In this document: positions 1-64,000 of the stretch, in pieces
How positions within the stretch are numbered: the stretch's first letter is position 1
How the letters are laid out: every line of letters begins with the position of its first letter
Assembly: GCA_947494335.1 (NCBI GenBank)
Contig: CANLUT010000003.1
Span: forward strand, 1 to 64,000
Source of the DNA: Oligoflexales bacterium
GTDB taxonomy: Bacteria > Bdellovibrionota_B > Oligoflexia > Oligoflexales > RGVZ01
Direction of reading: 5' to 3'
Length of the DNA stretch: 64,000 nucleotides
Notes under the pieces: model-generated
Database searches by the model: none
The model's input: the letters and a program-made list of their open reading frames with translations, nothing else
What the model was told of the DNA's origin: nothing
Program-made: the position numbers and the translations under genes

Positions 1-100
1 CGACGAGGAAATACCCGTTCCCATCTCGAACACGGAAGTCAAGCTCGTCAGCGGTGATGGTACTGCACTTTTAAGTGTGGGAGAGTAGCACGATGCAGCC
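1..100 (+). rRNA. rrf: 5S ribosomal RNA, 3' part (gene starts before the window)
   Basis: The first 100 bases carry the conserved 5S core (CCCATCTCGAACACGGAAG followed by GTGGGAGAGTAGCACG near the 3' end). The 5' portion lies outside the window, so this is the tail of an rRNA operon read on the plus strand. A strong terminator follows directly. The exact 3' end is estimated from where the terminal stem should close. Confidence 0.93.
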
Positions 101-111
101 TATTAAATCGG

Positions 112-145
112 AAAGCCCCAGAGAAGAAATTCTCTGGGGCTTTTT
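112..145 (+). terminator. Rho-independent terminator of the rRNA operon
   Basis: A perfect 10-bp stem (GCCCCAGAGA at 115-124 pairing with TCTCTGGGGC at 131-140) has a 6-base loop and is followed by TTTTT. It sits 15 bases after the 5S gene, as expected for the end of an rRNA operon. Confidence 0.93.
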
Positions 146-170
146 GTTTCCTAGTCAGTCAATGATCTAA

Positions 171-1124
171 TTATTTCAGTCCTACAAGATTTCGACTAAC
201 CGCATCTAGTCTCTCTGCAGCGGCATCGTCGTGAGCATGAGGATTAGGCGATCTAAGGGGCCAGCCGCCTTTGGTGGCTTCTTTTTCTCTGTAGAGACCT
301 AATTGGCTAAAGTAGGCGCCGTTATGTTTCTCGACCTCCGGAGCAAGTAGCGCATATAAAGTCGACTGAGTTCCTTCCCAAGGCTCAATCATGCCGGCAA
401 GTCGAAAGATTGGTTTTAGTAAGATGTCCTGAAACCAGAGAGGCATGGACTGACGAATCAGATTTGTTCTCACCCATCCAGGGTGGACACTAACTGCTGT
501 GACTCCGCTGCCGCTCAGTCTCTTCGCCAAGTGTTTAGCATGGAGGAGGTTTGCCAGCTTTGATTGTCCGTAGGCAACCCATCCGTCATATTTTTTACGT
601 TCAAAATTTAGGTCATCAAAGTCAATACGGCCCTCGCGCCCCATTGCCTTATCGTGGAAACAGCTAGATAAGTTAACGATCCTTGCCGGAGAGTTTTTTT
701 GTAAATGTGGTAGCAGAAGCTCCGTTAGTAAATAATGTCCCAAGTGATTCGTACCAAACTGCGTCTCAAAACCCTGCTTTGTTCTGCCGAAGGGAGTATT
801 CATCACTCCAGCGTTATTCACCAATCCGTGTAAAGGGGTTTGTAGCTTTTCAAACGCCGCAGAAAACCTTCTTACTGACTCCAAATCTGCAAGATCAAGC
901 TCGAGCACATCAATTTTTCCTGCAGCTCCACGCTGCTTGATATCTGCAGCAGCTCGCTCTCCTTCTGAAGGTCTTCGGCAGGCGAGTATGACTCTGGCGC
1001 CTTGGCGAGCAAGTTGCTCTACCGTGACAAGGCCGATGCCCGAGTTTCCTCCCGTCACAATAAATGTTTTTCCAGAAAGGTTGGTTGAGAGTAGGTGTGG
1101 GGGGCAGAGTAGTGGTTTAGCCAT
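171..1124 (-). CDS. Short-chain dehydrogenase/reductase (retinol-dehydrogenase-like)
   Basis: A 317-residue NAD(P)-dependent oxidoreductase with a Rossmann fold. Visible motifs are the cofactor-binding TGGNSGIG (about residues 24-31), NNAG (about 105) and the catalytic YGQSK (Tyr and Lys, about 185-189). The length and the C-terminal PGWVRTNL-type segment resemble the retinol dehydrogenase/WWOX-like SDR group, whose members reduce aldehydes or ketones; the substrate here cannot be told. ATG start with an AAAGGA ribosome-binding site. It stands alone, tail to tail with the rRNA operon. Confidence 0.88.
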   Translation of the reverse strand: MAKPLLCPPHLLSTNLSGKTFIVTGGNSGIGLVTVEQLARQGARVILACRRPSEGERAAADIKQRGAAGKIDVLELDLADLESVRRFSAAFEKLQTPLHGLVNNAGVMNTPFGRTKQGFETQFGTNHLGHYLLTELLLPHLQKNSPARIVNLSSCFHDKAMGREGRIDFDDLNFERKKYDGWVAYGQSKLANLLHAKHLAKRLSGSGVTAVSVHPGWVRTNLIRQSMPLWFQDILLKPIFRLAGMIEPWEGTQSTLYALLAPEVEKHNGAYFSQLGLYREKEATKGGWPLRSPNPHAHDDAAAERLDAVSRNLVGLK

Positions 1125-1359
1125 GAAAAAAATCCTTTATGCGGGCAACTGATAATCCACGTATATGGTAGCGCATATTTTGAAATATTTTAAACGTGGT
1201 GCCTAGGTGCCCTGTCAATAATTCAAAAATTCACTAAATTTGGTGCCTAATTTGACGATCTGTCAATTTTCTCTGATGATCTCAGTCTATCTATCGACGT
1301 GGTGTTACGGAAACTGGTGCTTTTCTCTTGATTGAGTAAAGTCCGTCTAGCCAGGAAAT

Positions 1360-2979
1360 TTAATAAAGCCGAGCACGTTGCTCCGCAATGGTCGGAGATT
1401 CCAAATAGTCATCGTAAGTGATGACCTGGTCCATCCAGCCCTTGGGGGTTAGCTCAATGATCCTCGTGGCGACCGAGTTTACAAACTCTCGGTCCTGGGA
1501 GGTAAATAGGATTGTGCCAGGATAATTCATAAGCCCATTGTTAACGGCCGTGATTGATTCAAGATCAAGATGGTTTGTCGGTTCATCGAGGACCAATACA
1601 TTCGGGCGCGCCATCATCATGCGCGCCATCATTAGTCGAACCTTCTCTCCTCCTGACAGCACGTTTGCTTTTTTGGTCGCCTCTTCTCCGCTAAAAAGCA
1701 TGCGTCCCAAAAACCCGCGCACGTACTCCTCGTCACGCTCGCTTTCTTTGGTTACAAACTGCCTAAGCCAATCGAGTAGGGTCAAGGGTTCCTTAAACCA
1801 TGCTGCGTTGTCTTTAGGAAAATAAGATCTGTGGGTTGTAATACCCCAGCGAAACTCACCGATAGCAGGCGTATAGTCGCCCGTTAGAATCTGAAATAGT
1901 AGGGTCGCTGGTGATCCGTCTTTGCCAACAAAGGCAACTTTTTCGCCGCGGTTGATGGTGAGATCAAAGTTCTTAAACAAGATACGCCCGTCAAGCTCAC
2001 CTGTTAGGTTTTTACACTGAAGTAAGTCTTTACCAGCTTCGCGCTCTTCCACGAAGTGAATATGGGGATAGCGCCGGGTGGAAGGCTTAATGTCTTCAAC
2101 AGATAGTTTTTCAAGCTGTTTTTTACGTGATGTTGCCTGTTTTGATTTCGAGGCGTTGGCAGAAAATCGTTCGATGAAGGACTTTAATTCCTTGATACGG
2201 TCTTCTGCTTTCTTGTTTTGGTCTTTTTGCTGTTTTAATGCCAGCTGGCTCGCTTGATACCAAAACGTATAGTTACCGGTGTAAAGCTGGATTTTTCCAA
2301 AGTCGATGTCTGCGATATGAGTGCAAACCTTATCCAGGAAATGGCGGTCGTGGGATACAACAACGACCGTGTTCTTGAACTCAATCAAAAACTCTTCAAG
2401 CCACATGATGCTTTGTACGTCGAGGTTGTTAGTTGGCTCATCCAGTAGGAGAATATCAGGATTTCCGTAGAGAGCTTGGGCCAGAAGTACACGTACCTTT
2501 TGGCCGGCTTCGAGATCGCGCATTTTCTTCGAGAGAAGCTCGTCTCCAACTCCCAGTCCATGTAGCATTTCGGCTGCCTGAGATTCGGCGTCCCAGCCGT
2601 TTAGTTCCAAAAATCTTGCCTCAAGCTCAGAAGCTCTGATTCCGTCGGCATCCGAAAAATCCGGCTTAGCGTAGAGCTCTTCTTTTTCGCGGATGATGTC
2701 ATAGAGAAACTTGTTTCCCATGATCACAGTTTTGAGGACTTCAATATCGTCAAACTCAAATTGGTTCTGTTTTAAGACTGCGACCCGCTGGCCAGGTTGA
2801 ACAGCGACCTCTCCGAAGTCGGGCTCAATATCGCCCGATAGGATTTTCAGAAACGTTGACTTGCCGGCGCCGTTGGCTCCGATGAGCCCGTAACAATTGC
2901 CAGGAAGAAATTTTACGTTAACGTCTTTAAATAAAACCCGCTGGCCGTAGCCCAGCGTCACTCCGGATGTGCTAATCAT
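1360..2979 (-). CDS. ybiT: ABC-F family ATPase, YbiT-like, with degenerate second ATP site
   Basis: A 539-residue soluble protein with two ABC ATPase domains and no membrane segments, colinear with E. coli YbiT (same linker with RFSANASKSKQATS at the domain junction). ABC-F proteins act on the ribosome during translation. Domain 1 has an intact Walker A (GANGAGKST, about residue 35) and Walker B (LLLDEPTNNLD). Its signature is LEAGQ rather than LSGGQ; E. coli YbiT is also degenerate there. In domain 2 the P-loop reads GKDGSPAT (about residue 350), lacking the GKS/T lysine, and the switch histidine is Gln (SQDRE, about 493). Its LSGGE signature and DEPTNHLD Walker B remain. Domain 2 may bind or hydrolyse ATP poorly. 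Monocistronic, with a terminator beyond its 5' side that belongs to the next gene. Confidence 0.93.
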   Translation of the reverse strand: MISTSGVTLGYGQRVLFKDVNVKFLPGNCYGLIGANGAGKSTFLKILSGDIEPDFGEVAVQPGQRVAVLKQNQFEFDDIEVLKTVIMGNKFLYDIIREKEELYAKPDFSDADGIRASELEARFLELNGWDAESQAAEMLHGLGVGDELLSKKMRDLEAGQKVRVLLAQALYGNPDILLLDEPTNNLDVQSIMWLEEFLIEFKNTVVVVSHDRHFLDKVCTHIADIDFGKIQLYTGNYTFWYQASQLALKQQKDQNKKAEDRIKELKSFIERFSANASKSKQATSRKKQLEKLSVEDIKPSTRRYPHIHFVEEREAGKDLLQCKNLTGELDGRILFKNFDLTINRGEKVAFVGKDGSPATLLFQILTGDYTPAIGEFRWGITTHRSYFPKDNAAWFKEPLTLLDWLRQFVTKESERDEEYVRGFLGRMLFSGEEATKKANVLSGGEKVRLMMARMMMARPNVLVLDEPTNHLDLESITAVNNGLMNYPGTILFTSQDREFVNSVATRIIELTPKGWMDQVITYDDYLESPTIAEQRARLY

Positions 2980-3079
2980 CGTCTTGAATCCTCAGTCATA
3001 GGAGGTCCAAGTACCATGGTACAGATTCTATTACAATAGATTAAAAAGCGTTAAATTGATGCCCGCCTATCCTATGAGA

Positions 3080-3114
3080 AAAAACCCCTGGCAGATGTCT
3101 ATGCCAGGGGTTTT
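3080..3114 (-). terminator. Rho-independent terminator for the TPR/redoxin gene
   Basis: A 13-bp inverted repeat (AAAACCCCTGGCA / TGCCAGGGGTTTT, 3081-3093 and 3102-3114) around an 8-base loop. On the minus strand it is followed by further T residues and lies about 60 bases beyond the stop codon of the minus-strand gene that ends at 3171. It would also work weakly on the plus strand. Confidence 0.85.
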
Positions 3115-3170
3115 CTTCGTTATTTCTTCGATAAAAACAGGGCTTTTAGTCAGGCGGCGCCCCCGTCCGA

Positions 3171-5270
3171 CTATTTCTGTAAGCGTCCTCGCACCATGAT
3201 GCTTTGTACTGGTGACAATGACCGCTGTAGCTCGTTCATAAGGAAGTCGATGTCGAGGAAGGCCTCAGCGCTGACGTCTTGCCACACGACGTCGCGTTCC
3301 GCGTTCAGCACAAATAGTCCATGAATCGGAATCGACTCAAATTCATCAAATGACCACATTTGTTTGAACACTCGAAGGTTTTCCGGAGTCGATGCAATGG
3401 CAATGAGTTCAATACCTTTGGCATTCAGTTCAGCTTTTTTCTCTTCAAGCATCGCAAACTGTGTGTCACAGCGCGGGCAATTCCCCAGAACGAGAGCAAC
3501 GACCGCCGGCTTGTTGGGAGCAACCTGATTTAATGTATGCTTTGTACCATCAGAATCGGTCCATTCAAAGTTTGGAGCCTTAATCGACTGCCACAGCACA
3601 GGACCTAACGCATCATGCTGAGGTCTTGAGCTATGGATCGGGCGCCAGCCGGTGAACGCTTTACGAATAGAGCCTGTAGGAATCAGTCCTTTGTCGCGAA
3701 GGATTTGGATCAACTCTTGGTTAAAGGGAGCAGTTTCGTCAAGCTCTTGGCTCATGGTCATGAGAGCTTGAACATTGGCTCTTGCGGAGTCACTGCGGCC
3801 GTCGGCGGCGTGGGCGGCAGCGGCGAGAAGTTTAAAGGCTGCGTTTTTAGAGTCTTGGTTGGTCAACTCGGTGGCCCATTGAGCTGCCTGAGACGGCTTT
3901 TTCGCAAACATCGCGTAACGTACAAGACGGCTTAATCCCCAGCTGGACTGAAGATGAGACAGCGTGCGTAAACGGTTTAACGCTGCATCCGTATTACGGC
4001 TAGCAAGAATATCAGCCAAGGCGCGGACTTCGTTTGTCGAGGCTTCAGATAGTCCTTCAAGAGTTTTATCATTCAGCTTGCCGTTCATGGTGGCAGTGAG
4101 AGCTTTCATGCGGCGACAGCTATCCATGGCTTCTGTGTAGGCAGAAAAATCATCACAGTTCATGAATGGTGAGCTAAATAGGGTGTTTGCCTCCGCCCAG
4201 TATTCGCCGCGCTCTAAAACCTCTGAACTGCGAAGAACTCCAGTTTGTACGTGCTGATACTGATCAATCCGATTGAGCTTTGGATGGCGAGGCTGGGCTA
4301 GCATATTGAGAGCATAGCCTTTAGCCTTTCCAAAGTTACCAAGGCCCATCAGAGTTCTGGATAACCACTCGTTGTTGTGCGCGTGATTATGTAGCCAGTA
4401 TGGGAAGATTTTAGATCTTTTCATGTAGGTGTGATCAACGCGGGCAGCTGCTTCTTGGGACCACCACATTTCAAAAGGCAATTTCCCGTGGGAGTAAATA
4501 TGCCCCGCCATGTGCCAGAGGTGGGCAATGCCTGGGCCAGAAAATCCGCTCTTATCTGCAGAATCAAGAGCCTTGGTGTAGGTTTGCGGGGCATCCCACA
4601 TGTGGATCACATAATGATGAACAGGATGATTTGGTTTTACGGCGAGGACTTCGCGTGCCAAACGATAGAGAGACTCGGAGTTGGTGGTGTCAGCTTCTTT
4701 TTGTCCTGCGGCTAGCGCTAGGTTTCGCTGCGCGATCCAGTAGTTCACGATATAAAAAGCTTTTGCTTCGAGGTCCTTGGGATATTTTCTAAAAATCGAT
4801 TCGAAGGTGGCCAACGCCTGATTGGTGTTGCCAGAAGAGAGTAGTTCGACAGCGGTAACATAGAGGCGCTCACGTTCGGTGCTCGTTTGTGTTAGGCGGT
4901 CTCTGGCGTGTTTTGCAAATTTTAATCCGCGCTCATTATTTCCCACCCAGACGGCACTCGACATGGCCATGCCCCAGTAAGCAAGAACGCAGTTTTTATC
5001 CAAGAATGCGGCCTGACGAAAGGATCGCTCGGACTCGAAGTTTAGAAAGCCGTGTAATTGCCCAATACCTTGGCGAATGAATCGATTGGCCTCAGCGGAG
5101 CAACCGGGAGTTTCAAAATCAATGTCGGGCATCCCGTTTTCCAGGACTGCAAATTGCCTTGGACCTTCATCGAAGGCAGATCCCTGGTGTGAGTGGCCTG
5201 GAGGGGGGTCTTCTGCAAATGCTTGTGTTGAAAGAAGACAGAGAGCAAGTAAAAGCCTGCGTAATTTCAC
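3171..5270 (-). CDS. Exported TPR-repeat protein with C-terminal thioredoxin-like domain
   Basis: A 699-residue protein with a clear signal peptide (about residues 1-19, ending QAFA). A long central region of helical TPR-type repeats (NCVLAYWGMAMSSAVW and similar) is followed by a redoxin/AhpC-TSA-like domain from about residue 560, with a possible redox pair in LGNCPRCDTQ. It probably acts in the periplasm or outer envelope. A histidine-rich stretch (HMAGHIYSHGK and HNHAHNN) could bind metal, but that is speculation. The GTG start is preceded by GAGG with 7-base spacing. I know no specific function for this fusion. Confidence 0.8.
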   Translation of the reverse strand: MKLRRLLLALCLLSTQAFAEDPPPGHSHQGSAFDEGPRQFAVLENGMPDIDFETPGCSAEANRFIRQGIGQLHGFLNFESERSFRQAAFLDKNCVLAYWGMAMSSAVWVGNNERGLKFAKHARDRLTQTSTERERLYVTAVELLSSGNTNQALATFESIFRKYPKDLEAKAFYIVNYWIAQRNLALAAGQKEADTTNSESLYRLAREVLAVKPNHPVHHYVIHMWDAPQTYTKALDSADKSGFSGPGIAHLWHMAGHIYSHGKLPFEMWWSQEAAARVDHTYMKRSKIFPYWLHNHAHNNEWLSRTLMGLGNFGKAKGYALNMLAQPRHPKLNRIDQYQHVQTGVLRSSEVLERGEYWAEANTLFSSPFMNCDDFSAYTEAMDSCRRMKALTATMNGKLNDKTLEGLSEASTNEVRALADILASRNTDAALNRLRTLSHLQSSWGLSRLVRYAMFAKKPSQAAQWATELTNQDSKNAAFKLLAAAAHAADGRSDSARANVQALMTMSQELDETAPFNQELIQILRDKGLIPTGSIRKAFTGWRPIHSSRPQHDALGPVLWQSIKAPNFEWTDSDGTKHTLNQVAPNKPAVVALVLGNCPRCDTQFAMLEEKKAELNAKGIELIAIASTPENLRVFKQMWSFDEFESIPIHGLFVLNAERDVVWQDVSAEAFLDIDFLMNELQRSLSPVQSIMVRGRLQK

Positions 5271-5381
5271 GGGGGCACCTCAATCATGGATGACGGATTT
5301 TGATGCCAGATCATTTCGAAATTAACGCAGAAAATCAAGGACTAACTTACCCTTGGAAGGCTTGGAAGTCAGTCATTTCAG

Positions 5382-5732
5382 CTATTTGCAAAGTCCTGGA
5401 TTTTTGAAGATAACGGCCTCACAGTTTTTACTGTCACAAAGTCCGATGTTTTTAAAAATGACGGCTTTGCAGTCGTTGGTGCGACAGTACCCAATATTGC
5501 CCCATATAATCGCTCGGCAATCATCATTGACGCAAAAACCAATATTGTTTGTGACGACACCGCGGCAGTCACCCGTGTCACAGTATGCATAAACACCCTG
5601 CGCAACACCGCGGCAATTGTTGCGCGTGTTCAGTACAGGGCTAGCAGCGTCAACGGACTTCATATCAGAGTGCGAGAGACTGCCGCATGCGGACAAATAA
5701 AAGACAAAAATGCTGATTAAAGAAAATTTCAT
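5382..5732 (-). CDS. Lipoprotein with five 16-residue cysteine repeats
   Basis: A 116-residue protein. The N-terminus MKFSLISIFVFYLSAC is a lipoprotein signal (lipobox LSAC). The mature part is almost entirely five tandem units of exactly 16 residues with the pattern C-[RKE]-x-[VI]-x7-C-x4, giving ten regularly spaced Cys and recurring NIG and D residues. This suggests a disulfide-stapled solenoid or a metal-binding rod. I chose the ATG at 5732, 7 bases after the hemE stop, because it gives the signal peptide; a longer in-frame reading would overlap hemE. It is probably cotranscribed with hemE, without an evident functional link. Confidence 0.82.
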   Translation of the reverse strand: MKFSLISIFVFYLSACGSLSHSDMKSVDAASPVLNTRNNCRGVAQGVYAYCDTGDCRGVVTNNIGFCVNDDCRAIIWGNIGYCRTNDCKAVIFKNIGLCDSKNCEAVIFKNPGLCK

Positions 5733-5739
5733 TTTGGCC

Positions 5740-6786
5740 TCACTTGCGGAGTTCATCGATGACGATCGACAAAGACTCTGGTGGTGTGTGTGGTAGCAGT
5801 CCGTGCCCAACATTGAAAATATGTGCTCTAGCCGCCTGACGGGCTTCGTCTTTTAATGCACGCACCATGGCGCGAAGCTCAGCTTCGGGGGCCAATAGTG
5901 CTTGGGGGTCAAGATTTCCTTGGAGTGTCACGTTAAGGCCAACGCCCTTTAAAATCTCTGCGGCTCTCGATAGCCTCGTACGCCAGTCAACGCTGATCAC
6001 GTCGGCTGCACAACCGGTCAGCTCATACATCCTGTCACTGCCTTGGCCTGGGAAATAAATGACAGGAACACCGGAGGCTCGTTTGACCTCCGAAATGATT
6101 TTATTTGTGCAGGGGAAAATCAGATCACGGTAAACGCCTGGGCTAACTTGCCCCGCCCAAGTGTCAAAAAGCATGACCGCATCAGCGCCAGCTTTCACCT
6201 GCATCAACAGGTAATCCACAGTCAGTTGTGAGATTTTCTCAAGGAGGGCAGTGATGACTGGGCGATCGCAAAAAATTAACTTTTTGACCTCGGTGAACTC
6301 TTTAGAGCCCTGGCCTTCAATCATGTAGCTAGCCACAGTAAACGGAGCGCCTGCAAAACCAATCATGGTTTGCTCAGGTTTTAGTTTGGTTTTAGTTAAA
6401 CTTATTGCGTCACCGACATAGCCCAGATCTCTTGTAGCATCGGGACTTTTGAGGCTTTTCACATCGGTAATGGAGCGTATGGGAGCGCTTAGTCTCGGAC
6501 CATGGCCTTTATCAAAGGTAAGTTCCTGACCAAGTGCGATGCAAGGAATCAAAATATCCGAAAAAATAATTGATGCATCGAGGTCATATCGACGGAGAGG
6601 TTGCCAAGTCACCTCGGCTGCAAGATCTGGGCGCTTGCACATGGTAACGAAGTCCACGTCTGCACGCACGGCGCGGTATTCAGGAAGGTAACGACCGGCT
6701 TGCCGCATAAACCACACAGGCCAGCGGCTTGGCTTTTCGCCTCGAGCGGCTTGAATCATAGGCTTTTGCGGGCTTGTGCTGGTCAT
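5740..6786 (-). CDS. hemE: Uroporphyrinogen decarboxylase
   Basis: A 348-residue cytoplasmic enzyme that decarboxylates the four acetate groups of uroporphyrinogen III to give coproporphyrinogen III in heme synthesis. Family hallmarks are visible: the substrate-binding FMRQAGRYLPEYR near the N-terminus, FSDILIPCIALGQ, GFAGAPFTVASYMIEG, FDTWAGQVSP and FNVGHGLLPHTPPE near the C-terminus. Full length. The ATG at 6786 is preceded by AGGAG with good spacing, so I prefer it to the upstream TTG at 6813. Confidence 0.97.
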   Translation of the reverse strand: MTSTSPQKPMIQAARGEKPSRWPVWFMRQAGRYLPEYRAVRADVDFVTMCKRPDLAAEVTWQPLRRYDLDASIIFSDILIPCIALGQELTFDKGHGPRLSAPIRSITDVKSLKSPDATRDLGYVGDAISLTKTKLKPEQTMIGFAGAPFTVASYMIEGQGSKEFTEVKKLIFCDRPVITALLEKISQLTVDYLLMQVKAGADAVMLFDTWAGQVSPGVYRDLIFPCTNKIISEVKRASGVPVIYFPGQGSDRMYELTGCAADVISVDWRTRLSRAAEILKGVGLNVTLQGNLDPQALLAPEAELRAMVRALKDEARQAARAHIFNVGHGLLPHTPPESLSIVIDELRK

Positions 6787-7032
6787 CGATAGTCTCCTGC
6801 TTAAGTGCGGCAAAAATAACAGTCTCAGCCAATAAAAACAACGTAATAGATGGCTCAGATCCTCGAGATTTGCAGTCGAAAATCTAGGTTATGTCAGCCC
6901 CTTACGATGTCTTTTGCGCCTAATGGGGAGCGTGGGTCGCTAGGAAAATTCTTCCCGTCGTCGCCGAGGCGGTCTCAAGAGAAAATATGAGTAGGCTCAA
7001 ACTTTTGAAATCCCCATGAATATTGGACGCCA

Positions 7033-7983
7033 ATGACCTCGCTTCAACATCAAGCCAGAATCAACGACCTGCTCCATAGACTGCAGTCTTTGGATGTCGA
7101 CCTGCAGGAGGCGATGCGGGCCCAAGATATTTCAGAGTCCGACTACTCCGAGCGTCTGGATCGTCTAAGAAATGCTCTTGGTCACGCTAATAAGATCAAA
7201 ACCCTCATGGCGCCATCAAAAATTGAAAATAATCCCATCAGCCAAGTGGATTTGCCGGTCATGGCAGATTACTCACGGATGGAGCAGCGCATCGTTAGTA
7301 AGTTTGTGGCCGATATGAAGAAAAAAGTTGATGACGTCACAGCAGTCTCAAAGCGCACCACTGATTGGACGAAGCAGGCAGCAGTTCAATCAACAGGCTG
7401 GTTGATGGCAATTTGGCGGTTGTCTTGGCTACGTCGGCAATTGATCAAAGTAGAACATGAGCTTTCCAATGTTCGTAAGTCACGCGATGTAGTGGAAGAC
7501 TTCATTGCTAGAGCAGAAATCGGTAAAGCCAGTGATGCCAAGATAATAAGTCAGCGGGATTTGATGTCGGCTTTTAACGAGTTTGAGCAGGCTACAGAAA
7601 AGGTCACATCGCTACGGGCAAAGGTTCGCAGTGAGACATCAAAAAATGAGGCGATGCGGTCATGGCTCAAATCCCTCGAGATTGAGCGTCGCTCGCAAAA
7701 CCCGGAAAAGCCAGCACCCGAGCTGTATGAAGTTGAAAAAGTAACGCTCGAATTCAGTAATCAATTAACCGGAGCTGCAAGAGTCGCAAACGATCGCCTT
7801 GTAGTGGCTCGACAAATTTTAAAAGAAATAAAAAAGATTCAGCATCAAAATGAATTTGTTCAGAATGCACAGGTAGAGGGGATGACTCGCGAAACAGACG
7901 TTGGTTCGACTCCTTCTGCAGCCGCTGTTAATTCCATGGGTAAAAAGAAAACAAAAAAACGTTACCGAGGAAACCGTCTATGA
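7033..7983 (+). CDS. Coiled-coil protein of unknown function (first of a pair)
   Basis: A 316-residue protein, rich in charged residues and Gln, with heptad-like helices at about 5-70, 95-170 and 185-280. There is one Trp-rich, moderately hydrophobic segment (STGWLMAIWRLSWLRRQ, about 120-137) that could be a membrane-associated helix. It ends in a strongly basic tail (KKKTKKRYRGNRL). No signal peptide and no recognised domain. Its stop overlaps the ATG of the next gene by 4 bases (ATGA), implying translational coupling and perhaps a complex. It is divergent from hemE. Confidence 0.7.
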   Translation: MTSLQHQARINDLLHRLQSLDVDLQEAMRAQDISESDYSERLDRLRNALGHANKIKTLMAPSKIENNPISQVDLPVMADYSRMEQRIVSKFVADMKKKVDDVTAVSKRTTDWTKQAAVQSTGWLMAIWRLSWLRRQLIKVEHELSNVRKSRDVVEDFIARAEIGKASDAKIISQRDLMSAFNEFEQATEKVTSLRAKVRSETSKNEAMRSWLKSLEIERRSQNPEKPAPELYEVEKVTLEFSNQLTGAARVANDRLVVARQILKEIKKIQHQNEFVQNAQVEGMTRETDVGSTPSAAAVNSMGKKKTKKRYRGNRL

Positions 7984-8864
7984 GCCGCTCTAGTCGCTGG
8001 GATTATCAGCTGACGCAGATTGAAGCCGCCCTTTCGGCGCTGGCTCGTGAGGTTGCGCGTAATCCAGACCCGGCTGCTCAAAGTGCTGTGAACCGAGACC
8101 GCGATCAAATCGATATGAGTTTGGCTAGAATTGCTATCGATTGTGATCAGGTGGTGCAACTGTCGCGTAAGACTCAAAACCAACGCCGTATGGATGCCGC
8201 GCTCGGTTGGGGCGCAAAAATGCTTGCCGGTAAGCTCAAGATTTTTGCGTCCGAGTATGTAGCACTGCAAAATCGCAAGATGTGGCTGCGTCTGCTCCAA
8301 GCGAGATTTTCAGGGATTTCTAACCGCGACTCACTAGATCTTGAGGCTAAGCACCTTGTCGATTTAGCCGTACGTAAAAGGCACCTTGAGCAACTGGAAG
8401 AGGGGCTAAAGACCGATCTTGTAAAAATTGCTGAAGAGCGCGAGCGTCTTAAGAGTGACTACCGCGCGTTGGATGCCGCCGACGAAAACTGGTCTGCCAG
8501 TGGTAGCTGTCAAACCCGGTTGGGGGTTAATCTTCAGCATGCTAGGGATCATGCCGCCACGCGAGCCCTTGGTGATTATTTCAGGGTCATTTCAGTCTCT
8601 ACTGTTCACGGGTCAGAACAAGCTTGGCTTCGGGATGCCAATGAAAACTTGGCCCTTAAAGCCGATGACTTGTCATTTAAAGCCAGAGAGCTTGCAGCAA
8701 GCCTTGCCGCAAACCCCAGTCATGCCGCTAAATTAGGCACAAATGGAGTTAAAGCTTCGCTGGATGAGGTCCATGAGCTGCGTGAGAATCTTATGCGCCG
8801 CTTTGAATCAATTCGCAGCCGTCCCCAGCACGGTGCTCGCCCCAAATTAGTGCAAAGTTCCTAA
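7980..8864 (+). CDS. Coiled-coil protein of unknown function (second of a pair)
   Basis: A 294-residue, mostly helical charged protein with long heptad-like stretches (about 110-165 and 210-275). No signal peptide, no transmembrane segment and no recognised domain. It is coupled to the preceding coiled-coil gene through an ATGA overlap, and the two share size and composition, so they may derive from a common architecture or form a hetero-oligomer. The acyl-CoA dehydrogenase gene follows after 52 bases with its own ribosome-binding site. Confidence 0.7.
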   Translation: MSRSSRWDYQLTQIEAALSALAREVARNPDPAAQSAVNRDRDQIDMSLARIAIDCDQVVQLSRKTQNQRRMDAALGWGAKMLAGKLKIFASEYVALQNRKMWLRLLQARFSGISNRDSLDLEAKHLVDLAVRKRHLEQLEEGLKTDLVKIAEERERLKSDYRALDAADENWSASGSCQTRLGVNLQHARDHAATRALGDYFRVISVSTVHGSEQAWLRDANENLALKADDLSFKARELAASLAANPSHAAKLGTNGVKASLDEVHELRENLMRRFESIRSRPQHGARPKLVQSS

Positions 8865-8916
8865 AAAGCAGTTAAAACATAGGCTCATCCGCTAGAACAG
8901 TTCCGGAGGAGCATTC

Positions 8917-10074
8917 ATGCATTTAGGTCCACTCACTCGTCTGTCTGATGACGAGCAAATGTTTGTCAACGAAGTCGAAAAATTTGCAGCCAGCACCATC
9001 AAGCCCAAAGTGATGGAGATGGATGAGTCCGAGAAAATGGATAAGTCTGTCATCGATGGTCTTTTTGAAATGGGCCTTATGGGCATCGAGGCCGCAACAG
9101 AATACGGCGGAGCTGGCGGCAGCTTTTTCATGTCGATTCTTGCCATTGAAGCACTCGCGAAAGTGGATCCTTCGGTCTCTGTTCTTTGTGACGTACAAAA
9201 CACATTGGTAAACAATATCTTTTACCGTTACGCAAATGCGGAGCAGCGAAAGAAATATCTTCCACGTTTGGTCTCTAAAGAAGTTGGATCTTACTGCTTA
9301 ACTGAGCCAAACAGTGGTTCCGATGCATTTGCCATGAAGGCGCGTGCCCACGACGAAGGATCACACTGGCGCCTTGAAGGTAAAAAGATCTTCATCACCA
9401 ACGCCAAAGAGGCCAACATCTTTGTGGTGTTTGCGAATACCAATCCTGAAATTGGCTACAAGGGCATTACAGCGTTTGTTTGTGAGCGTGGCATGCCTGG
9501 TTTTTCCGTTGGAAAAAAAGAAGTAAAACTCGGTATCAGAGCCTCCTCAACATGCGAAGTGATTCTTGATAACGTAAAAGTTCCGAAAGAAAACGTGGTT
9601 GGTGAAGTCGGCAAAGGCTACAAGATTGCGATTGAAACCTTAAACGAAGGCCGTATTGGAATCGCAGCTCAGATGCTTGGTCTTGCGCAGGGAGCCTTGA
9701 GCGGTGCGATGACCTATGCTCGTCAGCGCGTACAATTTGGTAAAGAATTGCGCGACTTTCAGGGTGTTCAGTTCGAATTAGCAGATCTCGCGACCCAAGT
9801 TGAAGCCGCAAAACTTATGGTCTACAACGCAGCTCGTCTTAAGGATGCAGGCCTTCCATTTGTGAAAGAAGCGGCCATGGCTAAGCTTTACGTCGGTGAC
9901 GTTGCCGAAGAGGTGGCATCCAGAGCCCTTGAGATTTACGGTGGTTACGGCTTTATTAAGGAATTTCCTGCAGAAAAGTTTTACCGCGATGCAAAGATTG
10001 GTAAACTTTACGAAGGTACATCTAATATGCAAAAAGCGACCATCTTTAAGCTGATTGATGGCCAAATGAAGTAA
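8917..10074 (+). CDS. Short-chain-type acyl-CoA dehydrogenase
   Basis: A 385-residue FAD flavoenzyme that oxidises acyl-CoA to trans-2-enoyl-CoA in fatty-acid or branched-chain amino-acid breakdown. Typical motifs: CLTEPNSGSDAFA (FAD/substrate loop), GRIGIAAQMLGLAQGA, YARQRVQFG, ALEIYGGYGF and KLYEGTSNMQ, whose Glu is the catalytic base. Overall it is closest to the butyryl-CoA/2-methylbutyryl-CoA dehydrogenase group. ATG with a strong CGGAGGA site. A terminator hairpin begins 22 bases after the stop. Confidence 0.93.
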   Translation: MHLGPLTRLSDDEQMFVNEVEKFAASTIKPKVMEMDESEKMDKSVIDGLFEMGLMGIEAATEYGGAGGSFFMSILAIEALAKVDPSVSVLCDVQNTLVNNIFYRYANAEQRKKYLPRLVSKEVGSYCLTEPNSGSDAFAMKARAHDEGSHWRLEGKKIFITNAKEANIFVVFANTNPEIGYKGITAFVCERGMPGFSVGKKEVKLGIRASSTCEVILDNVKVPKENVVGEVGKGYKIAIETLNEGRIGIAAQMLGLAQGALSGAMTYARQRVQFGKELRDFQGVQFELADLATQVEAAKLMVYNAARLKDAGLPFVKEAAMAKLYVGDVAEEVASRALEIYGGYGFIKEFPAEKFYRDAKIGKLYEGTSNMQKATIFKLIDGQMK

Positions 10075-10089
10075 CCATTCGAGGTAATT

Positions 10090-11121
10090 ATGAAGCTTCC
10101 TGTGATGATACAAACTTTAGGAATCATCACAGGAAGTTTTCTTTTGGGTGCGTCCCAATCCTTAGGCGGAATTGGGCTGTTAACCTCAAAGCCGATGAGT
10201 GAGCGCCAGATTCCTCTGTCACTGTCGGCAATTTTGTGCGCGCGCCAGGCAACGGCTGCAGATTTTTTTACTAACGGTGTGTTTGATGCGCAGGTGCAGG
10301 TGGTGCGCCTTACGCCTACAGCAGGGCAAAAGCTGACACGTGACCAGGCGCGTGAGCGTGCCAAAAAACTGGCTACGCAGCATGAGCAAGGCTCTTATGC
10401 TTATAACACTTGTGCCGATGGTGGGGCTTGGGCGTTGGCTCTTCCCGTGGCTGATGCTGTTACCGTTGAAAATCAGAATTTGAAATTGCCTCAGGCATTA
10501 AATCTTACGTGTGTTGCCGGCACGCTGAAGACTCTCTTTGTTCCTGAAGCAAAAGGGCGGGCTCTCGCTTTGCCGCGCTCTGCTAACAATGTGGCAGCTC
10601 TTCCCAATCAGCGCGGCTATGCATCGGTATCCTGTGTTTTTAAACAAAATCAGAATGCAGGCCCTCGCGAGATAGCTTTGATTCCGGTGCAAGGTGCTTC
10701 GATTGATGCGGCAGATGTTGGTAAAAAATCATTGGCCTCGGTCGACAAGAACTTGGAAGCCTGGGTGAACGAAAAGCGGCGATTGGAAAATCTTCCTGCT
10801 TTGACCGCAAATAAAGATCTAAATGAAGCAGCAAAAAGCCTGATAGGGAAGAAATTAATTACCCACAACGCTCAAGCCCTCTCGACTGCGAGGACGCTAT
10901 TGACCAATAAAGGTGTTGAGCCGCTGGGCGAGGACCGCGTCCGTGGACGTGACATCAACGAGCTCGCTGGGCTTTTGTGGATGTCTCCAGCCCATAGGAA
11001 TCTGATTCTTGATCCGTCAGCAGACATCATGGGTCTTGCCGTCGAGCAAGATGACGGTGGCTTATTTGCCGTATTTATTGCAGGCAAAAAACTTGCGGGT
11101 TCTGTTGCCAAGAAGCTTTAA
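10090..11121 (+). CDS. Exported protein with C-terminal CAP (SCP/YkwD-like) domain
   Basis: A 343-residue protein. The N-terminus (MKLPVMIQTLGIITGSFLLGASQS) reads as a signal peptide or anchor. The middle region has several Cys and no recognised domain. The C-terminal 120 residues resemble the CAP superfamily (VNEKRRLENLPALTANKDLN, ITHNA, then WMSPAHRNLIL). CAP proteins are usually secreted; their bacterial roles are poorly known. The ATG has GAGGT 5 bases upstream. Unusually, the terminator-like hairpin overlaps the signal-peptide codons, so a later start cannot be excluded. Confidence 0.75.
   Translation: MKLPVMIQTLGIITGSFLLGASQSLGGIGLLTSKPMSERQIPLSLSAILCARQATAADFFTNGVFDAQVQVVRLTPTAGQKLTRDQARERAKKLATQHEQGSYAYNTCADGGAWALALPVADAVTVENQNLKLPQALNLTCVAGTLKTLFVPEAKGRALALPRSANNVAALPNQRGYASVSCVFKQNQNAGPREIALIPVQGASIDAADVGKKSLASVDKNLEAWVNEKRRLENLPALTANKDLNEAAKSLIGKKLITHNAQALSTARTLLTNKGVEPLGEDRVRGRDINELAGLLWMSPAHRNLILDPSADIMGLAVEQDDGGLFAVFIAGKKLAGSVAKKL
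10096..10145 (+). terminator. Terminator-like hairpin inside the next gene's signal-peptide codons
   Basis: A perfect 14-bp stem (CTTCCTGTGATGAT at 10096-10109 with ATCATCACAGGAAG at 10123-10136) around a 13-base loop, followed by TTTTCTTTT. It has the form of the intrinsic terminator expected after the acyl-CoA dehydrogenase. It begins 6 bases after the ATG of the following gene, so it lies within coding sequence and could attenuate read-through expression of that gene. Confidence 0.75.
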
Positions 11122-11140
11122 ATTTTATCGTTAAGTGGAT

Positions 11141-11605
11141 CTACTTTGCTTTTAGCTTTACGTAGACCAGTTTTTCAACTTCAGCGACGACCTTACCCTC
11201 AGTGTCGCAAACAGTTGTTTTGAACACAGGCTCTATTTTTCCGTGACTCAGAGCGTCTTGGCGGATGCGCTCGATCTCATCTTTAGAAATTTCAAAGACA
11301 GCCCGAACGGTGCCCTTACCGGGACGTTTAAACCTTATCTGGGCGCCTTTGTCCCAAATTACAAAGTCTTTCCCTAGATGATGAATCAAGATTCCCATAA
11401 AGAACGGGTCACACATGGCGTAGAGGGATCCGCCGAAGTGAACGCCCACAATATTGCGATTAAACCAGGTTTCCCTGAGCTCTACGGTGATTCTAGTGAA
11501 GTCTTTGTCTGCATCGACGACTTTAATGCCTGCGCCAAGAAATGGCCCCCAGAAGTTTATTCCGTGACGCATGAGAATTCCGGCATATTTTAGCTTTAGA
11601 CTCAC
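11141..11605 (-). CDS. DUF4442/hotdog-fold putative thioesterase
   Basis: A 154-residue cytoplasmic protein matching the DUF4442 hotdog group (YiiD C-terminal-like): RHGINFWGPFLGAGIKV near the N-terminus, then NIVGVHFGGSLYAMCDPFF, the segment that forms the long hotdog helix. Members are presumed to act on acyl-CoA or acyl-ACP; the substrate is unknown. The GTG start at 11605 has GAGAG 7 bases upstream. It follows folD by 9 bases on the same strand and is probably in the same operon. Confidence 0.82.
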   Translation of the reverse strand: MSLKLKYAGILMRHGINFWGPFLGAGIKVVDADKDFTRITVELRETWFNRNIVGVHFGGSLYAMCDPFFMGILIHHLGKDFVIWDKGAQIRFKRPGKGTVRAVFEISKDEIERIRQDALSHGKIEPVFKTTVCDTEGKVVAEVEKLVYVKLKAK

Positions 11606-11614
11606 GAGTTTCTC

Positions 11615-12466
11615 TCAAAGTTTTGTTTCATAGGCCTGTAGACAGTTGGCCATGAGCATGGCGATGGTCATGGGCCCAACTCCTCCTGGCACAGGAGTAA
11701 ATAAGGATGCCAAGGCCATTGCATCGTCTGGTTTCACATCACCTGTCAGTTTACCTCCATCCGTTCTGTGAATGCCCACATCGATGACGACAGCGCCTGG
11801 CTTAATCCAGTCACTGGTTACCAGATGTTTGACACCTGCAGCAGCGACCAGAATATCCGCAGTCTTAGCGATCTTTTCGGGGTTTGTGGATTTACTGTGG
11901 ATACAAGTTACTGAGGCATTAGCGTGTAATAAAAGCATTTGCAGGGGTAAACCGACCAAAACAGAGCGCCCAATTACAACGGCTTGTTTGCCGCTGCAGT
12001 TGATGCCCTCGTGCTTTAAAAGCTCCATGACTCCAGCCGGCGTGCATGGGCGCAGAGCGGGCAAATTCCAGAGTAAACGTCCTTGGTTAAAAAACGATAG
12101 ACCGTCCACGTCTTTGCCCGGATCAATGGCTGAGATGACTTTTACGCGGTCAATGTGACGAGGCATCGGCAGCTGCGGGAGAATGCCATCGATCGACGAA
12201 TCGTTGTTGAGGATTTTAATGTGCGCTAGAAGATCGGATTCTGTGGTTGCTGCGGGCAGTCGAAATGCTTTGGACTTAATGCCGGCTTCTGCACAGGCTT
12301 TTTCTTTGTGGGATACGTAAACCTGACTTGCTGGATCGTCACCGACGAGGATGACCGCTAGGCATGGTGCTCGTCGTCCGGCTGCAGTGTGGACGGCGAT
12401 TTTTTGCCGCACTTGATCTCTGATCTTCTGTCCAACCGCTTTACCGTCGATGAGACGAGCTGTCAT
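11615..12466 (-). CDS. folD: Bifunctional methylenetetrahydrofolate dehydrogenase/cyclohydrolase
   Basis: A 283-residue cytosolic enzyme that interconverts 5,10-methylene-THF, 5,10-methenyl-THF and 10-formyl-THF using NADP. Diagnostic motifs: YVSHKEKACAEAGI with the catalytic Lys (about residue 55), GILPQLPMPRHI, PCTPAGVMELL, the dinucleotide-binding GRSVLVGLPLQMLL, and TPVPGGVGPMTIAML at the C-terminus. Full length. Its ATG overlaps the stop of the upstream flavoprotein gene (ATGA), indicating coupled translation. Confidence 0.97.
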   Translation of the reverse strand: MTARLIDGKAVGQKIRDQVRQKIAVHTAAGRRAPCLAVILVGDDPASQVYVSHKEKACAEAGIKSKAFRLPAATTESDLLAHIKILNNDSSIDGILPQLPMPRHIDRVKVISAIDPGKDVDGLSFFNQGRLLWNLPALRPCTPAGVMELLKHEGINCSGKQAVVIGRSVLVGLPLQMLLLHANASVTCIHSKSTNPEKIAKTADILVAAAGVKHLVTSDWIKPGAVVIDVGIHRTDGGKLTGDVKPDDAMALASLFTPVPGGVGPMTIAMLMANCLQAYETKL

Positions 12467-13776
12467 GTACTGAGGGCCTCACTTGCTGCAATCACTGACT
12501 CAATCAGATTGTCATCGCCATTGAGGCTTTGTCCGTAGGCATCACCACAGAAAGCGAGATGGCGATCTTGTACAGCATCGATCTTCAGTCTGTCGAGATG
12601 TTTTCGTTCTTGCGCAGATGGAGTCTGTGCCCAGCCCACAGGAATAAGAGCAACACGTTCAACACCAGTCTTAATTGATGTTTCAGCCGCAAGAAGTTTG
12701 CGGTGAGCGCGCTTTAATCTTTTTACAGCCTTAACAACATCGGGGGCTTGTAAAGAAAGTTCGTAATCAATCGTTGCCTGGAAAACAATTTCCTTCGGCG
12801 AGACAGACGCCTGCACGCTCTCGGCTGGAATCATGATGATTTGAGCAAGTTGTGAGGTGTCGCCAGAAAGAACGGGGCAGCTTAGTGTGACTAAGCTAAC
12901 GGGCTTGGTTTTACTGACGACTGTTAGAAGTTGTGTAGGCCAGAGTTTTTTTGGAAGCCACTGGGAGGCCAGCCATGGAGCTTGAGCTACAACCAGTTTG
13001 TCTCCAAAAATATCTCCTTGTGCAGTCTTAAGATGCCATTCGTCACCATCATGGTCAGCGTTGATGATGCGCGCTCCTGTCATTATTGTCAGTTGACCTG
13101 ATTCTTCAAACTTTCGGGTCAATGCTTTGAGCGCTGCATTCCACTCACCAGTGTAAGGTTCACTTGTGTAGAACGCGCTGCGTTCAGCGATCGCTCCTGG
13201 GGTTGACTCCCAAATATTTGTGATTCCAAATGTTTGAGCATAGGTCTCAAGAACCATGGTGGCTGGACTTTTGCGGGGAGCCTTCCAAACGTCAGCGAAG
13301 GTTTTGTCAAAGCGGTCTTCGGCATCAAAAAGTTTTTGTACCTCGCCCCATTGACGCTGAGCTGCGAGTCCACCGAGCGCGCGTGCTCCCTTGTCAGAGC
13401 AAAGAGATTTGACGTCAACCGTTGTGAACTTGTTACCCATGAGCAGGGCGGCTTGGGACTGCCGACCACTGACAAGTGTCGGTAGGTCGTCGGCCTCAGG
13501 GTCATGCTTAATGGCTTGATTCCAGAATTCGTATAGACGAGGGGTGATGGCGTTAAAACCTGTTCCCCGGGAGTCGCCTTCCAGGGTGCCAAGACGTCCA
13601 CCTGCTCGGGTTTCCTTTTCAAGGACGAGGACTTTGCCATCAGGGTTAGCCAGGCAATAGCGGTGGGCCACAAGAAGTCCCGCGATACCAGCTCCAGCGA
13701 CAATCAAATTGTAGCTTGGGGCTTCATTTTCTGTAGTTACAGGGGCTTCGTTCATAGTTTCCTGAGTTGACTCCAT
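12463..13776 (-). CDS. FAD-dependent amine-oxidase-like protein
   Basis: A 437-residue flavoprotein. The N-terminal dinucleotide fold shows NLIVAGAGIAGLLVAHRY followed by LEKETRAGGRLGT, the arrangement typical of the amine oxidase/phytoene desaturase superfamily. The C-terminal FAD-contacting motif is LAFCGDAYGQSLNGDDNLIES. The substrate cannot be assigned. It is the first gene of a likely three-gene operon with folD (4-base overlap) and the DUF4442 protein. The ATG at 13776 has a GAGAG site. Confidence 0.82.
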   Translation of the reverse strand: MESTQETMNEAPVTTENEAPSYNLIVAGAGIAGLLVAHRYCLANPDGKVLVLEKETRAGGRLGTLEGDSRGTGFNAITPRLYEFWNQAIKHDPEADDLPTLVSGRQSQAALLMGNKFTTVDVKSLCSDKGARALGGLAAQRQWGEVQKLFDAEDRFDKTFADVWKAPRKSPATMVLETYAQTFGITNIWESTPGAIAERSAFYTSEPYTGEWNAALKALTRKFEESGQLTIMTGARIINADHDGDEWHLKTAQGDIFGDKLVVAQAPWLASQWLPKKLWPTQLLTVVSKTKPVSLVTLSCPVLSGDTSQLAQIIMIPAESVQASVSPKEIVFQATIDYELSLQAPDVVKAVKRLKRAHRKLLAAETSIKTGVERVALIPVGWAQTPSAQERKHLDRLKIDAVQDRHLAFCGDAYGQSLNGDDNLIESVIAASEALST

Positions 13777-13971
13777 AAAACTCTCTACTCCGTTCAGATG
13801 GTGGAACCTTCTCTCTAGCTAGGAGATGTCCCTCGTTGAACAGTGATTAAATTTTGGGTGTTCTCGCTATGAATTCTATTAAAATCATGGCTTTAATGCC
13901 ACATGAATATGAAGGACATGGCTAAAAAATTTGACCTCTTGGCCCGGGATGGCCAACCCTTTTGATAGTGC

Positions 13972-14001
13972 TTGACGCGTCCGATTGAACTTCTGTATTG
14001 T
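13972..14001 (+). promoter_or_regulatory. Probable sigma-70 promoter of tRNA-Pro
   Basis: TTGACG (13972-13977) and TATTGT (13996-14001) are separated by 18 bases. The -10 box lies 17 bases before the tRNA. Both boxes are close to the housekeeping consensus. Confidence 0.55.
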
Positions 14002-14017
14002 TCCCGCCTTCCTAAGT

Positions 14018-14093
14018 CGGGGTGTAGCGCAATTGGTAGCGCGCGTGCTTTGGGAGCATGAGGTTGCTGGTTCGAGTCCAGTCTCCCCGACCA
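14018..14093 (+). tRNA. tRNA-Pro (anticodon TGG), CCA encoded
   Basis: A 76-base cloverleaf. D arm GCGCAATTGGTAGCGC; anticodon stem CGTGC/GCATG around TTTGGGA, giving anticodon TGG; T arm GCTGG-TTCGAGT-CCAGT; 3' CCA encoded. The acceptor stem CGGGGTG / CTCCCCG pairs except for a T-T opposition at the sixth pair. C1-G72 is as expected for bacterial tRNA-Pro. A run of seven T follows the CCA. Confidence 0.95.
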
Positions 14094-14155
14094 TTTTTTT
14101 CATCCGAATAGAAAACCACATCATCCCAATCTAGAGATTTTCTATTTGTATAGCA

Positions 14156-14192
14156 GTTGTCTGCCAGGAAACCGCGACTCCGACGTCGGAGT
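14156..14192. repeat. 37-bp intergenic palindromic repeat, copy 1
   Basis: Begins GTTGTCTGCCA and ends in the perfect 16-bp palindrome ACTCCGACGTCGGAGT. It matches 31 of 37 positions with a second copy at 19516-19552 in the same orientation. This copy lies between the tRNA-Pro gene and the converging DUF2256 operon. Confidence 0.7.
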
Positions 14193-14297
14193 GAAAATAA
14201 AAAATTTAAATTAGTCGGACGGTCATATCCAGTGTCGATACTGTATTTGCTAGGCGTTCCAACCAATTAAGTGAATGGCAGTCGAAAAAATATAAGT

Positions 14298-14435
14298 CTA
14301 TTTACCTCGACATCGATCAGAGCAGTATTTGACCTGATCCCAAACCTTCTCCCACTTCTTTCGCCAGGTAAATGGCCTGCCACAGCGTGCGCAGGTTTTA
14401 GATGGTAGGTTTTCTTTTTTGACTCCCTTAGGCAT
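14298..14435 (-). CDS. DUF2256 small zinc-ribbon-like protein
   Basis: A 45-residue protein, [20 protein letters not shown] then [10 protein letters not shown] and YCSDRCR. It matches the DUF2256 family almost end to end, including the four Cys (CARC and YCSDRC) expected to bind one metal ion. From what I know of the family it is often encoded beside photolyase/cryptochrome genes, as here. The ATG lies 8 bases inside the 3' end of the upstream photolyase-domain gene, so it is the last gene of that operon. Its biochemical role is unknown. Confidence 0.88.
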
Positions 14436-14856
14436 CAATGCCACCGTTTTTCTGGAATGCTGTTTTTTGGGCCATGTTCCAGTAGGGGAAAAATCGCCTG
14501 ATATCGGCAGCTTTGGTGATAGTCACAAAGTTCTCATCTGGAATGACCTCGACGTTAGCGACGGACTTTATTTTGCTCATAGTGGACGTTATGTGCGGTT
14601 TTGTGGTTGCTGGTATGTACAAAATCGACGGAGCTATTTGTTTGATGATGCTAACGGTGTCGCCTCGTAGGATTTCTACGGGGAGCTCACAGAGGGTTTC
14701 ATACATAAAAACTAAACGCTTTAAGCTATAGTCTAATTGACTAAGATACTCATCATCCCAGACATAAATAGCCCTTGTACCTTCGGGTGCAGCCCTGAAT
14801 ACAGGGTGAGTCACCCGCAGGGCCTCTTCATGTAGCCATATCAAAGGCTGATTCAT
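14428..14856 (-). CDS. Stand-alone photolyase N-terminal (alpha/beta) domain protein
   Basis: A 142-residue protein resembling the N-terminal Rossmann-like domain of DNA photolyases: [16 protein letters not shown], then [13 protein letters not shown], then alternating strands and helices. In ordinary photolyases this domain binds the antenna chromophore and is fused ahead of the FAD domain. Here it is a separate gene placed after the FAD-domain gene, coupled by ATGA overlap. The two products probably associate to form one enzyme. The assignment is by pattern and context. Confidence 0.65.
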
Positions 14857-15683
14857 AACGCTCCTTTGATGTTTGGAAAAAGTCTTATCTGAAGCTCTTC
14901 GTAACTTGCGTGTAGGAGTTTATTTGCATCAGGGGATGTGTCGATTAAGTTGCCGAAGTATTTGTGAACGTTTTCTAGATTAAAAATGTAGGGTTTATTG
15001 CTAAACGTACTCGCCACCCATTGCCACGAGAGATTATTACTGGCGATATCTCCATCCAGTAAGTGCTGTAAGAACCAGCGAGCTCCCGCCTGCCACTTAA
15101 CGCGTCGAAAGTGCACCACATAACTTGCAAGATACATACGCGCATGATTATGAATGTAGCCAGTGGTGACGAGCTCTTTGATAAATGCATCGATACAAGT
15201 CGTGCCCGTTTCACCGCGCTCGATGTCATCGGGTAGGTGGTCTGCGTAGTCACTCGCTGTGAATCCTGTTTTATAAGGTTCAGTATCATTCCAGGCCCAA
15301 TCAGGATGCTCAGTCAGCACGCGCTGCCAGAAGTCACGCCAGGCCAACTCTTGAATAAATTTTGTAATCTCTTGGGGGTTACCACATTTGCTTAATGCAA
15401 AGTTTCGGACTTCGCTCAGACTTAAGATGCCGTGGTGGATATAGGGTGACAGCCTCGTGATTTTGCCGTCACCGAAGTTTCTGGTCTCACCGTAAGCTTT
15501 GGGGTCAATGCTCGCAAGTTTAAGCTCAGCGTTTTGGCGGCCGCCTTCTATAGGGCTTGGATCTCCCTTAGCCCATGGAGCGAGGGTTTTGACGTAGCTT
15601 ATGAGGCTATCGCGTGATTGGAAATCTGTTTGTAGTTGCTGCATATGTTTAAATTTATCAACAAACTCTGTCGCGTGTGCCAA
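14853..15683 (-). CDS. Photolyase/cryptochrome FAD-binding domain protein (split photolyase)
   Basis: About 276 residues covering only the helical FAD-binding half of a DNA photolyase/cryptochrome. Seen: TRLSPYIHHGILS, FIQELAWRDFW, TGYIHNHARMYLASY, DGDIASNNLSWQWVA and KPYIFNLENVHKYF, which form the FAD pocket. It lacks the N-terminal alpha/beta domain, which is supplied by the next gene. Expected activity is light-driven DNA repair or blue-light sensing. The reading starts at TTG 15683, without a clear ribosome-binding site; ATG 15644 is an alternative that keeps the whole domain. Confidence 0.85.
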   Translation of the reverse strand: MAHATEFVDKFKHMQQLQTDFQSRDSLISYVKTLAPWAKGDPSPIEGGRQNAELKLASIDPKAYGETRNFGDGKITRLSPYIHHGILSLSEVRNFALSKCGNPQEITKFIQELAWRDFWQRVLTEHPDWAWNDTEPYKTGFTASDYADHLPDDIERGETGTTCIDAFIKELVTTGYIHNHARMYLASYVVHFRRVKWQAGARWFLQHLLDGDIASNNLSWQWVASTFSNKPYIFNLENVHKYFGNLIDTSPDANKLLHASYEELQIRLFPNIKGAL

Positions 15684-15686
15684 ATT

Positions 15687-15869
15687 TTAGTCGCGAGCGG
15701 TGGATATTCGAAATCGTCCTGTTTTGTTGCTGATGGAGACTTTTATTTCAATGGGGCGACAGCAGACTTGGCAGTCTTCGATATATTGCTGACTGCCACC
15801 TGATATGTCGACAAACGTTGTGAACGTTTCTCCACAAAATGGGCAGCTGATTTCGGTTGGCTCTTCCAT
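15687..15869 (-). CDS. CPXCG-motif cysteine-rich small protein
   Basis: A 60-residue protein with SCPFCGETF near the N-terminus and CQVCCRPIEI in the middle. This is the Cys pattern of the CPXCG-motif family, predicted to form a zinc ribbon of unknown function. It lies 3 bases ahead of the FAD-domain photolyase gene, so it heads a four-gene operon in which two genes encode small Cys4 proteins. Confidence 0.85.
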   Translation of the reverse strand: MEEPTEISCPFCGETFTTFVDISGGSQQYIEDCQVCCRPIEIKVSISNKTGRFRISTARD

Positions 15870-16035
15870 GATTTGAACGTTTCATCTTTCGTGACATTGG
15901 TTTTGATCGTTAGTGTAGCATCGCAGTTTGAAGGCTCGATGTCCTCTGTTATCTTACTCACATCATGCTTTTTAAGCTATGATCATTGGTCCAGGAATCA
16001 CCTAGGTTATTGAGACCCTCACACAGGAAGCTTTG

Positions 16036-16941
16036 ATGAATAATAAATTAGTCGTTATCGCCGGTGCAACGGGTGATCTCGGTGGAAGAGTGGTCAGGGA
16101 GCTTTCAAAACTAAATGCCCCCATGCGAGCTATTGTAAGACCGGGAACGTCGAACTCAAAAGTTAAAGTACTTAAAGACTACGGCTGTGATGTGATCGAG
16201 GTTGATCTTAACGATCATGAACGATTGATCAAAGCAATGACCGGTGGAACGGTCGTTTTGTCGGTCGTAGCAGGTCTTCGTGACGTGATTATTGATGGTC
16301 AAACCAAGCTTCTGAATGCTGCCGTAGCGGCCAAGGTACCAAGATTTATACCGTCAGATTTTGCAGCCGATTTTACGAAGATCCCAGAAGGCGAAAATCG
16401 CAATCTAAACTTTCGGCTTGAGTTTATGAAGATTGCTGAAAAAGCCGACATCAGACTGACGTCGATTCTTAACGGCGGATTTATGGATATGCTGACGGGT
16501 GTGGCGCCATTTGTGCTTTTTAAATTCGACAGGATTTTATGTTGGGGGCGCGCTGATCAACTCATGGATTGGACAACGATCGATGATACCGCGAAGTTCA
16601 CTGCCTTTGCTGCCCTTGATGAGACGACGCCGCGATTTCTAAAAATCGCTGGAGATGAAATCAGTGCAAATAGTTTAGCTCGCGATATGACAGAGATTAC
16701 CGGACGCACCCACAAAATATTAAATCCTGGTGGGCTTGGTTTGTTTAAGTTCATGATTCGCGTTACAAGACTTCTTGTGCCAGGGGCAAACGAGCTTTAC
16801 CCGCCTTGGCAAGGAATGCAGTACATGCATAACCTTTATAGCGGTATCACGAAGTTTGACCGGCTTGACAACGATCGCTATCCGATCACTTGGACTAAGG
16901 CAAAATCCCTGCTGTCAAATCACCTGAAAACCATTAAGTGA
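16036..16941 (+). CDS. NmrA-like NAD(P)-binding oxidoreductase
   Basis: A 301-residue protein of the NmrA-like atypical SDR group: VVIAGATGDLGGRVVRELSK at the N-terminus is the cofactor-binding glycine motif, and VPRFIPSDFAADF is typical of aromatic-alcohol-reductase/NmrA relatives. No classical YxxxK catalytic motif is obvious. It may act as a reductase or redox sensor. The ATG at 16036 follows AGGAAG with 5-base spacing; the TTG directly before it is ignored. Its last 8 bases overlap the convergent quinone-oxidoreductase gene. Confidence 0.82.
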   Translation: MNNKLVVIAGATGDLGGRVVRELSKLNAPMRAIVRPGTSNSKVKVLKDYGCDVIEVDLNDHERLIKAMTGGTVVLSVVAGLRDVIIDGQTKLLNAAVAAKVPRFIPSDFAADFTKIPEGENRNLNFRLEFMKIAEKADIRLTSILNGGFMDMLTGVAPFVLFKFDRILCWGRADQLMDWTTIDDTAKFTAFAALDETTPRFLKIAGDEISANSLARDMTEITGRTHKILNPGGLGLFKFMIRVTRLLVPGANELYPPWQGMQYMHNLYSGITKFDRLDNDRYPITWTKAKSLLSNHLKTIK

Positions 16942-17941
16942 ATGGCTTAAGAATTATTTTACCAGCACTGGCTGGCCCCAAACCAGACTTAGCTAATTCC
17001 GGTAGTTTTGCGAGCGGCACCGTTTGACTAATGGAGCTGGTCAAATCTCCGGTTAAATTAGCCTTGGCGCGCCAAATGAACATGAATTGTGACAGATAAG
17101 ATTTCTTGGCAAGGGCAGTCCCCAGCCAAAAGCCCTCGACTTTTTGATCCTTAAAGATAAATGCACCAGGATCGACGGCCACAGCTTCCTTTGCCAGGGC
17201 ACCGTAGACGGCAATCGTACTGTGATTTGGCAAGGCGTTTGCAAGTTGACCGGTCATGGTTCCGCCCACGGCATCGATGGCGTATGTGGCGTTGAGAGAG
17301 GCGGCGAGATCTCGCAGTTTGGTGACAAAATCTTGATCCGTGGTCAATAGGACGTGTTTAGCGCCGAGATCAGTGAGGGTTTGGATCAATTCCTTTCGGT
17401 GAACGCAGTGAATCACAGAAACATTATAGCGCTTGGCAAGGCGCGCAATCATGCGCCCAAGCTGACTAGCCGCTGCAGTCTGCACCATGGCGCGGTGATG
17501 CCCCTTAATCAGTGGTTCAATCAAAGCAAGCGCACTTAAGGGATTCACAAATGACATCGCTGCTTGATCAGGACTTAGCACCGCAGGATTAAACGGCATG
17601 GCCTCAAGGGCGCGAACTTTCACGTATTCAGCCCAAAAGCCATCACCGCGCTGCGTGGCCGAGGCAACCCACTTGCCTACGAGGCGCCCAGCCATGTAAG
17701 AGCTACCGGCAGCGACCACAAGGCCTGATCCCTCAAATCCTGGAGTTATAGGCAGACTGACTGGGATGTTATAGAGCCCCTCACAGAATAGATCGTCAGA
17801 CGGATTAATAGGTGAGGCTTCGACTTTGATGAGTATTTCGTCTGGCTTAAGGCTTGGCACTGGTATGTCTTGAAGCTCAAGACTTTTTAGTCCCTTGAAT
17901 TCGCGAAGTCTCAGAGCTTTCATCGTTTTTGGAAGTGTCAT
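16934..17941 (-). CDS. MDR-family quinone/enoyl reductase (zinc-independent)
   Basis: A 335-residue medium-chain dehydrogenase/reductase. The N-terminal GroES-like domain has ILIKVEASPINPSDD and ITPGFEGSGLVV; the Rossmann region has MVQTAAASQLGRMIARLAKR and AIDAVGGTMTGQL. The zinc-binding Cys/His set of true alcohol dehydrogenases is absent, which points to NADPH:quinone reductase or trans-enoyl reductase relatives. An inverted repeat 42 bases upstream may be its operator. Confidence 0.85.
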   Translation of the reverse strand: MTLPKTMKALRLREFKGLKSLELQDIPVPSLKPDEILIKVEASPINPSDDLFCEGLYNIPVSLPITPGFEGSGLVVAAGSSYMAGRLVGKWVASATQRGDGFWAEYVKVRALEAMPFNPAVLSPDQAAMSFVNPLSALALIEPLIKGHHRAMVQTAAASQLGRMIARLAKRYNVSVIHCVHRKELIQTLTDLGAKHVLLTTDQDFVTKLRDLAASLNATYAIDAVGGTMTGQLANALPNHSTIAVYGALAKEAVAVDPGAFIFKDQKVEGFWLGTALAKKSYLSQFMFIWRAKANLTGDLTSSISQTVPLAKLPELAKSGLGPASAGKIILKPFT

Positions 17942-17982
17942 CTTTATCTCCAGGCTAAGTTCAAAGCCGAGTTATTCTAGTC

Positions 17983-17992
17983 TAGACGTCTA
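17983..17992. promoter_or_regulatory. Perfect 10-bp palindrome, candidate operator
   Basis: TAGACGTCTA lies 42 bases upstream of the MDR oxidoreductase start, in the promoter-proximal region. TAGAC/GTCTA half-sites are seen in operators of some TetR-family regulators that control oxidoreductases, but no regulator gene is adjacent. Presence of the palindrome is seen; its role is inferred. Confidence 0.3.
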
Positions 17993-18072
17993 AATACCAC
18001 AAAACCACTTAAGATCAGAGTTATCTCAGTGGTGAAAAGGTTACTTTGATGTGACGACTGATAGAAGAGTCC

Positions 18073-18636
18073 TCAACGCTTAAGTTGTGTGCTTATTTGG
18101 ACGTGGCCCTTGCCCGAGGCAGCCATGCGAGTAAATTCGCCACTGATGCTTTTGTCGACTAGTTCAAAAAGCCTTACACCGTTACCCAGAATAATCGGGA
18201 TGTAAGTGATCGTTATTTCATCCACTAAGCCCGCACTGATGGCTTGCCTTACTAAATCGCCACCGTCGAGGTAAACGTGTTTTCCGCAGGCTGTCGACTT
18301 AGCCTTTTCAATCAAGGTCGTGATGGGGCCTGAAGACGGTTCCACAGTCTTTTTGGGAGGAGTCAGCGGACGCCGGGTGGCGACAATCACCGGAGTTTCG
18401 CCATAAACCCATTCACCGAGACCTTGGACAACATCAAAAGTTTTGCGGCCCATCAAAAGACACCCAACTCCTGCCATGAACGCGTCAAACTCAAGATAGC
18501 TTGGACTTTGAGGCAGACTGTGTGCAGTTTTATAGTCTTTCATGAGCCAATCGAGTGAGTGATCCACGCCGGCGATGAAGCCATCGATAGAGCAAGCAAG
18601 ATAGACCGCGACTTTAGATGAATTATTTGCTGTCAA
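18073..18636 (-). CDS. RibD C-terminal/dihydrofolate-reductase-like protein
   Basis: A 187-residue protein of the DHFR-like RibD C-terminal superfamily: VAVYLACSIDGFIAG at the N-terminus, CLLMGRKTFDVVQGLG in the middle and VYLDGGDLVRQAIS with IPIILGNGVRLFE near the end. Stand-alone members are NADPH-dependent reductases of unknown substrate. I favour the TTG start at 18636 because GAGG lies 7 bases upstream; a GTG two codons earlier is too close to that site. Confidence 0.83.
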   Translation of the reverse strand: MTANNSSKVAVYLACSIDGFIAGVDHSLDWLMKDYKTAHSLPQSPSYLEFDAFMAGVGCLLMGRKTFDVVQGLGEWVYGETPVIVATRRPLTPPKKTVEPSSGPITTLIEKAKSTACGKHVYLDGGDLVRQAISAGLVDEITITYIPIILGNGVRLFELVDKSISGEFTRMAASGKGHVQISTQLKR

Positions 18637-18681
18637 AACCACGCCTCACATATTGAAATCGGCTTTGCAAAGTTACTTCGT

Positions 18682-19020
18682 CTAGCCAATCAGTTTAAGC
18701 ACAACAAATGAACTTATGATAAAAAATATGAATGCTGGAAGAATTTGAATGAATGAGTCTTTGATCTTGATTCGAACAATACAGCCCATGAGCATGAGTA
18801 GCGCGATTCCGCTCGCTGCCAGAATTTGAATGACTGGTATAAAATAACCAAAAAGTAATCCCAAGCCCCCAGCAACCTCGAGTGCACCGACTAATGATCT
18901 GAACTGAGGGAGACCGTATCGGTTAAACTCGTCAATCATGTGCTCTGTCTTAAGACACGCAATCCCGTAAAACAGAAAACTGAGTGCAAGAAACACGATG
19001 ACGATATCCAAAAACATCAT
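18682..19020 (-). CDS. DoxX-like small membrane protein
   Basis: A 112-residue protein with four hydrophobic segments (about 1-22, 45-62, 66-84 and 92-111), typical of the DoxX-like family. The loop after segment 1 reads MIDEFNRYGLPQFRSLVG. It is divergent from a related gene at 19165, which has EFKEFGLPEWLRDLTG at the same position. Function unknown; some DoxX proteins act in redox processes at the inner membrane. Confidence 0.75.
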   Translation of the reverse strand: MMFLDIVIVFLALSFLFYGIACLKTEHMIDEFNRYGLPQFRSLVGALEVAGGLGLLFGYFIPVIQILAASGIALLMLMGCIVRIKIKDSFIQILPAFIFFIISSFVVLKLIG

Positions 19021-19164
19021 AGGCCGAGGACTTTCGCTGTTTGTGGTGACTAAAGCGGGAAGAGTTGGGGGTGACTGATAAGACTGTTGCTTCGTTAAGG
19101 GTAAGTGTTTATCATTTTGACACCTTAAGTTCAGACAAACTATATCACTAAATTGGAGCCATCG

Positions 19165-19512
19165 GTGAATACCATCTTACTAGCCATGAAGATTTTGGTT
19201 GCTACGTCGATTTATTTTGTTTGGGTCGTCCGCTACGAAAATATTGTGAAAGAGTTTAAAGAGTTTGGTCTGCCAGAGTGGCTTCGCGATCTGACAGGTA
19301 TTTTGAAGATGTCATTCGCCTTTATGCTTCTATTTGGTACGCCAGACAATGGGCTTGATTCCATCGGGTCCCTTGGAATTGCTGGATTGATGGTTTGTGC
19401 TCAAGCTACGCATTTCCGCACAGGGACGGCTGCGTTTCGTCGTTTGCCATCGCTCGTGCTGCTATCGATGTCGCTCATCATCTTTTATTTATCGTATTAT
19501 TCTGTAGCCTAA
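19165..19512 (+). CDS. DoxX-like small membrane protein
   Basis: A 115-residue protein with four predicted membrane helices, related in length, topology and first-loop sequence to the divergently transcribed gene at 18682. I chose GTG 19165 because GGAG (19155-19158) lies 6 bases upstream; the TTG at 19153 would precede that ribosome-binding site. A palindromic repeat begins 3 bases after its stop codon. Confidence 0.72.
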   Translation: MNTILLAMKILVATSIYFVWVVRYENIVKEFKEFGLPEWLRDLTGILKMSFAFMLLFGTPDNGLDSIGSLGIAGLMVCAQATHFRTGTAAFRRLPSLVLLSMSLIIFYLSYYSVA

Positions 19513-19515
19513 TAC

Positions 19516-19552
19516 GTTGTCTGCCACAAAACATTGACTCCGACGCCGGAGT
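19516..19552. repeat. 37-bp intergenic palindromic repeat, copy 2
   Basis: Second copy of the element at 14156-14192, same orientation, 31 of 37 positions identical. The 3' palindrome here is ACTCCGACGCCGGAGT, which keeps a 6-bp stem (ACTCCG/CGGAGT). It lies between converging genes (DoxX-like and cytosine deaminase). Confidence 0.7.
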
Positions 19553-19600
19553 TGGAAACCGAAAAAGGTCGGTTAGGCTCAATTTCGCAAATTTGAGATT

Positions 19601-20038
19601 CTAAACGCCGATATCCTCGTTCCAGAGCTTTGGGCGTTCTCTGATGAAGGTCTCCATTAGTTCGATGCAGCGGTTGTCTTGCACGATTTGAATGTCAATG
19701 CCGCGAGATTTTAAATAGCTCTCTGGGCCCTGGAAGGTCTTATTCTCACCAATGACAATGCGAGGAATTTTGTACAGGAGAGCTGTTCCGCTGCACATGT
19801 CGCAGGGTGAAAGCGTCGAGTACAAGATAGCTTTCTGATAGTCCTTAGCTGTCAATCGTCCAGCATTTTCCAGGCAATCCATCTCAGCGTGAAGTATGGC
19901 GCTGCCCTTTTGCACGCGTCGGTTGTGTCCTCGTCCTACGATTTTATTGTCAATGACAAGAATGGAGCCAATGGGAATTCCGCCCTCTTTTAATCCTAAT
20001 TCGGCCTCTTCAATTGCTGCTTTAAGAAATAAATCCAT
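19601..20038 (-). CDS. Cytosine deaminase, yeast Fcy1-like
   Basis: A 145-residue zinc-dependent deaminase of the CDA fold. Zinc and proton-shuttle motifs are visible: HAEMDCLEN (His and catalytic Glu, about 52-54) and SPCDMCSG (two zinc Cys, about 77-80). The C-terminus FIRERPKLWNEDIGV and the preceding VIGENKTFQGPESYL closely resemble the yeast cytosine deaminase Fcy1, rather than bacterial CodA, which is an unrelated amidohydrolase. Expected reaction: cytosine to uracil, pyrimidine salvage. ATG with GAGG 8 bases upstream. Confidence 0.9.
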   Translation of the reverse strand: MDLFLKAAIEEAELGLKEGGIPIGSILVIDNKIVGRGHNRRVQKGSAILHAEMDCLENAGRLTAKDYQKAILYSTLSPCDMCSGTALLYKIPRIVIGENKTFQGPESYLKSRGIDIQIVQDNRCIELMETFIRERPKLWNEDIGV

Positions 20039-20131
20039 TTAGGTCCTCGGTAAGATTTTTCACGGAATAATGACTTAGATTATCTCTTAGAGTTGAGAAG
20101 GATCAAAGTGGGATCTTGGTAACGCCTTGGC

Positions 20132-20209
20132 TTTAAAGATATCAAAATAAATCAATTATTTCATTATATTAAGCTTAATCCTTAAGGTTCAAAAAAACTG
20201 ATCCGATAA
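20132..20209 (+). promoter_or_regulatory. Sigma-28-like promoter P1 with upstream element
   Basis: TAAGGTTC (20183-20190), 11 bases, then TCCGATAA (20202-20209), compared with the FliA consensus TAAAGTTT-N11-GCCGATAA. An AT-rich element containing TATCAAAATAAA has its TATC exactly 62 bases before the -10 octamer, as in P2 and P3. It is followed by the lipoprotein/FadL-like unit starting at 20247. Confidence 0.7.
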
Positions 20210-20246
20210 TATTTTGTTACAGTCGAACATCAGGAACTTTAGAGTC

Positions 20247-21092
20247 ATGAATTCGGGCCGGAATATTATTATTTTCACCATTGGTTCCGCTCTGTTGGCA
20301 GGCTGCGGCGCTCGCACTAAAACTGCGAGTCAGGTCGGCAGCATATTTTCAACCGGTTCAAATGCATTAAGCACTCGTCTTGTGGACCTTTGCCAATCAA
20401 TTCGTAGCCGTAGTGAAAAGCCGAACATGAGTGGCGCCTCGATGACAGATCAAGAGTGTGCTGATGCGGGACTGAACGCAGATAATTATCGTTCGGTCAA
20501 AGAGAAGTTTTCATTTGTTGGTCTGGATAACGAAATTTCAAAAGTAGATGGTAAAGATGTTTTGACCATCAAGACACGTGCAAAAATTTGGCTCAATTCA
20601 AATATCATCAATATGGCTGTCAAACTGACAAATGCACTACAGAAGCGTGCTGAAGGCGGCGATGATATTTTTGGCAAGCCCGATCCGGCAGGTGGCGGCG
20701 ATAAATTGGCCAATCTCCTCAAAATCAGTGTGAAGGAATTGAAGAAAATTGAGTTTAATATGGCAGAAAAGTCATTCGCAGGACGACTAAATATCTCTGG
20801 TGAAGGAATTGCAAAGCTTAACAATGATATTGATATCGATGGCAAGCTTTTCTCTGATTCAGTGGCTGTCAATGTTTCAACTCCAAGTCAAACAGCATTC
20901 AAGGATTCAATTCTTCGTGATGTCAACGCCTTGGCGATCGTTACCCCATTTGCGGGCGATATTTATGTCGATATAAGGTTTGAAGTGAATATGCACTCAG
21001 TTGGACTCGGTAGTGCGATCAAGACGAACCTTGAATCGGCTCTCGGCTCTGCCTTGAAGAAGGGTCTTGATTCCTTGTTGAAGATAGAGTGA
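20247..21092 (+). CDS. Lipoprotein of unknown function (first gene of FadL-like unit 1)
   Basis: A 281-residue predicted lipoprotein: signal IIIFTIGSALLAGC with lipobox LAGC. The mature part has no recognised domain and is mixed alpha/beta in appearance, with a predicted amphipathic C-terminal helix (SALGSALKKGLDSLL). I chose ATG 20247: the in-frame TTG at 20214 would sit at the expected transcription start of the sigma-28-like promoter and lacks a ribosome-binding site. It precedes another lipoprotein gene by 27 bases and a FadL-like gene, all probably one transcript. Confidence 0.78.
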   Translation: MNSGRNIIIFTIGSALLAGCGARTKTASQVGSIFSTGSNALSTRLVDLCQSIRSRSEKPNMSGASMTDQECADAGLNADNYRSVKEKFSFVGLDNEISKVDGKDVLTIKTRAKIWLNSNIINMAVKLTNALQKRAEGGDDIFGKPDPAGGGDKLANLLKISVKELKKIEFNMAEKSFAGRLNISGEGIAKLNNDIDIDGKLFSDSVAVNVSTPSQTAFKDSILRDVNALAIVTPFAGDIYVDIRFEVNMHSVGLGSAIKTNLESALGSALKKGLDSLLKIE

Positions 21093-21119
21093 TCGGCTTG
21101 CTGTGGGAGGATATTTGTT

Positions 21120-22073
21120 ATGCATAGTTGGGCCATAACTTCATTGATAGCTTCTACTCTGGTCGGCTGTAACGTTGATTTGACTGATGGCAAGGCATTT
21201 AGTGGTGGCGGCGCCGAAAAGAAACCGTGGGGAAAGATCGCTGCCGTATCTGGTGACGCAAACGCAAAACCAGCAGTTAAGGGACGCTTTCAACTGAGAG
21301 TTTCCTTGTTTCCTGCGGCGCTTAAAAATGCCCAGGTTTTGACTAATGCGACAACTCAGCAAATTCTTGCAAATGGCAATCTTTGTATGGGTGAAGTAAA
21401 TCTTCATATCATGCAGGACTTCAAACTCAAGTTTCCACAAAGCAAAGCAAAATGTCTTTTGATCGGAGATTTGGATTTGGAGAAATTACTTGGTGGACTG
21501 GGGGATGATAACGATAAGGGCGCAATTGAGTCCGACGGCAAAGTCCTACGACTTGAAAAGTTGGGGCCAGTCAGGTTTTCTCCAGCTAGGCCGTTGCTCA
21601 TGGGTCCGATTGCACAAGACATGTCAATTTTTCAGGGTTTTTCTGAGACTAAAGCCTATTCCGCAGTGTACAAGGATGAGGATAACGGACAAGAAAAGAC
21701 GGGCAACGGTAACATCGGTATCCGAGTTCTTGAAGCAGGATCCCAGTTTGCTCCCATTTTGATGCCAGGGACAAATTTTGACAGTATTCTATCATTTGAA
21801 CTCACAACGTCAGGTTTTGAAGGTTTGCCGCGATCCAAGGGTTTTTTATTTGATAAGGTAACATTTTGGCTGAATAGTCGTCCTATCGCCATTCCGCGTA
21901 TTATGATTCAGTCGAAGGCAAGCCATCTGTTGGATGCTGCGCCGAAACCTGATGGTTCAAGTCAATCCGGCGGTGGTGTGTTTGGAGCAACGCAGTCACC
22001 TATTGTCAAAGCGATTGCTGGCTGGTTTGATCTATATATCCACTTGGATGCTATTAGTTTTGATTCCGATTAA
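21120..22073 (+). CDS. Lipoprotein of unknown function (second gene of FadL-like unit 1)
   Basis: A 317-residue predicted lipoprotein with signal MHSWAITSLIASTLVGC (lipobox LVGC) and a Gly/Lys-rich start of the mature chain. No domain recognised; the sequence suggests a beta-rich globular protein with a low-complexity Gly/Ser stretch near the C-terminus (about 285-292). GGAGG lies 9 bases before the ATG. It sits between the first lipoprotein gene and the FadL-like barrel gene, so a surface or barrel-associated role is inferred from context only. Confidence 0.75.
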   Translation: MHSWAITSLIASTLVGCNVDLTDGKAFSGGGAEKKPWGKIAAVSGDANAKPAVKGRFQLRVSLFPAALKNAQVLTNATTQQILANGNLCMGEVNLHIMQDFKLKFPQSKAKCLLIGDLDLEKLLGGLGDDNDKGAIESDGKVLRLEKLGPVRFSPARPLLMGPIAQDMSIFQGFSETKAYSAVYKDEDNGQEKTGNGNIGIRVLEAGSQFAPILMPGTNFDSILSFELTTSGFEGLPRSKGFLFDKVTFWLNSRPIAIPRIMIQSKASHLLDAAPKPDGSSQSGGGVFGATQSPIVKAIAGWFDLYIHLDAISFDSD

Positions 22074-22088
22074 AATTTTCAGGCTTGG

Positions 22089-23426
22089 ATGATGTCGCTT
22101 AAGTATTCTTATCTTTTAGATTTTCCTCGCAGCGCATTGTTCTCGATGGGTTTGTTGTTCAGCCTGATATTTTTCAACGCAGAGTCGCGGGCGGAATCAA
22201 AAGCGGCGTCGATTACCCCTTTTCCGGATAATCCGGCAAGCGGTGCTTTTCTTCAACAAAGTTCGGCATCCCTAAAAATTACCCCAATTTCAATTGATGA
22301 CGTCAAGCTTCGTTATGTGGGGTCTGAAACAATCGCGAAGAAAAATGAAAGTCCGCTAAGCTTTGCCGATATTCGGACAGGTGTTGTTTTTAAACCTTCC
22401 AGAAGGTGGGGGCTTGGTATTGGTGAGATTTTGCCCCCTGTGTCTGTGGAGCGAAAGATAACGTCGATCCCAATTGTGGTTCTAAATCAGGTGAACTTTG
22501 TCGATTTGAAAGTAAATGCCTCTGTAAAATATGGATTCTCGTTTTTTGGCCATTATCTGTTGAATGATCGGCTTGGCCTGGGTTTGGGAATTGCTGGACG
22601 CAAAATTGACGTGAAAGCCGAGGGAACGTCCCAGGGTAGTAAGCTTTTTGACGGTTCATTTGTACTCACTGACAATAAACTTTCAGTCGGACTCAACTAC
22701 GATGCCTCTCCAAACCGGCTTCGCATCGGTTTGTCTGCGCTAGTTTATGCTTCGAACGGTATCTCCGCTAAAATCGACACGCCACTTGCATCGGGAGCAC
22801 AGGGCGGCGGTTTGAAAGGCACAGATCAAACTTCGAATAAATTTATGTCGGAATTTTTGATGGGGGTTGAGTTTCAAGTCAATCCATTGCTGACCATATA
22901 CTCCGATGGATTATGGAGACGCGCGGATCCCAGCCAAGAAGAATTCAGCATTGTTGATCTGGTTTCAAAAAAGAAGGATATCCATGACACACTTAGCTAT
23001 TTTGGAGCTCTAAGTTACATGGTTAGACCATCGCAGTTCGGCTTAGCAACCTTCACATATGAGCCATCGCCAATTGGGCCTGGAAGTAAGGGTGAGGGTG
23101 GACTTTCTGGTTTTGGAATGAAGGAAACGATTTTACTATATTCGGGGTTTGGTGATTTGCTTCCTGCATGGAGTCTTGGCGCTGGTTATCAATACGGGGA
23201 GGAACTACCTACGCAAGATGACACAGGACGTGCTGGTCGACCTGGTAAAGGCCGGAGCGATAAAGTAAAAAAATTAGAAAGGACCAGTTTGAAAGACCGG
23301 ATAACGTTTTCAATTGGTGTACGCTACCGTCGTGCATCTCTTGGAGTTGATTTGGATGGAGAGCTCCCGGGGGCTTATTCACAGACAAAACTACAGTTTC
23401 CGATTTCTCTAAAGACTATCTTTTAA
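22089..23426 (+). CDS. FadL-like (OmpP1 family) outer-membrane protein, unit 1
   Basis: A 445-residue protein with a long signal peptide (ending near ESRAES), followed by ITPFPDNPASGAF, reminiscent of the conserved NPA motif at the N-terminus of FadL-family channels. Alternating beta-strand patterns rich in Gly and aromatics follow, and the chain ends in a terminal strand closing with Phe (PISLKTIF), as in barrel proteins. FadL channels carry hydrophobic molecules across the outer membrane; the ligand here is unknown. ATG 15 bases after the upstream lipoprotein. A shared terminator follows. Related in layout to the gene at 31825. Confidence 0.7.
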   Translation: MMSLKYSYLLDFPRSALFSMGLLFSLIFFNAESRAESKAASITPFPDNPASGAFLQQSSASLKITPISIDDVKLRYVGSETIAKKNESPLSFADIRTGVVFKPSRRWGLGIGEILPPVSVERKITSIPIVVLNQVNFVDLKVNASVKYGFSFFGHYLLNDRLGLGLGIAGRKIDVKAEGTSQGSKLFDGSFVLTDNKLSVGLNYDASPNRLRIGLSALVYASNGISAKIDTPLASGAQGGGLKGTDQTSNKFMSEFLMGVEFQVNPLLTIYSDGLWRRADPSQEEFSIVDLVSKKKDIHDTLSYFGALSYMVRPSQFGLATFTYEPSPIGPGSKGEGGLSGFGMKETILLYSGFGDLLPAWSLGAGYQYGEELPTQDDTGRAGRPGKGRSDKVKKLERTSLKDRITFSIGVRYRRASLGVDLDGELPGAYSQTKLQFPISLKTIF

Positions 23427-23430
23427 AAGT

Positions 23431-23456
23431 AAAACCCCGCCAAATGGCGGGGTTTC
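23431..23456. terminator. Bidirectional terminator between convergent genes
   Basis: The 10-bp stem AAACCCCGCC/GGCGGGGTTT (23432-23441 and 23446-23455) has an AAAT loop. It carries T residues on both sides and lies between the stop codons of the FadL-like gene (+) and the papain-like protease gene (-). Confidence 0.85.
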
Positions 23457-23476
23457 GTTGAAAAGATTAAGTGAAA

Positions 23477-24292
23477 TTATTCAGCTGACGTGTAGAAGAA
23501 TAATGCTGCGTCGCCTGCTGTGGATGCGAGCTGGTTACAGCCTTGCTTTGACCATGCAAAGCCACCGTCACCCCAGTCCGTACCCCAGGAGTTTCCAATC
23601 AGGAATTCATAACCACCGTTTGGTGCTGGACGGTATCCGGCAAGGGTCACCATGTGGTTAATGCCGCGGCTACCGCAGGATGTAATGCGTGCACTCGAAT
23701 TTGGAGAAAAGCTGCTACCAGCTGCAACAGTTACGGCTATAACGCCGTAGTCAAGGATGGCTTGACGTAGCTCATCGACCCCTGGAGCGCGGTTGTTGGC
23801 TCCAATCATGGCCCAGCGTGTTGCTTTTGCAAATTTTTCACCTTTGCATGAGTAACGGGCGCTTGCACGGTAAGGACAAAGTTCTTCTGTGGTCACTCCT
23901 TTTGAAACCTCAAAACGTCCATCCATGAAACCACCGCGACAGCCGTAAGAATTTGGATCATTTACGAGAGCGTCCTGCTCAGCAAGATCCAGTGCTTCGT
24001 CGGAAGAACGGCCGGCTTTGATCAAAGCCGCTTCAAATGCTTTGGTGCGGGCAAATGACCAGCAAGATCCACAGTTACCTTGATTCTTGATGGGAGTCAC
24101 CAGACCTTGCTCGCGTGCGTCATAGCTCTCTGGCAAATCACCGCGAACAGTGATGGACTTGTACTGAGCTGGCATTCCTTTAGGTCGTGGCAATAAACCC
24201 GTGCGGTAGGTTTTGCCTTTGATGGTGACTTCATCAGACTCAGCAAAAGCGGCAGTCGATAAGAACAAAAGACTCCATAAAAGTTTACGCAT
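23477..24292 (-). CDS. Exported papain-family (C1) cysteine protease
   Basis: A 271-residue protein with signal peptide MRKLLWSLLFLSTAAFA and a complete C1 peptidase core: oxyanion Gln and catalytic Cys in NQGNCGSCWSFA, catalytic His in INHMVTLAGY and Asn in IGNSWGTDWGDGG. The N-terminal pro-segment is short, and the DAREQGLVTPIKNQG entry is typical of mature papains. It probably degrades proteins in the periplasm or outside the cell. The ATG at 24292 has GGAG 9 bases upstream. C1 proteases are less common in bacteria than in eukaryotes. Confidence 0.92.
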   Translation of the reverse strand: MRKLLWSLLFLSTAAFAESDEVTIKGKTYRTGLLPRPKGMPAQYKSITVRGDLPESYDAREQGLVTPIKNQGNCGSCWSFARTKAFEAALIKAGRSSDEALDLAEQDALVNDPNSYGCRGGFMDGRFEVSKGVTTEELCPYRASARYSCKGEKFAKATRWAMIGANNRAPGVDELRQAILDYGVIAVTVAAGSSFSPNSSARITSCGSRGINHMVTLAGYRPAPNGGYEFLIGNSWGTDWGDGGFAWSKQGCNQLASTAGDAALFFYTSAE

Positions 24293-24386
24293 ATATTCAC
24301 TCCTTCGTGTTTGGAATTGATTCCATCCCTTTATTTTAAGGCGTGGCACGCAAACCTCAAAGTAACGCAGCGGACAATTAAATGGG

Positions 24387-24429
24387 TGAAAACTCTCAGA
24401 AGCCTTGATGTGCAGGCATTCTGAGAGTT
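24387..24429 (-). terminator. Terminator-like hairpin downstream of the exported hydrolase
   Basis: The stem AACTCTCAGAA/TTCTGAGAGTT (24391-24401 and 24419-24429) continues with GCCT/AGGC. On the minus strand it is followed by TTTT, about 75 bases after the stop codon at 24502. The T tract is short. Confidence 0.5.
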
Positions 24430-24501
24430 CCTAGTGTGAGGTATTATAAATTTTTATGAGCGCTTTTTGTCAAAAAACAAATGTACTAGCGCGAGGTGTG
24501 A

Positions 24502-25260
24502 TTATGGAGTGGGGAGCGCGCAAACGTCGCTCGTAATTTGATTGGCGACCTTTCTCCACATGGTTTCATCGGTCTCCATCAAGCGGTGCGCACCCATTGG
24601 GATCCACCAGCCAGCGTCGAAGGAGCGCTCAACGTTTTCATGAGCCGCGGTAATCTTGCTCGAGTGAAGCAAAGTAAATTCAAGCTGAAACCAGTTTGTC
24701 CAACGAGCTACGCTTTTGGAGATCTGAGCGTAGTCTGGCTCAAGATCTTGAGGCGCACGCCGACAGCCTGGAGATGAGCCGGAGATGACGCCACCAATAA
24801 AAATGGCGGGTCCACAATCTCTGACACTGATGGGGTCGACAGTATGCAGTGCTCTATAGTTTAAGTTTGGAAGACGTCGCACAAGATCCATCGCAGTCCA
24901 GCCGCCATGGGACTGACCCCACAAATAAATCGGAGCGTTATCATTAGCGGCTGCAGTGTCTTCAACTAATTGCGCGAGTTGATCTCTGTTCATCGGTGCA
25001 CTTTGCAAATCAAGAGCGCCTGATGAAACGTAAATAGGATCGTTACCCAGTGCGTAGCAAGTTCTGATTTCAATGATTTCATTTTTGTAGGCTTTTTGCA
25101 CCTGATCCACGGTTTGATTCATCATGGCAGATGATTTGATCTCAGTTGTTTTTCCATCAAGAGCGCAGGATCCAAAGCCGCCCATGAAAACCATGATCGG
25201 GCTGGCCCAAGCGTTGGAGCTGATCATTAGGCATAAAACAAATGTCGTCATGCGAAACAT
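24502..25260 (-). CDS. Exported serine-hydrolase-like protein
   Basis: A 252-residue protein with signal peptide ending NAWAS. The sequence suggests an alpha/beta-hydrolase: an early strand PIMVFMGGFGSC, a nucleophile elbow LWGQSHGGW (GxSxG), then TVDPIS as a possible acid and GAHRLM as a possible His, in the canonical order. Five or more Cys could form disulfides. Substrate unknown. The ATG at 25260 follows GAGGT. It is isolated on the minus strand within the surface-protein block. Confidence 0.72.
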   Translation of the reverse strand: MFRMTTFVLCLMISSNAWASPIMVFMGGFGSCALDGKTTEIKSSAMMNQTVDQVQKAYKNEIIEIRTCYALGNDPIYVSSGALDLQSAPMNRDQLAQLVEDTAAANDNAPIYLWGQSHGGWTAMDLVRRLPNLNYRALHTVDPISVRDCGPAIFIGGVISGSSPGCRRAPQDLEPDYAQISKSVARWTNWFQLEFTLLHSSKITAAHENVERSFDAGWWIPMGAHRLMETDETMWRKVANQITSDVCALPTP

Positions 25261-25439
25261 CGTTCACCTCAACAAGACATTAATGGATAGGTCCGGGTAT
25301 AACTATTACAAATATCCATAGAATCCAATGAAAATGTCTATCCAAGATAAACATCTGAAATCACGTGGAAATAATTGATTTGAGAACTGTCGTTTCGTGC
25401 GTATGTTGTGATGTAGAGGTGATTTTTTGAGGGGTTTTT

Positions 25440-25796
25440 ATGCGGCAGTCATTAACAGATCTAAACAGGAAGACCGTTGAAACACAGCTAAAGTGCTACA
25501 ACGCCAGAGATCTGGAAGGGTTCTGCGCCTGCTATCACTCTGAGGTAATCGTAGAATGGATCGTATCGGGTCGTCAGATCAGCAAGGGTATGGATGCTTT
25601 CAAGGCTAAATATCAAAAGCTTTTTGCATCGTCGCCAGCCCTTCACTGTGAAGTAAAGCATCGATCATATGTGGGTGAGACCATTATCGACGAGGAGTTT
25701 GTTACAGGTATCAGTGGGATCGAAGATGGTCTCCACACGGTGGCGATCTACGGATTTAGGGACGGTCTGATTGATCGCGTGTGGTTCTTACGTTAG
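25440..25796 (+). CDS. SnoaL/NTF2-like protein
   Basis: A 118-residue protein with the cone-shaped NTF2-like fold signature: an N-terminal helix (VETQLKCYNARDLEGFCACY) followed by HSEVIVEWIVSG and antiparallel strands ending in DGLIDRVWFLR. Such proteins are steroid-isomerase-like enzymes or binding domains. Substrate unknown. It is followed 30 bases later by a DUF2905 gene on the same strand. Confidence 0.8.
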   Translation: MRQSLTDLNRKTVETQLKCYNARDLEGFCACYHSEVIVEWIVSGRQISKGMDAFKAKYQKLFASSPALHCEVKHRSYVGETIIDEEFVTGISGIEDGLHTVAIYGFRDGLIDRVWFLR

Positions 25797-25826
25797 CAGA
25801 GAATAGGTGAGTCGGAGGGACATTCT

Positions 25827-26048
25827 ATGAATTTCGATCCCATTGCAAAATTTTTGGTGATTGCTGGTATTGTCTCAATTGTGGCTGGACTTCTTTGGCA
25901 GTCTGGACTCATTCAAATGCTGAGTCTCGGCAAGCTTCCAGGTGATATTGTCGTAGAAAATGATCGCTACCGTTTTTACTTTCCCATCGTTACGAGCTTG
26001 GTTCTGAGTGCTCTTCTTTCCTTTATTTTGTGGTTATTTCGGCGATAA
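25827..26048 (+). CDS. DUF2905 small membrane protein
   Basis: A 73-residue protein with two hydrophobic helices (about 7-27 and 50-70) separated by LGKLPGDIVVENDRYRFYFP, the conserved centre of the DUF2905 family. An inner-membrane protein of unknown function. Confidence 0.88.
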   Translation: MNFDPIAKFLVIAGIVSIVAGLLWQSGLIQMLSLGKLPGDIVVENDRYRFYFPIVTSLVLSALLSFILWLFRR

Positions 26049-26061
26049 GTTGACTCGAAAC

Positions 26062-26097
26062 AAAAAGGCCGCGCACTATTGAAGTACGCAGCCTTTG
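26062..26097. terminator. Terminator between convergent genes
   Basis: An imperfect stem AAAGGC-x-GCG-x-ACT / AGT-x-CGC-x-GCCTTT. On the minus strand it is followed by TTTTT. It serves the minus-strand gene ending at 26118 and possibly the DUF2905 gene. Confidence 0.65.
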
Positions 26098-26117
26098 ATG
26101 TTTTGTGTCCCGAGGAA

Positions 26118-26633
26118 TTACTTCTGCTGAGCGCTGAGTGGCATTCCAAATTTAAAGCCACCAGAGAACGTCCAGTCATCAGCCGTTGTATTGGTTTGGC
26201 TCTCGTCGTGAGCGGTCATGACCTCATCCAACATCTGATCGCCGTTCAGTGACTGCTTATCGCCTTCGTAAATTTTGGAATAAACATCACCGTAGTACAC
26301 AACATAGTTGGTGCCGCGCAGGTAGGTGCCGGTCAAGACCATGGCGGTATGCTCAGGTGCTCCGGGAGGATCAAGAAACAGGACAGAGAAGATCGTGCGT
26401 CCGTGAGTTTTCTTGGTTTTGAATGCATGGCTTTCGAGGCTGTGATTTGCGCTTTTAAAAATAACTTTGCCTTGACCGCGAGCTGGTACGTCAAGAGTGA
26501 CTTCGCGTTTGACCATTTCTCCAGAAGGCATCTTATAGAATACTTTGCCTGGGACTTCGGCAGCCATGGTAGCTGAGCCAAGAAATGAGGCCGTTATAAT
26601 AAGTACAAAAAGTGAAATAAGTTGTTTTTTCAT
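26118..26633 (-). CDS. Exported protein of unknown function
   Basis: A 171-residue protein with a signal peptide (KKQLISLFVLIITASFLGSATMAA). The mature part begins EVPGKVFYKMPSGEMVKREV and looks beta-rich, with one acidic stretch; no domain is recognised. The ATG at 26633 is preferred because GGGAGA lies 7 bases upstream, whereas the ATG two codons earlier would be only 1 base from it. Confidence 0.7.
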   Translation of the reverse strand: MKKQLISLFVLIITASFLGSATMAAEVPGKVFYKMPSGEMVKREVTLDVPARGQGKVIFKSANHSLESHAFKTKKTHGRTIFSVLFLDPPGAPEHTAMVLTGTYLRGTNYVVYYGDVYSKIYEGDKQSLNGDQMLDEVMTAHDESQTNTTADDWTFSGGFKFGMPLSAQQK

Positions 26634-26777
26634 GATCATGTCTCCCTAGCGTAAGGTTATGAATAATCGCTCCGTCCAAATGATGGACGAGTGGCAGAGG
26701 ATACTCTGATTCCACATAATTAAAAACGTATAATCGTGCTTGTCTACCTTTTTAGGTCAAAAGCTGAGGTGACCTAT

Positions 26778-27638
26778 TTAAATGATACCCAAATTTGCAG
26801 CCTCGGCGGCGATGAGCTGTCCGGCTCGCCGGAAGAAGTCGCCGCGAATTCGTGTGATATGACTCATTCCGTGCGCTTCTCCCACAATTGATGTGACATC
26901 GCGCTGTGGTAAGGACTTTTGCGGGCACCCAAACTGCCCAAGAGCCAGCGTTCTTTTCGATAACAAATAAAGAGAACTCAAAATGAAATCCATGCGTGAA
27001 TACCAGATCATGGCGCGCGCTGATTCATGGCCCGTGTAAAGTTTCGAGACCATACGATACTCGCCGGCTTCGGTTAGGCTGCCCCTTTGTAAAGCTGGCT
27101 GCAGTGACCACCAGATTCCAGGGCGAATGAGCATGGATGATGATTCAAGAACTAGCCTCAGAGCCTCGGCCCAAACAAGGCTTCCCATGCTATGGGTAAT
27201 AACAATCGGTCCGGCACTTCCGTAACTGTTCCATTCAAGGATGAAAGGCTGTAGGTATTGCGCCGCCTCTTTGGCCCTTTTCTCAACGTCATTCATGTAG
27301 CGTCGGCATTTCATGAGTTCGGTTAGACCTTGAATGATCTGTTTTGATCGATTTGCAGCAAAAAAACTCGAAGATATCTCTCTAGGAACAATCAAGCTGT
27401 TCCATGTCAGTAAGTAAATGCTTCTGTTTTTTAAATTTTCGATTCCTAGATGCTGGAGCATGGGGGCCACTAGGTCCTTCATTGCTTCCTCAGGTCCGTG
27501 AAATTCCACTCCATGAATAAATAAGATTGGTGGACAATGGTCTCGTAATTGCCTGGGTTTGGAAATTTTTTCCATGCGACCGTCATTAAGGTCGAGCAAT
27601 TTCCAAATTGATGCGTCGGTGTTTAAAACCGCGTTCAT
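26778..27638 (-). CDS. Lipase-like alpha/beta-hydrolase protein
   Basis: A 286-residue protein without a signal peptide. PPILFIHGVEFHGP resembles the oxyanion-hole region of lipases, IVITHSMGSLVWAEALR the nucleophile elbow (THSMG, where G is usual at the first position), and GEAHGMSHI could hold the catalytic His. The acid residue is unclear. It could be a lipase/esterase or a PGAP1-like hydrolase. ATG with GGGAT upstream. Confidence 0.68.
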   Translation of the reverse strand: MNAVLNTDASIWKLLDLNDGRMEKISKPRQLRDHCPPILFIHGVEFHGPEEAMKDLVAPMLQHLGIENLKNRSIYLLTWNSLIVPREISSSFFAANRSKQIIQGLTELMKCRRYMNDVEKRAKEAAQYLQPFILEWNSYGSAGPIVITHSMGSLVWAEALRLVLESSSMLIRPGIWWSLQPALQRGSLTEAGEYRMVSKLYTGHESARAMIWYSRMDFILSSLYLLSKRTLALGQFGCPQKSLPQRDVTSIVGEAHGMSHITRIRGDFFRRAGQLIAAEAANLGII

Positions 27639-27779
27639 GTCCCATCCCTGATCTTTTTGTGAGGTGCTGCATCCATGATCTGGCTTTCATGAAAAGATCT
27701 GTTAAAGACCAAGAAAAAAATTCGAGAAAAGGTATCTGGGATAACTTATTAGACGAATCTAAAGAAGGCCTTATTCATT

Positions 27780-27854
27780 TTAAGTATCTAAAATAATTGG
27801 ATAAATTTGAGTAATACAAAAAATTCTAAAGTTGGCCCTATCCGAGGCCGATAC
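27780..27854 (+). promoter_or_regulatory. Sigma-28-like promoter P2 with upstream element
   Basis: TAAAGTTG (27827-27834), 12 bases, GCCGATAC (27847-27854): seven of eight matches in each box to the FliA consensus. The element TTAAGTATCTAAAATAAT (27780-27797) lies 47 bases upstream of the -35 box, exactly as in P3. It drives the secreted EF-hand protein at 27898 and probably the two lipoproteins after it. Confidence 0.78.
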
Positions 27855-27897
27855 TACCTTACATTTGGCGCAAAAATTTAATTTGGAGAGACAGCAA

Positions 27898-29181
27898 ATG
27901 ATCTTGGACAACAAATTGCGGGCAGTCTTGATCGGCAGTGTAATGACGCTCTTGACCCCTAATACTGCCTTTGCTGGTATCGAGGTTCAGCCAACTCCCA
28001 CGCCGACCCCGACGCCAACTCCAGCCCCGACCCCAACTCCAACGCCAGTGCCAACTCCAACTCCAACGCCAGTGCCAACTCCAACTCCTGAATTGACGCC
28101 AGAAGCATTTGAGATGGAGTTTGCAATTACGCCGTTCTCCAACATGGAACATGGATGGCACGTTTTTGAGCCAGGATACCGTGCTGTTTGTTCAGACGGG
28201 CAAGGGGTCGTAGCTACCGCCAAGCTTTCAATTGATGCGGCAATTAACGGTGAAACCACAGATGGTCGTGGCGCTTACCAGGGTTTAATTATTCGTCCTG
28301 TCGCTCAGTACATTCGTCGCGGCGCGACCTCAGGAAATTGTGAGCTTTCCATTTGTTTGGATCAAAACGCCGAGCGAGCTCAATCACAGGCGAGCTGCAA
28401 ACAAGTAAGCAGCGTGACAGATGGTGATGCAGAGCGCGCTTTATCATTTAAGCAAAGTGTTCCGTATCGGGTTCATGGAAACAAAATCAGCTTACAAACA
28501 GGGGCACCGGGGTTATCCGCATGGCATCCGGCTTTTGGATTTGCAGCGCCTGCCAAGTCATTTAAAGATTACCAGTCTCCACTTGTTCTCGATATGAACG
28601 GTGATGGTGTTCTATCGCTCACCGATGTTTGGAACGAAAAAAAGACCATTCAATTTGATATGGCCTTAGAAGGTCGTAACTATCCGACGGGCTGGGTAGG
28701 TCCGAAGGATGCGTTTTTGGTGATTGACCGTAATCGTAACGGAGTTATTGACAATTCATCTGAGCTTTTCGGTGAATATACCGGAGCTGATATCAACGGA
28801 CCCAAGACATTTAAGAACGGATTTTCAGCGCTGACTCTGTTCGATTCGAACGCTGACGGTCGTGTTGATGCCCGTGACAAGCAATTTGAATCCCTTGCGG
28901 TCTGGTTTGATAAAAACCAGAACGGTAAGACTGACCGCGGTGAGCTGCAGTCTCTTGCGGTGGCTGGAGTAAAAACAATCAGCCTTACTTTCGCTGATCT
29001 TCGTGATGCAAAGGGACATGTTCCATTAATTGCTGGCAACGAGGTTCGTCTTGCCGGCACATTTGAAACTAATTCCGGGAAAACACAGAAGATTGCTGAT
29101 GTTTGGTTTAAGGTGCGGCGAAATTATAACAATGCCACGGCTATGACAAAATGGCTCATGGCTCCAGCTAAGCAGAAATAA
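27898..29181 (+). CDS. Secreted protein with Pro-Thr linker and four EF-hand-like calcium loops
   Basis: A 427-residue protein: signal peptide (to about residue 26, ending TAFA), a PT-rich linker (about 30-62) built partly from 8-residue PTPTPTPV units, a central domain with Cys, and a C-terminal half with four calcium-type loops: DMNGDGVLSLTD (about 232), DRNRNGVID (about 277), DSNADGRVD (about 316) and DKNQNGKTD (about 338). It is probably a calcium-stabilised, cell-surface or extracellular protein; no catalytic domain is recognised. The ATG at 27898 follows GGAGAG (7-base spacing). Earlier in-frame TTG codons lie inside or before promoter P2. Confidence 0.83.
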   Translation: MILDNKLRAVLIGSVMTLLTPNTAFAGIEVQPTPTPTPTPTPAPTPTPTPVPTPTPTPVPTPTPELTPEAFEMEFAITPFSNMEHGWHVFEPGYRAVCSDGQGVVATAKLSIDAAINGETTDGRGAYQGLIIRPVAQYIRRGATSGNCELSICLDQNAERAQSQASCKQVSSVTDGDAERALSFKQSVPYRVHGNKISLQTGAPGLSAWHPAFGFAAPAKSFKDYQSPLVLDMNGDGVLSLTDVWNEKKTIQFDMALEGRNYPTGWVGPKDAFLVIDRNRNGVIDNSSELFGEYTGADINGPKTFKNGFSALTLFDSNADGRVDARDKQFESLAVWFDKNQNGKTDRGELQSLAVAGVKTISLTFADLRDAKGHVPLIAGNEVRLAGTFETNSGKTQKIADVWFKVRRNYNNATAMTKWLMAPAKQK

Positions 29182-29196
29182 GGGAGGAATGATTAT

Positions 29197-29907
29197 ATGA
29201 AACGCTCAATGAAGAATCTCCCGATAATTATCGTGTTAGGTGTCGCTACTTTAGGCGCCATTTCTTGTCGCAAGCAAGATGGAAAGGGTAAGGCTTCCGC
29301 TTTGCTCAGTTTGAGAACCGATCAAAAAGGAAGTGTTCCGGGTGGAAGTGATCCTCAAGCATTATGTAGCTTTCTGAAAGATAAAGGTTATTTTCCAAAA
29401 AACTCTTATCCTACGAACACCAAAGTTTTGTTTTCTACCTCTTATGAGGTGGTTGAGGATTCTGCAGGTCAGGGCTACGGTGTTGTTGGTGCCGATGGGT
29501 TTTTTGAGCAGCAAGGTAATACGACCACCCAACTCCTCGTTTGTCCAGGTGCAAGCAGCATCAGTGGCGGTAAATGTAACTGGAAAATAAATGGGGATGA
29601 TGGATACGCGCAGCTGGCGTTTGATGTTGTTTGTAACAAACGCTCGCGGCAGGGAACAAAGATTCATCCTGGCTATAGTCAACAGTCAGCATCCTTGGTG
29701 AGCTATCAAGCGAGCACCGCTGGTCAGTCGACCTCGGGGCAAGATGCAGTTGAAGTCGTGCTACAGGGGCGTGAGTCAAAAGCACGCATTGTGTTTGCCA
29801 AAGGTGTAGGTCTTGTTGCGACCGTATTTCAGGAAAGCCTAACTCCAGCAGGAACAGCCGAAGTCTTTATCGGCGGAACATCGAGTGGCAGCATGTTTGG
29901 TGATTGA
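29197..29907 (+). CDS. Lipoprotein of unknown function
   Basis: A 236-residue predicted lipoprotein (signal IIIVLGVATLGAISC, lipobox AISC). The mature start is Lys/Ser-rich, and the rest has several Cys, including CSFLKDKGYF, VCPGASSISGGKC and VVCNK, that could form disulfides. No domain recognised. GGAGG lies 9 bases upstream of the ATG. It starts 15 bases after the EF-hand protein gene and is probably cotranscribed from P2. Confidence 0.75.
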   Translation: MKRSMKNLPIIIVLGVATLGAISCRKQDGKGKASALLSLRTDQKGSVPGGSDPQALCSFLKDKGYFPKNSYPTNTKVLFSTSYEVVEDSAGQGYGVVGADGFFEQQGNTTTQLLVCPGASSISGGKCNWKINGDDGYAQLAFDVVCNKRSRQGTKIHPGYSQQSASLVSYQASTAGQSTSGQDAVEVVLQGRESKARIVFAKGVGLVATVFQESLTPAGTAEVFIGGTSSGSMFGD

Positions 29908-29962
29908 GTTGATCGTTAGACTCTATCAGGACCGATCAATCAGTTAAGGTGGCAGGGAGCTA

Positions 29963-30619
29963 ATGGTGATCAGAAAATTAAACTTCATGTGGTTAGGGCT
30001 TGCTTCACTTCTCGTGACGCTGGGATCCTGCAAGCAGTCTGGGGATTTTTCGGGTGGATCTGCCAGGCCAAATAAGCCTCTGCCTGCCGTGTCCAAGCCA
30101 CCCGTTCAAACGGCTCCTTCCGATGACTGTCAGGACAGTAAGCTCATTGCCGTTAAAAGCCTTAGTAGTTTTATTTATCAGGGCGGCACGACGAAGTCGT
30201 TTGACGTGGAGCTCACCTTTCAGCCATGTCCAACACAAATGAACAGTGTTGAGCTTCCGATCAAGTTTGATTTAGATGCGTACATCCAATTTATAAGTCA
30301 ATCTGAAAAAACAATTCCTTATGAGCTTTTGGTCAATAATGCTCAACAATCCTCGGGTCGCTTGCGGCAAACCGTTGGATCTGATCTCTTTGGTAAGTCC
30401 TGTGCGACGTGTTTTTATTTTCTAACGGACTTTCCTCTCCAGGCGGATCCAAAGCTGACGAAAGCGATCTTGCGCTTAAGCTTGTCGTCGTTCGCAGTTC
30501 GTGGGCCAGCCACGTCCCAAACTGTCGCCGCACAGAACTTTACGGTCCCTCTTCATGTTCGCGTTGGATCAGCTGCTCCTGTGACAGGCCAGCTGACATT
30601 TACACCGATAGGACTCTAA
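29963..30619 (+). CDS. Lipoprotein of unknown function
   Basis: A 218-residue predicted lipoprotein (LASLLVTLGSC, lipobox LGSC) with a Pro/Ser-rich spacer (about 30-52), then a beta-rich domain with a possible disulfide or metal pair (GKSCATCFYF). No family recognised. AGGGAG lies only 3 bases before the ATG but 6 bases before the following GTG, so translation may begin at 29966. It is the third gene of the P2 unit, 55 bases after the previous stop. Confidence 0.72.
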   Translation: MVIRKLNFMWLGLASLLVTLGSCKQSGDFSGGSARPNKPLPAVSKPPVQTAPSDDCQDSKLIAVKSLSSFIYQGGTTKSFDVELTFQPCPTQMNSVELPIKFDLDAYIQFISQSEKTIPYELLVNNAQQSSGRLRQTVGSDLFGKSCATCFYFLTDFPLQADPKLTKAILRLSLSSFAVRGPATSQTVAAQNFTVPLHVRVGSAAPVTGQLTFTPIGL

Positions 30620-30675
30620 GTAGTCATCCTAATAGGGTGGAGACTTGGTTTTTAATTAGGGCCGCTCGCATCCGC

Positions 30676-30750
30676 TTAAGTATCTAAAAATAATATAAAA
30701 AAGATCAAACTCAGAGATTAAATAAAGAAAAGTTCAAAAAAAGCCGATAA
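30676..30750 (+). promoter_or_regulatory. Sigma-28-like promoter P3 with upstream element
   Basis: TAAAGAAA (30723-30730), 12 bases, and the exact FliA -10 octamer GCCGATAA (30743-30750). The upstream element TTAAGTATCTAAAAATAAT (30676-30694) differs from the P2 copy by one inserted A and lies at the same distance (47 bases to the -35 box). The gene at 30770 follows with a very short leader. Confidence 0.8.
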
Positions 30751-30769
30751 CCCCTGTGAGGTTAAACAG

Positions 30770-31753
30770 ATGGGTCGGATCATTCAAAATTTATTAACTT
30801 GTTCAATCGCCGCGGCGCTAACTGGTGGCTGCGGTAAAACTATTTTACAAGTCATGGGTGGCGGATCGACAAATATTGTCGGACTCAATGCAGCGCCTCC
30901 AGGTGAAGGGCTTTATGACCGTTGTGGAGTTCGAATCAAAGATTTAGCAGATCCAAATGCAAAACTTGCGGATATTAAGCTTCGGGCTGATGTCCGCGTC
31001 ACCGGCACCGCCTCTGATTTGAAGTACGACCTTCTCTTGCGAGCGAATCTTCATATTTCCGCTTCTGCTGGACGGTCTGTGTCTGAGACAATTCTTGAGT
31101 TGAAGGAGAATAAATCTGAGGATGTCGATGCGTCCGGTAACGGGAGAATCACATCAGATATGGCTAAGCAGGCTGCCTATGATAACAGTACTCGTATGAC
31201 ATCGGAAAGCATGTCTACAGGGCTTTTGCTGAAACTTCAGAAAAGCGATCCACAGTTTAAAGATATTGAATGCGCTGTGACGTTCACTGGTAAGTCAACC
31301 ACTGAAACTTACAATTCAATGGGTATTGTCGAATTTACTCCTGGTATTCCAAGTGCTCTCAACCCGAGAGCATCGATGGCGACATACGATCTTGAATTGG
31401 GCGCGTCTCGTTCATTTACAGTTAAGGCGAAGGTTATCAAGGCGGCCAAAGACTGGCTTCCAGAAGGTACCGAAACTGATGTGACCATAACTTATAAGCG
31501 CGTATCTCCGGATCAAAAATCTACCCCTGGGATGCCAGCTGGTGCTCCGCAGATCAATGCTGATCTAGCCTATGAAATGACAACAACGGCAGCTGCCGGT
31601 GATGCATGGAGGCTTGGTCTATCCAAGAGACAAGTGTTTTTCGTCAATACGGCAGAGCGCGATCTCGTAGGAGCTTTGGCTGATATGGGAAGAAAAGACC
31701 CCAAGCTAAAAGCTGAGTTCCCGCCGGCTTTTGCGGTTCCAGTGACTGAATAA
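30770..31753 (+). CDS. Lipoprotein, paralogue of the one at 33230
   Basis: A 327-residue predicted lipoprotein (TCSIAAALTGGC, lipobox TGGC). Its mature part aligns along its length with the product of 33230: RCGV/NCGI near the start, DPQFKDIECAVT versus NPELKDLLCVLT, FTPGIPSALNPRAS versus FTPALVNSVSPLAS, and GLSKRQVFFVNTA versus GLPKRTVYLIDTA near the end. The two shared Cys (RCG and ECA) may pair. GAGG lies 8 bases before the ATG. It precedes the FadL-like gene by about 70 bases. Function unknown. Confidence 0.8.
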   Translation: MGRIIQNLLTCSIAAALTGGCGKTILQVMGGGSTNIVGLNAAPPGEGLYDRCGVRIKDLADPNAKLADIKLRADVRVTGTASDLKYDLLLRANLHISASAGRSVSETILELKENKSEDVDASGNGRITSDMAKQAAYDNSTRMTSESMSTGLLLKLQKSDPQFKDIECAVTFTGKSTTETYNSMGIVEFTPGIPSALNPRASMATYDLELGASRSFTVKAKVIKAAKDWLPEGTETDVTITYKRVSPDQKSTPGMPAGAPQINADLAYEMTTTAAAGDAWRLGLSKRQVFFVNTAERDLVGALADMGRKDPKLKAEFPPAFAVPVTE

Positions 31754-31824
31754 GCAGCTCTAAAAACGTCCCGTATATTTTTTTCTGCCATCTTAGGTTG
31801 TTATCGAGTTTTCAGCTTATAATT

Positions 31825-33099
31825 ATGAATGAATTAATAAGCGGAGACACCTGTTTGCCTGGATTCAATTTGAAATCGGTCGTCCTATTTCTCACCAGCA
31901 CTGCTTTTGTTGATATTTTTTTCGCACCGGCAGCTCGTGCACAGTCTTTTTTATTTCCAGGCGCTTCTGTGGGGTTTGAGTCTGGTCTCTCTCAGACCAA
32001 TACGAGAGGTCCAGTAGCGATTCCAAACAATCCTGCCAATGCTGTCATAACGAAACGATTTGAGCTGTACGCTGATATGACAATCCTTAACGTTAACTAT
32101 ACCTATACACGCGAAGGCTACGATCCCGTGAGTATCAAGTTGACCGCCCCTCCCGTCAACTTCGGTGTTAGTTTTAAGCCCAACCCTAAAATCGCACTCG
32201 GCGCTTTCGTCACACCGAGGCCGGGCGCCAAGCCTCAGGTTGTCAAAAATGTCCCGCAGGATTTGGGTGGTGAAATTACTACGGTTGATGTTTATGCAAC
32301 CCAAGGATCCTTCATCACCGGGTTCGGTCTCGGATTTAAAGTCAATAACAATACCGCTTTGGGCGTCAGCACCATAGAAACCGCGGAAGATACCCAAATT
32401 GTCGTACGTAATGCTGGGACCACAGACGACAAAAATGCGTTATTGGGTGCACGTTTTATTGGTTCGTCGTTTCAAGTAATCGCTGGGTTTCGTCATATTC
32501 CAGTACCACGACTGACCTTGGCAGGAAGTTACAAAACGGCCGTACAGAAGGAGTACAATGGTCGACTTATTCTGAAAGGTGATGAAGATGATACCGTCAA
32601 ACGAAAAGGGTTTTCTCCCGCGGTATTAGCAGTGGGAGCTGAGTACCGCCTAGGTGTCCCAACTGCGTTTGGAGAGCTTCGTCGGGAGTTTTGGTCCGCG
32701 GGGGCTTCAAGTGTTTCAACAGGAATACCTGGCGCGCCAGCTAAAACTGCGTTCGAGGATACGCTCATTGTGATCATGGGTGGACGCTTTAGAATCAATA
32801 ATGATCAGGTTGCGAGTGCATCTGTCGGATTCTATCCACCAAATGTTGGAAACGGGACACCGACCTCTAAAACGGTTAATCCCGATGCAGTGGGTGGAGT
32901 TCAATTTGGTGAGTTTGATGGTATCAGTCGAACCATGTTCTCTGGATCATATAGGGCTTCGTTGAAAAATTTGGATATAACGGGCGGCTTTAACTTTATA
33001 TCTGGTTCCAGGACCGTACCTGCCAATTATCCGGGCGCGGGACGATATGACTTAACGGTGTTCTCAGTCGGCGCCGGTGTCAGTAAGTACTTTAAGTAG
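31825..33099 (+). CDS. FadL-like (OmpP1 family) outer-membrane protein, unit 2
   Basis: About 424 residues, with an exported N-terminus (VVLFLTSTAF then FFAPAARAQS) and, near the mature start, AIPNNPANAVITKRFELY, which matches the NPA hallmark of FadL-family channels. The remainder shows repeating amphipathic strands (FGVSFKPNPKIALGAF, GFGLGFKVNNNTALG) and ends GVSKYFK. It may transport a hydrophobic compound. I annotate the ATG at 31825, but TTG 31855 has a better ribosome-binding site (GGAG, 8 bases) and gives a more normal signal peptide. It is flanked by two paralogous lipoprotein genes. Confidence 0.72.
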   Translation: MNELISGDTCLPGFNLKSVVLFLTSTAFVDIFFAPAARAQSFLFPGASVGFESGLSQTNTRGPVAIPNNPANAVITKRFELYADMTILNVNYTYTREGYDPVSIKLTAPPVNFGVSFKPNPKIALGAFVTPRPGAKPQVVKNVPQDLGGEITTVDVYATQGSFITGFGLGFKVNNNTALGVSTIETAEDTQIVVRNAGTTDDKNALLGARFIGSSFQVIAGFRHIPVPRLTLAGSYKTAVQKEYNGRLILKGDEDDTVKRKGFSPAVLAVGAEYRLGVPTAFGELRREFWSAGASSVSTGIPGAPAKTAFEDTLIVIMGGRFRINNDQVASASVGFYPPNVGNGTPTSKTVNPDAVGGVQFGEFDGISRTMFSGSYRASLKNLDITGGFNFISGSRTVPANYPGAGRYDLTVFSVGAGVSKYFK

Positions 33100-33131
33100 T
33101 GAATCCTTTAATTAATGGCCGCGGCACGCAG

Positions 33132-33206
33132 CTAAATATAACAAATCATTGCAAAAAATAGTTATTTTTCCGAATTAATCAAGTTTTGGCCGTTGATTCC
33201 CGATAC
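33132..33206 (+). promoter_or_regulatory. Sigma-28-like promoter P4 with weaker upstream element
   Basis: TCAAGTTT (33179-33186), 12 bases, CCCGATAC (33199-33206): seven and six matches of eight to the FliA consensus. A related but weaker AT-rich element (CTAAATATAACAAATCATT, 33132-33150) occupies the same position relative to the -10 box as in P1-P3. The GTG of the next gene is 24 bases downstream. Confidence 0.6.
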
Positions 33207-33229
33207 GTGACCTTGAGGGGAGCGCAGTC

Positions 33230-34267
33230 GTGTCAAAGCTACGTCTTATATTGATCCTGCTGATTCCAATGGCTGGAGTTGCTTCCTGCTCTGGCGATGC
33301 CATGGTCGATTTGGGTTCGTCCAGTGATGCCAAGGGCGCGAACCGTTTTAAGCCTCCTGGGGAACGTCCTGAAGCCTTCGATTTCGAAAAAAATTGCGGA
33401 ATCGCCGCAGACAAAGCCGACGATCAAAATGCAATTCTGTTTAGCGGAGACTATACGAGCTTTCCGATCATCGTCGAAGGATCAAAGTCGGTACCCATTG
33501 TAGGAACGATTCCGTATCGAGTTATATTGCAGGCTAAAATTAAGATCGCTGCAAACGCAAAAGGTTCAACGATTGATAGAACTGTTACCAAAATTTCTGC
33601 TGAGGGTACGAACCCTATTATCAGCTCAATCGTAAACAGTACTGCAGATAAGAAAGCAAAAGCAGCATCGGGTACGACCAAAGGCGTGCCTTTGCCAATT
33701 GGAGAATGGCTCAAACTAACCGGACCGTCAGGAAACCCTGAACTTAAGGACCTTCTTTGCGTATTGACCGGTGCGAAAAGCTCTACGTCTATATCTGGTG
33801 AAGGCACGCTATCGGCGACGTTTACTCCAGCGCTCGTGAATTCAGTGAGCCCGCTTGCCTCTCCAGAGCGGATGCGACAAGAGATTGGATCTGGTCGCAC
33901 TTTTAATGTCACAGCCAACGTAACATCGATTCCAAAAACTGGAGGTTTTTTAGAGCCAGTTGATAAAAACTTTAAATTAGGTTCGAAGTCTGGAAAGGTA
34001 ACCATAAAAGAGACAAAGCCAGTGCTGTCGGTTGTAAATACTGCTGCCAATATCAATCGAACCATCACATCTGATATAGCATTTGAGGTGACGAACGAGT
34101 TTCCAGACGGTGCGTACACTGTTGGCTTACCAAAACGAACCGTTTATCTAATCGATACGGCGAAAAAGACGCTAAAAGCTATTTATCTGGAGGACGATCG
34201 TCCTGATCCATCTTCACCGGATACTGGGCCGGCGACTCCTCCCATAGTGATCGTCAGAGACAAATAA
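33230..34267 (+). CDS. Lipoprotein, paralogue of the one at 30770
   Basis: A 345-residue predicted lipoprotein (LILILLIPMAGVASC, lipobox VASC), similar along its length to the 30770 product (matching segments listed there). It has a longer spacer before the first shared Cys and an acidic, Pro-rich tail (DDRPDPSSPDTGPATPP). The GTG start follows GGGGAG with 7-base spacing. A strong terminator overlaps its stop codon. With the gene at 30770 it brackets the FadL-like gene. Confidence 0.8.
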   Translation: MSKLRLILILLIPMAGVASCSGDAMVDLGSSSDAKGANRFKPPGERPEAFDFEKNCGIAADKADDQNAILFSGDYTSFPIIVEGSKSVPIVGTIPYRVILQAKIKIAANAKGSTIDRTVTKISAEGTNPIISSIVNSTADKKAKAASGTTKGVPLPIGEWLKLTGPSGNPELKDLLCVLTGAKSSTSISGEGTLSATFTPALVNSVSPLASPERMRQEIGSGRTFNVTANVTSIPKTGGFLEPVDKNFKLGSKSGKVTIKETKPVLSVVNTAANINRTITSDIAFEVTNEFPDGAYTVGLPKRTVYLIDTAKKTLKAIYLEDDRPDPSSPDTGPATPPIVIVRDK

Positions 34268-34293
34268 AAAGCGCCCCGAGAGGGCGCTTTTTT
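34266..34293. terminator. Bidirectional terminator
   Basis: AAAAGCGCCC, loop CGAGA, then GGGCGCTTTTTT. It begins at the stop codon of the plus-strand lipoprotein gene and also serves the convergent lipocalin gene on the minus strand. Confidence 0.88.
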
Positions 34294-34315
34294 ACGTCAT
34301 TCCAGGCTTGCGATA

Positions 34316-34840
34316 TCAACCGCGAGTATATTTAAGTTTTGACAGGTCAAACTTGTGAACGTTTTGAAGTCGACTGAGCAGTGCGTCCAGCGTATCACGG
34401 CTCATGTCCGGAGAGCGGCTAAGAATCCAAAGCGTGCTGCGGCGTGGTTCGCTGACAACGGCATACTCGTAATTATCACCTAGCTCAATAATCCAGTAGT
34501 CGCCTGAAAACGGCCAGAAAAATGAAACTTTAAGTTCCGCGTTGGTTTTCTTGTTCACCACTCGAGCCACGCCCTTTGCTGACGTCACGTCACCAGTGGG
34601 AGAACCTTTGTGGCACTCATTGAGAACATCAACGCGGCCGTCGTCTCGTAGGGTGTACTTTGCAGTCGTGTTGTAACAATCACGGCTAAACCACTGAGGA
34701 TAGCTTGCAATTTCATACCATTCACCCATGTAGCGTTCGATATCTACGTGCTCGACAGTCTTAAGGGGTACCTCAGCATTGGCTGTCGTCTGGCAGCAAG
34801 CCAAGTAGGCTGACAAAACGATAATAAATCTTTTTAGCAT
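34316..34840 (-). CDS. blc: Lipocalin (Blc/apolipoprotein D type)
   Basis: A 174-residue protein with an N-terminal signal; AYLACC could be a lipobox, with TANA an alternative signal-peptidase-I site. The lipocalin hallmark is YMGEWYEIASYPQWF (about 36-50), followed by KGVARVVN and WILSRSPDMS near the end. Bacterial lipocalins of this type bind lipids such as lysophospholipids at the outer membrane. Length fits the family. The ATG is followed by Lys/Arg, as usual for a signal. Confidence 0.92.
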   Translation of the reverse strand: MLKRFIIVLSAYLACCQTTANAEVPLKTVEHVDIERYMGEWYEIASYPQWFSRDCYNTTAKYTLRDDGRVDVLNECHKGSPTGDVTSAKGVARVVNKKTNAELKVSFFWPFSGDYWIIELGDNYEYAVVSEPRRSTLWILSRSPDMSRDTLDALLSRLQNVHKFDLSKLKYTRG

Positions 34841-34929
34841 GGTCTAATCTCCCTGTGTCATGCGTTTCTAAGGTGGATATACACCCGCCCACCAAGAGAT
34901 TCCAAGGAAAGTTTTCAAGTTACTGAAAG

Positions 34930-35301
34930 CTATTGGGTAAAGGCCATTTTGGCGGCCGCTAAAACCATGAAGACCGCAAAGATTCTGCGTAGGGTTTGAG
35001 GGCCTAAACCGATGGCCAAATGGCTTCCGAGGTAGGCACCAACAGCAAGCCCCAATGCCAGCCAGAGGCCTGCATGAAGATGGCTATAATTTATTTTTCC
35101 AGCCTGCCAATAATTCCAAACAGCAAAGACTCCGACAGGTAAAAGTAACGCTATGAGTGATGTTCCGTTGGCTGCATGCTGATCCATTCCAAAAATGAAC
35201 ACGAGTATAGGAATGATGACGAGGCCTCCACCGATGCCGAATAGCCCTGATGCAATTCCGGCCGCGACCCCTGTTACGACAAATCCCAAGGCACTTGTCA
35301 T
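34930..35301 (-). CDS. TSUP (TauE/SafE) family transporter, half-length
   Basis: A 123-residue membrane protein with four helices and the TSUP motif ASGLFGIGGGLVIIPIL (about 15-33), then NGTSLIALLLP. Full-length TSUP proteins have eight helices made of two such halves; this gene encodes only one half, so it may work as a dimer. Half-size members occur in other bacteria and no remnant of the other half is seen nearby. Possible substrates are sulfite or organosulfonates. Confidence 0.85.
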   Translation of the reverse strand: MTSALGFVVTGVAAGIASGLFGIGGGLVIIPILVFIFGMDQHAANGTSLIALLLPVGVFAVWNYWQAGKINYSHLHAGLWLALGLAVGAYLGSHLAIGLGPQTLRRIFAVFMVLAAAKMAFTQ

Positions 35302-35377
35302 GAATGAGCTCCTGCAAATTTTTTCTTATGCTGGTATTTTGTCATAAATTTGAGAACTCGTCATAAAGGTATCCGCT

Positions 35378-35980
35378 ATGGGCATGTGGCATGAACGATG
35401 GGCTGAACAAAAGACTGGGTGGGATCTGAATGGTCCTCATCCACTGACAAAAATTTTATTTGAGCGAGTTCAAGCTTTACATCCGCAAGTGGCCAAAGGT
35501 CGATGGTTGATTCCTGGTTGCGGTCGTGCTCATGATGCACCGTTCCTGCTTGAATCCGGAGCTTCTGCGATTGACGGGCGTGACTTGGTGCCCTTGGCTA
35601 TTGAAGAGGCGCAGCGTCTTTACGGGCACATTCAAAATTTGAAGTTTCGCTACGGTGATATTAACGATCTATCTTCGTCAGAGGTAGGAGCCTTTGATGC
35701 AATCTTTGACCGGGCCATGCTTTGTGCTTTAGACGGTGAAAACAGAGTTAACTATGTAAGGTCATGTGAACGGTATCTAAAGCCAGGTGGTGTATTTGCT
35801 TCATTAGCTTTTGCGTCAACATTTGAGCCTGAAATTGGGCCACCTTTTCAGATTACAAAACTGCAAGTTGAAGGCCTATTCGGCAAAGGCTGGCAGATCG
35901 AATCCCTTGAGGAGCGCCGAGACGGCGCTTGTGGTCAAAAAATACTCAGTGAGTGGATCCTGATCGTGCGAAAGTTATAA
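35378..35980 (+). CDS. SAM-dependent methyltransferase, thiopurine methyltransferase (TPMT)-like
   Basis: A 200-residue protein: WHERWAEQKTGWDLNGPHP at the N-terminus is typical of the TPMT-like family; the SAM-binding site is WLIPGCGRAHDAPFL (motif I), with FDAIFDRAMLCALD further on and a LKPGGVFASL motif. Members methylate thiol, selenium or tellurium compounds or halides; the substrate here is not known. Confidence 0.87.
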   Translation: MGMWHERWAEQKTGWDLNGPHPLTKILFERVQALHPQVAKGRWLIPGCGRAHDAPFLLESGASAIDGRDLVPLAIEEAQRLYGHIQNLKFRYGDINDLSSSEVGAFDAIFDRAMLCALDGENRVNYVRSCERYLKPGGVFASLAFASTFEPEIGPPFQITKLQVEGLFGKGWQIESLEERRDGACGQKILSEWILIVRKL

Positions 35981-36082
35981 ACCAGCACCAAAAGTTCCGT
36001 GGCTTTAGGGTCCTCCTCTTTGTATAGTGTGAAGTCCTGTGCGGAGTTTCGTTTTATAGCAGGATCTAGGGGGACAATTAAC

Positions 36083-37363
36083 ATGGCAAAAAAACATCGC
36101 TTCATGGATCAAATCGGTGGAGATCTCTTTGAAGATGAAGATAGTGAAGCGTTAGAGTCTTCGACTAATGAGTTTGCAGACATGATTGCTCAGGAGTCAG
36201 CCCGAGGTTTCGTCCAGCTGCGCCAAGGTGCAAAGGTCGATGCCAAGGTGATTGGTATTATCGATGGCAGCATTGTCTGTGACGTTGGTCAGCGTAGCGA
36301 GGGTGTCCTACCAACAGATTCGATGGCTCCTGAGGAGATCGCGAAGTTTACGGTTGGAGAAACTTATTCTCTCTACGTGAGCTCGCTAAAAAACGGGATC
36401 GAACTTGCCACCTCTATTTCTGCAAGACACGCCGGGCTTGACAACCTGCGTGACGCTATGAATTCAGGTCTTCCGGTTGAGGGTAAAGTCACCGGCGAGA
36501 ACAAGGGTGGATATACGGTTGAGCTTTCCGGTGCGCGTGCATTCTGTCCTTTCTCCCAGATGGATGTGGTTGGTGGTAAGCCGCCAGCAGCTTTTATCGG
36601 TCAAACTTTTAAGTTCAAGGTTATCAAAGTTGCAGGTCGGGACGTGGTCTTGTCTCGGGCAGCCTTGCTGCGTGAAGAGCAGGCTGGTGAGCGTGCAAAA
36701 ATTTTGGAAACTCTTCAGGTTGGAGATACAGTTTCCGCAAAAGTTGTCAAAATTGAAAACTTTGGGGCTTTCATTGAAATCGGCGGCGGCATGAATGCCC
36801 TTGTTCCAGTCAGTGAACTAAGTTGGAGCCGTCCATCGTCTCCTCACGCTGTTGTGAGTGTTGGTGACCAGGTTACGGCAAAAATCCTGAAAATAGATAC
36901 TTCTGGTGAACGTCCAAAAATCTCTGCATCGATGAAGCAAGTAGAGGGCGATCCCTGGGATCTTCAGGTTGAGAAAATCGAAAACGGTGCGATCGTCGAC
37001 GTGAAGATTACAAAACTTATGCAGTTTGGGGCTTTTGCAGAGATTCTTCCGGGCCTTGAGGGGTTGATTCACATCTCTGAAATGAGTGCGAAGCGTCGCA
37101 TCAACACGCCTGGCGAAGTTGTTGAGGTGGGTCAAACTGTTAAGGTTAAAATTACCGGTATCGATCGCATTCAAAGGCGTATCGGGCTTTCCATGAAGGT
37201 TCTAGAAGCAGATTACGTCGAGCAAGAGGGCAAAAAGAAGCTTGATGAACAGAAAAAATCTGAAGATGAGCATCGTGGCGTTGAATTTCGCTCCCAAGGC
37301 GGATCAGCCACTTTAGGAGACGCGTTTCTCAAGGCGGCAGCCAAAGCCAAGACTGGGAAATAG
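36083..37363 (+). CDS. S1 RNA-binding domain protein (RpsA-like, four S1 repeats)
   Basis: A 426-residue protein with four S1 (OB-fold) repeats: about residues 46-115 (AKVIGIIDGSIVCDVG), 133-195 (GKVTGENKGGYTVELS), 216-288 (AKVVKIENFGAFIEIG) and 302-375 (VKITKLMQFGAFAEIL). Repeats 3 and 4 have the FGAF and HISEMS/VSELSW patterns typical of RNA-binding S1 units. It resembles a short ribosomal protein S1 or a YhgF-independent S1 regulator. The ATG at 36083 follows AGGGGGA. Confidence 0.9.
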   Translation: MAKKHRFMDQIGGDLFEDEDSEALESSTNEFADMIAQESARGFVQLRQGAKVDAKVIGIIDGSIVCDVGQRSEGVLPTDSMAPEEIAKFTVGETYSLYVSSLKNGIELATSISARHAGLDNLRDAMNSGLPVEGKVTGENKGGYTVELSGARAFCPFSQMDVVGGKPPAAFIGQTFKFKVIKVAGRDVVLSRAALLREEQAGERAKILETLQVGDTVSAKVVKIENFGAFIEIGGGMNALVPVSELSWSRPSSPHAVVSVGDQVTAKILKIDTSGERPKISASMKQVEGDPWDLQVEKIENGAIVDVKITKLMQFGAFAEILPGLEGLIHISEMSAKRRINTPGEVVEVGQTVKVKITGIDRIQRRIGLSMKVLEADYVEQEGKKKLDEQKKSEDEHRGVEFRSQGGSATLGDAFLKAAAKAKTGK

Positions 37364-37369
37364 AATGTC

Positions 37370-38269
37370 TTGATCAGTGCAGGCGTAAAACTTTTAATAG
37401 GAGCAACAGCCATTGGCTTTGCTCCTATTTTTGCAAAACTTTTGATTGTTGATGGTTCAGTCAGCCCAGTTGCGTCTGGATTTTGGCGTATGTTTATCGG
37501 GAGTCTTGGGTTTCTTTTGCTCCTGATTTTTGGGAAAGACTGGCAGCGGAGTCGATCTGAGGTTTTGCGGATCATGTCAAACTCCTCCGTCATCGTATTG
37601 CTCGCTGGATTTTTATTTGCAGCAGACTTGGTCGCGTGGCATACGTCATTTCTTTACACGTCTGTTGGGGTGAGTTCGATTATCGCAAATTTTTCTGCGG
37701 TTTTTGTACCCATTACTGGAATTGTTTTTTTTCGTGAAAAGTTAAAGACCAATGTCGTTTATGGTGGTCTTTTAGCTTTTGTTGGATTTGTTGGGCTGAC
37801 GTATCTTAAGTCAAAACAAGCGTCGACTGACGGCGCGCTGTCCCATCAAGACTTCATCGGCGAATTACTCGCCTTCTTGACGGCGTTTTTCTACACGGGC
37901 TACATTCTGGCTATAAAATCGCTGGCTACACGATATTCATCTCGGGTTCTGATGTTGCTTGCATCTTCTATTAGTGCATTGATCCTAGGTGTCATTACGG
38001 TCGTTAGCGAACCCGCAATTATCCCCCAGGGAGCTTTAGGCTGGATATGGGCTTTATGTCTGGGCTTGATTAGCCAGGTGTTTGGGCAGGGGCTGGTCGC
38101 CAGCTCGCTGTCTGTGCTACCGGCAGGGCAATCAGCATTAACCTTATTGTGGGCACCCGTAAGCTCTGCCCTGTTTGGTTGGATCTTTCTCGGAGAAATC
38201 CTCAACTCTGGGCAGATCATCTCTATGATTGTGGCCGTGCTTGGTATCGCTCTTGTTGTTCAAAAATAG
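37370..38269 (+). CDS. DMT-superfamily (EamA) transporter
   Basis: A 299-residue inner-membrane protein with ten predicted helices in two EamA halves; typical are GFAPIFAKLL, FWRMFIGSLGFLLLL and, in the second half, WAPVSSALFGWIFLGE. Members export amino acids or other metabolites; the substrate is unknown. The most likely start is a TTG at 37370, 7 bases after the S1-protein stop, without a strong ribosome-binding site, so translation may be coupled to the upstream gene. It converges with maeB 4 bases apart. Confidence 0.85.
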   Translation: MISAGVKLLIGATAIGFAPIFAKLLIVDGSVSPVASGFWRMFIGSLGFLLLLIFGKDWQRSRSEVLRIMSNSSVIVLLAGFLFAADLVAWHTSFLYTSVGVSSIIANFSAVFVPITGIVFFREKLKTNVVYGGLLAFVGFVGLTYLKSKQASTDGALSHQDFIGELLAFLTAFFYTGYILAIKSLATRYSSRVLMLLASSISALILGVITVVSEPAIIPQGALGWIWALCLGLISQVFGQGLVASSLSVLPAGQSALTLLWAPVSSALFGWIFLGEILNSGQIISMIVAVLGIALVVQK

Positions 38270-38272
38270 CGT

Positions 38273-40558
38273 TTATTTTTGATTTTGAACGTACCGGTTG
38301 GCAATCATGTAGATCATATTGCACAGATCTTCTGTGTTTGTTCCGCGCTCCATGACAGATGCTGGAAGTTGTGGTCCAAGCAACACGGGTCCAATTCCTG
38401 TGCTACCCGAGATTGCAGAGAATAGCTTATAAGCAATGTTTGCGCTGGTTAGATCCGGGAAAATCAAAACGTTAGCCTGTCCTTTGAGTTGGCAGAATGG
38501 AAAGTCCCGCTCCTGAAGTTTTTCGTTAAGTGCTACGTCCGCCTGAATCTCTCCGTCAAAAATAAAGTCGACGTTACGCTCATGAAGAATTTTTACCGCA
38601 TCCGCAACACGCTGACATTTTTCGTGGCGATTGCTACCAAAGCTTGAAAAGCTCAGCATGGCCACGCGGATTGTGGCATCGGTATACTGTTTCGCAAAGT
38701 TAGCAGTATTGAATGCAATATCAGCCAATTCTTCTGCTGATGGCTCCACACAGACTGTGCAGTCTGACAGAAAGTACATTCTTTTATTCCAAGAAAACAT
38801 GTAAAGACCGTTCATGATACGGCCTGGTTTTGTCCGAATAACTTCCATAATTGGGGCAAGGCCATCGACGTAGGGCTCAACGACGCCGCCAATGAGTCCC
38901 TCGACAGCCCCGCTCCGAAGCAGCATACAGCCAAAGTAGTTGTTGTTTCTCAGCATTTGCTGCGCTGCGGAACGAGTGACGCCTTTACGTTGTCTCAATG
39001 AGTAAATTTCATCAGAAAACGCATCGAGACGATCATCGCTGTGGGGGTCAATGATCGTCGCCTTTTTAGCGAAATCGTGGATACCGAGAGTTTCGGCCTT
39101 TGCGACAATTTCATCAGGGTTACCCAGCAGCACTGGCGTGACGTCACCCTCGTAGTCCATCTGAGCAGCTGCTTTGATCACGCGGTCATCGTGCCCATGG
39201 ATCAGGACGATGCGCGGTTTCTTTCCTGATTTTCGCGACCAGCTTGCAATGTTGTTACGCATCTTGCGGATAAGTCGCTTGGTTGGTCCGAGGATTCGTT
39301 CGATGTGCTGAGTGTACTGGTCAATGTTGACCTCTTTGCGCGCTACGCCCGATTTCATGGCTGCCTCAGCCACAGCAGGGGCTACATAGAGCAACACGCG
39401 CGGATCCATAGGTTTTGGAATCAAGTAGTCTTTTCCAAAGCGGTACCCCTCGGCTGTGTTGTACGCACGTAAGACCTGCTCAGGAACGTCCTCTTTGGCA
39501 AGTTGCGCGATCGCGCGCACGGCGGCCATCTTCATTTCCTCGTTAATGGTCGTCGCCTGAACGTCTAGGGCCCCGCGGAAGATGAATGGGAAGCCCAAGA
39601 CATTGTTAACTTGATTCGGAAAATCGCTGCGACCAGTCGCCATGATGCAGTCAGGCCGCGCTTTCAGGGCATCATCTGGAAGAATTTCGGGATCAGGATT
39701 TGCTAATGCAAAAATAATCGGATTCGGTGCCATAGGCATAATCATCGAAGGCTTTAAAACACCGGCGGCGGAAACACCAACGAAAGCGTCAGCTCCTTTT
39801 AGCGCCTCGTCAAGGGTGCGGAGGCTTGTCTCTAAAGCAAATTTTTCTTTGTATTTGTTCATCCCATCTCTGCGACCTGCGTAAATAACGCCTTTACTGT
39901 CGCACATGATGAGATTTTCCCTGCGGACGCCCAAGGAGAGAAACAAATTAGCGCAAGCCACTGCGGCAGCACCGCCGCCGCTGAATACGACTTTGACGTC
40001 GCTAATTTTTCGCCCCGTGATTTCCAGCGCATTCAGAAATGCTGCGCCAGCAATAATGGATGTACCGTGCTGGTCGTCATGGAATACGGGGATCTTCATG
40101 CGCTTGCGAAGCTCTTCTTCGATGTAGAAGCACTCGGGAGCCTTGATGTCTTCGAGGTTGATGCCACCGAAGGTCGGCTCTAAAGCTTGCACTGCTGTAA
40201 TGAATGCATCGGGATCTTTGGCATTAACTTCGATATCAAAGACGTCAATATCGGCAAATTTTTTAAATAAAACAGCTTTACCTTCCATGACAGGTTTTGA
40301 GGCCTCTGGGCCGATATCGCCGAGACCAAGGACTGCTGTTCCGTTGGAAATGACGCCAACCAGATTTGCACGGCCTGTGTACTCGAACGAAAGCGCCGCG
40401 TTTTTTGCGATTTCGCGGCAAGGGCCTGCAACTCCTGGTGAGTAAGCAATAGCCAAATCCTTTTGGCTTGAAACAGGCTTTGAGAGGCCTGTGAAGATTT
40501 TTCCTCGAGGTTCCCGGGCGTGGTATTCAAGTGCGAGTTTTTCATAGTCAGTGCTCAC
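38273..40558 (-). CDS. maeB: NADP-dependent malic enzyme with phosphotransacetylase-like domain
   Basis: A 761-residue cytosolic enzyme converting malate to pyruvate, CO2 and NADPH. Malic-enzyme N-domain ([29 protein letters not shown], about 75-90), metal and substrate residues in [16 protein letters not shown] and [13 protein letters not shown], then the NADP-binding [15 protein letters not shown]. From about residue 430 the chain resembles phosphotransacetylase ([24 protein letters not shown]), as in E. coli MaeB, where this part is regulatory. Full length. The GTG start at 40558 follows GAGG by 6 bases. Confidence 0.96.
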
Positions 40559-40647
40559 GGGTCACCTCAGCAATATCAATAATCATCAATGGGAGTCTTA
40601 AGAGGATTGATTTTATTGCAAAAGACCGCCTTGGGCAAGCCGGGCCG

Positions 40648-40665
40648 CCCTATAAAGCTATAGGG
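40648..40665. other. 7-bp hairpin in the maeB-galE divergent region
   Basis: CCCTATA (40648-40654), loop AAGC, TATAGGG (40659-40665), within the 213-base region between the divergent maeB and galE genes. There is no T tract on either side. It may be an operator or chance; nothing else clear is visible in this interval. Confidence 0.25.
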
Positions 40666-40771
40666 TCTAACGTACGGTATTTATTTTGACTTACATCCCC
40701 TGCAAAGGCATTCTACAACGATGGCTTGAGTATAAATAAAGCAGCCACGACCATGGCTTGGAAGGTGCCTT

Positions 40772-41827
40772 TTGACTCCTGTGTCCGCAGATAAAAGTCA
40801 GTCTTTGGGAAAGGTTTTAGTTACCGGTGGGGCGGGCTACATCGGTGCAACCGTTTGCTCAGCATTATTGGATGCTGGTTGGACGCCGATCATTCTCGAT
40901 AATCTTTGTCAGGGTCGTAAAGAATTCACTGAAGGTCGCATTTTTTACCAAGGCGACATCGCCGATAGATCTCTTTTAAAAAACATAATTCAAAAACATG
41001 GACCATTGTTTGGAGCGATTCACTGTGCAGCGCTTATTGTAGTGCCTGAAAGCGTCACATCTCCAGAAGAGTATTACCGTGAAAATGTATCTAAATCCGT
41101 AGATTTGTTTGCAGGTCTACGTGACGTTGGGTGCAAAAGAATCGTCTTTAGTTCGTCTGCGGCAATCTATGACGTCGTAGATGGTTTCATGGTGACAGAG
41201 ACATCTCCGCTAAGACCTTCCAGTCCCTATGCACGCACAAAGTTTATGATGGAGATGGTGCTTCGTGATTTTTGTCAAGCTTACGGCATGAGGGGCATTG
41301 CTTTACGCTACTTCAATCCGATTGGTGCGGATCCGAAGATGAGAACCGGTGCCTATGTCAAGTCACCAACCCATGTTTTGGGGCGTATGGTTAGCGTATC
41401 TTTAGGCAAGGAACCGACTTTCGAAATTACGGGGACTAATTGGCCGACTAGGGACGGTAGCGGTATCAGGGATTATATTCATGTGTGGGATTTAGCACAG
41501 GCTCATGTAAAGGCCATTGAAAATTTTGATCAGGCCTTTTCCAAAAACTCTGATCAAGCATCTAAAAAAGACTCTTATTTGGCCATGAACTTAGGCACTG
41601 GACGTGGCGTGACCGTACGAGAGTTGGTGGGCGCATTTGAAAAAGTGAATGGTTGTCCGATTAACAAGAAAGAAGCTGGGCCAAGACCTGGAGACGTGGC
41701 AGGAAGTTTTGCTAGCTGTGCGCTCGCAGAGAGTCATATTGGTTGGAGGTCTGAGCTGTCCATTGAACAGGGAATTAGTGATGCCCTTAAGTGGGCTATA
41801 ACTTGGGATGAGCGCTGCCGGCGCTAA
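40772..41827 (+). CDS. galE: UDP-glucose 4-epimerase
   Basis: A 351-residue NAD-dependent epimerase interconverting UDP-glucose and UDP-galactose, feeding surface polysaccharide synthesis. The cofactor motif is VTGGAGYIGA; VFSSSAAIYDV and the catalytic YARTKFMME (Tyr-x3-Lys) follow, then LRYFNPIGAD and GIRDYIHVWDLAQAH, both characteristic of GalE. It reads from TTG 40772 (AAGG 6 bases upstream). A hypothetical gene and the formaldehyde genes follow on the same strand. Confidence 0.93.
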   Translation: MTPVSADKSQSLGKVLVTGGAGYIGATVCSALLDAGWTPIILDNLCQGRKEFTEGRIFYQGDIADRSLLKNIIQKHGPLFGAIHCAALIVVPESVTSPEEYYRENVSKSVDLFAGLRDVGCKRIVFSSSAAIYDVVDGFMVTETSPLRPSSPYARTKFMMEMVLRDFCQAYGMRGIALRYFNPIGADPKMRTGAYVKSPTHVLGRMVSVSLGKEPTFEITGTNWPTRDGSGIRDYIHVWDLAQAHVKAIENFDQAFSKNSDQASKKDSYLAMNLGTGRGVTVRELVGAFEKVNGCPINKKEAGPRPGDVAGSFASCALAESHIGWRSELSIEQGISDALKWAITWDERCRR

Positions 41828-41866
41828 CACTATTGAGCATTGTAGATTTTCGACTGAGGTTTTAAT

Positions 41867-43308
<1,442 letters not shown>

Positions 43309-43327
43309 AATTAGCGAGAGTGGGTAC

Positions 43328-44167
43328 ATGGCGTCTTTTGTGGTTTTGAAAGAGCATCGTTGCTTCGATGGATGGGTTCGATTTGCCGAACACGACTCTC
43401 ATCAAACTAAAACAAAGATGAAGTTTTCGTATTTCATCCCAGACGGTGAAATCCGCGGCGCCATCATTTGGCTGTCTGGTCTTACCTGTACCGACGAAAA
43501 CTTTATGACGAAAGCTGGGGCGCAAAGCTTTTTATCCAGGGCGGGGGCAATCGTGATTTGTCCCGACACCTCTCCACGAGGGCTTGGTTTACCTGGAGAG
43601 CATGATCATTGGGACTTTGGAGTTGGCGCAGGATTTTACGTTGATGCGGTCACAGCTGGGTATTCTGACCACTACCGCATGTACAGTTATGTTGCCAAAG
43701 AACTTTATGATTTGGTCGTAAATGAATTTTCAGTAGCCGAAAACATTTCCATCATGGGCCACTCGATGGGCGGGCACGGTGCACTCGTAGTGGGTCTGCG
43801 TGAGGCGTCAAAATTTAAATCTATTTCGGCTTTTGCTCCCATTGTGAATCCCGTGAATTGCCCATGGGGTGAGAAAGCATTTAGGGGATACTTTGGATCC
43901 GAGGCTGGGAGTTTGGGTCGTCAATACGATGCTTGTGAGCTGATAAAATCAGGACATCGGCATCAACATCCACTACTGATCGATCAAGGTGTCTCTGATC
44001 AGTTTCTCGAAGCTCAACTACGCCCCGAAAGATTGGTTCAGGCTGCACAAGGAACCCAGCAGAAGGTGATTTTAAATTTGAGGCAAGGCTATGATCATAG
44101 CTATTACTTCATCGCCTCATTTGTTGAAGAGCACATTAAATTTCATTCGTCGCACTGGACTCGCTAA
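43328..44167 (+). CDS. fghA: S-formylglutathione hydrolase
   Basis: A 279-residue esterase-D-type hydrolase converting S-formylglutathione to formate and glutathione. Motifs: IIWLSGLTCTDENF, MGHSMGGHGALV with the nucleophile Ser, LLIDQGVSDQF with the Asp and GYDHSYYFI with the His. It follows adhC by 19 bases and completes the glutathione-dependent formaldehyde pathway. The ATG at 43328 has GAGAG 7 bases upstream; an earlier in-frame TTG lies within adhC. Confidence 0.96.
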   Translation: MASFVVLKEHRCFDGWVRFAEHDSHQTKTKMKFSYFIPDGEIRGAIIWLSGLTCTDENFMTKAGAQSFLSRAGAIVICPDTSPRGLGLPGEHDHWDFGVGAGFYVDAVTAGYSDHYRMYSYVAKELYDLVVNEFSVAENISIMGHSMGGHGALVVGLREASKFKSISAFAPIVNPVNCPWGEKAFRGYFGSEAGSLGRQYDACELIKSGHRHQHPLLIDQGVSDQFLEAQLRPERLVQAAQGTQQKVILNLRQGYDHSYYFIASFVEEHIKFHSSHWTR

Positions 44168-44209
44168 GTCGATTGCCCACGTCAAAAAAATCACATGCCA
44201 AATTTAAAA

Positions 44210-45277
44210 CTACTGATTTGTGCTTGCTGATCTACGTAAAAAATAAGGCCAGACCCGAGCGCACGCTAAAAACATTGCAACGATGACTGGGCCAAGTAAC
44301 ACACCCAAAAGACCGAAGAACTCGACTCCACCAAGAATTGCAACCAAGCTGATCAGAGGGTGCATATCGCTTCCGCCTTTAAGCACAAGCGGTCTGATAA
44401 AATTATCGATTAATCCAGTGATGACGCTTGCAACTAAAATAATTGCCAACGACCACCAGGCCTTCTGAATGACGGCCCAGATGGCGGCGAGTATAAACAC
44501 GGGTGCTGATCCTAAAACAGGAATCCAGGCAAATACGAATGTGGCACCCGTAGCCAATGCAGCCCCGGGTATTCCAAGCATCAAGAATGTTAGAACAACG
44601 ACGGCCGCCTGCGCTAGAGCAGCCGCTAGACTTGCCATCAATGTAGACCGCGTTGCATCTCTGAAAGACTTGGCTATTTCACTTTGAATACTCTCGGACA
44701 TCGGGAGAATTTTCTTAAGCCAACCCAAAAAGCTCGGGCCATCAACCAGGAAGAAATAGCAACTTAAAATTCCCATGATCAGTTGCAGGATTAGTGCCGG
44801 AGTATCACCAGCAATCCGGATCACCGTGCTACTGGTCCAATCAAGGATCATCTTGATCGCTAAAATGGCGTTATCTTCAAGATCTAATCCCTCAAACCAT
44901 GGGAGATATGTGCGAGCAGTTCCTTCTAAAGTTACTTGCCAGTGGGACCACCAATCTTTAAACAGAGCGTGCGATGCTTCACTGGAGAGGTAGTTTGTAA
45001 ACGTGGTGGCGTCTCGCAGGGCGACTCCAGCCAAAACGAGCATCGGGACAATAACTAAGATGGCCATGGAAAGCGTTGCAACCGCAGCGGCTACATAGCG
45101 GGGCATACGTCTTAACAAAACTCGAAACCATGGATTAAGAATCAATGCCATCATTCCGCCAGCAATAAGCGCGACGATGAAAGGCTTTGCGATTAAAACA
45201 ATCATGAACAAGAAAAAGGCCGTAACGGCCATGAAGATCCAAAGTCCAATTCGAGGGTCGACTTTTTCGCGTGACAT
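44210..45277 (-). CDS. AI-2E family transporter (PerM-like)
   Basis: A 355-residue inner-membrane protein with about eight helices and the family's conserved C-terminal region ITGLIDNFIRPLVLKGGSDM then HPLISLVAILGGVEFFGLLG. The long periplasmic-type insert between helices 3 and 4 (about 75-150) is typical. Members export diverse small molecules or ions. ATG 45277 with GGAG 7 bases upstream. It is the last gene of a likely operon with the M16 protease and polyprenyl synthase. Confidence 0.9.
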   Translation of the reverse strand: MSREKVDPRIGLWIFMAVTAFFLFMIVLIAKPFIVALIAGGMMALILNPWFRVLLRRMPRYVAAAVATLSMAILVIVPMLVLAGVALRDATTFTNYLSSEASHALFKDWWSHWQVTLEGTARTYLPWFEGLDLEDNAILAIKMILDWTSSTVIRIAGDTPALILQLIMGILSCYFFLVDGPSFLGWLKKILPMSESIQSEIAKSFRDATRSTLMASLAAALAQAAVVVLTFLMLGIPGAALATGATFVFAWIPVLGSAPVFILAAIWAVIQKAWWSLAIILVASVITGLIDNFIRPLVLKGGSDMHPLISLVAILGGVEFFGLLGVLLGPVIVAMFLACARVWPYFLRRSASTNQ

Positions 45278-45289
45278 CAAATGTCTCCA

Positions 45290-46678
45290 TCAACTTGTTG
45301 AGGCTGAGTCAACTTCCTGCCAGGACGCTTTAACGATCTGATTGAGTTCCTGCTGTAGATTGTGTTCAGCGGGGCCGAGGGCTGTGACGCAAAGGCCTTT
45401 AAGAGTGAACAGATTCAAAGCAGTCTCTTTTAAGTTCTCAGCCGTCAACGCAGAGTATCGTTTTGCCCAAACAGAAAGTTTTGCTTCAGTGCCGGAAATT
45501 TTAGCCCAGCTTCCGCGCCACGCCAATGCCGCCGGCTCAGACGTTGTGATATCAAGATCGACAAGTGCCCGGTGCTTATGCCGCAGTAGCTCCGTACTGG
45601 GGATCTGGGTTTTGGTCAGAGATTTGACAACGGAGAACACTTCTTTAAAGAAGGGACGGATATTCTCGCCTAATACACTGGCGCTGATGTTAAATAGGCC
45701 GCTGCCATCATATTGATGGACATCCGAGCTAATGTCGTAGACTAGTCCCAACTCCTCTCTAATGCGTTTGGTTAGTCGGCTACTAAATCCGTCTGACAAT
45801 ACCCGCGATAACATTTCGTAAGCGGCGGTGTTGCTACTTCCCGTGCCATCACAAACAAAGCTAATTTGAATCTGATATTCGTTGTCGCTATTTTCTACCC
45901 AAAAAGCACAAGGTCCTTTGAAGCCAGTTTTTTGTGTTGGAGGCTGCTTCACATGTTTTTGAGGCTTCCAGACTCCGAAGTTGTTATCCAGTAAATTTTG
46001 GATGGTCTCATAATTGCCGCCAACGCAACAGATCACGGCATTATTAGGAGCGTACCAACGATTAAACCAATCTCGCAAATTTTCGGACGCTATCTTTCCC
46101 AAGGTTTCCGGGGTGCCAATGATCGGCATGGCCATAGAGGTGTTAGGCCAAATTTTAGTGGCAATATGAAAATCTGGATCAGTGCTGATTCCATTTTCAT
46201 TTAGTTCGCCTTCAAGCTCTCTGAGTACGATTCGGCGCTCTGTGTCCAGGTCTGAGAGGGCAGGTCTAAGGATAAAGTCGGCAAAAAGCTCAATAGCTTC
46301 ATCCATACGGGCAGTAGTACCGTTAACGTAGAACTCCGTATACTCATGTCCTGTAGCAGCATTCCACTCCCCTCCAAGGCTCTCAAATGCCGCACTAAGG
46401 TCAGAGAAAGATGGATACTTTGATGAGCCTCGAAATAGCATGTGTTCTAGTAGGTGGCTGATACCAGAAAGTTCAGCAGGCTCGTGGCGGCTGCCTGTGC
46501 CAATGAGAAGGGTCATTTGAAAGCGGGGGTCGTCCTTTGGCAGGGGTATGTGTAGACAGCGCAGACCATTGTCCATGACCCACTCGTTCCAGTTGGTCTC
46601 TGTTTTTTCGAGGTGAGTTAATTGCAGTTGCGCCTGTTGTTGCTGCAGCAATGTTTCGTCTCCGGGTACTAAACTCAA
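45290..46678 (-). CDS. M16-family zinc protease (pitrilysin-like)
   Basis: A 462-residue protein with the inverted zinc motif HLLEHMLFRGS (HxxEH, about 80-84) and the downstream Glu in RELEGELNENG (about 150). The second half carries the M16C-type segment FVCDGTGSSNTAAYEML and DGFSSRLTKRIREELGLVYD. No signal peptide is seen. The start is uncertain: TTG 46678 overlaps the upstream stop (TTGA), while TTG 46651 has GGAG 8 bases upstream. Short single-gene M16 proteins often act as homodimers. Confidence 0.9.
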   Translation of the reverse strand: MSLVPGDETLLQQQQAQLQLTHLEKTETNWNEWVMDNGLRCLHIPLPKDDPRFQMTLLIGTGSRHEPAELSGISHLLEHMLFRGSSKYPSFSDLSAAFESLGGEWNAATGHEYTEFYVNGTTARMDEAIELFADFILRPALSDLDTERRIVLRELEGELNENGISTDPDFHIATKIWPNTSMAMPIIGTPETLGKIASENLRDWFNRWYAPNNAVICCVGGNYETIQNLLDNNFGVWKPQKHVKQPPTQKTGFKGPCAFWVENSDNEYQIQISFVCDGTGSSNTAAYEMLSRVLSDGFSSRLTKRIREELGLVYDISSDVHQYDGSGLFNISASVLGENIRPFFKEVFSVVKSLTKTQIPSTELLRHKHRALVDLDITTSEPAALAWRGSWAKISGTEAKLSVWAKRYSALTAENLKETALNLFTLKGLCVTALGPAEHNLQQELNQIVKASWQEVDSASTS

Positions 46679-47775
46679 GAAAAGCGCATCAGTAATCGGC
46701 GCGCGAGAACTTCCATGTCAGTCCGAGCTGGTGATGGAGGGAAAAAGTGTAGGGCTTTTAACGCTCGCTCTGTCCACTGCTCCGCCAGCTCAAGAGTTTT
46801 GCCAGCTGTGTCATAGCGATTGACGAGATCGAGTACCTTCAACATCGAGGCTGGGGAAATCTCTTCAGAGTGGATCAATGATTCGACCTGAGCCCACTCA
46901 CTTTCCGTCGCGAGCGATCGAAGGAGAATAATTGGCAGTGTCACCTTGCCCTCTGGTAAATCAGATAGTGTTTTTTTGCCAAAAATTGTCTCTGAACCCG
47001 CATAGTCTAAAGCATCATCTAGAAGCTGAAATGCGTAACCCACGCATCGACCGAATTCCGAAAGTGCGTCCCGTATTTCTTGGGTTTTATCTCCAAGTAC
47101 TGCGGGAGCTCGACAAGCGGCTGCTAGAAGGACGGCCGTCTTGTGCTCAATAATTCTGAAATAGGCATCCTCAGGCATCACAGGATTATAGAGGTGCTCT
47201 AGCTGCAGCAATTCACCATCACTCATGAGCCGGATGGCCTTGGCAAACATCGACACTATTTCCAGGCTTCCTGTCTCTGCCATGAGTTCACTGGCACGAG
47301 CATAGATTAAATCACCGACCAACACAGCAGATTCATCTCCCCAAATTGAGTTGGGAGTTGGTTTGCCTCGGCGAAGGGTGCTGTTATCAATCACATCGTC
47401 ATGAAGAAGGCTTGCGGTATGGACATATTCACACACTGCTGCGATGGGCATCAGGTGCGGTCCCTTGTACTCCACGAGTCGACTGGCAAAAAAATAAAGT
47501 GCCGGGCGGATTCTTTTACCGCTACCGGCAAAGACATAATCGATAATGTGTTTACTCGACGCGGTGTTAGCTTTTAGAAGGCCATTAAGTTCTGGTGCCA
47601 GATTGACCAAACTTGATGAAACGGGGACAAGTGCCTCGTCGATGAGTTTTCTGGGTTCCAGGTTTGCCAGATCAAAGCCGAGAGCTGGGTAATCCAACCC
47701 CACGGTCTTGGAGATGTGGCATTGTGTCGTCGTATGTTCGTTCACTGTAGACGGCTCTCCTGGACGGGACTTCAT
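46675..47775 (-). CDS. ispB: Polyprenyl (octaprenyl-type) diphosphate synthase
   Basis: A 366-residue trans-isoprenyl diphosphate synthase. First aspartate-rich motif LLHDDVIDNSTLRRGKPTP (about 128-146), second FQLLDDALDYAG (about 250); upstream is GSGKRIRPALYF. It condenses IPP onto allylic primers to give a long-chain quinone side chain; the length is not predictable from sequence. An N-terminal extension of about 40 residues is present; GTG 47745 is an alternative start. It overlaps the protease gene by 4 bases. Confidence 0.92.
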   Translation of the reverse strand: MKSRPGEPSTVNEHTTTQCHISKTVGLDYPALGFDLANLEPRKLIDEALVPVSSSLVNLAPELNGLLKANTASSKHIIDYVFAGSGKRIRPALYFFASRLVEYKGPHLMPIAAVCEYVHTASLLHDDVIDNSTLRRGKPTPNSIWGDESAVLVGDLIYARASELMAETGSLEIVSMFAKAIRLMSDGELLQLEHLYNPVMPEDAYFRIIEHKTAVLLAAACRAPAVLGDKTQEIRDALSEFGRCVGYAFQLLDDALDYAGSETIFGKKTLSDLPEGKVTLPIILLRSLATESEWAQVESLIHSEEISPASMLKVLDLVNRYDTAGKTLELAEQWTERALKALHFFPPSPARTDMEVLARRLLMRFS

Positions 47776-47913
47776 CGAAGTCCGGGTTATAACTCGAAGT
47801 CCTAATCCAAGGGAATCATTAAATCATCCGCGCACTAGCCTCTGATTAAAAAAGTTGCAATTTAGCACTGCCTTTGGTAAAACCCCGCTCCATTTCCATA
47901 TTCAGGGGGCCCC

Positions 47914-49332
47914 ATGACCGCTCGTTTATCAGAAGACGCCGTCATTCATTCATTAGACACTGGGTGGCAGTCTCTGGTCTGGAGGAGCCATTTTCCCATG
48001 AAATCAGGCGGTTTACTGCCTGCGGTGAACTTTAAAGCTATCCTTGATGCTAAAGATCCAGTGGCCGCGGCCCAGGCGGTGCCGCGTCAAGACATGTATT
48101 TAGCTTTGGTTTCTGAAGGACCTGAGGATGCGCTTGAGGTTTTACCGCTTCTTTCCAGTGAGCAGTTTGTTGCGATCATTGATCATGAAGCTTGGCAGGA
48201 TGGACGTTTATCAGTGTACCAGGCTATCCGCTGGCTGGATCTCTATAAAAACTTAGGTCCAGAACAATTGTACCGACGATTTAGGGAGCTCGATGAAGAG
48301 TACCAAGTTGCTCTGCTAAATCCTTTCATTGAAATGGTGGATGAGGAAGCCTTTGAAACCTTGGCCCAAGAGGAACAAGACAAATTTACGGCCATGCCCT
48401 GCAATACCCTGTGGTGGCGAGTAAAAGATGGCGATGAAAAGGTTCAAGAATTTGTACATAGTATGATTAGTGCTTCAATCGGTGAAGATGCAGCATACGT
48501 ATACTCTCTGTTAGGGATGGCCGCCATGTTGCCTCCTAACGAACAAGAAGCCCTTATTAAGCAGTTCCGCGATGCGAGACTTGAAGAGGATGGCTTTGTC
48601 ACGAAGGAAGAGAGCTTGAGCCTTTTCAGTCGTTATGATGGAGAGCCTTTATACAGGCGATGGGCGTCTAACGCAGACCAAGATCAAAATAAAATGGTTT
48701 CCACGTCCGATTCCCCTGCATTGTTCCTTGATTTAGTTTTGGCCGCAGCCTCGACCTCTGGTCAGGTTGATGCTGTCGCAGTGGAAAATCTACAGCGAAG
48801 CTTTGCTTACCTTGCAAACTCAGTTTCTTCTGCGTGCAATGTGGCTCCTGATGACGTCAATGGATTGTCTAGTTTGCTTCAGCAAGTTAGATTTTTGGTG
48901 AGCTATGGCCTTGAAGTTTTAGCTGACGGTGACACGGCCAAAGGTGTTGAGATCTTGTTCTCGGAATATCCAAAAACTATTTTCCAATTTGCGCTTTCCA
49001 CGGTCGACGCCATCAGGTCAGAGGTGATTAGTCGTCTGCAAGCAGTTAATCATCAGACGGCTCAGAGGCTTGATTTGTTTTGGAAGTCGGGGAAATATGG
49101 GGCTGCATTATGGCTCATAGATCGTGAGTTTTTGGATGTTCTCGGCTTCGAAGCATGCGAGATGGTTAAAGGACTGTTTAATCGCTTCCCTATGGTCCAA
49201 GATGAAATCATTGAGCTTGACCATATCAAGCGAGCCAAATTTAGACCAATTGCAACGCGCCAGGACTTTTCAACTCTTTTAACAAGTGTGAGAAAGATTA
49301 TGGGTGTTGATGGTAAGGAGGTGTTGCAATGA
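47914..49332 (+). CDS. DUF6178-like protein of unknown function
   Basis: A 472-residue cytosolic, mostly helical protein. From memory of the family it resembles DUF6178 proteins of deltaproteobacterial genomes: AVPRQDMYLALVSEGPEDALEVLPLLSSEQFVAIIDHEAW and RWLDLYKNLGPEQLYRRF are typical of its repeated segments (written here only in part). The start ATG follows AGGGGGC. It overlaps the next gene by 4 bases (ATGA). No catalytic motif is visible. Confidence 0.65.
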   Translation: MTARLSEDAVIHSLDTGWQSLVWRSHFPMKSGGLLPAVNFKAILDAKDPVAAAQAVPRQDMYLALVSEGPEDALEVLPLLSSEQFVAIIDHEAWQDGRLSVYQAIRWLDLYKNLGPEQLYRRFRELDEEYQVALLNPFIEMVDEEAFETLAQEEQDKFTAMPCNTLWWRVKDGDEKVQEFVHSMISASIGEDAAYVYSLLGMAAMLPPNEQEALIKQFRDARLEEDGFVTKEESLSLFSRYDGEPLYRRWASNADQDQNKMVSTSDSPALFLDLVLAAASTSGQVDAVAVENLQRSFAYLANSVSSACNVAPDDVNGLSSLLQQVRFLVSYGLEVLADGDTAKGVEILFSEYPKTIFQFALSTVDAIRSEVISRLQAVNHQTAQRLDLFWKSGKYGAALWLIDREFLDVLGFEACEMVKGLFNRFPMVQDEIIELDHIKRAKFRPIATRQDFSTLLTSVRKIMGVDGKEVLQ

Positions 49333-49763
49333 ATATGGCAGTTGAACATTCAAAAGTAATGGGAACAGAGCAAAAGAAAACTTTGGCAGAAATGTTGGAG
49401 CGGAAATATGGTAGTTGGTTGGGCAAACGATATTTTGAAGTCGAAGGTCACGTCGATGGACCAGCGTTAAATTTGAAAGTGACTCTTAAGACAGCCGACC
49501 GTTCGTTTGTTTATCCTATTGAAGCGCGCATGCTTTATGCTGATCAGGATATGAAAATGGATCAGGCTAGAGATTTCTTGTTGGATTTCATTGATGCCTA
49601 CCTTCAAGAGTATCTGTCTGGTGGTGAAGAAACATATTTGACCATCGATTGGTCTAACTACGATTGTGATGGTATTGAGCTTCAAATGCGTGGCCAAATT
49701 TTGAACGAAAAACTCGAAGAATTAGCAGATCAGTGGATGAATGGTTCATCGACTCTTAACTAA
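49329..49763 (+). CDS. Hypothetical protein coupled to the DUF6178-like gene
   Basis: A 144-residue acidic protein, with a short N-terminal helix and a predicted alpha/beta core (SWLGKRYFEVEGHVDGPALN, VYPIEARMLYADQD). There are many acidic residues (EEYLSGGEETYL, YDCDGIEL). No domain recognised. Translationally coupled by ATGA overlap to the DUF6178-like gene, and a strong terminator follows, so the two form a complete unit and their products may work together. Confidence 0.68.
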   Translation: MNMAVEHSKVMGTEQKKTLAEMLERKYGSWLGKRYFEVEGHVDGPALNLKVTLKTADRSFVYPIEARMLYADQDMKMDQARDFLLDFIDAYLQEYLSGGEETYLTIDWSNYDCDGIELQMRGQILNEKLEELADQWMNGSSTLN

Positions 49764-49790
49764 CTTGGCTAGCCTTTTGTCTTAGAGATG

Positions 49791-49828
49791 AAAAAGCCTG
49801 CGCGTGATCGCGCAGGCTTTCATTTTTT
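49791..49828 (+). terminator. Rho-independent terminator
   Basis: AAAGCCTGCGCG (49793-49804), loop TGAT, CGCGCAGGCTTT (49809-49820), then CATTTTTT. It ends the DUF6178-like unit and, read on the minus strand, also the diguanylate cyclase gene. Confidence 0.9.
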
Positions 49829-49832
49829 AGAA

Positions 49833-50795
49833 TTAAGCTGCGTTGATTACGGAAGCCACAACATCGGCTCCCGTGTGGACTCGCACCTGGTTTCTACCGT
49901 TTTGCTTGGACTGGTACAGCGCAGTATCCGCTCGCGCAATAGCATCCTTGCCGTGCTCTTGCCCTACAATCAGCTGAGCCACGCCAAGAGACATGGTCAC
50001 AGGAATGATTGTTCCTTGAAAATCAAAAACCTGAGACTCGATCGCTTGGCGAACCTTCTCTGCTGCAATACGAGCTCCCGCATGATCACTAGCTGGCAGG
50101 ATTACTAAAAATTCTTCTCCACCGTATCTGCAAACGACATCCGTCTTGCGGAAGGTCTTTTGGAAAATTCCGGCGACTGTTTTTATGACAAAATCACCAG
50201 CAGGGTGACCGTATTTATCGTTGATCTTTTTGAAGTGGTCAATATCGCCCATGATCACTGAGAGGTTGCGATGGTCATTACCAACGGGCAGGCTTATAAT
50301 GCGCTTTTCCTCCACGTTCATGTACTCTTCAAAGTGAGCGCGATTAAATAGTCCAGTCAATGGATCGGTAATCGATTTTGAAGCTTTGTCTTTATATTTG
50401 CCTTGAAGCTGCGTCTCTGCCGTTACGTCTCGAAGTAGTATGAATGCGCCAATGACCCGCCCGTCCAACAGGAAGGGAAAATATCCGATGGTAAGATTCA
50501 AGTCCGTCCCCTGATTAGTTGTACCAATCAAGTCGTCAATCCTAGTGGGGACTGTATTTTGCAAAATTTCTGCCGCCGTAATTGGCTTCTCCATAATGGA
50601 CAGCGATAAAGCGCTGTTGAAAGAATCAATTTTCAAAAGCTGCTTTGAGGTAATTCCTGTGACCAGTGCGGCAGCTGGATTTGACTTCAAGATTTTTCCC
50701 TGAGCATTCACAACGAGGTATGCGTCGAGCATGGCCTTGCAAAACTGCTCAAATGGCTTGAATGCCTCTAAGACTTGTTCATTTGTCGCCGTCAT
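49833..50795 (-). CDS. Diguanylate cyclase (PAS-GGDEF)
   Basis: A 320-residue cytosolic protein making the second messenger c-di-GMP from two GTP. N-terminal PAS-like sensor domain (about 10-125; YLVVNAQGKILKSNPAAA), then a GGDEF domain (about 155-310) with active-site GGEEF in CRYGGEEFLVI and an RxxD inhibitory site (RKTD) exactly 5 residues before it. DPLTGLFNRAHFEEYM marks the domain start. The ATG at 50795 has GGAG 5 bases upstream. The ligand of the PAS domain is unknown. It follows the STAS/zinc-ribbon gene by about 20 bases. Confidence 0.93.
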   Translation of the reverse strand: MTATNEQVLEAFKPFEQFCKAMLDAYLVVNAQGKILKSNPAAALVTGITSKQLLKIDSFNSALSLSIMEKPITAAEILQNTVPTRIDDLIGTTNQGTDLNLTIGYFPFLLDGRVIGAFILLRDVTAETQLQGKYKDKASKSITDPLTGLFNRAHFEEYMNVEEKRIISLPVGNDHRNLSVIMGDIDHFKKINDKYGHPAGDFVIKTVAGIFQKTFRKTDVVCRYGGEEFLVILPASDHAGARIAAEKVRQAIESQVFDFQGTIIPVTMSLGVAQLIVGQEHGKDAIARADTALYQSKQNGRNQVRVHTGADVVASVINAA

Positions 50796-50815
50796 CTCTG
50801 CTCCCAACATTCTTA

Positions 50816-51292
50816 TTAAGCTTCAACCCAGGCAAAAAACTCTTCCTCTAGTTCATCCATCTCCGTCGGCTTTCCACACTTTGCGCAATTAACCTGACCA
50901 CCGCCATCACTGGCAGCCGCCGGGAGATTCTGTCCTTTCACAAAAAGGTGCTGTTGCTGATTTCCACAGCTTGGACATGTGTAGCTTGCATAAACGGATT
51001 GAACCTGAGCTTTGCCGCGAAAGTTTGGAATCATGTTGATCTGGCTAACGATGTCTGGGGTGCACTCTTCAAACACAAGTGTGCGGCCTTTTTCTAGTTC
51101 GCGCATAAAGGTAATCCATGCGCGAACGCCACAGGAGTTCACTGACTCTACCTGCTTAAAGTTGATGATGACATTCTGTCCGAGAGCTTGAACGAGCTTT
51201 GGAAGATGCACTTCAGCATCCTCATTTATTGGACCAAAAAGGCTTAATTTCTCCCACTCACCGTTACGGGCAATTTGGCTTGTAATGCTCAT
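50816..51292 (-). CDS. STAS-like domain protein with C-terminal zinc ribbon
   Basis: A 158-residue protein. Residues 1-105 resemble a STAS (anti-sigma-antagonist-like) domain: VIINFKQVESVNSCGVRAWI matches the strand-loop-helix around the STAS phosphorylation site, with Ser/Cys at the key position. Residues 108-146 contain two CxxC pairs, TCPSCGN and NCAKCGK, likely binding zinc. It is transcribed with the diguanylate cyclase downstream, so it may modulate that enzyme or a partner switch; that is inference. Confidence 0.72.
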   Translation of the reverse strand: MSITSQIARNGEWEKLSLFGPINEDAEVHLPKLVQALGQNVIINFKQVESVNSCGVRAWITFMRELEKGRTLVFEECTPDIVSQINMIPNFRGKAQVQSVYASYTCPSCGNQQQHLFVKGQNLPAAASDGGGQVNCAKCGKPTEMDELEEEFFAWVEA

Positions 51293-51388
51293 GAAACTCT
51301 CCGTCTCTATCCCTGAAACCGACTGCGATGATGCCGATCGTTGTCTGCTGGGGAGTATCGGAAGAACGAACTTATCCTTAAATGCCTA

Positions 51389-51416
51389 AGCCCGATGTCA
51401 ATATTGGCATCGGGCT
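51389..51416 (-). terminator. Hairpin downstream of speA, possible terminator
   Basis: GCCCGATGTCAAT followed directly by ATTGGCATCGGGC: a near-perfect 13-bp inverted repeat centred at about 51403, in the 170-base interval between speA's stop and the STAS gene's start. It has no clean T tract on the minus strand, so a terminator role is uncertain. Confidence 0.4.
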
Positions 51417-51462
51417 CATGCATTGGTTTTTACTGGTTTTATTAGTTTTTTTGGCTCTAAGC

Positions 51463-53388
51463 TTAAGGTTGGCCGGTCTCAATCAGGTACGGGTAACCCT
51501 TTGTATATTTAACCAATTTTTCAAAGGCCTGGGCTTTGGCTTCTTGGGTCATCCTGCTCTTTTCTACAGCCGAGTCTAACTGAGCTTTGTATGCGTCAGT
51601 AATTTCTGTCATGTCGTAGTTGCGGCTAACGAGAAGCTCATCGATCGGATCGCCTTGTGTGATTTTTGTGATTTCCCATTCACCATCTGTATTGACGTGC
51701 ACTTCGACCTCGTGAATTGCGCCAAAGAGGTTGTGCTCATTTGCCAGAGACTCCTGATAAGCACCGACAAGGAAGAACCCAATGTAGTACGGAGAGTCAC
51801 TTGGTGGATGAAGTTCTAGCACCGTCTTGGTGTCCGCACGATCGATGAACGTGGTCAGACATCCGTCAGAGTCGCATGTGATGTCAACGATGGTTGCTTT
51901 GAGATTCGGTTTTTCATCGTGTCGCGATAGCGGCATGACGGGGAAAAGCTGATTGATTGACCAAGAATCTGGAATGGACTGGAAAATTGAGAAGTTCGCC
52001 AGGTACTTAGAAACCATGACCTTTTGGAGATTTTCAAACTCTTCTTGGGTGTGACGTTCGAAGCTCGAAAAGTATAGGGCTTTGCGGCAGATTCGGTGAA
52101 ATAATTCTTCTGCTACTGCGCGATCTTTCAGCTGCAAGTAGCCAAGGTTGAAAAGCGTAAAGAGCTCTTCCTGATAAACGATGGAGTCGTGATAGTACTC
52201 GACGTAGTTCTTGCGATTCATGTTGTTTACGATGTAGCGCAACTCATTAAGTGCTTTGTGAGCACTCTGATCAATATGCTCCAAGTCCAGAATGTCATCG
52301 GCATCCATATTAACATCCGCGCCTTGAACTTCACGGATGTTAGTTACGACAACGCTATGGTATGCAGCGATAACTCGGCCTGACTCTGTGACGATGGTTG
52401 GGTGAGGGACACCTTCATTGTCACAGACTTCCATGAGTACGTAGACAGCGTCGTTGGCGAATTCTTGTAAGCTATAGTTGGCTGAAGACTCAAAGCTTGT
52501 CTTACTGCCGTCGTAGTCTACGCCTACGCCGCCACCAATATTTAAGTAGTTCGGTTTAAAGCCTGATTTGATGACTTTTGAATAAACGCGCGCAGCCTCT
52601 TTCAAGGCGCCTTTGAATCTCTTGATTTCGGTGATCTGACTGCCGATGTGGAAGTGCAGCATGGCGAGTTTTTCAGTCAAATTCGCCTTTTCAAGCATCT
52701 GAAGTGCGTGGATCACCTCTGTCGTGGTAAGTCCGAATTTGGACTGCTCACCCGAGCTTTTCTCCCATTTTCCGGAGCCCTTGGAGTAAAGACGTACGCG
52801 AAGTCCAATTTCAGGGCAGTCTTTGTAATGTGCGGCGCGGTCGATGATCATCTGAAGCTCATCAGGACCTTCCACGACCATCACAACGTTTTTACCCATC
52901 GCCTTGGCGATGAAGCCCATGTCGATGAATTCCTGGTCCTTGAATCCGTTGCAAACCATCAAGGCGCTATCTTGAAGTTTGTAGCCAAGGGCTGCGATGA
53001 ATTCTGTTTTACTTCCGACTTCGAGACCGTAGTCGACTTTTCGACCGGCATTGACAATGGCGTCAATGAACTCACGGCGCTGATTGACTTTAAATGGGAA
53101 GACGCCCATGTGGCGACCTTTGAAGTTGTTATCAGCGATCGCATTTTTGAATGACCGATGCATCCGCTCAAGCTGCCCCTCGATGATTTGGGGAAAGCGT
53201 ATAATGAGAGGAGCAGTAAGGCCTTTCTTGCGCACCTCTTCCATCACATCGGGTAAAGACACACTGATGTGTTCCTCGCCAGTCGGATTAGCAACTACGT
53301 GGCCTTGATCGTTGATACCAAAATAACCCGCACCCCAACCGTCGATGCCGTAAAGTTCTCGGGCTTCTTGAATTTGGCGAATATTCAT
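51463..53388 (-). CDS. speA: Biosynthetic arginine decarboxylase
   Basis: About 641 residues, PLP-dependent, converting arginine to agmatine for polyamine synthesis. The PLP Lys lies in FPFKVNQRREFIDAIV (about 100), followed by GLEVGSKTEFI; LNIGGGVGVDYDGSKTSF binds the phosphate; HFHIGSQI is also typical. Length matches SpeA-type alanine-racemase-fold decarboxylases. I chose ATG 53388 (GAGGA upstream) over GTG 53406. Confidence 0.95.
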   Translation of the reverse strand: MNIRQIQEARELYGIDGWGAGYFGINDQGHVVANPTGEEHISVSLPDVMEEVRKKGLTAPLIIRFPQIIEGQLERMHRSFKNAIADNNFKGRHMGVFPFKVNQRREFIDAIVNAGRKVDYGLEVGSKTEFIAALGYKLQDSALMVCNGFKDQEFIDMGFIAKAMGKNVVMVVEGPDELQMIIDRAAHYKDCPEIGLRVRLYSKGSGKWEKSSGEQSKFGLTTTEVIHALQMLEKANLTEKLAMLHFHIGSQITEIKRFKGALKEAARVYSKVIKSGFKPNYLNIGGGVGVDYDGSKTSFESSANYSLQEFANDAVYVLMEVCDNEGVPHPTIVTESGRVIAAYHSVVVTNIREVQGADVNMDADDILDLEHIDQSAHKALNELRYIVNNMNRKNYVEYYHDSIVYQEELFTLFNLGYLQLKDRAVAEELFHRICRKALYFSSFERHTQEEFENLQKVMVSKYLANFSIFQSIPDSWSINQLFPVMPLSRHDEKPNLKATIVDITCDSDGCLTTFIDRADTKTVLELHPPSDSPYYIGFFLVGAYQESLANEHNLFGAIHEVEVHVNTDGEWEITKITQGDPIDELLVSRNYDMTEITDAYKAQLDSAVEKSRMTQEAKAQAFEKLVKYTKGYPYLIETGQP

Positions 53389-53550
53389 CTTTTGTGGCGT
53401 CCTCACATGAAGGTTGGAGACGATAAATATTAATGAAATAGATTTCTTTCATAAGCCATATGGGACAAATATCAAGTGCAAATTGCGCCTGGGAGCGATA
53501 ATAAAAAATCCTGGCTTTTTTGAAGATTTAGGAATCGGGGAGTCATCGCC

Positions 53551-54132
53551 TTGAAAATTTCCTCCGGCTGGAGCAAAGGCCTGAAAATATTGACGCCTGA
53601 AGGTTTCGACACACGCCCGACCAGGGAGCGTGTGCGTCAGTCTGCCGTCAACATGCTTCAGCCGTGGATACCTGAGGCGCGGGTTTTGGATCTGTTTGCT
53701 GGAAGTGGCGCTGTGGGTATTGAGCTCGTCAGTCGCGGTGCGGTCGGAGCGCAGTTTGTGGAGATTTCGCAGCCTGCCTTAAAGTGTCTACGTTCAAATA
53801 TGGCAGAAGCTCAGGCAAGGGCCAGTAAGCAGGGTATTCCGCTTAAGCCCTGGCAACTATCTGTGATGGATGCCCTTCAATTTGTAAAGTCGACCCCCGA
53901 AAACAGCTTTGAGCTGATCTGGGCGGATCCCCCCTACGAGGCGGTGGTCGGGTTTTTGACGGGTTCTTCCGTGGACCTTAGCCGTATTTTGAGCCCGGGC
54001 GGAATCTTCGCGCTTGAATCCGGTTTGGATGCCAAGGAGCTTACAGCGTCCTGGGGGCTTGGCTCCGGTCTAATGCTTGAGAAACAGCGCGAGTACGGTG
54101 TTTCCCTGATATCAATCTGGCGAAAATCTTAA
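53551..54132 (+). CDS. rsmD: 16S rRNA m2G966 methyltransferase
   Basis: A 193-residue RsmD-type SAM methyltransferase: FDTRPTRERVRQSAVNML at the N-terminus, the SAM site VLDLFAGSGAVGIELVSRGA, and the catalytic IWADPPYEAV (NPPY-type motif). It methylates G966 of 16S rRNA (E. coli numbering). TTG start with GGGGAG 8 bases upstream. coaD follows, as in many bacteria. Confidence 0.95.
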   Translation: MKISSGWSKGLKILTPEGFDTRPTRERVRQSAVNMLQPWIPEARVLDLFAGSGAVGIELVSRGAVGAQFVEISQPALKCLRSNMAEAQARASKQGIPLKPWQLSVMDALQFVKSTPENSFELIWADPPYEAVVGFLTGSSVDLSRILSPGGIFALESGLDAKELTASWGLGSGLMLEKQREYGVSLISIWRKS

Positions 54133-54189
54133 TCATTTGAGACACTAAAGCCTGAATTTCGATGATCCTCCAATGACTTTGAGGTGAAC

Positions 54190-54669
54190 ATGTCAGCTGT
54201 AGCTCTGTATGCGGGAAGCTTTGATCCAGTTACCATGGGACACATGGACATTATTGTCCGAGCAAGTCGTATCTTTGATCGTTTGGTCATTGGTGTTGGA
54301 CACAACCCAAAGAAGCCTGGACTCTTCAGCGATAAAGAACGCATTGAGCTCCTCAAACACTGCTGCAAGGGTTTAAAAAATGTCTCAATTAAGTCTTCCT
54401 CTGGTCTGACAGCCGACTTTGCAAAGCGTGAGGGTTGCAGTGTTTTGATTCGGGGTCTTCGTGATGCGCAGGATTTTGGGTATGAGATGCAGATGGCGCA
54501 TATGAATCATCATTTGGCTGGAACCATCGAGACGGTATTTATGCCGTGTATGCAGCAATACTCTAATATCAGCTCCTCTTTAGTCAAAGAGGTTGCAAGC
54601 CTTGGCGGCAAAATCAAAGGACTCGTTCCTCCGCCAGTTGAGGCGGCTCTGCGTAAGAAGCTGAAGTGA
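54190..54669 (+). CDS. coaD: Phosphopantetheine adenylyltransferase
   Basis: A 159-residue enzyme of coenzyme A synthesis (4'-phosphopantetheine plus ATP to dephospho-CoA). Nucleotidyltransferase motif YAGSFDPVTMGHMDII, where the TMGH loop replaces the usual TNGH; VLIRGLRDAQDFGYEMQMA and the C-terminal NISSSLVKEVASLGG are also characteristic. ATG 54190 with GAGG 5 bases upstream. Its stop overlaps the region just before the next gene. Confidence 0.96.
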   Translation: MSAVALYAGSFDPVTMGHMDIIVRASRIFDRLVIGVGHNPKKPGLFSDKERIELLKHCCKGLKNVSIKSSSGLTADFAKREGCSVLIRGLRDAQDFGYEMQMAHMNHHLAGTIETVFMPCMQQYSNISSSLVKEVASLGGKIKGLVPPPVEAALRKKLK

Positions 54670-54689
54670 TGTTTTGGCAAGAGATTGTA

Positions 54690-57080
54690 ATGAGACAAAT
54701 ACTAAACCAAGAGAAATGTTTTCTCCTCAGTTTTTATCTCTTTTTTTGTGTGAATCAGTCTTTATCCGCAGCTCAAATTAGCGGACTCACGCCTCGCGAC
54801 CTGAAGGTGACGCGGGGTGACCAATTGACACTGCGCGTGGCAACAACTGGCGATCAGCCCACGATCGAATGGTGGAGCGAGGGCCGCGTCATTTGCAAAT
54901 CTGATAGTTGCGTTGTTGATACATCGTCATTTTCCCCAGGCAAGACCCTAATTGATGTTGTGGTTGAGGATGAATCTGGAGCTTCCTTATCTCAAACGTT
55001 CGTCAGTGCCATGGACGCGCCACCTTTATACACACCCAAGACATTGACTCCTGATGTCCTCGCTCCCGAGGAAGCGCCCAAGTCCGTGGCCAAAGGGCAG
55101 TGGCTCATCGTAGAGCGCGACGGCGGAGTTTCGTTTACTCATCCAGCTCGGCCCAAGGAAATCGTTCAGGTGTCTATGTTCTCTGTCCCATCGGCAGAAG
55201 CCGTCTATACGGTTTCTGCGGGAGGCTTGGGGATTATCCGTCGCATCGGTATGCCAGAGCAGGTGTTATTGTCCGAATCAGCTAAGTTTACCGTCGGGAA
55301 GGACGGTCGGTTTGAATTACTTTCTGGGCGGGCATTGTGGCGGTCGCATTCCGAAAGTAATGATGTAACGAATATGCTTGTAGTTGCCGGTGGCGAGGTC
55401 CAGGTCAAGGGCTCGTCTTTAGTTGGTTTAGAGGTTGGAAGTCTGACCAAAAATGAAAGTCGAGCGATTATTCAAAATTTTCAGTCGCAGTCTCTGACTG
55501 TGAGTTGTCGCGCAAAGGCCAAAGCTGTCCCAGTTGGAATTCGTCGAGCCGGAATGTTGGTGCTAAACAGTGAGTTCATGTGTGTGCGTATGGATCCGGA
55601 GGATTTTCGCGGTGATGACTCCTCATCTTGGGTGTCCAAATGGTCCCCGTGGTGGTTCACGGAGCAACTCACTGGTGCTGTTGATCGGTGGCGCAGCGAC
55701 TATGTTTTATTTTCTGACAGTCGTGCGCTGGCGGAGCGCATTGTTGTCGCCCAAAAATTTAAAGATCAAGCTGACTGTGCCAGTGCCCTGGATGTTTTGA
55801 ACATTCGTCAAGCCAGTGATAAGAAATCTATGGATCGTTTGAAAATCGTTGGTATGTGCCAGTTCAGCTTGAATATGTTTGGCAAAAGTTTAGGGACGTT
55901 TTCCCGGTTGAATGAAATGAAGATTGATCCTCCACAAACGGCGTTCATGATTGGAAAGTCGTATCAAAATCTCAACCGGCATGATCTTGCGCTACATTGG
56001 TTTGATCAGGCTTATGCGCGTGACTATCAGCCCCTATCAGAGCTTGGAGTTGCTGCTGTTTTATCTGCTGATGCTATCAAGGACGGGACCCAGAAGCTTC
56101 GCTGGTTGGAAGTCACGTGGTGGGCGGAAAACGAGAGTAAAGTGGCCGCGCGACAGGCTTATCTTAGCTGGTATACGCGCAGGCCAAAGGGAGCAGAGGT
56201 ATCGGCTGCAGTTTACATGGATAGCCAGGCTGTTCCTCTCAATTCAAAAACGTCAACCCCGCTGCCAATTAAATTAAAGGCGAGTCGAGCCATCAAGACT
56301 GCGCTTAATGCTGACTGGTGGACAGAGCGTCCTATAGCGGGGCAGTCGAAGTTTAGAGTGCAAGGTTGGCACAACTTTCAGACGCCCATGGCTGCGAGTT
56401 TATCGTTTGCATCGACGTCCGAACATGTTCTCGGGGTGGATTTTAAAATTGGAAGTTTTGACAATAAGGGTGACATCGATCGCTGGAATATTTCCACAGG
56501 GGCGCGAATGGGTCTTGGTATAGTTGGCGGTGAGTCCCAGAGAGATCGGTACGGCTTTGTTGTGGAGGCGCATAGACCAAGTTGGACCGGATTTTTTGTC
56601 AGCCTTCAGTCAGATAAATACTTTGATCCAAGTCCAGGAGGAGCCGACCTGCTCGATCTAGATATGGAGCGCTACACAGGTGAGGTCGACCACAGTCATG
56701 TGGACTTAAAGTTTTTTGCTGGCTTCAAGTCTCTAGGCCATCCGCTGGGTTGGTCATTTAGTCTAGGCTCGGGGTCGATAGATTATCGAACGCCTGAGAT
56801 GGGACGCTATGATCATTCCCTTTCTATATTTGATGGGCAAGTAATGTGGCAACCAGCCGATCGATGGAGTTACTCGGTTGAGGGACGATTCAAAAATCGA
56901 TCGTTTAATGAGGGTGGTTCTGACAGCACTCAAACGTTAAAAGCCGACGCGAAGGCTCGACTTTTTCCTCTTTGGCGATTCTCGTTGTTTGCAGGTTATG
57001 AACTGCGCAAAGTTTCTGCAGATGTTCTTACGAGTTGGGGGCGGAACTTTTACGGCATGGCAGTACAAACGGATCTGTGA
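54690..57080 (+). CDS. Large exported protein: Ig-like, FecR-like, TPR and outer-membrane-barrel regions
   Basis: A 796-residue protein with signal peptide (FLLSFYLFFCVNQSLSAAQ). In order: an Ig-like region (about 30-105; WWSEGRVICKSDSC), a beta-rich region resembling FecR domains (about 125-260; FELLSGRALWR, LVVAGGEVQVKG), TPR-like helices (about 350-470; FMIGKSYQNLNRHDLALHWF), and a C-terminal third of alternating strands ending in TDL that looks like an outer-membrane barrel. It probably spans the outer membrane with periplasmic binding modules. It begins 21 bases after coaD. A specific function is not known. Confidence 0.72.
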   Translation: MRQILNQEKCFLLSFYLFFCVNQSLSAAQISGLTPRDLKVTRGDQLTLRVATTGDQPTIEWWSEGRVICKSDSCVVDTSSFSPGKTLIDVVVEDESGASLSQTFVSAMDAPPLYTPKTLTPDVLAPEEAPKSVAKGQWLIVERDGGVSFTHPARPKEIVQVSMFSVPSAEAVYTVSAGGLGIIRRIGMPEQVLLSESAKFTVGKDGRFELLSGRALWRSHSESNDVTNMLVVAGGEVQVKGSSLVGLEVGSLTKNESRAIIQNFQSQSLTVSCRAKAKAVPVGIRRAGMLVLNSEFMCVRMDPEDFRGDDSSSWVSKWSPWWFTEQLTGAVDRWRSDYVLFSDSRALAERIVVAQKFKDQADCASALDVLNIRQASDKKSMDRLKIVGMCQFSLNMFGKSLGTFSRLNEMKIDPPQTAFMIGKSYQNLNRHDLALHWFDQAYARDYQPLSELGVAAVLSADAIKDGTQKLRWLEVTWWAENESKVAARQAYLSWYTRRPKGAEVSAAVYMDSQAVPLNSKTSTPLPIKLKASRAIKTALNADWWTERPIAGQSKFRVQGWHNFQTPMAASLSFASTSEHVLGVDFKIGSFDNKGDIDRWNISTGARMGLGIVGGESQRDRYGFVVEAHRPSWTGFFVSLQSDKYFDPSPGGADLLDLDMERYTGEVDHSHVDLKFFAGFKSLGHPLGWSFSLGSGSIDYRTPEMGRYDHSLSIFDGQVMWQPADRWSYSVEGRFKNRSFNEGGSDSTQTLKADAKARLFPLWRFSLFAGYELRKVSADVLTSWGRNFYGMAVQTDL

Positions 57081-57192
57081 CTCGGAGTCGGTTTAATAAT
57101 GAGATTCTGAAGCTTAGCGTAATTTTTTAAAAATTATTGACACATCTATATCTCTGGCGGAACATAATTGGACCTTCTTTTTACAAGGATCA

Positions 57193-57714
57193 ATGATGAA
57201 CTCATGTTTGAAGTTTTTCAATTTGCTGATCGTTCTGGTGGCTGTAAATTCTTGCGCCGTTCTCCACAAAACTCAGGTTGGCGATCTAAACGATGATCCG
57301 AAGTTTGCGCTGCGTCCGTTTGAGCTGAAAGTTAGCGAAACTGGAGTCGACTTTGAGGAGGCCGGTAAAGTGGCTAAGGCCCTGTCGCGTTCCAAGACAG
57401 CGCAAAAAGATATCGACGGCGTGATGGGTATTATTCAGCTGTTTCAGCAGGGTCCTCGCACAGGTGTGCCAGTTTTTTCAGAGTCCTACGCACAAAATAT
57501 CGTAAATGATCTATATAAAGAGTGTCCTTCAGGCCGCGTGACGGGGTTGGTCTCGATTCGCGAAATGCGGAAGTACCCTGTTATTAGCGGGGAAATTGTA
57601 AAGATCAAAGGCTACTGCATGCTTCCGAGAGATTCAGCGCAAAAATCAAATAGTGAGTCAAATGGCTCGCCTAAAACTAAATCAAAATCAAACTCTAAAA
57701 AGGAGACGATCTAA
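57193..57714 (+). CDS. Lipoprotein, first of three paralogues
   Basis: A 173-residue predicted lipoprotein (LIVLVAVNSC). The conserved core near residues 120-155, DLYKECPSGRVTGLVS then VKIKGYC, recurs in the next two genes. It has a Ser/Lys-rich C-terminal tail (SNSESNGSPKTKSKSN) and an insert before the core that the other two lack. AAGGA lies 3 bases before ATG 57193 and 6 before the adjacent ATG 57196. Function unknown; the stop overlaps the next ATG (TAATG). Confidence 0.75.
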   Translation: MMNSCLKFFNLLIVLVAVNSCAVLHKTQVGDLNDDPKFALRPFELKVSETGVDFEEAGKVAKALSRSKTAQKDIDGVMGIIQLFQQGPRTGVPVFSESYAQNIVNDLYKECPSGRVTGLVSIREMRKYPVISGEIVKIKGYCMLPRDSAQKSNSESNGSPKTKSKSNSKKETI

Positions 57715-58025
57715 TGCTGCATCGTATAATTTCTCAAGGCATGGTCGTGCTAGGGCTCGTATCGTGCGTTCATGTGCAAAGTGTCTCTTTAACTCAAATT
57801 CCCGAGAAACGAACCAACAAGGTTACTGCGACGACTGAAAAGTGGATTTTCTTTGCTGCTAATTTTGACAACGATTTCGTCGATAAAATTAGCGAGGATT
57901 TAAGAGAAAAATGCTCCGGCGGAAAAGTTCAGGGCATTTTGACCAAGGACGAGTATGCCAATTATTTTATTGGATTAGTCGTCAAGCGTCGAATCACAGC
58001 ATCCGGATATTGCAGTAAGGCTTAA
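57714..58025 (+). CDS. Small lipoprotein, second of three paralogues
   Basis: A 103-residue predicted lipoprotein (MVVLGLVSC, lipobox LVSC). The core DLREKCSGGKVQGILT followed by ASGYC at the C-terminus matches its neighbours; the two Cys probably form a disulfide. AAGGAGA precedes the ATG, and its A is shared with the TAA of the upstream gene. No recognised family. Confidence 0.75.
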   Translation: MLHRIISQGMVVLGLVSCVHVQSVSLTQIPEKRTNKVTATTEKWIFFAANFDNDFVDKISEDLREKCSGGKVQGILTKDEYANYFIGLVVKRRITASGYCSKA

Positions 58026-58039
58026 GGAGGGTGATGTCA

Positions 58040-58354
58040 GTGAAAAAAATATTTCCTCTTATCGTGACACTCTTTTTGGGCGCAAGTTGCATGCATTCCA
58101 TTCACCAAGTCCACGTTAGTGATTTTGATCCCTATGGATCATTTGAGTCTGGTAAGATTGTGAAGGCTAAGACAGAGCAATTTGTCATTATGGGCTTTGT
58201 TACCGAGTCTAATTACGTTGATAAAGCATATCGGGATCTCCAAGCCAAATGTAAAGATGGCCGCATTCAAGGTATAACGACCCAATACATTACAAGTTTG
58301 GGGTTTTTCAGCTGGACGAACAAGATTTTGATGCAAGGTTTGTGTCTAAGTTGA
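58040..58354 (+). CDS. Small lipoprotein, third of three paralogues
   Basis: A 104-residue predicted lipoprotein (LIVTLFLGASC, lipobox GASC). The core DLQAKCKDGRIQGITT and the final MQGLC match the two upstream genes. The best ribosome-binding site (AAGGAGG, 58024-58030) is 9 bases before GTG 58040 but only 3 before ATG 58034, so GTG is preferred. It converges with the secretin-like gene 34 bases away. Confidence 0.72.
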   Translation: MKKIFPLIVTLFLGASCMHSIHQVHVSDFDPYGSFESGKIVKAKTEQFVIMGFVTESNYVDKAYRDLQAKCKDGRIQGITTQYITSLGFFSWTNKILMQGLCLS

Positions 58355-58387
58355 GGTCTAAAACAGTTGTTGTCGCCAGTTAAATTT

Positions 58388-59341
58388 CTACGGTCGTACT
58401 TCCAGCCAAATAATGAGCTTTGAATACGACTCGGATTCTGTTTTGCCAGTCAAGATGGGTCCGATGATGGGGATGTCAGCGATGGCAAATGGCCGGCGAG
58501 TCTCCTCTGCCGAGGATGAAAGATTGATGACAGCAGCCAATTTTCTCTCGCCGAAATTTAGGTCTATGGATGATTTCGCCTCGCTAAGGCCGTAAGAACC
58601 GTTTCGCTTTGCCGGTGTTCTTAAAGATATGGAGTAGGGGACTCGGACAGTAAGTCGATTCATGGGGATAAGTTTCATTCGAAGCGATAAACCATGTTGT
58701 TTCCAGACGCTAACGATTGCGTCGGTTCCTGTACGGGACTCGGTCTGTTCTTCGCCTCCCGCGTGAATTTCAATGTCGGTACAAGGGTTGGCTGTGATTA
58801 TCGGATCACCTATGATTTTGCGATCTTGGGATGAATCCGTCAAATCAGCATCAAAACTGACAAGGGCGTTTTGTTGGGACGGCGTCAACTTGATAGCACT
58901 CATGACTCCGTGTCCTGTAGATTTTGCCTTGGTACTGTTAGCCATCTCGACTGTGGTCAGCACTTGAAATTGTTGTACATCCAGAGTCGTTGGAGACGCG
59001 CACGAAGAAAGAGTTGGTTTTATGCTTTGGAATCCCAATTTTTTACCCGTCTCGGGTTGTTTGACAAGAACATAGATTGTCCTGGATAGCTGCTGTGCTG
59101 ATTTTATTTCGATAGCTACCATGCCGGATCTGAGTGCAGTTAGCTGCCAACGGTCGTCGTGCTGGTGAATCAGATGGACGATACCTTTACGGCTAATGTG
59201 TACTTTTAATGCGCGTTCGAACCTAATATCTCGACTTTCGCCCACGATCATGTGAATTTTCTCGAGATCACCCGCCAAAGATGGTTTGGTTGCGATGATC
59301 GCTATCGCCAGAAGAGTCTTAAATAAAAGTCTACGAGCCAT
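58388..59341 (-). CDS. Short CpaC-like secretin (Tad/type II-III family)
   Basis: A 317-residue exported protein with signal peptide ending PSLAG. N-terminal region (about 25-95; HMIVGESRDIRFERALKVHIS) resembles the pilus-formation domain of CpaC/RcpA; the C-terminal half (about 185-317; GDPIITANPCTDIEIHAGGEE, PFAIADIPIIGPILTG, LIIWLEVRP) follows the secretin domain pattern with its conserved final beta strand. CpaC proteins are usually about 450-550 residues, so the N1-type modules are missing. Forms outer-membrane pores if functional. Overlaps the upstream gene by 11 bases. Confidence 0.62.
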   Translation of the reverse strand: MARRLLFKTLLAIAIIATKPSLAGDLEKIHMIVGESRDIRFERALKVHISRKGIVHLIHQHDDRWQLTALRSGMVAIEIKSAQQLSRTIYVLVKQPETGKKLGFQSIKPTLSSCASPTTLDVQQFQVLTTVEMANSTKAKSTGHGVMSAIKLTPSQQNALVSFDADLTDSSQDRKIIGDPIITANPCTDIEIHAGGEEQTESRTGTDAIVSVWKQHGLSLRMKLIPMNRLTVRVPYSISLRTPAKRNGSYGLSEAKSSIDLNFGERKLAAVINLSSSAEETRRPFAIADIPIIGPILTGKTESESYSKLIIWLEVRP

Positions 59342-59768
59342 AGCTAATCCTTGGATGCACAGCGCATGACCGAGTCCTTATTGTTGCTTTGATGTCCTCA
59401 ACATCAGGTTGTTTAAGATCACTAGGCCATAGATTCAAAGCTAAGCTTTCCAATCCATCTAGCCCTAATTCTAAAAAGATATTTTGATCGCTAGTTTGTA
59501 GACGTGCTGGTTTGTGGTTAATCATGCAAGGTCCATCTAAGTCCGTTGTGGACTTTCGTATGAGTTGGACAAGTTGTCCCTTCATGCTTGCGATGCGACC
59601 CGGAGTGGTGAAGTCTCGTGCTGGTAATACGAGATAAATCCCGGGATCTTGGCTTGATACCCGTGGTTTTTGATTGAGCGTTGGCAATGTCCAGGATGCA
59701 ACTACAAAGCCTGTAATGAATGCAGCACCAATTGTTAGCACCTTGCCTGGTATGGCTTCAGCGTTCAT
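59331..59768 (-). CDS. Putative CpaB/RcpC-like protein, short
   Basis: A 145-residue protein with one N-terminal membrane helix (VLTIGAAFITGFVVASW), then YLVLPARDFTTPGRIA, reminiscent of the SAF-domain entry of CpaB, and ending in strands. The assignment is weak and rests mainly on its position directly before the CpaC-like secretin, the usual order in Tad loci. ATG 59768 with GAGG 6 bases upstream. It overlaps neighbours on both sides. Confidence 0.45.
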   Translation of the reverse strand: MNAEAIPGKVLTIGAAFITGFVVASWTLPTLNQKPRVSSQDPGIYLVLPARDFTTPGRIASMKGQLVQLIRKSTTDLDGPCMINHKPARLQTSDQNIFLELGLDGLESLALNLWPSDLKQPDVEDIKATIRTRSCAVHPRISYGS

Positions 59769-60051
59769 GGCATGCCTCGCTTTCACAGCTTGAGATCATC
59801 ATGACAATCAGTTCTTGTGGGGTTATGTCATGTTGTCCCCTAAATGAGGATAGGTCTGGCATTAGGCATGATTTTAGAATGTTGTGATCAGAGATCTGCT
59901 CTTCTGTGGAAGTGATGGCTTCAATGGGACAATCGGTCTTTCGCGAATGATAGACAAGATCTCTGAAGAGTGTCTTTTGTTTAAAGAGTGCACCCTCACC
60001 GATCCATAGTGAGATGAGTAGCGATGATAGCCCTAGAAGGAGATTTGCCAT
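59758..60051 (-). CDS. Small membrane-anchored protein of the secretin cluster
   Basis: A 97-residue protein starting with one hydrophobic helix (MANLLLGLSSLLISLWI), followed by a soluble part with four Cys (DCPIEA, SCLMPD, SSCESEAC). The single N-terminal helix suits a pseudopilin or a TadE/F-type protein, but no family is recognised. GGAGAG precedes the ATG at 9 bases; the gene starts 3 bases after the upstream stop. Confidence 0.5.
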   Translation of the reverse strand: MANLLLGLSSLLISLWIGEGALFKQKTLFRDLVYHSRKTDCPIEAITSTEEQISDHNILKSCLMPDLSSFRGQHDITPQELIVMMISSCESEACHER

Positions 60052-60054
60052 CGT

Positions 60055-60480
60055 TTAGAGCTCTCCAGTTGTTGATATAAGTCTGTATCCATAGTCTGAT
60101 TCGCCAACTCTACTTTTGAAGCGGTCGTAACGGTAAAGACTGGCCACTGGCAAATCAGATTTGGCCCGTCGACAGGCTTGAGCTCTGATTGTGGTGCTGG
60201 GATGTAGAGATAGTTCAATGCGGTGTGTAAGAATTTTGACTGCATTTTCGATACGGAGAGACTCTTTGGGATCCAAGCGTTTTAGAATCATGCTGACTGA
60301 TCGGATATTCTCGAGGGCAGCAAGGGCTCGGCCACATCGATGGGCTTCAAACTCCTCACGGTATTTATGGGTCTGGAGACGACGGGTTTCGTCTGCAATA
60401 GATGCAGTCCAAGAGGTTGCAGCGAACGCAAATGAAATGGAGAGTATGAGGGTTAAGCCGGATGGTAATGTGGTGGCCAT
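60055..60480 (-). CDS. Membrane-anchored protein of the secretin cluster (TadE/G- or pilin-like)
   Basis: A 141-residue protein with N-terminal helix TLILSISFAFAATSW following a short polar start (MATTLPSG), then a helical soluble domain with Cys (HRCGRALAALENI, AQACRRAKS). The layout resembles TadE/TadG pilin-like proteins; the similarity is structural only. ATG 60480 with AGGAG close upstream. First gene of the four-gene minus-strand cluster. Confidence 0.5.
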   Translation of the reverse strand: MATTLPSGLTLILSISFAFAATSWTASIADETRRLQTHKYREEFEAHRCGRALAALENIRSVSMILKRLDPKESLRIENAVKILTHRIELSLHPSTTIRAQACRRAKSDLPVASLYRYDRFKSRVGESDYGYRLISTTGEL

Positions 60481-60722
60481 GATGCTCCTTTCTTTCATGG
60501 TGGCTCACAATGTGGACGCATCAGAGCATGGAAGATGATGATTAGTCCAAAGACATTTGCAGGACGGTTCTGGTGTTGATTTATTGCCAAACCTAGGCAA
60601 TGAGGCCTAAAGTTTGACTTTCATAGCTTTCTCTTTCTCGTGCGGTGATGGCTAATTTGCGTGGACAATAAATGCTCCCGGACATAGCTTCATAGAGCCA
60701 TTTTTGGAGGGTATTTTTTTTG

Positions 60723-61754
60723 ATGGAAATGATTCGACTGACTGAGACGGTGAAAAAAGGTGGCTGCGCGGCAAAACTTCCAGCGGACGAGCTACGCGCC
60801 GTCCTGGATGGACTGAGGCTTAACACAACTCCAGAGCTGATGGTTGGTACCTCAACAATGGATGACGCATGTGTATGGGATCTTGGTGATGGCCGATGCA
60901 TGGTTCAAACGTTGGATTTTTTTACGCCCATTGTCGACGATCCTTATGACTTTGGTGCGATTGCTGCTGCTAACTCTATTTCCGACGTTTATGCAATGGG
61001 CGGGACGCCAAAGACAGCTATGACGATTCTGGCGTTTCCTGCATCGACGCTTCCGCTTGATCTGCTGAGACCTCTCATGCAGGGTGCAATCGACAAAATT
61101 CACGAGTCAGGATCAGCTCTGGTGGGCGGGCATAGTATCGATGATGAGACATTAAAGCTTGGATTTTCAGTCACAGGGTTTGTCCCTAAACAAGACGTCT
61201 GGACGAACGCGGCATTAAAGCCTGGGGATGTTTTGATTTTGACAAAGCCACTCGGTACGGGGACGATCACGTCCGCCTTGAAATCAAAAAAAGCCTCTAC
61301 GGCCTCCATGGATGACGCCATATCAAGTATGAAGACCTTGAATCAAGTACCCGACTTGCTCAAGGGTATGGGTGTTCGTGCTGGTACTGACATCACGGGG
61401 TTTGGTTTGGCGGGTCATGTAGTTCAGATGGCGCGCGCCAGTGACGTCTCTGTTGAAATTGATGTACGAACGCTTCCAACCTTAGAAGGGGCTATTGATT
61501 TGTTGAAAGCAGAGGTGCTGAATCGGGCTCATCGTACAAACTTGCGCTACGTGGAAAATGAAGTGGATTTTGCTGGAACTCCTCAAGAGTATCGCTGGCT
61601 AACTCTCGATCCACAGACTTCTGGGGGAATTTTATTCTCTGTTTCAGAAGGACAGGCTAACGAGGCATTGGCTGCCGTGCGGCGGAAATTTCCGCGTAGC
61701 TCTATTGTCGGGAGGGTTATGAAATCAGCCGATTCCAGGGTGCGATTTACTTGA
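60723..61754 (+). CDS. selD: Selenide, water dikinase (selenophosphate synthase)
   Basis: A 343-residue enzyme making monoselenophosphate from selenide and ATP. The N-terminal loop VKKGGCAAKLPADELR holds the catalytic Cys (Cys rather than Sec); VGTSTMDDACVW, VQTLDFFTPIVDDPYDFG and YAMGGTPKTA bind ATP and Mg; DPQTSGGILFSV is near the end. The second Cys often seen (GCGCK) is Ala here. ATG 60723 after GGAGG at 12 bases; TTG 60720 would be spaced 9. It overlaps the convergent mnmH by 30 bases. Confidence 0.95.
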   Translation: MEMIRLTETVKKGGCAAKLPADELRAVLDGLRLNTTPELMVGTSTMDDACVWDLGDGRCMVQTLDFFTPIVDDPYDFGAIAAANSISDVYAMGGTPKTAMTILAFPASTLPLDLLRPLMQGAIDKIHESGSALVGGHSIDDETLKLGFSVTGFVPKQDVWTNAALKPGDVLILTKPLGTGTITSALKSKKASTASMDDAISSMKTLNQVPDLLKGMGVRAGTDITGFGLAGHVVQMARASDVSVEIDVRTLPTLEGAIDLLKAEVLNRAHRTNLRYVENEVDFAGTPQEYRWLTLDPQTSGGILFSVSEGQANEALAAVRRKFPRSSIVGRVMKSADSRVRFT

Positions 61755-62786
61755 CGTCAGAGCTAAAAGACGCTCTTGAGCAAGGCTTCCCTCGGTGGAC
61801 ATGTTGATTGTTGCGATGATGCTCGCAGTTTGGCGTTTAATAGTTTTGTCATAGCATTGATCGTAGCGGTGGATCATCAGCAATCGAATGGCATCGTGAA
61901 ACTCACGTTGCTGTACGTGAGTTAATATCTGCTGGTAAATTTCGCCCTTGATGTGTTTCTTCAGTAGCAGCATTCCGGCTTGAAACTTTGCGTCGTCCAT
62001 GTCGGACCAGGCGGGTGCATATTCAGCTGCAATATGTCGCACCCGATCCTCAAAGTCGCGTTCGATCAAAACAATGTTAGAGTCGTAAATGTGTTTGCGC
62101 AAATGCTGAGGCATTTGGATTGAGCCAATGTTTTGTTCAATCTCAACGATTATCAATGGATGATGTTTTACTTTGACGTAGGCATTCGCAAGATCGTTTT
62201 CGAATTGTTGCTGTGTTGGCTGATTGCTATTGATACTTAGGTGGCCGAGTGCGCTGCCGCGGTGTCGAGCGAGCCCTTCAAAGTCTATGACGGGGGCATT
62301 CATCGCTGCTAGGCGGTGAACCAATTCGGTTTTCCCAGAGCCTGTTCGACCATTGAGGACGATCAGCTTATGCTGTGATAGCTCGGCGATGTGTTTGAGC
62401 ACTTGATTACGGTAGGTTTTATAGCCGCCGCTAATCAGTATGGGAGTAATGCCTACAACTTCAAGCAGTTTGGCGACAGAGCCACTTCTCATGCCGCCAC
62501 GCCAGCAATGAAGAGCTATTCGACGCTCAGGTCCAGCTAAGTCTATCAATTGATCCAAAAAGGCAGGAATTTTCTCGGCAACTAGTTCAAGGCCTTGCTG
62601 AACAGCTTCGAGTTGGCCCACTTGCTTATAGGTGGTTCCTACCTGGGCGCGCTCGTCATTTGTGAATAGGGGTACATTGATTGTATGAGGCATCGCCCCA
62701 AGAGCAAATTCTCCTGGACTACGCAAATCCACAAGTTTCAGTTGACCGCCAGTGATTGCATCAAAATAATCAAAGTAAGACGACAC
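61725..62786 (-). CDS. mnmH: tRNA 2-selenouridine synthase
   Basis: A 353-residue enzyme replacing sulfur by selenium in the wobble 2-thiouridine of tRNAs, using selenophosphate. N-terminal rhodanese domain with catalytic Cys in ALHCWRGGMRSGS (about 95) and a C-terminal P-loop domain (GRTGSGKTELV, about 145). The GTG start at 62786 has AGGA 7 bases upstream. It converges with and overlaps selD, which supplies its substrate. Confidence 0.95.
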   Translation of the reverse strand: MSSYFDYFDAITGGQLKLVDLRSPGEFALGAMPHTINVPLFTNDERAQVGTTYKQVGQLEAVQQGLELVAEKIPAFLDQLIDLAGPERRIALHCWRGGMRSGSVAKLLEVVGITPILISGGYKTYRNQVLKHIAELSQHKLIVLNGRTGSGKTELVHRLAAMNAPVIDFEGLARHRGSALGHLSINSNQPTQQQFENDLANAYVKVKHHPLIIVEIEQNIGSIQMPQHLRKHIYDSNIVLIERDFEDRVRHIAAEYAPAWSDMDDAKFQAGMLLLKKHIKGEIYQQILTHVQQREFHDAIRLLMIHRYDQCYDKTIKRQTASIIATINMSTEGSLAQERLLALTSSKSHPGIG

Positions 62787-62805
62787 CTAGAAATCCTATC
62801 GACGC

Positions 62806-63231
62806 TTAGTCTAGTGATGGTACCACGTCCATGATCACATCCTCGCCAAACCTGTTTTGAAGTTGGCTACGAACGCCGTTAAAAAGTGTGATTTGAGAGG
62901 ATGGACATCCCTGACAGCCGCCACCTAATCGAATATGCGCAACTCCTGCTTCGTAGGCATCAAGGCGAGCAAATCCGGAGTGAAACGCAAGCGCCTCAGA
63001 TACCGGTCCCTCCAAGAAAAGGGCGATAGATTGAGCAACCCCGCTAAAGCGTGAGCTGGTCACTGGTTCCTCAAACTTGCCCTCGACGTTTAGCCCCAGT
63101 GCGTCCCTCATGCCCTCTTGAGCCAACTCCATGGAGTCCGCTTCAATCTTACGGCCCGACGGGACATGATGAGCGAGCCAGCGCCCTTCCGCTGTTTTGG
63201 AGATAACGACGCTTTGCAGATCTATGCTCAT
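62806..63231 (-). CDS. Nfu-type iron-sulfur scaffold protein
   Basis: A 141-residue protein: N-terminal scaffold-like region (about 1-55), followed by a NifU C-terminal-type domain with the cluster-binding CxxC in LGGGCQGCPSSQITL (about 103-118). Such proteins carry and hand over [4Fe-4S] clusters. The N-terminal part lacks an IscA-like three-Cys set, so it is Nfu-like rather than a full NfuA. It lies 19 bases upstream of mnmH's start on the same strand and may be cotranscribed with it. Confidence 0.88.
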   Translation of the reverse strand: MSIDLQSVVISKTAEGRWLAHHVPSGRKIEADSMELAQEGMRDALGLNVEGKFEEPVTSSRFSGVAQSIALFLEGPVSEALAFHSGFARLDAYEAGVAHIRLGGGCQGCPSSQITLFNGVRSQLQNRFGEDVIMDVVPSLD

Positions 63232-63391
63232 AATGTATTCCTAGTGAGGGCCTTGCCTAAAATTTAAGTGTTCTTGTGGCAAGCCATCTATATAACAGTC
63301 TGGACGACTGCGACCATTGCAAAATAATGGTAGGAAAAATATACTGTAATCAGGGACTTCGATCAAATTTGACCTTTAAAAGGGTGATGTT

Positions 63392-64000
63392 ATGCCGCAA
63401 AAATCTGCTGGTGAAAGAGAGCTTCAGGCCATAAGCGGCAAATTGGAAGAACTGATGCAGACGGTTCTTCAGCAGTTTGTGGGCTTAAAGCGGGGCCTAG
63501 ATGGTGCCGACTTCGTGCTTCTAAAGTCCATTGTTGCCGGTGATGAAAAGGTAGACGCCATTGAGCTTGATTTGGATGATCTATCGATGCTGTTTGTAGC
63601 GAATCGTGCTCCCATGGGTCAGAGTCTAAGATTCATGTTTGGTGCCATTGATGTCGCCGCAGCTCTGGAGCGCATTGGCGACTGTATCGAATACGTTGCA
63701 CGACACGCGATTGACACTAAAGAGCTAAGGACAGAGTGCGCTGACGGATGGCATTTACTTCAGGATATGACCACTAAGGCCTTTTCAGTTTATGAAAGAG
63801 CCATGACGTCAGTCAGTAATCGTGATCCCAAAATTGCCAAAACAGTCCCCGCAATGGATGACCTGGTAGATGCATTACAGGACCAGGCCTACAAGCTTGT
63901 GATTGACCGTGTACGAAAAGGTCAGCTTGATGTGGAGATGGGAATTCATCTTATTCTGATGGCAAATAAACTTGAGAGTATTGCGGACATCGCGTGCCAT
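63392..64000 (+). CDS. PhoU-like protein, 5' part (cut by the window end)
   Basis: The first 203 residues of an open reading frame that runs off the window. All-helical, with two PhoU repeats: ALERIGDCIEYVA (about 90) and NKLESIADIACH (about 192) carry the E/D-x3-D metal-binding pattern. PhoU proteins modulate phosphate transport and its sensor kinase. The ATG at 63392 follows AGGGTG by 5 bases. No phosphate-transport gene is within the window. Confidence 0.88.
   Translation, partial: MPQKSAGERELQAISGKLEELMQTVLQQFVGLKRGLDGADFVLLKSIVAGDEKVDAIELDLDDLSMLFVANRAPMGQSLRFMFGAIDVAAALERIGDCIEYVARHAIDTKELRTECADGWHLLQDMTTKAFSVYERAMTSVSNRDPKIAKTVPAMDDLVDALQDQAYKLVIDRVRKGQLDVEMGIHLILMANKLESIADIACH

Follow-up and report, generated by a model that had tools for sequence, protein, structure and literature searches.

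The window, that is, the whole 64,000-nucleotide stretch of DNA analysed here, corresponds to positions 1-64000 of contig 3 in a genome of 3.34 Mb and 8 contigs. It contains four short gene units on the plus strand, and each of them is preceded by a sequence resembling a sigma-28 promoter (Table 1). In agreement with the initial annotation, the units encode lipoproteins, barrels and a secreted EF-hand protein. The first gene after site 2 encodes a signal-peptide protein without a lipobox, and the first genes after sites 1, 3 and 4 encode lipoproteins. For the barrel of unit 3, FadL structures were the best Foldseek matches, although the model used was of low confidence (mean pLDDT 54); a Pfam search with this protein gave no match. 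Likewise, neither the lipoproteins of the window nor the unit 1 proteins matched any Pfam or NCBIfam family, and the lipoprotein of unit 3 yielded a good model (pLDDT 81), yet a structural search with it gave no convincing match. Homologues of all three unit 1 genes occur together in loci of related families. Alignment of 26 members of the family to which the unit 3 lipoprotein and its unit 4 paralogue belong revealed that C52 and C168 are kept besides the lipobox cysteine. In one related genome (G003), both copies of the EF-hand protein homologue (L289, L295) contain one in-frame TAA.

Table 1. Sigma-28-like sites of the window, the genes behind them and further genes of the same genome (G000) mentioned in the text.
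Feature	Position	Strand	Sequence or product	Matrix score (bits)
Site 1	20182..20209	+	TTAAGGTT-N12-TCCGATAA; alternative reading TAAGGTTC-N11-TCCGATAA from 20183	18.4-19.4
Unit 1	20247..23426	+	lipoprotein 20247-21092 (lipobox LAGC); lipoprotein 21120-22073 (LVGC); barrel-like protein 22089-23426	
Site 2	27827..27854	+	TAAAGTTG-N12-GCCGATAC	21.2
Unit 2	27898..30619	+	secreted EF-hand protein 27898-29181; lipoproteins 29197-29907 and 29963-30619	
Site 3	30723..30750	+	TAAAGAAA-N12-GCCGATAA	21.6
Unit 3	30770..33099	+	lipoprotein 30770-31753; FadL-like barrel 31798-33099	
Site 4	33179..33206	+	TCAAGTTT-N12-CCCGATAC	20.7
Unit 4	33230..34267	+	one lipoprotein, paralogue of 30770-31753	
Weaker candidate fifth site	51355..51381	-	TTAAGGAT-N11-TCCGATAC	14.3
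STAS-like gene	50816-51292	-		
GGDEF-type gene	49833-50810			
flgM	G000:C4:193447-193614		FlgM	
Gene between a flagellin gene and flgF	G000:C4:199332-199862		lipoprotein (L247)	
Caspase-like gene	L117:305-1513 (-); G000:C3 about 290202-291410		Peptidase C14 lipoprotein	
PocR gene	G000:C2:259302-260909		PocR-domain sigma-54 activator (L019)	

The four sequences are present at the positions given in the initial annotation. All of them combine a -35 element like TAAAGTTT with a -10 element like GCCGATAA, separated by 11-12 nt, and lie 19-43 nt upstream of a gene on the same strand. For site 1, the original reading with N11 from 20183 fits, but that with N12 from 20182 is better, and once the site begins at 20182 all four share the core TNAAG-N16-CCGATA. 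The sites had been placed 20-45 bases before the first gene of each unit. Measured from the end of the -10 element to the likely start codon (ATG 20247, ATG 27898, ATG 30770 and GTG 33230 for sites 1 to 4), the distances are about 37, 43, 19 and 23 nt, respectively.

The core in its slightly wider form, TNAAG-N15/16-CCGATA, occurs five times in the window, namely at the four sites and at the weaker candidate fifth site, whereas 0.2 occurrences are expected in order-3 Markov sequence. Plain consensus counting over 16 bases found four loci with a score of at least 13 against about 1.4 in Markov-model sequence; this excess is modest, and the case therefore rests on position, conservation and recurrence. 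A weight matrix was derived from ten sites that precede homologous genes of other genomes, together with down-weighted sites of the related genome G016, the window being excluded. The matrix ranked the four sites first to fourth in the window, all of them 5' of same-strand genes, with the next best score at 14.3 bits, and a matrix scan of a 240-kb sample of the genome returned one site of at least 18 bits, which also precedes a gene. The earlier statement that other genes of the window lack a comparable match holds, save for the weaker minus-strand site 63 nt 5' of the STAS-like gene. Equally good matches scattered at random in coding sequence had been named as grounds for refutation; the scans did not refute the reading. 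Just 5' of the four units, a sigma-70-like consensus was sought on the plus strand and gave no match. The STAS-like gene is followed by the GGDEF-type gene.

In sister species, the orthologous genes are preceded by conserved counterparts of sites 2, 3 and 4. Equivalents of site 3 were found in G002 (TAAAGATT-N12-GCCGATAA), G001 (TTAAGTTT-N12-GCCGATAA) and G004 (TCAGGTTA-N12-ACCGATAA), and the orthologue of site 4 in G002 reads TAAAGTTA-N12-CCCGATAC. In pairwise alignments of sites 3 and 4 with G002, the flanks have largely diverged and both promoter elements stand out. For site 2, the equivalents are TTAAGTTT-N12-GCCGATAG in G005, TTAAGTTC-N12-GCCGATAC in G001, TAAGGTTT-N12-CCCGATAG in G004 and a weaker one in G035, and the multiple alignment of this site is of poor quality. 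Related lipoprotein genes of G003 and G001 also have sites. The region of sites 3 and 4 is held by the sister sequence CAMDGW010000039.1, which its depositor labelled a metagenome-derived genome of Pseudobacteriovorax antillogorgiicola. Site 1 has the lowest score of the four, no orthologue of its gene was found in the genus, and distant homologues in other families are mostly without a site. It may hence be asked whether sites 2, 3 and 4 are sigma-28 promoters while site 1 arose by chance or belongs to the set only weakly; such a view varies the reading preferred below and is compatible with it. This is rather unlikely, as site 1 shares its core and spacing with the other three and stands 37 nt from the lipoprotein gene behind it, its score is far above the background of the window, and TCAAGTTT-N12-GCCGATCC lies upstream at the homologous loci in G023 and G027.

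Beyond the window, the exact motif TAAAG-N15-GCCGATA occurs five times in the genome and not once in the reversed control, and all five matches lie shortly 5' of genes. Two of them are sites 2 and 3, and the remaining three stand before the genes for an M28-peptidase lipoprotein, a second lipoprotein and a sigma-54 activator with a PocR domain. When one mismatch was allowed, no enrichment was detected genome-wide (23 matches against 25 in the reversed control), and these matches are set apart from the control by position only; five more of them precede lipoproteins. Of these five, one lies ahead of the caspase-like lipoprotein gene, and another, a good site, belongs to a lipoprotein gene situated between a flagellin gene and flgF (Table 1). 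Counted by eye, about 17 promoter-like sites are present in this genome, of which about 10 precede lipoproteins and 14 precede exported proteins.

The motif also recurs in relatives. Each of the six genomes of genus g9 (family f8) has 20-42 copies of the exact N12 form, compared with 0-4 in the control; spacers of N11 occur there as well, but almost none of other lengths. In one of these genomes, G016, and under a strict lipobox rule, a lipobox was found in 32 of the 48 genes of at least 100 aa behind the motif, compared with 22 of 130 genes in 160 kb of background (odds ratio 9.8, p = 6e-10). With the rule tightened further, the counts were 12/48 and 7/130 (p = 5e-4). A looser rule was discarded, having flagged too many cytoplasmic proteins (21% of the background). 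The G016 loci examined contain 56 distinct exact sites, none of them before a recognisable flagellin gene. Hence, both in G016 and in the genome studied here, many FliA-type sites stand ahead of non-flagellar genes. Single matches listed from other families of the order mostly precede lipoproteins, whereas those from outside the order do not, as judged by eye. Besides lipoproteins, a sigma-54 activator with a PocR domain has the site before its gene in three families (L019; L100 in G035; L106 in G014), and a relay from sigma-28 to sigma-54 is possible at these loci. In two families, a short conserved cytoplasmic protein (SRKxHNxxLIRRMxxGE) is encoded behind the motif (L182, L227, L240).

FliA is the textbook flagellar sigma factor. 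Absence of fliA from the genome had been named as a refuting outcome, but one fliA is present and shares a flagellar operon with flhA-flhF-flhG and cheY-like genes. Its product scores 273 bits against TIGR02479 (cut-off 189.6) and is the sole FliA/WhiG-type sigma factor above the cut-off. Region 2.4/3.0 (RIRGAxLDELRSxDWVPRSVR) and region 4.2 (LNLKEIGxxLEVxESRVSQLHxQAI) are nearly the same as in E. coli FliA of structure 6pmi. The other strong matches to sigma-70 region 4 are an RpoD-like 805-aa frame and RpoH, and two weak matches look like response regulators. FlgM is encoded within a flagellar cluster (PF04316, 66.5 bits). The flagellin genes have only weaker sites, with N11 and a poor -10 element (e.g., TAAAGTTT-N11-CTCGATCA), and several are without a good site. 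Sigma-54 motifs were sought ahead of the flagellin genes and none was found. Promoters of orthologous flagellin genes (L006, L202, L206, L208) share a TAAAGTTT-like -35 element, N11 and a degenerate -10 element about 80 nt before the start.

Doubt over FliA as the reader of the four sites arises mainly because the flagellin genes carry these weaker N11-type sites. The best sites of the order precede lipoprotein rather than flagellin genes, and the flagellin sites deviate in both spacing and -10 element. The sites could accordingly be real, conserved promoters recognised by something else, either an overlooked sigma factor or an activator whose binding site resembles the sigma-28 consensus. We regard this as improbable. 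Both elements fit the FliA consensus, FliA of Bdellovibrio uses the same core and spacing, the conserved flagellin promoter retains the -35 octamer TAAAGTTT, and a single FliA/WhiG-type sigma factor exceeded the family cut-off in a survey based on TIGR02479 and sigma-70 region 4. That all four sites are chance matches and the units use ordinary sigma-70 promoters is scarcely credible: plain consensus counting does yield about 1.4 such scores per 64 kb, but the sites precede all four units, are conserved in relatives and are in excess in G016 and its kin, and the plus strand just 5' of the units has no sigma-70-like match.

The best explanation, to which we assign a probability of roughly 0.8 on the sequence evidence, is that RNA polymerase with FliA as its sigma factor recognises the four sites as promoters, and that they belong to a genome-wide sigma-28 regulon. 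They would drive the short plus-strand units for outer-membrane lipoproteins, FadL-like barrels and the secreted EF-hand protein, as part of a set whose predicted targets are mostly exported proteins, chiefly lipoproteins. The initial proposal of a sigma-28-type regulon outside the flagellar loci is well supported at the sequence level by the presence of fliA, the conserved sites and the recurrence of the motif before lipoprotein genes. Since FlgM is encoded in the genome, the flagellar checkpoint would be the natural control: FlgM may restrain FliA until hook completion, after which FliA would activate the late flagellar genes and the surface set jointly. We infer FliA binding, the start sites, control by FlgM and the link with a swimming phase. 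Both the reading of the sites by FliA itself and the suggested coupling by which surface composition would follow motility or a free-swimming phase are presumed from the example of Bdellovibrio (PMC3627812, PMC5430801) and the presence of FlgM. The swimming sigma factor thus probably also sets cell-surface proteins, much as in predatory Bdellovibrio, and a lipoprotein-rich sigma-28 regulon is most likely found across the order. More tentatively, FliA might act as an order-wide switch of the outer-surface lipoproteome, by which a finished flagellum leads to a change of coat and in which the flagellin promoters are now weak members; if true, dozens of lipoprotein genes per genome would be under FliA and the FlgM checkpoint.

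In E. coli, the sigma-28 consensus consists of TAAAGTTT and GCCGATAA (PMC2859248). The consensus elements, the nearly identical DNA-reading segments of FliA and the presence of FlgM are features in common with the present system. However, the spacer is N11 in E. coli and mainly N12 here, N11 being also used, and E. coli sigma-28 targets flagellar and chemotaxis genes instead of mostly exported proteins. Closer is Bdellovibrio bacteriovorus, in which TTAAG-N16-CCGATA was reported at 92 of 140 attack-phase promoters and FliA was proposed as the global regulator of that phase, its targets including cell-surface anchors and proteases (PMC3627812). In addition, a non-flagellar pilus operon was switched on by Bdellovibrio FliA when tested in E. 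coli, and deletion of fliA in Bdellovibrio was not achievable (PMC5430801). The two systems have the same core and spacing, FliA-type sites outside the flagellum and surface proteins among the targets. Nevertheless, they belong to different lineages, and the present one has its best sites mostly at lipoprotein genes and hardly any at flagellar genes. In the literature available, a search for a lipoprotein regulon under sigma-28 gave no match. What is new relative to the Bdellovibrio precedent is that the motif recurs throughout the order and that lipoprotein genes predominate behind it. The anonymous lipoproteins predicted to be co-regulated, among them some that contain caspase-like or peptidase domains, form a list of candidates for contact with prey, host or surface. 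If surface lipoproteins do make up most of the regulon, what is known from Bdellovibrio would extend to another order, and the purpose of the expanded regulon would become apparent.
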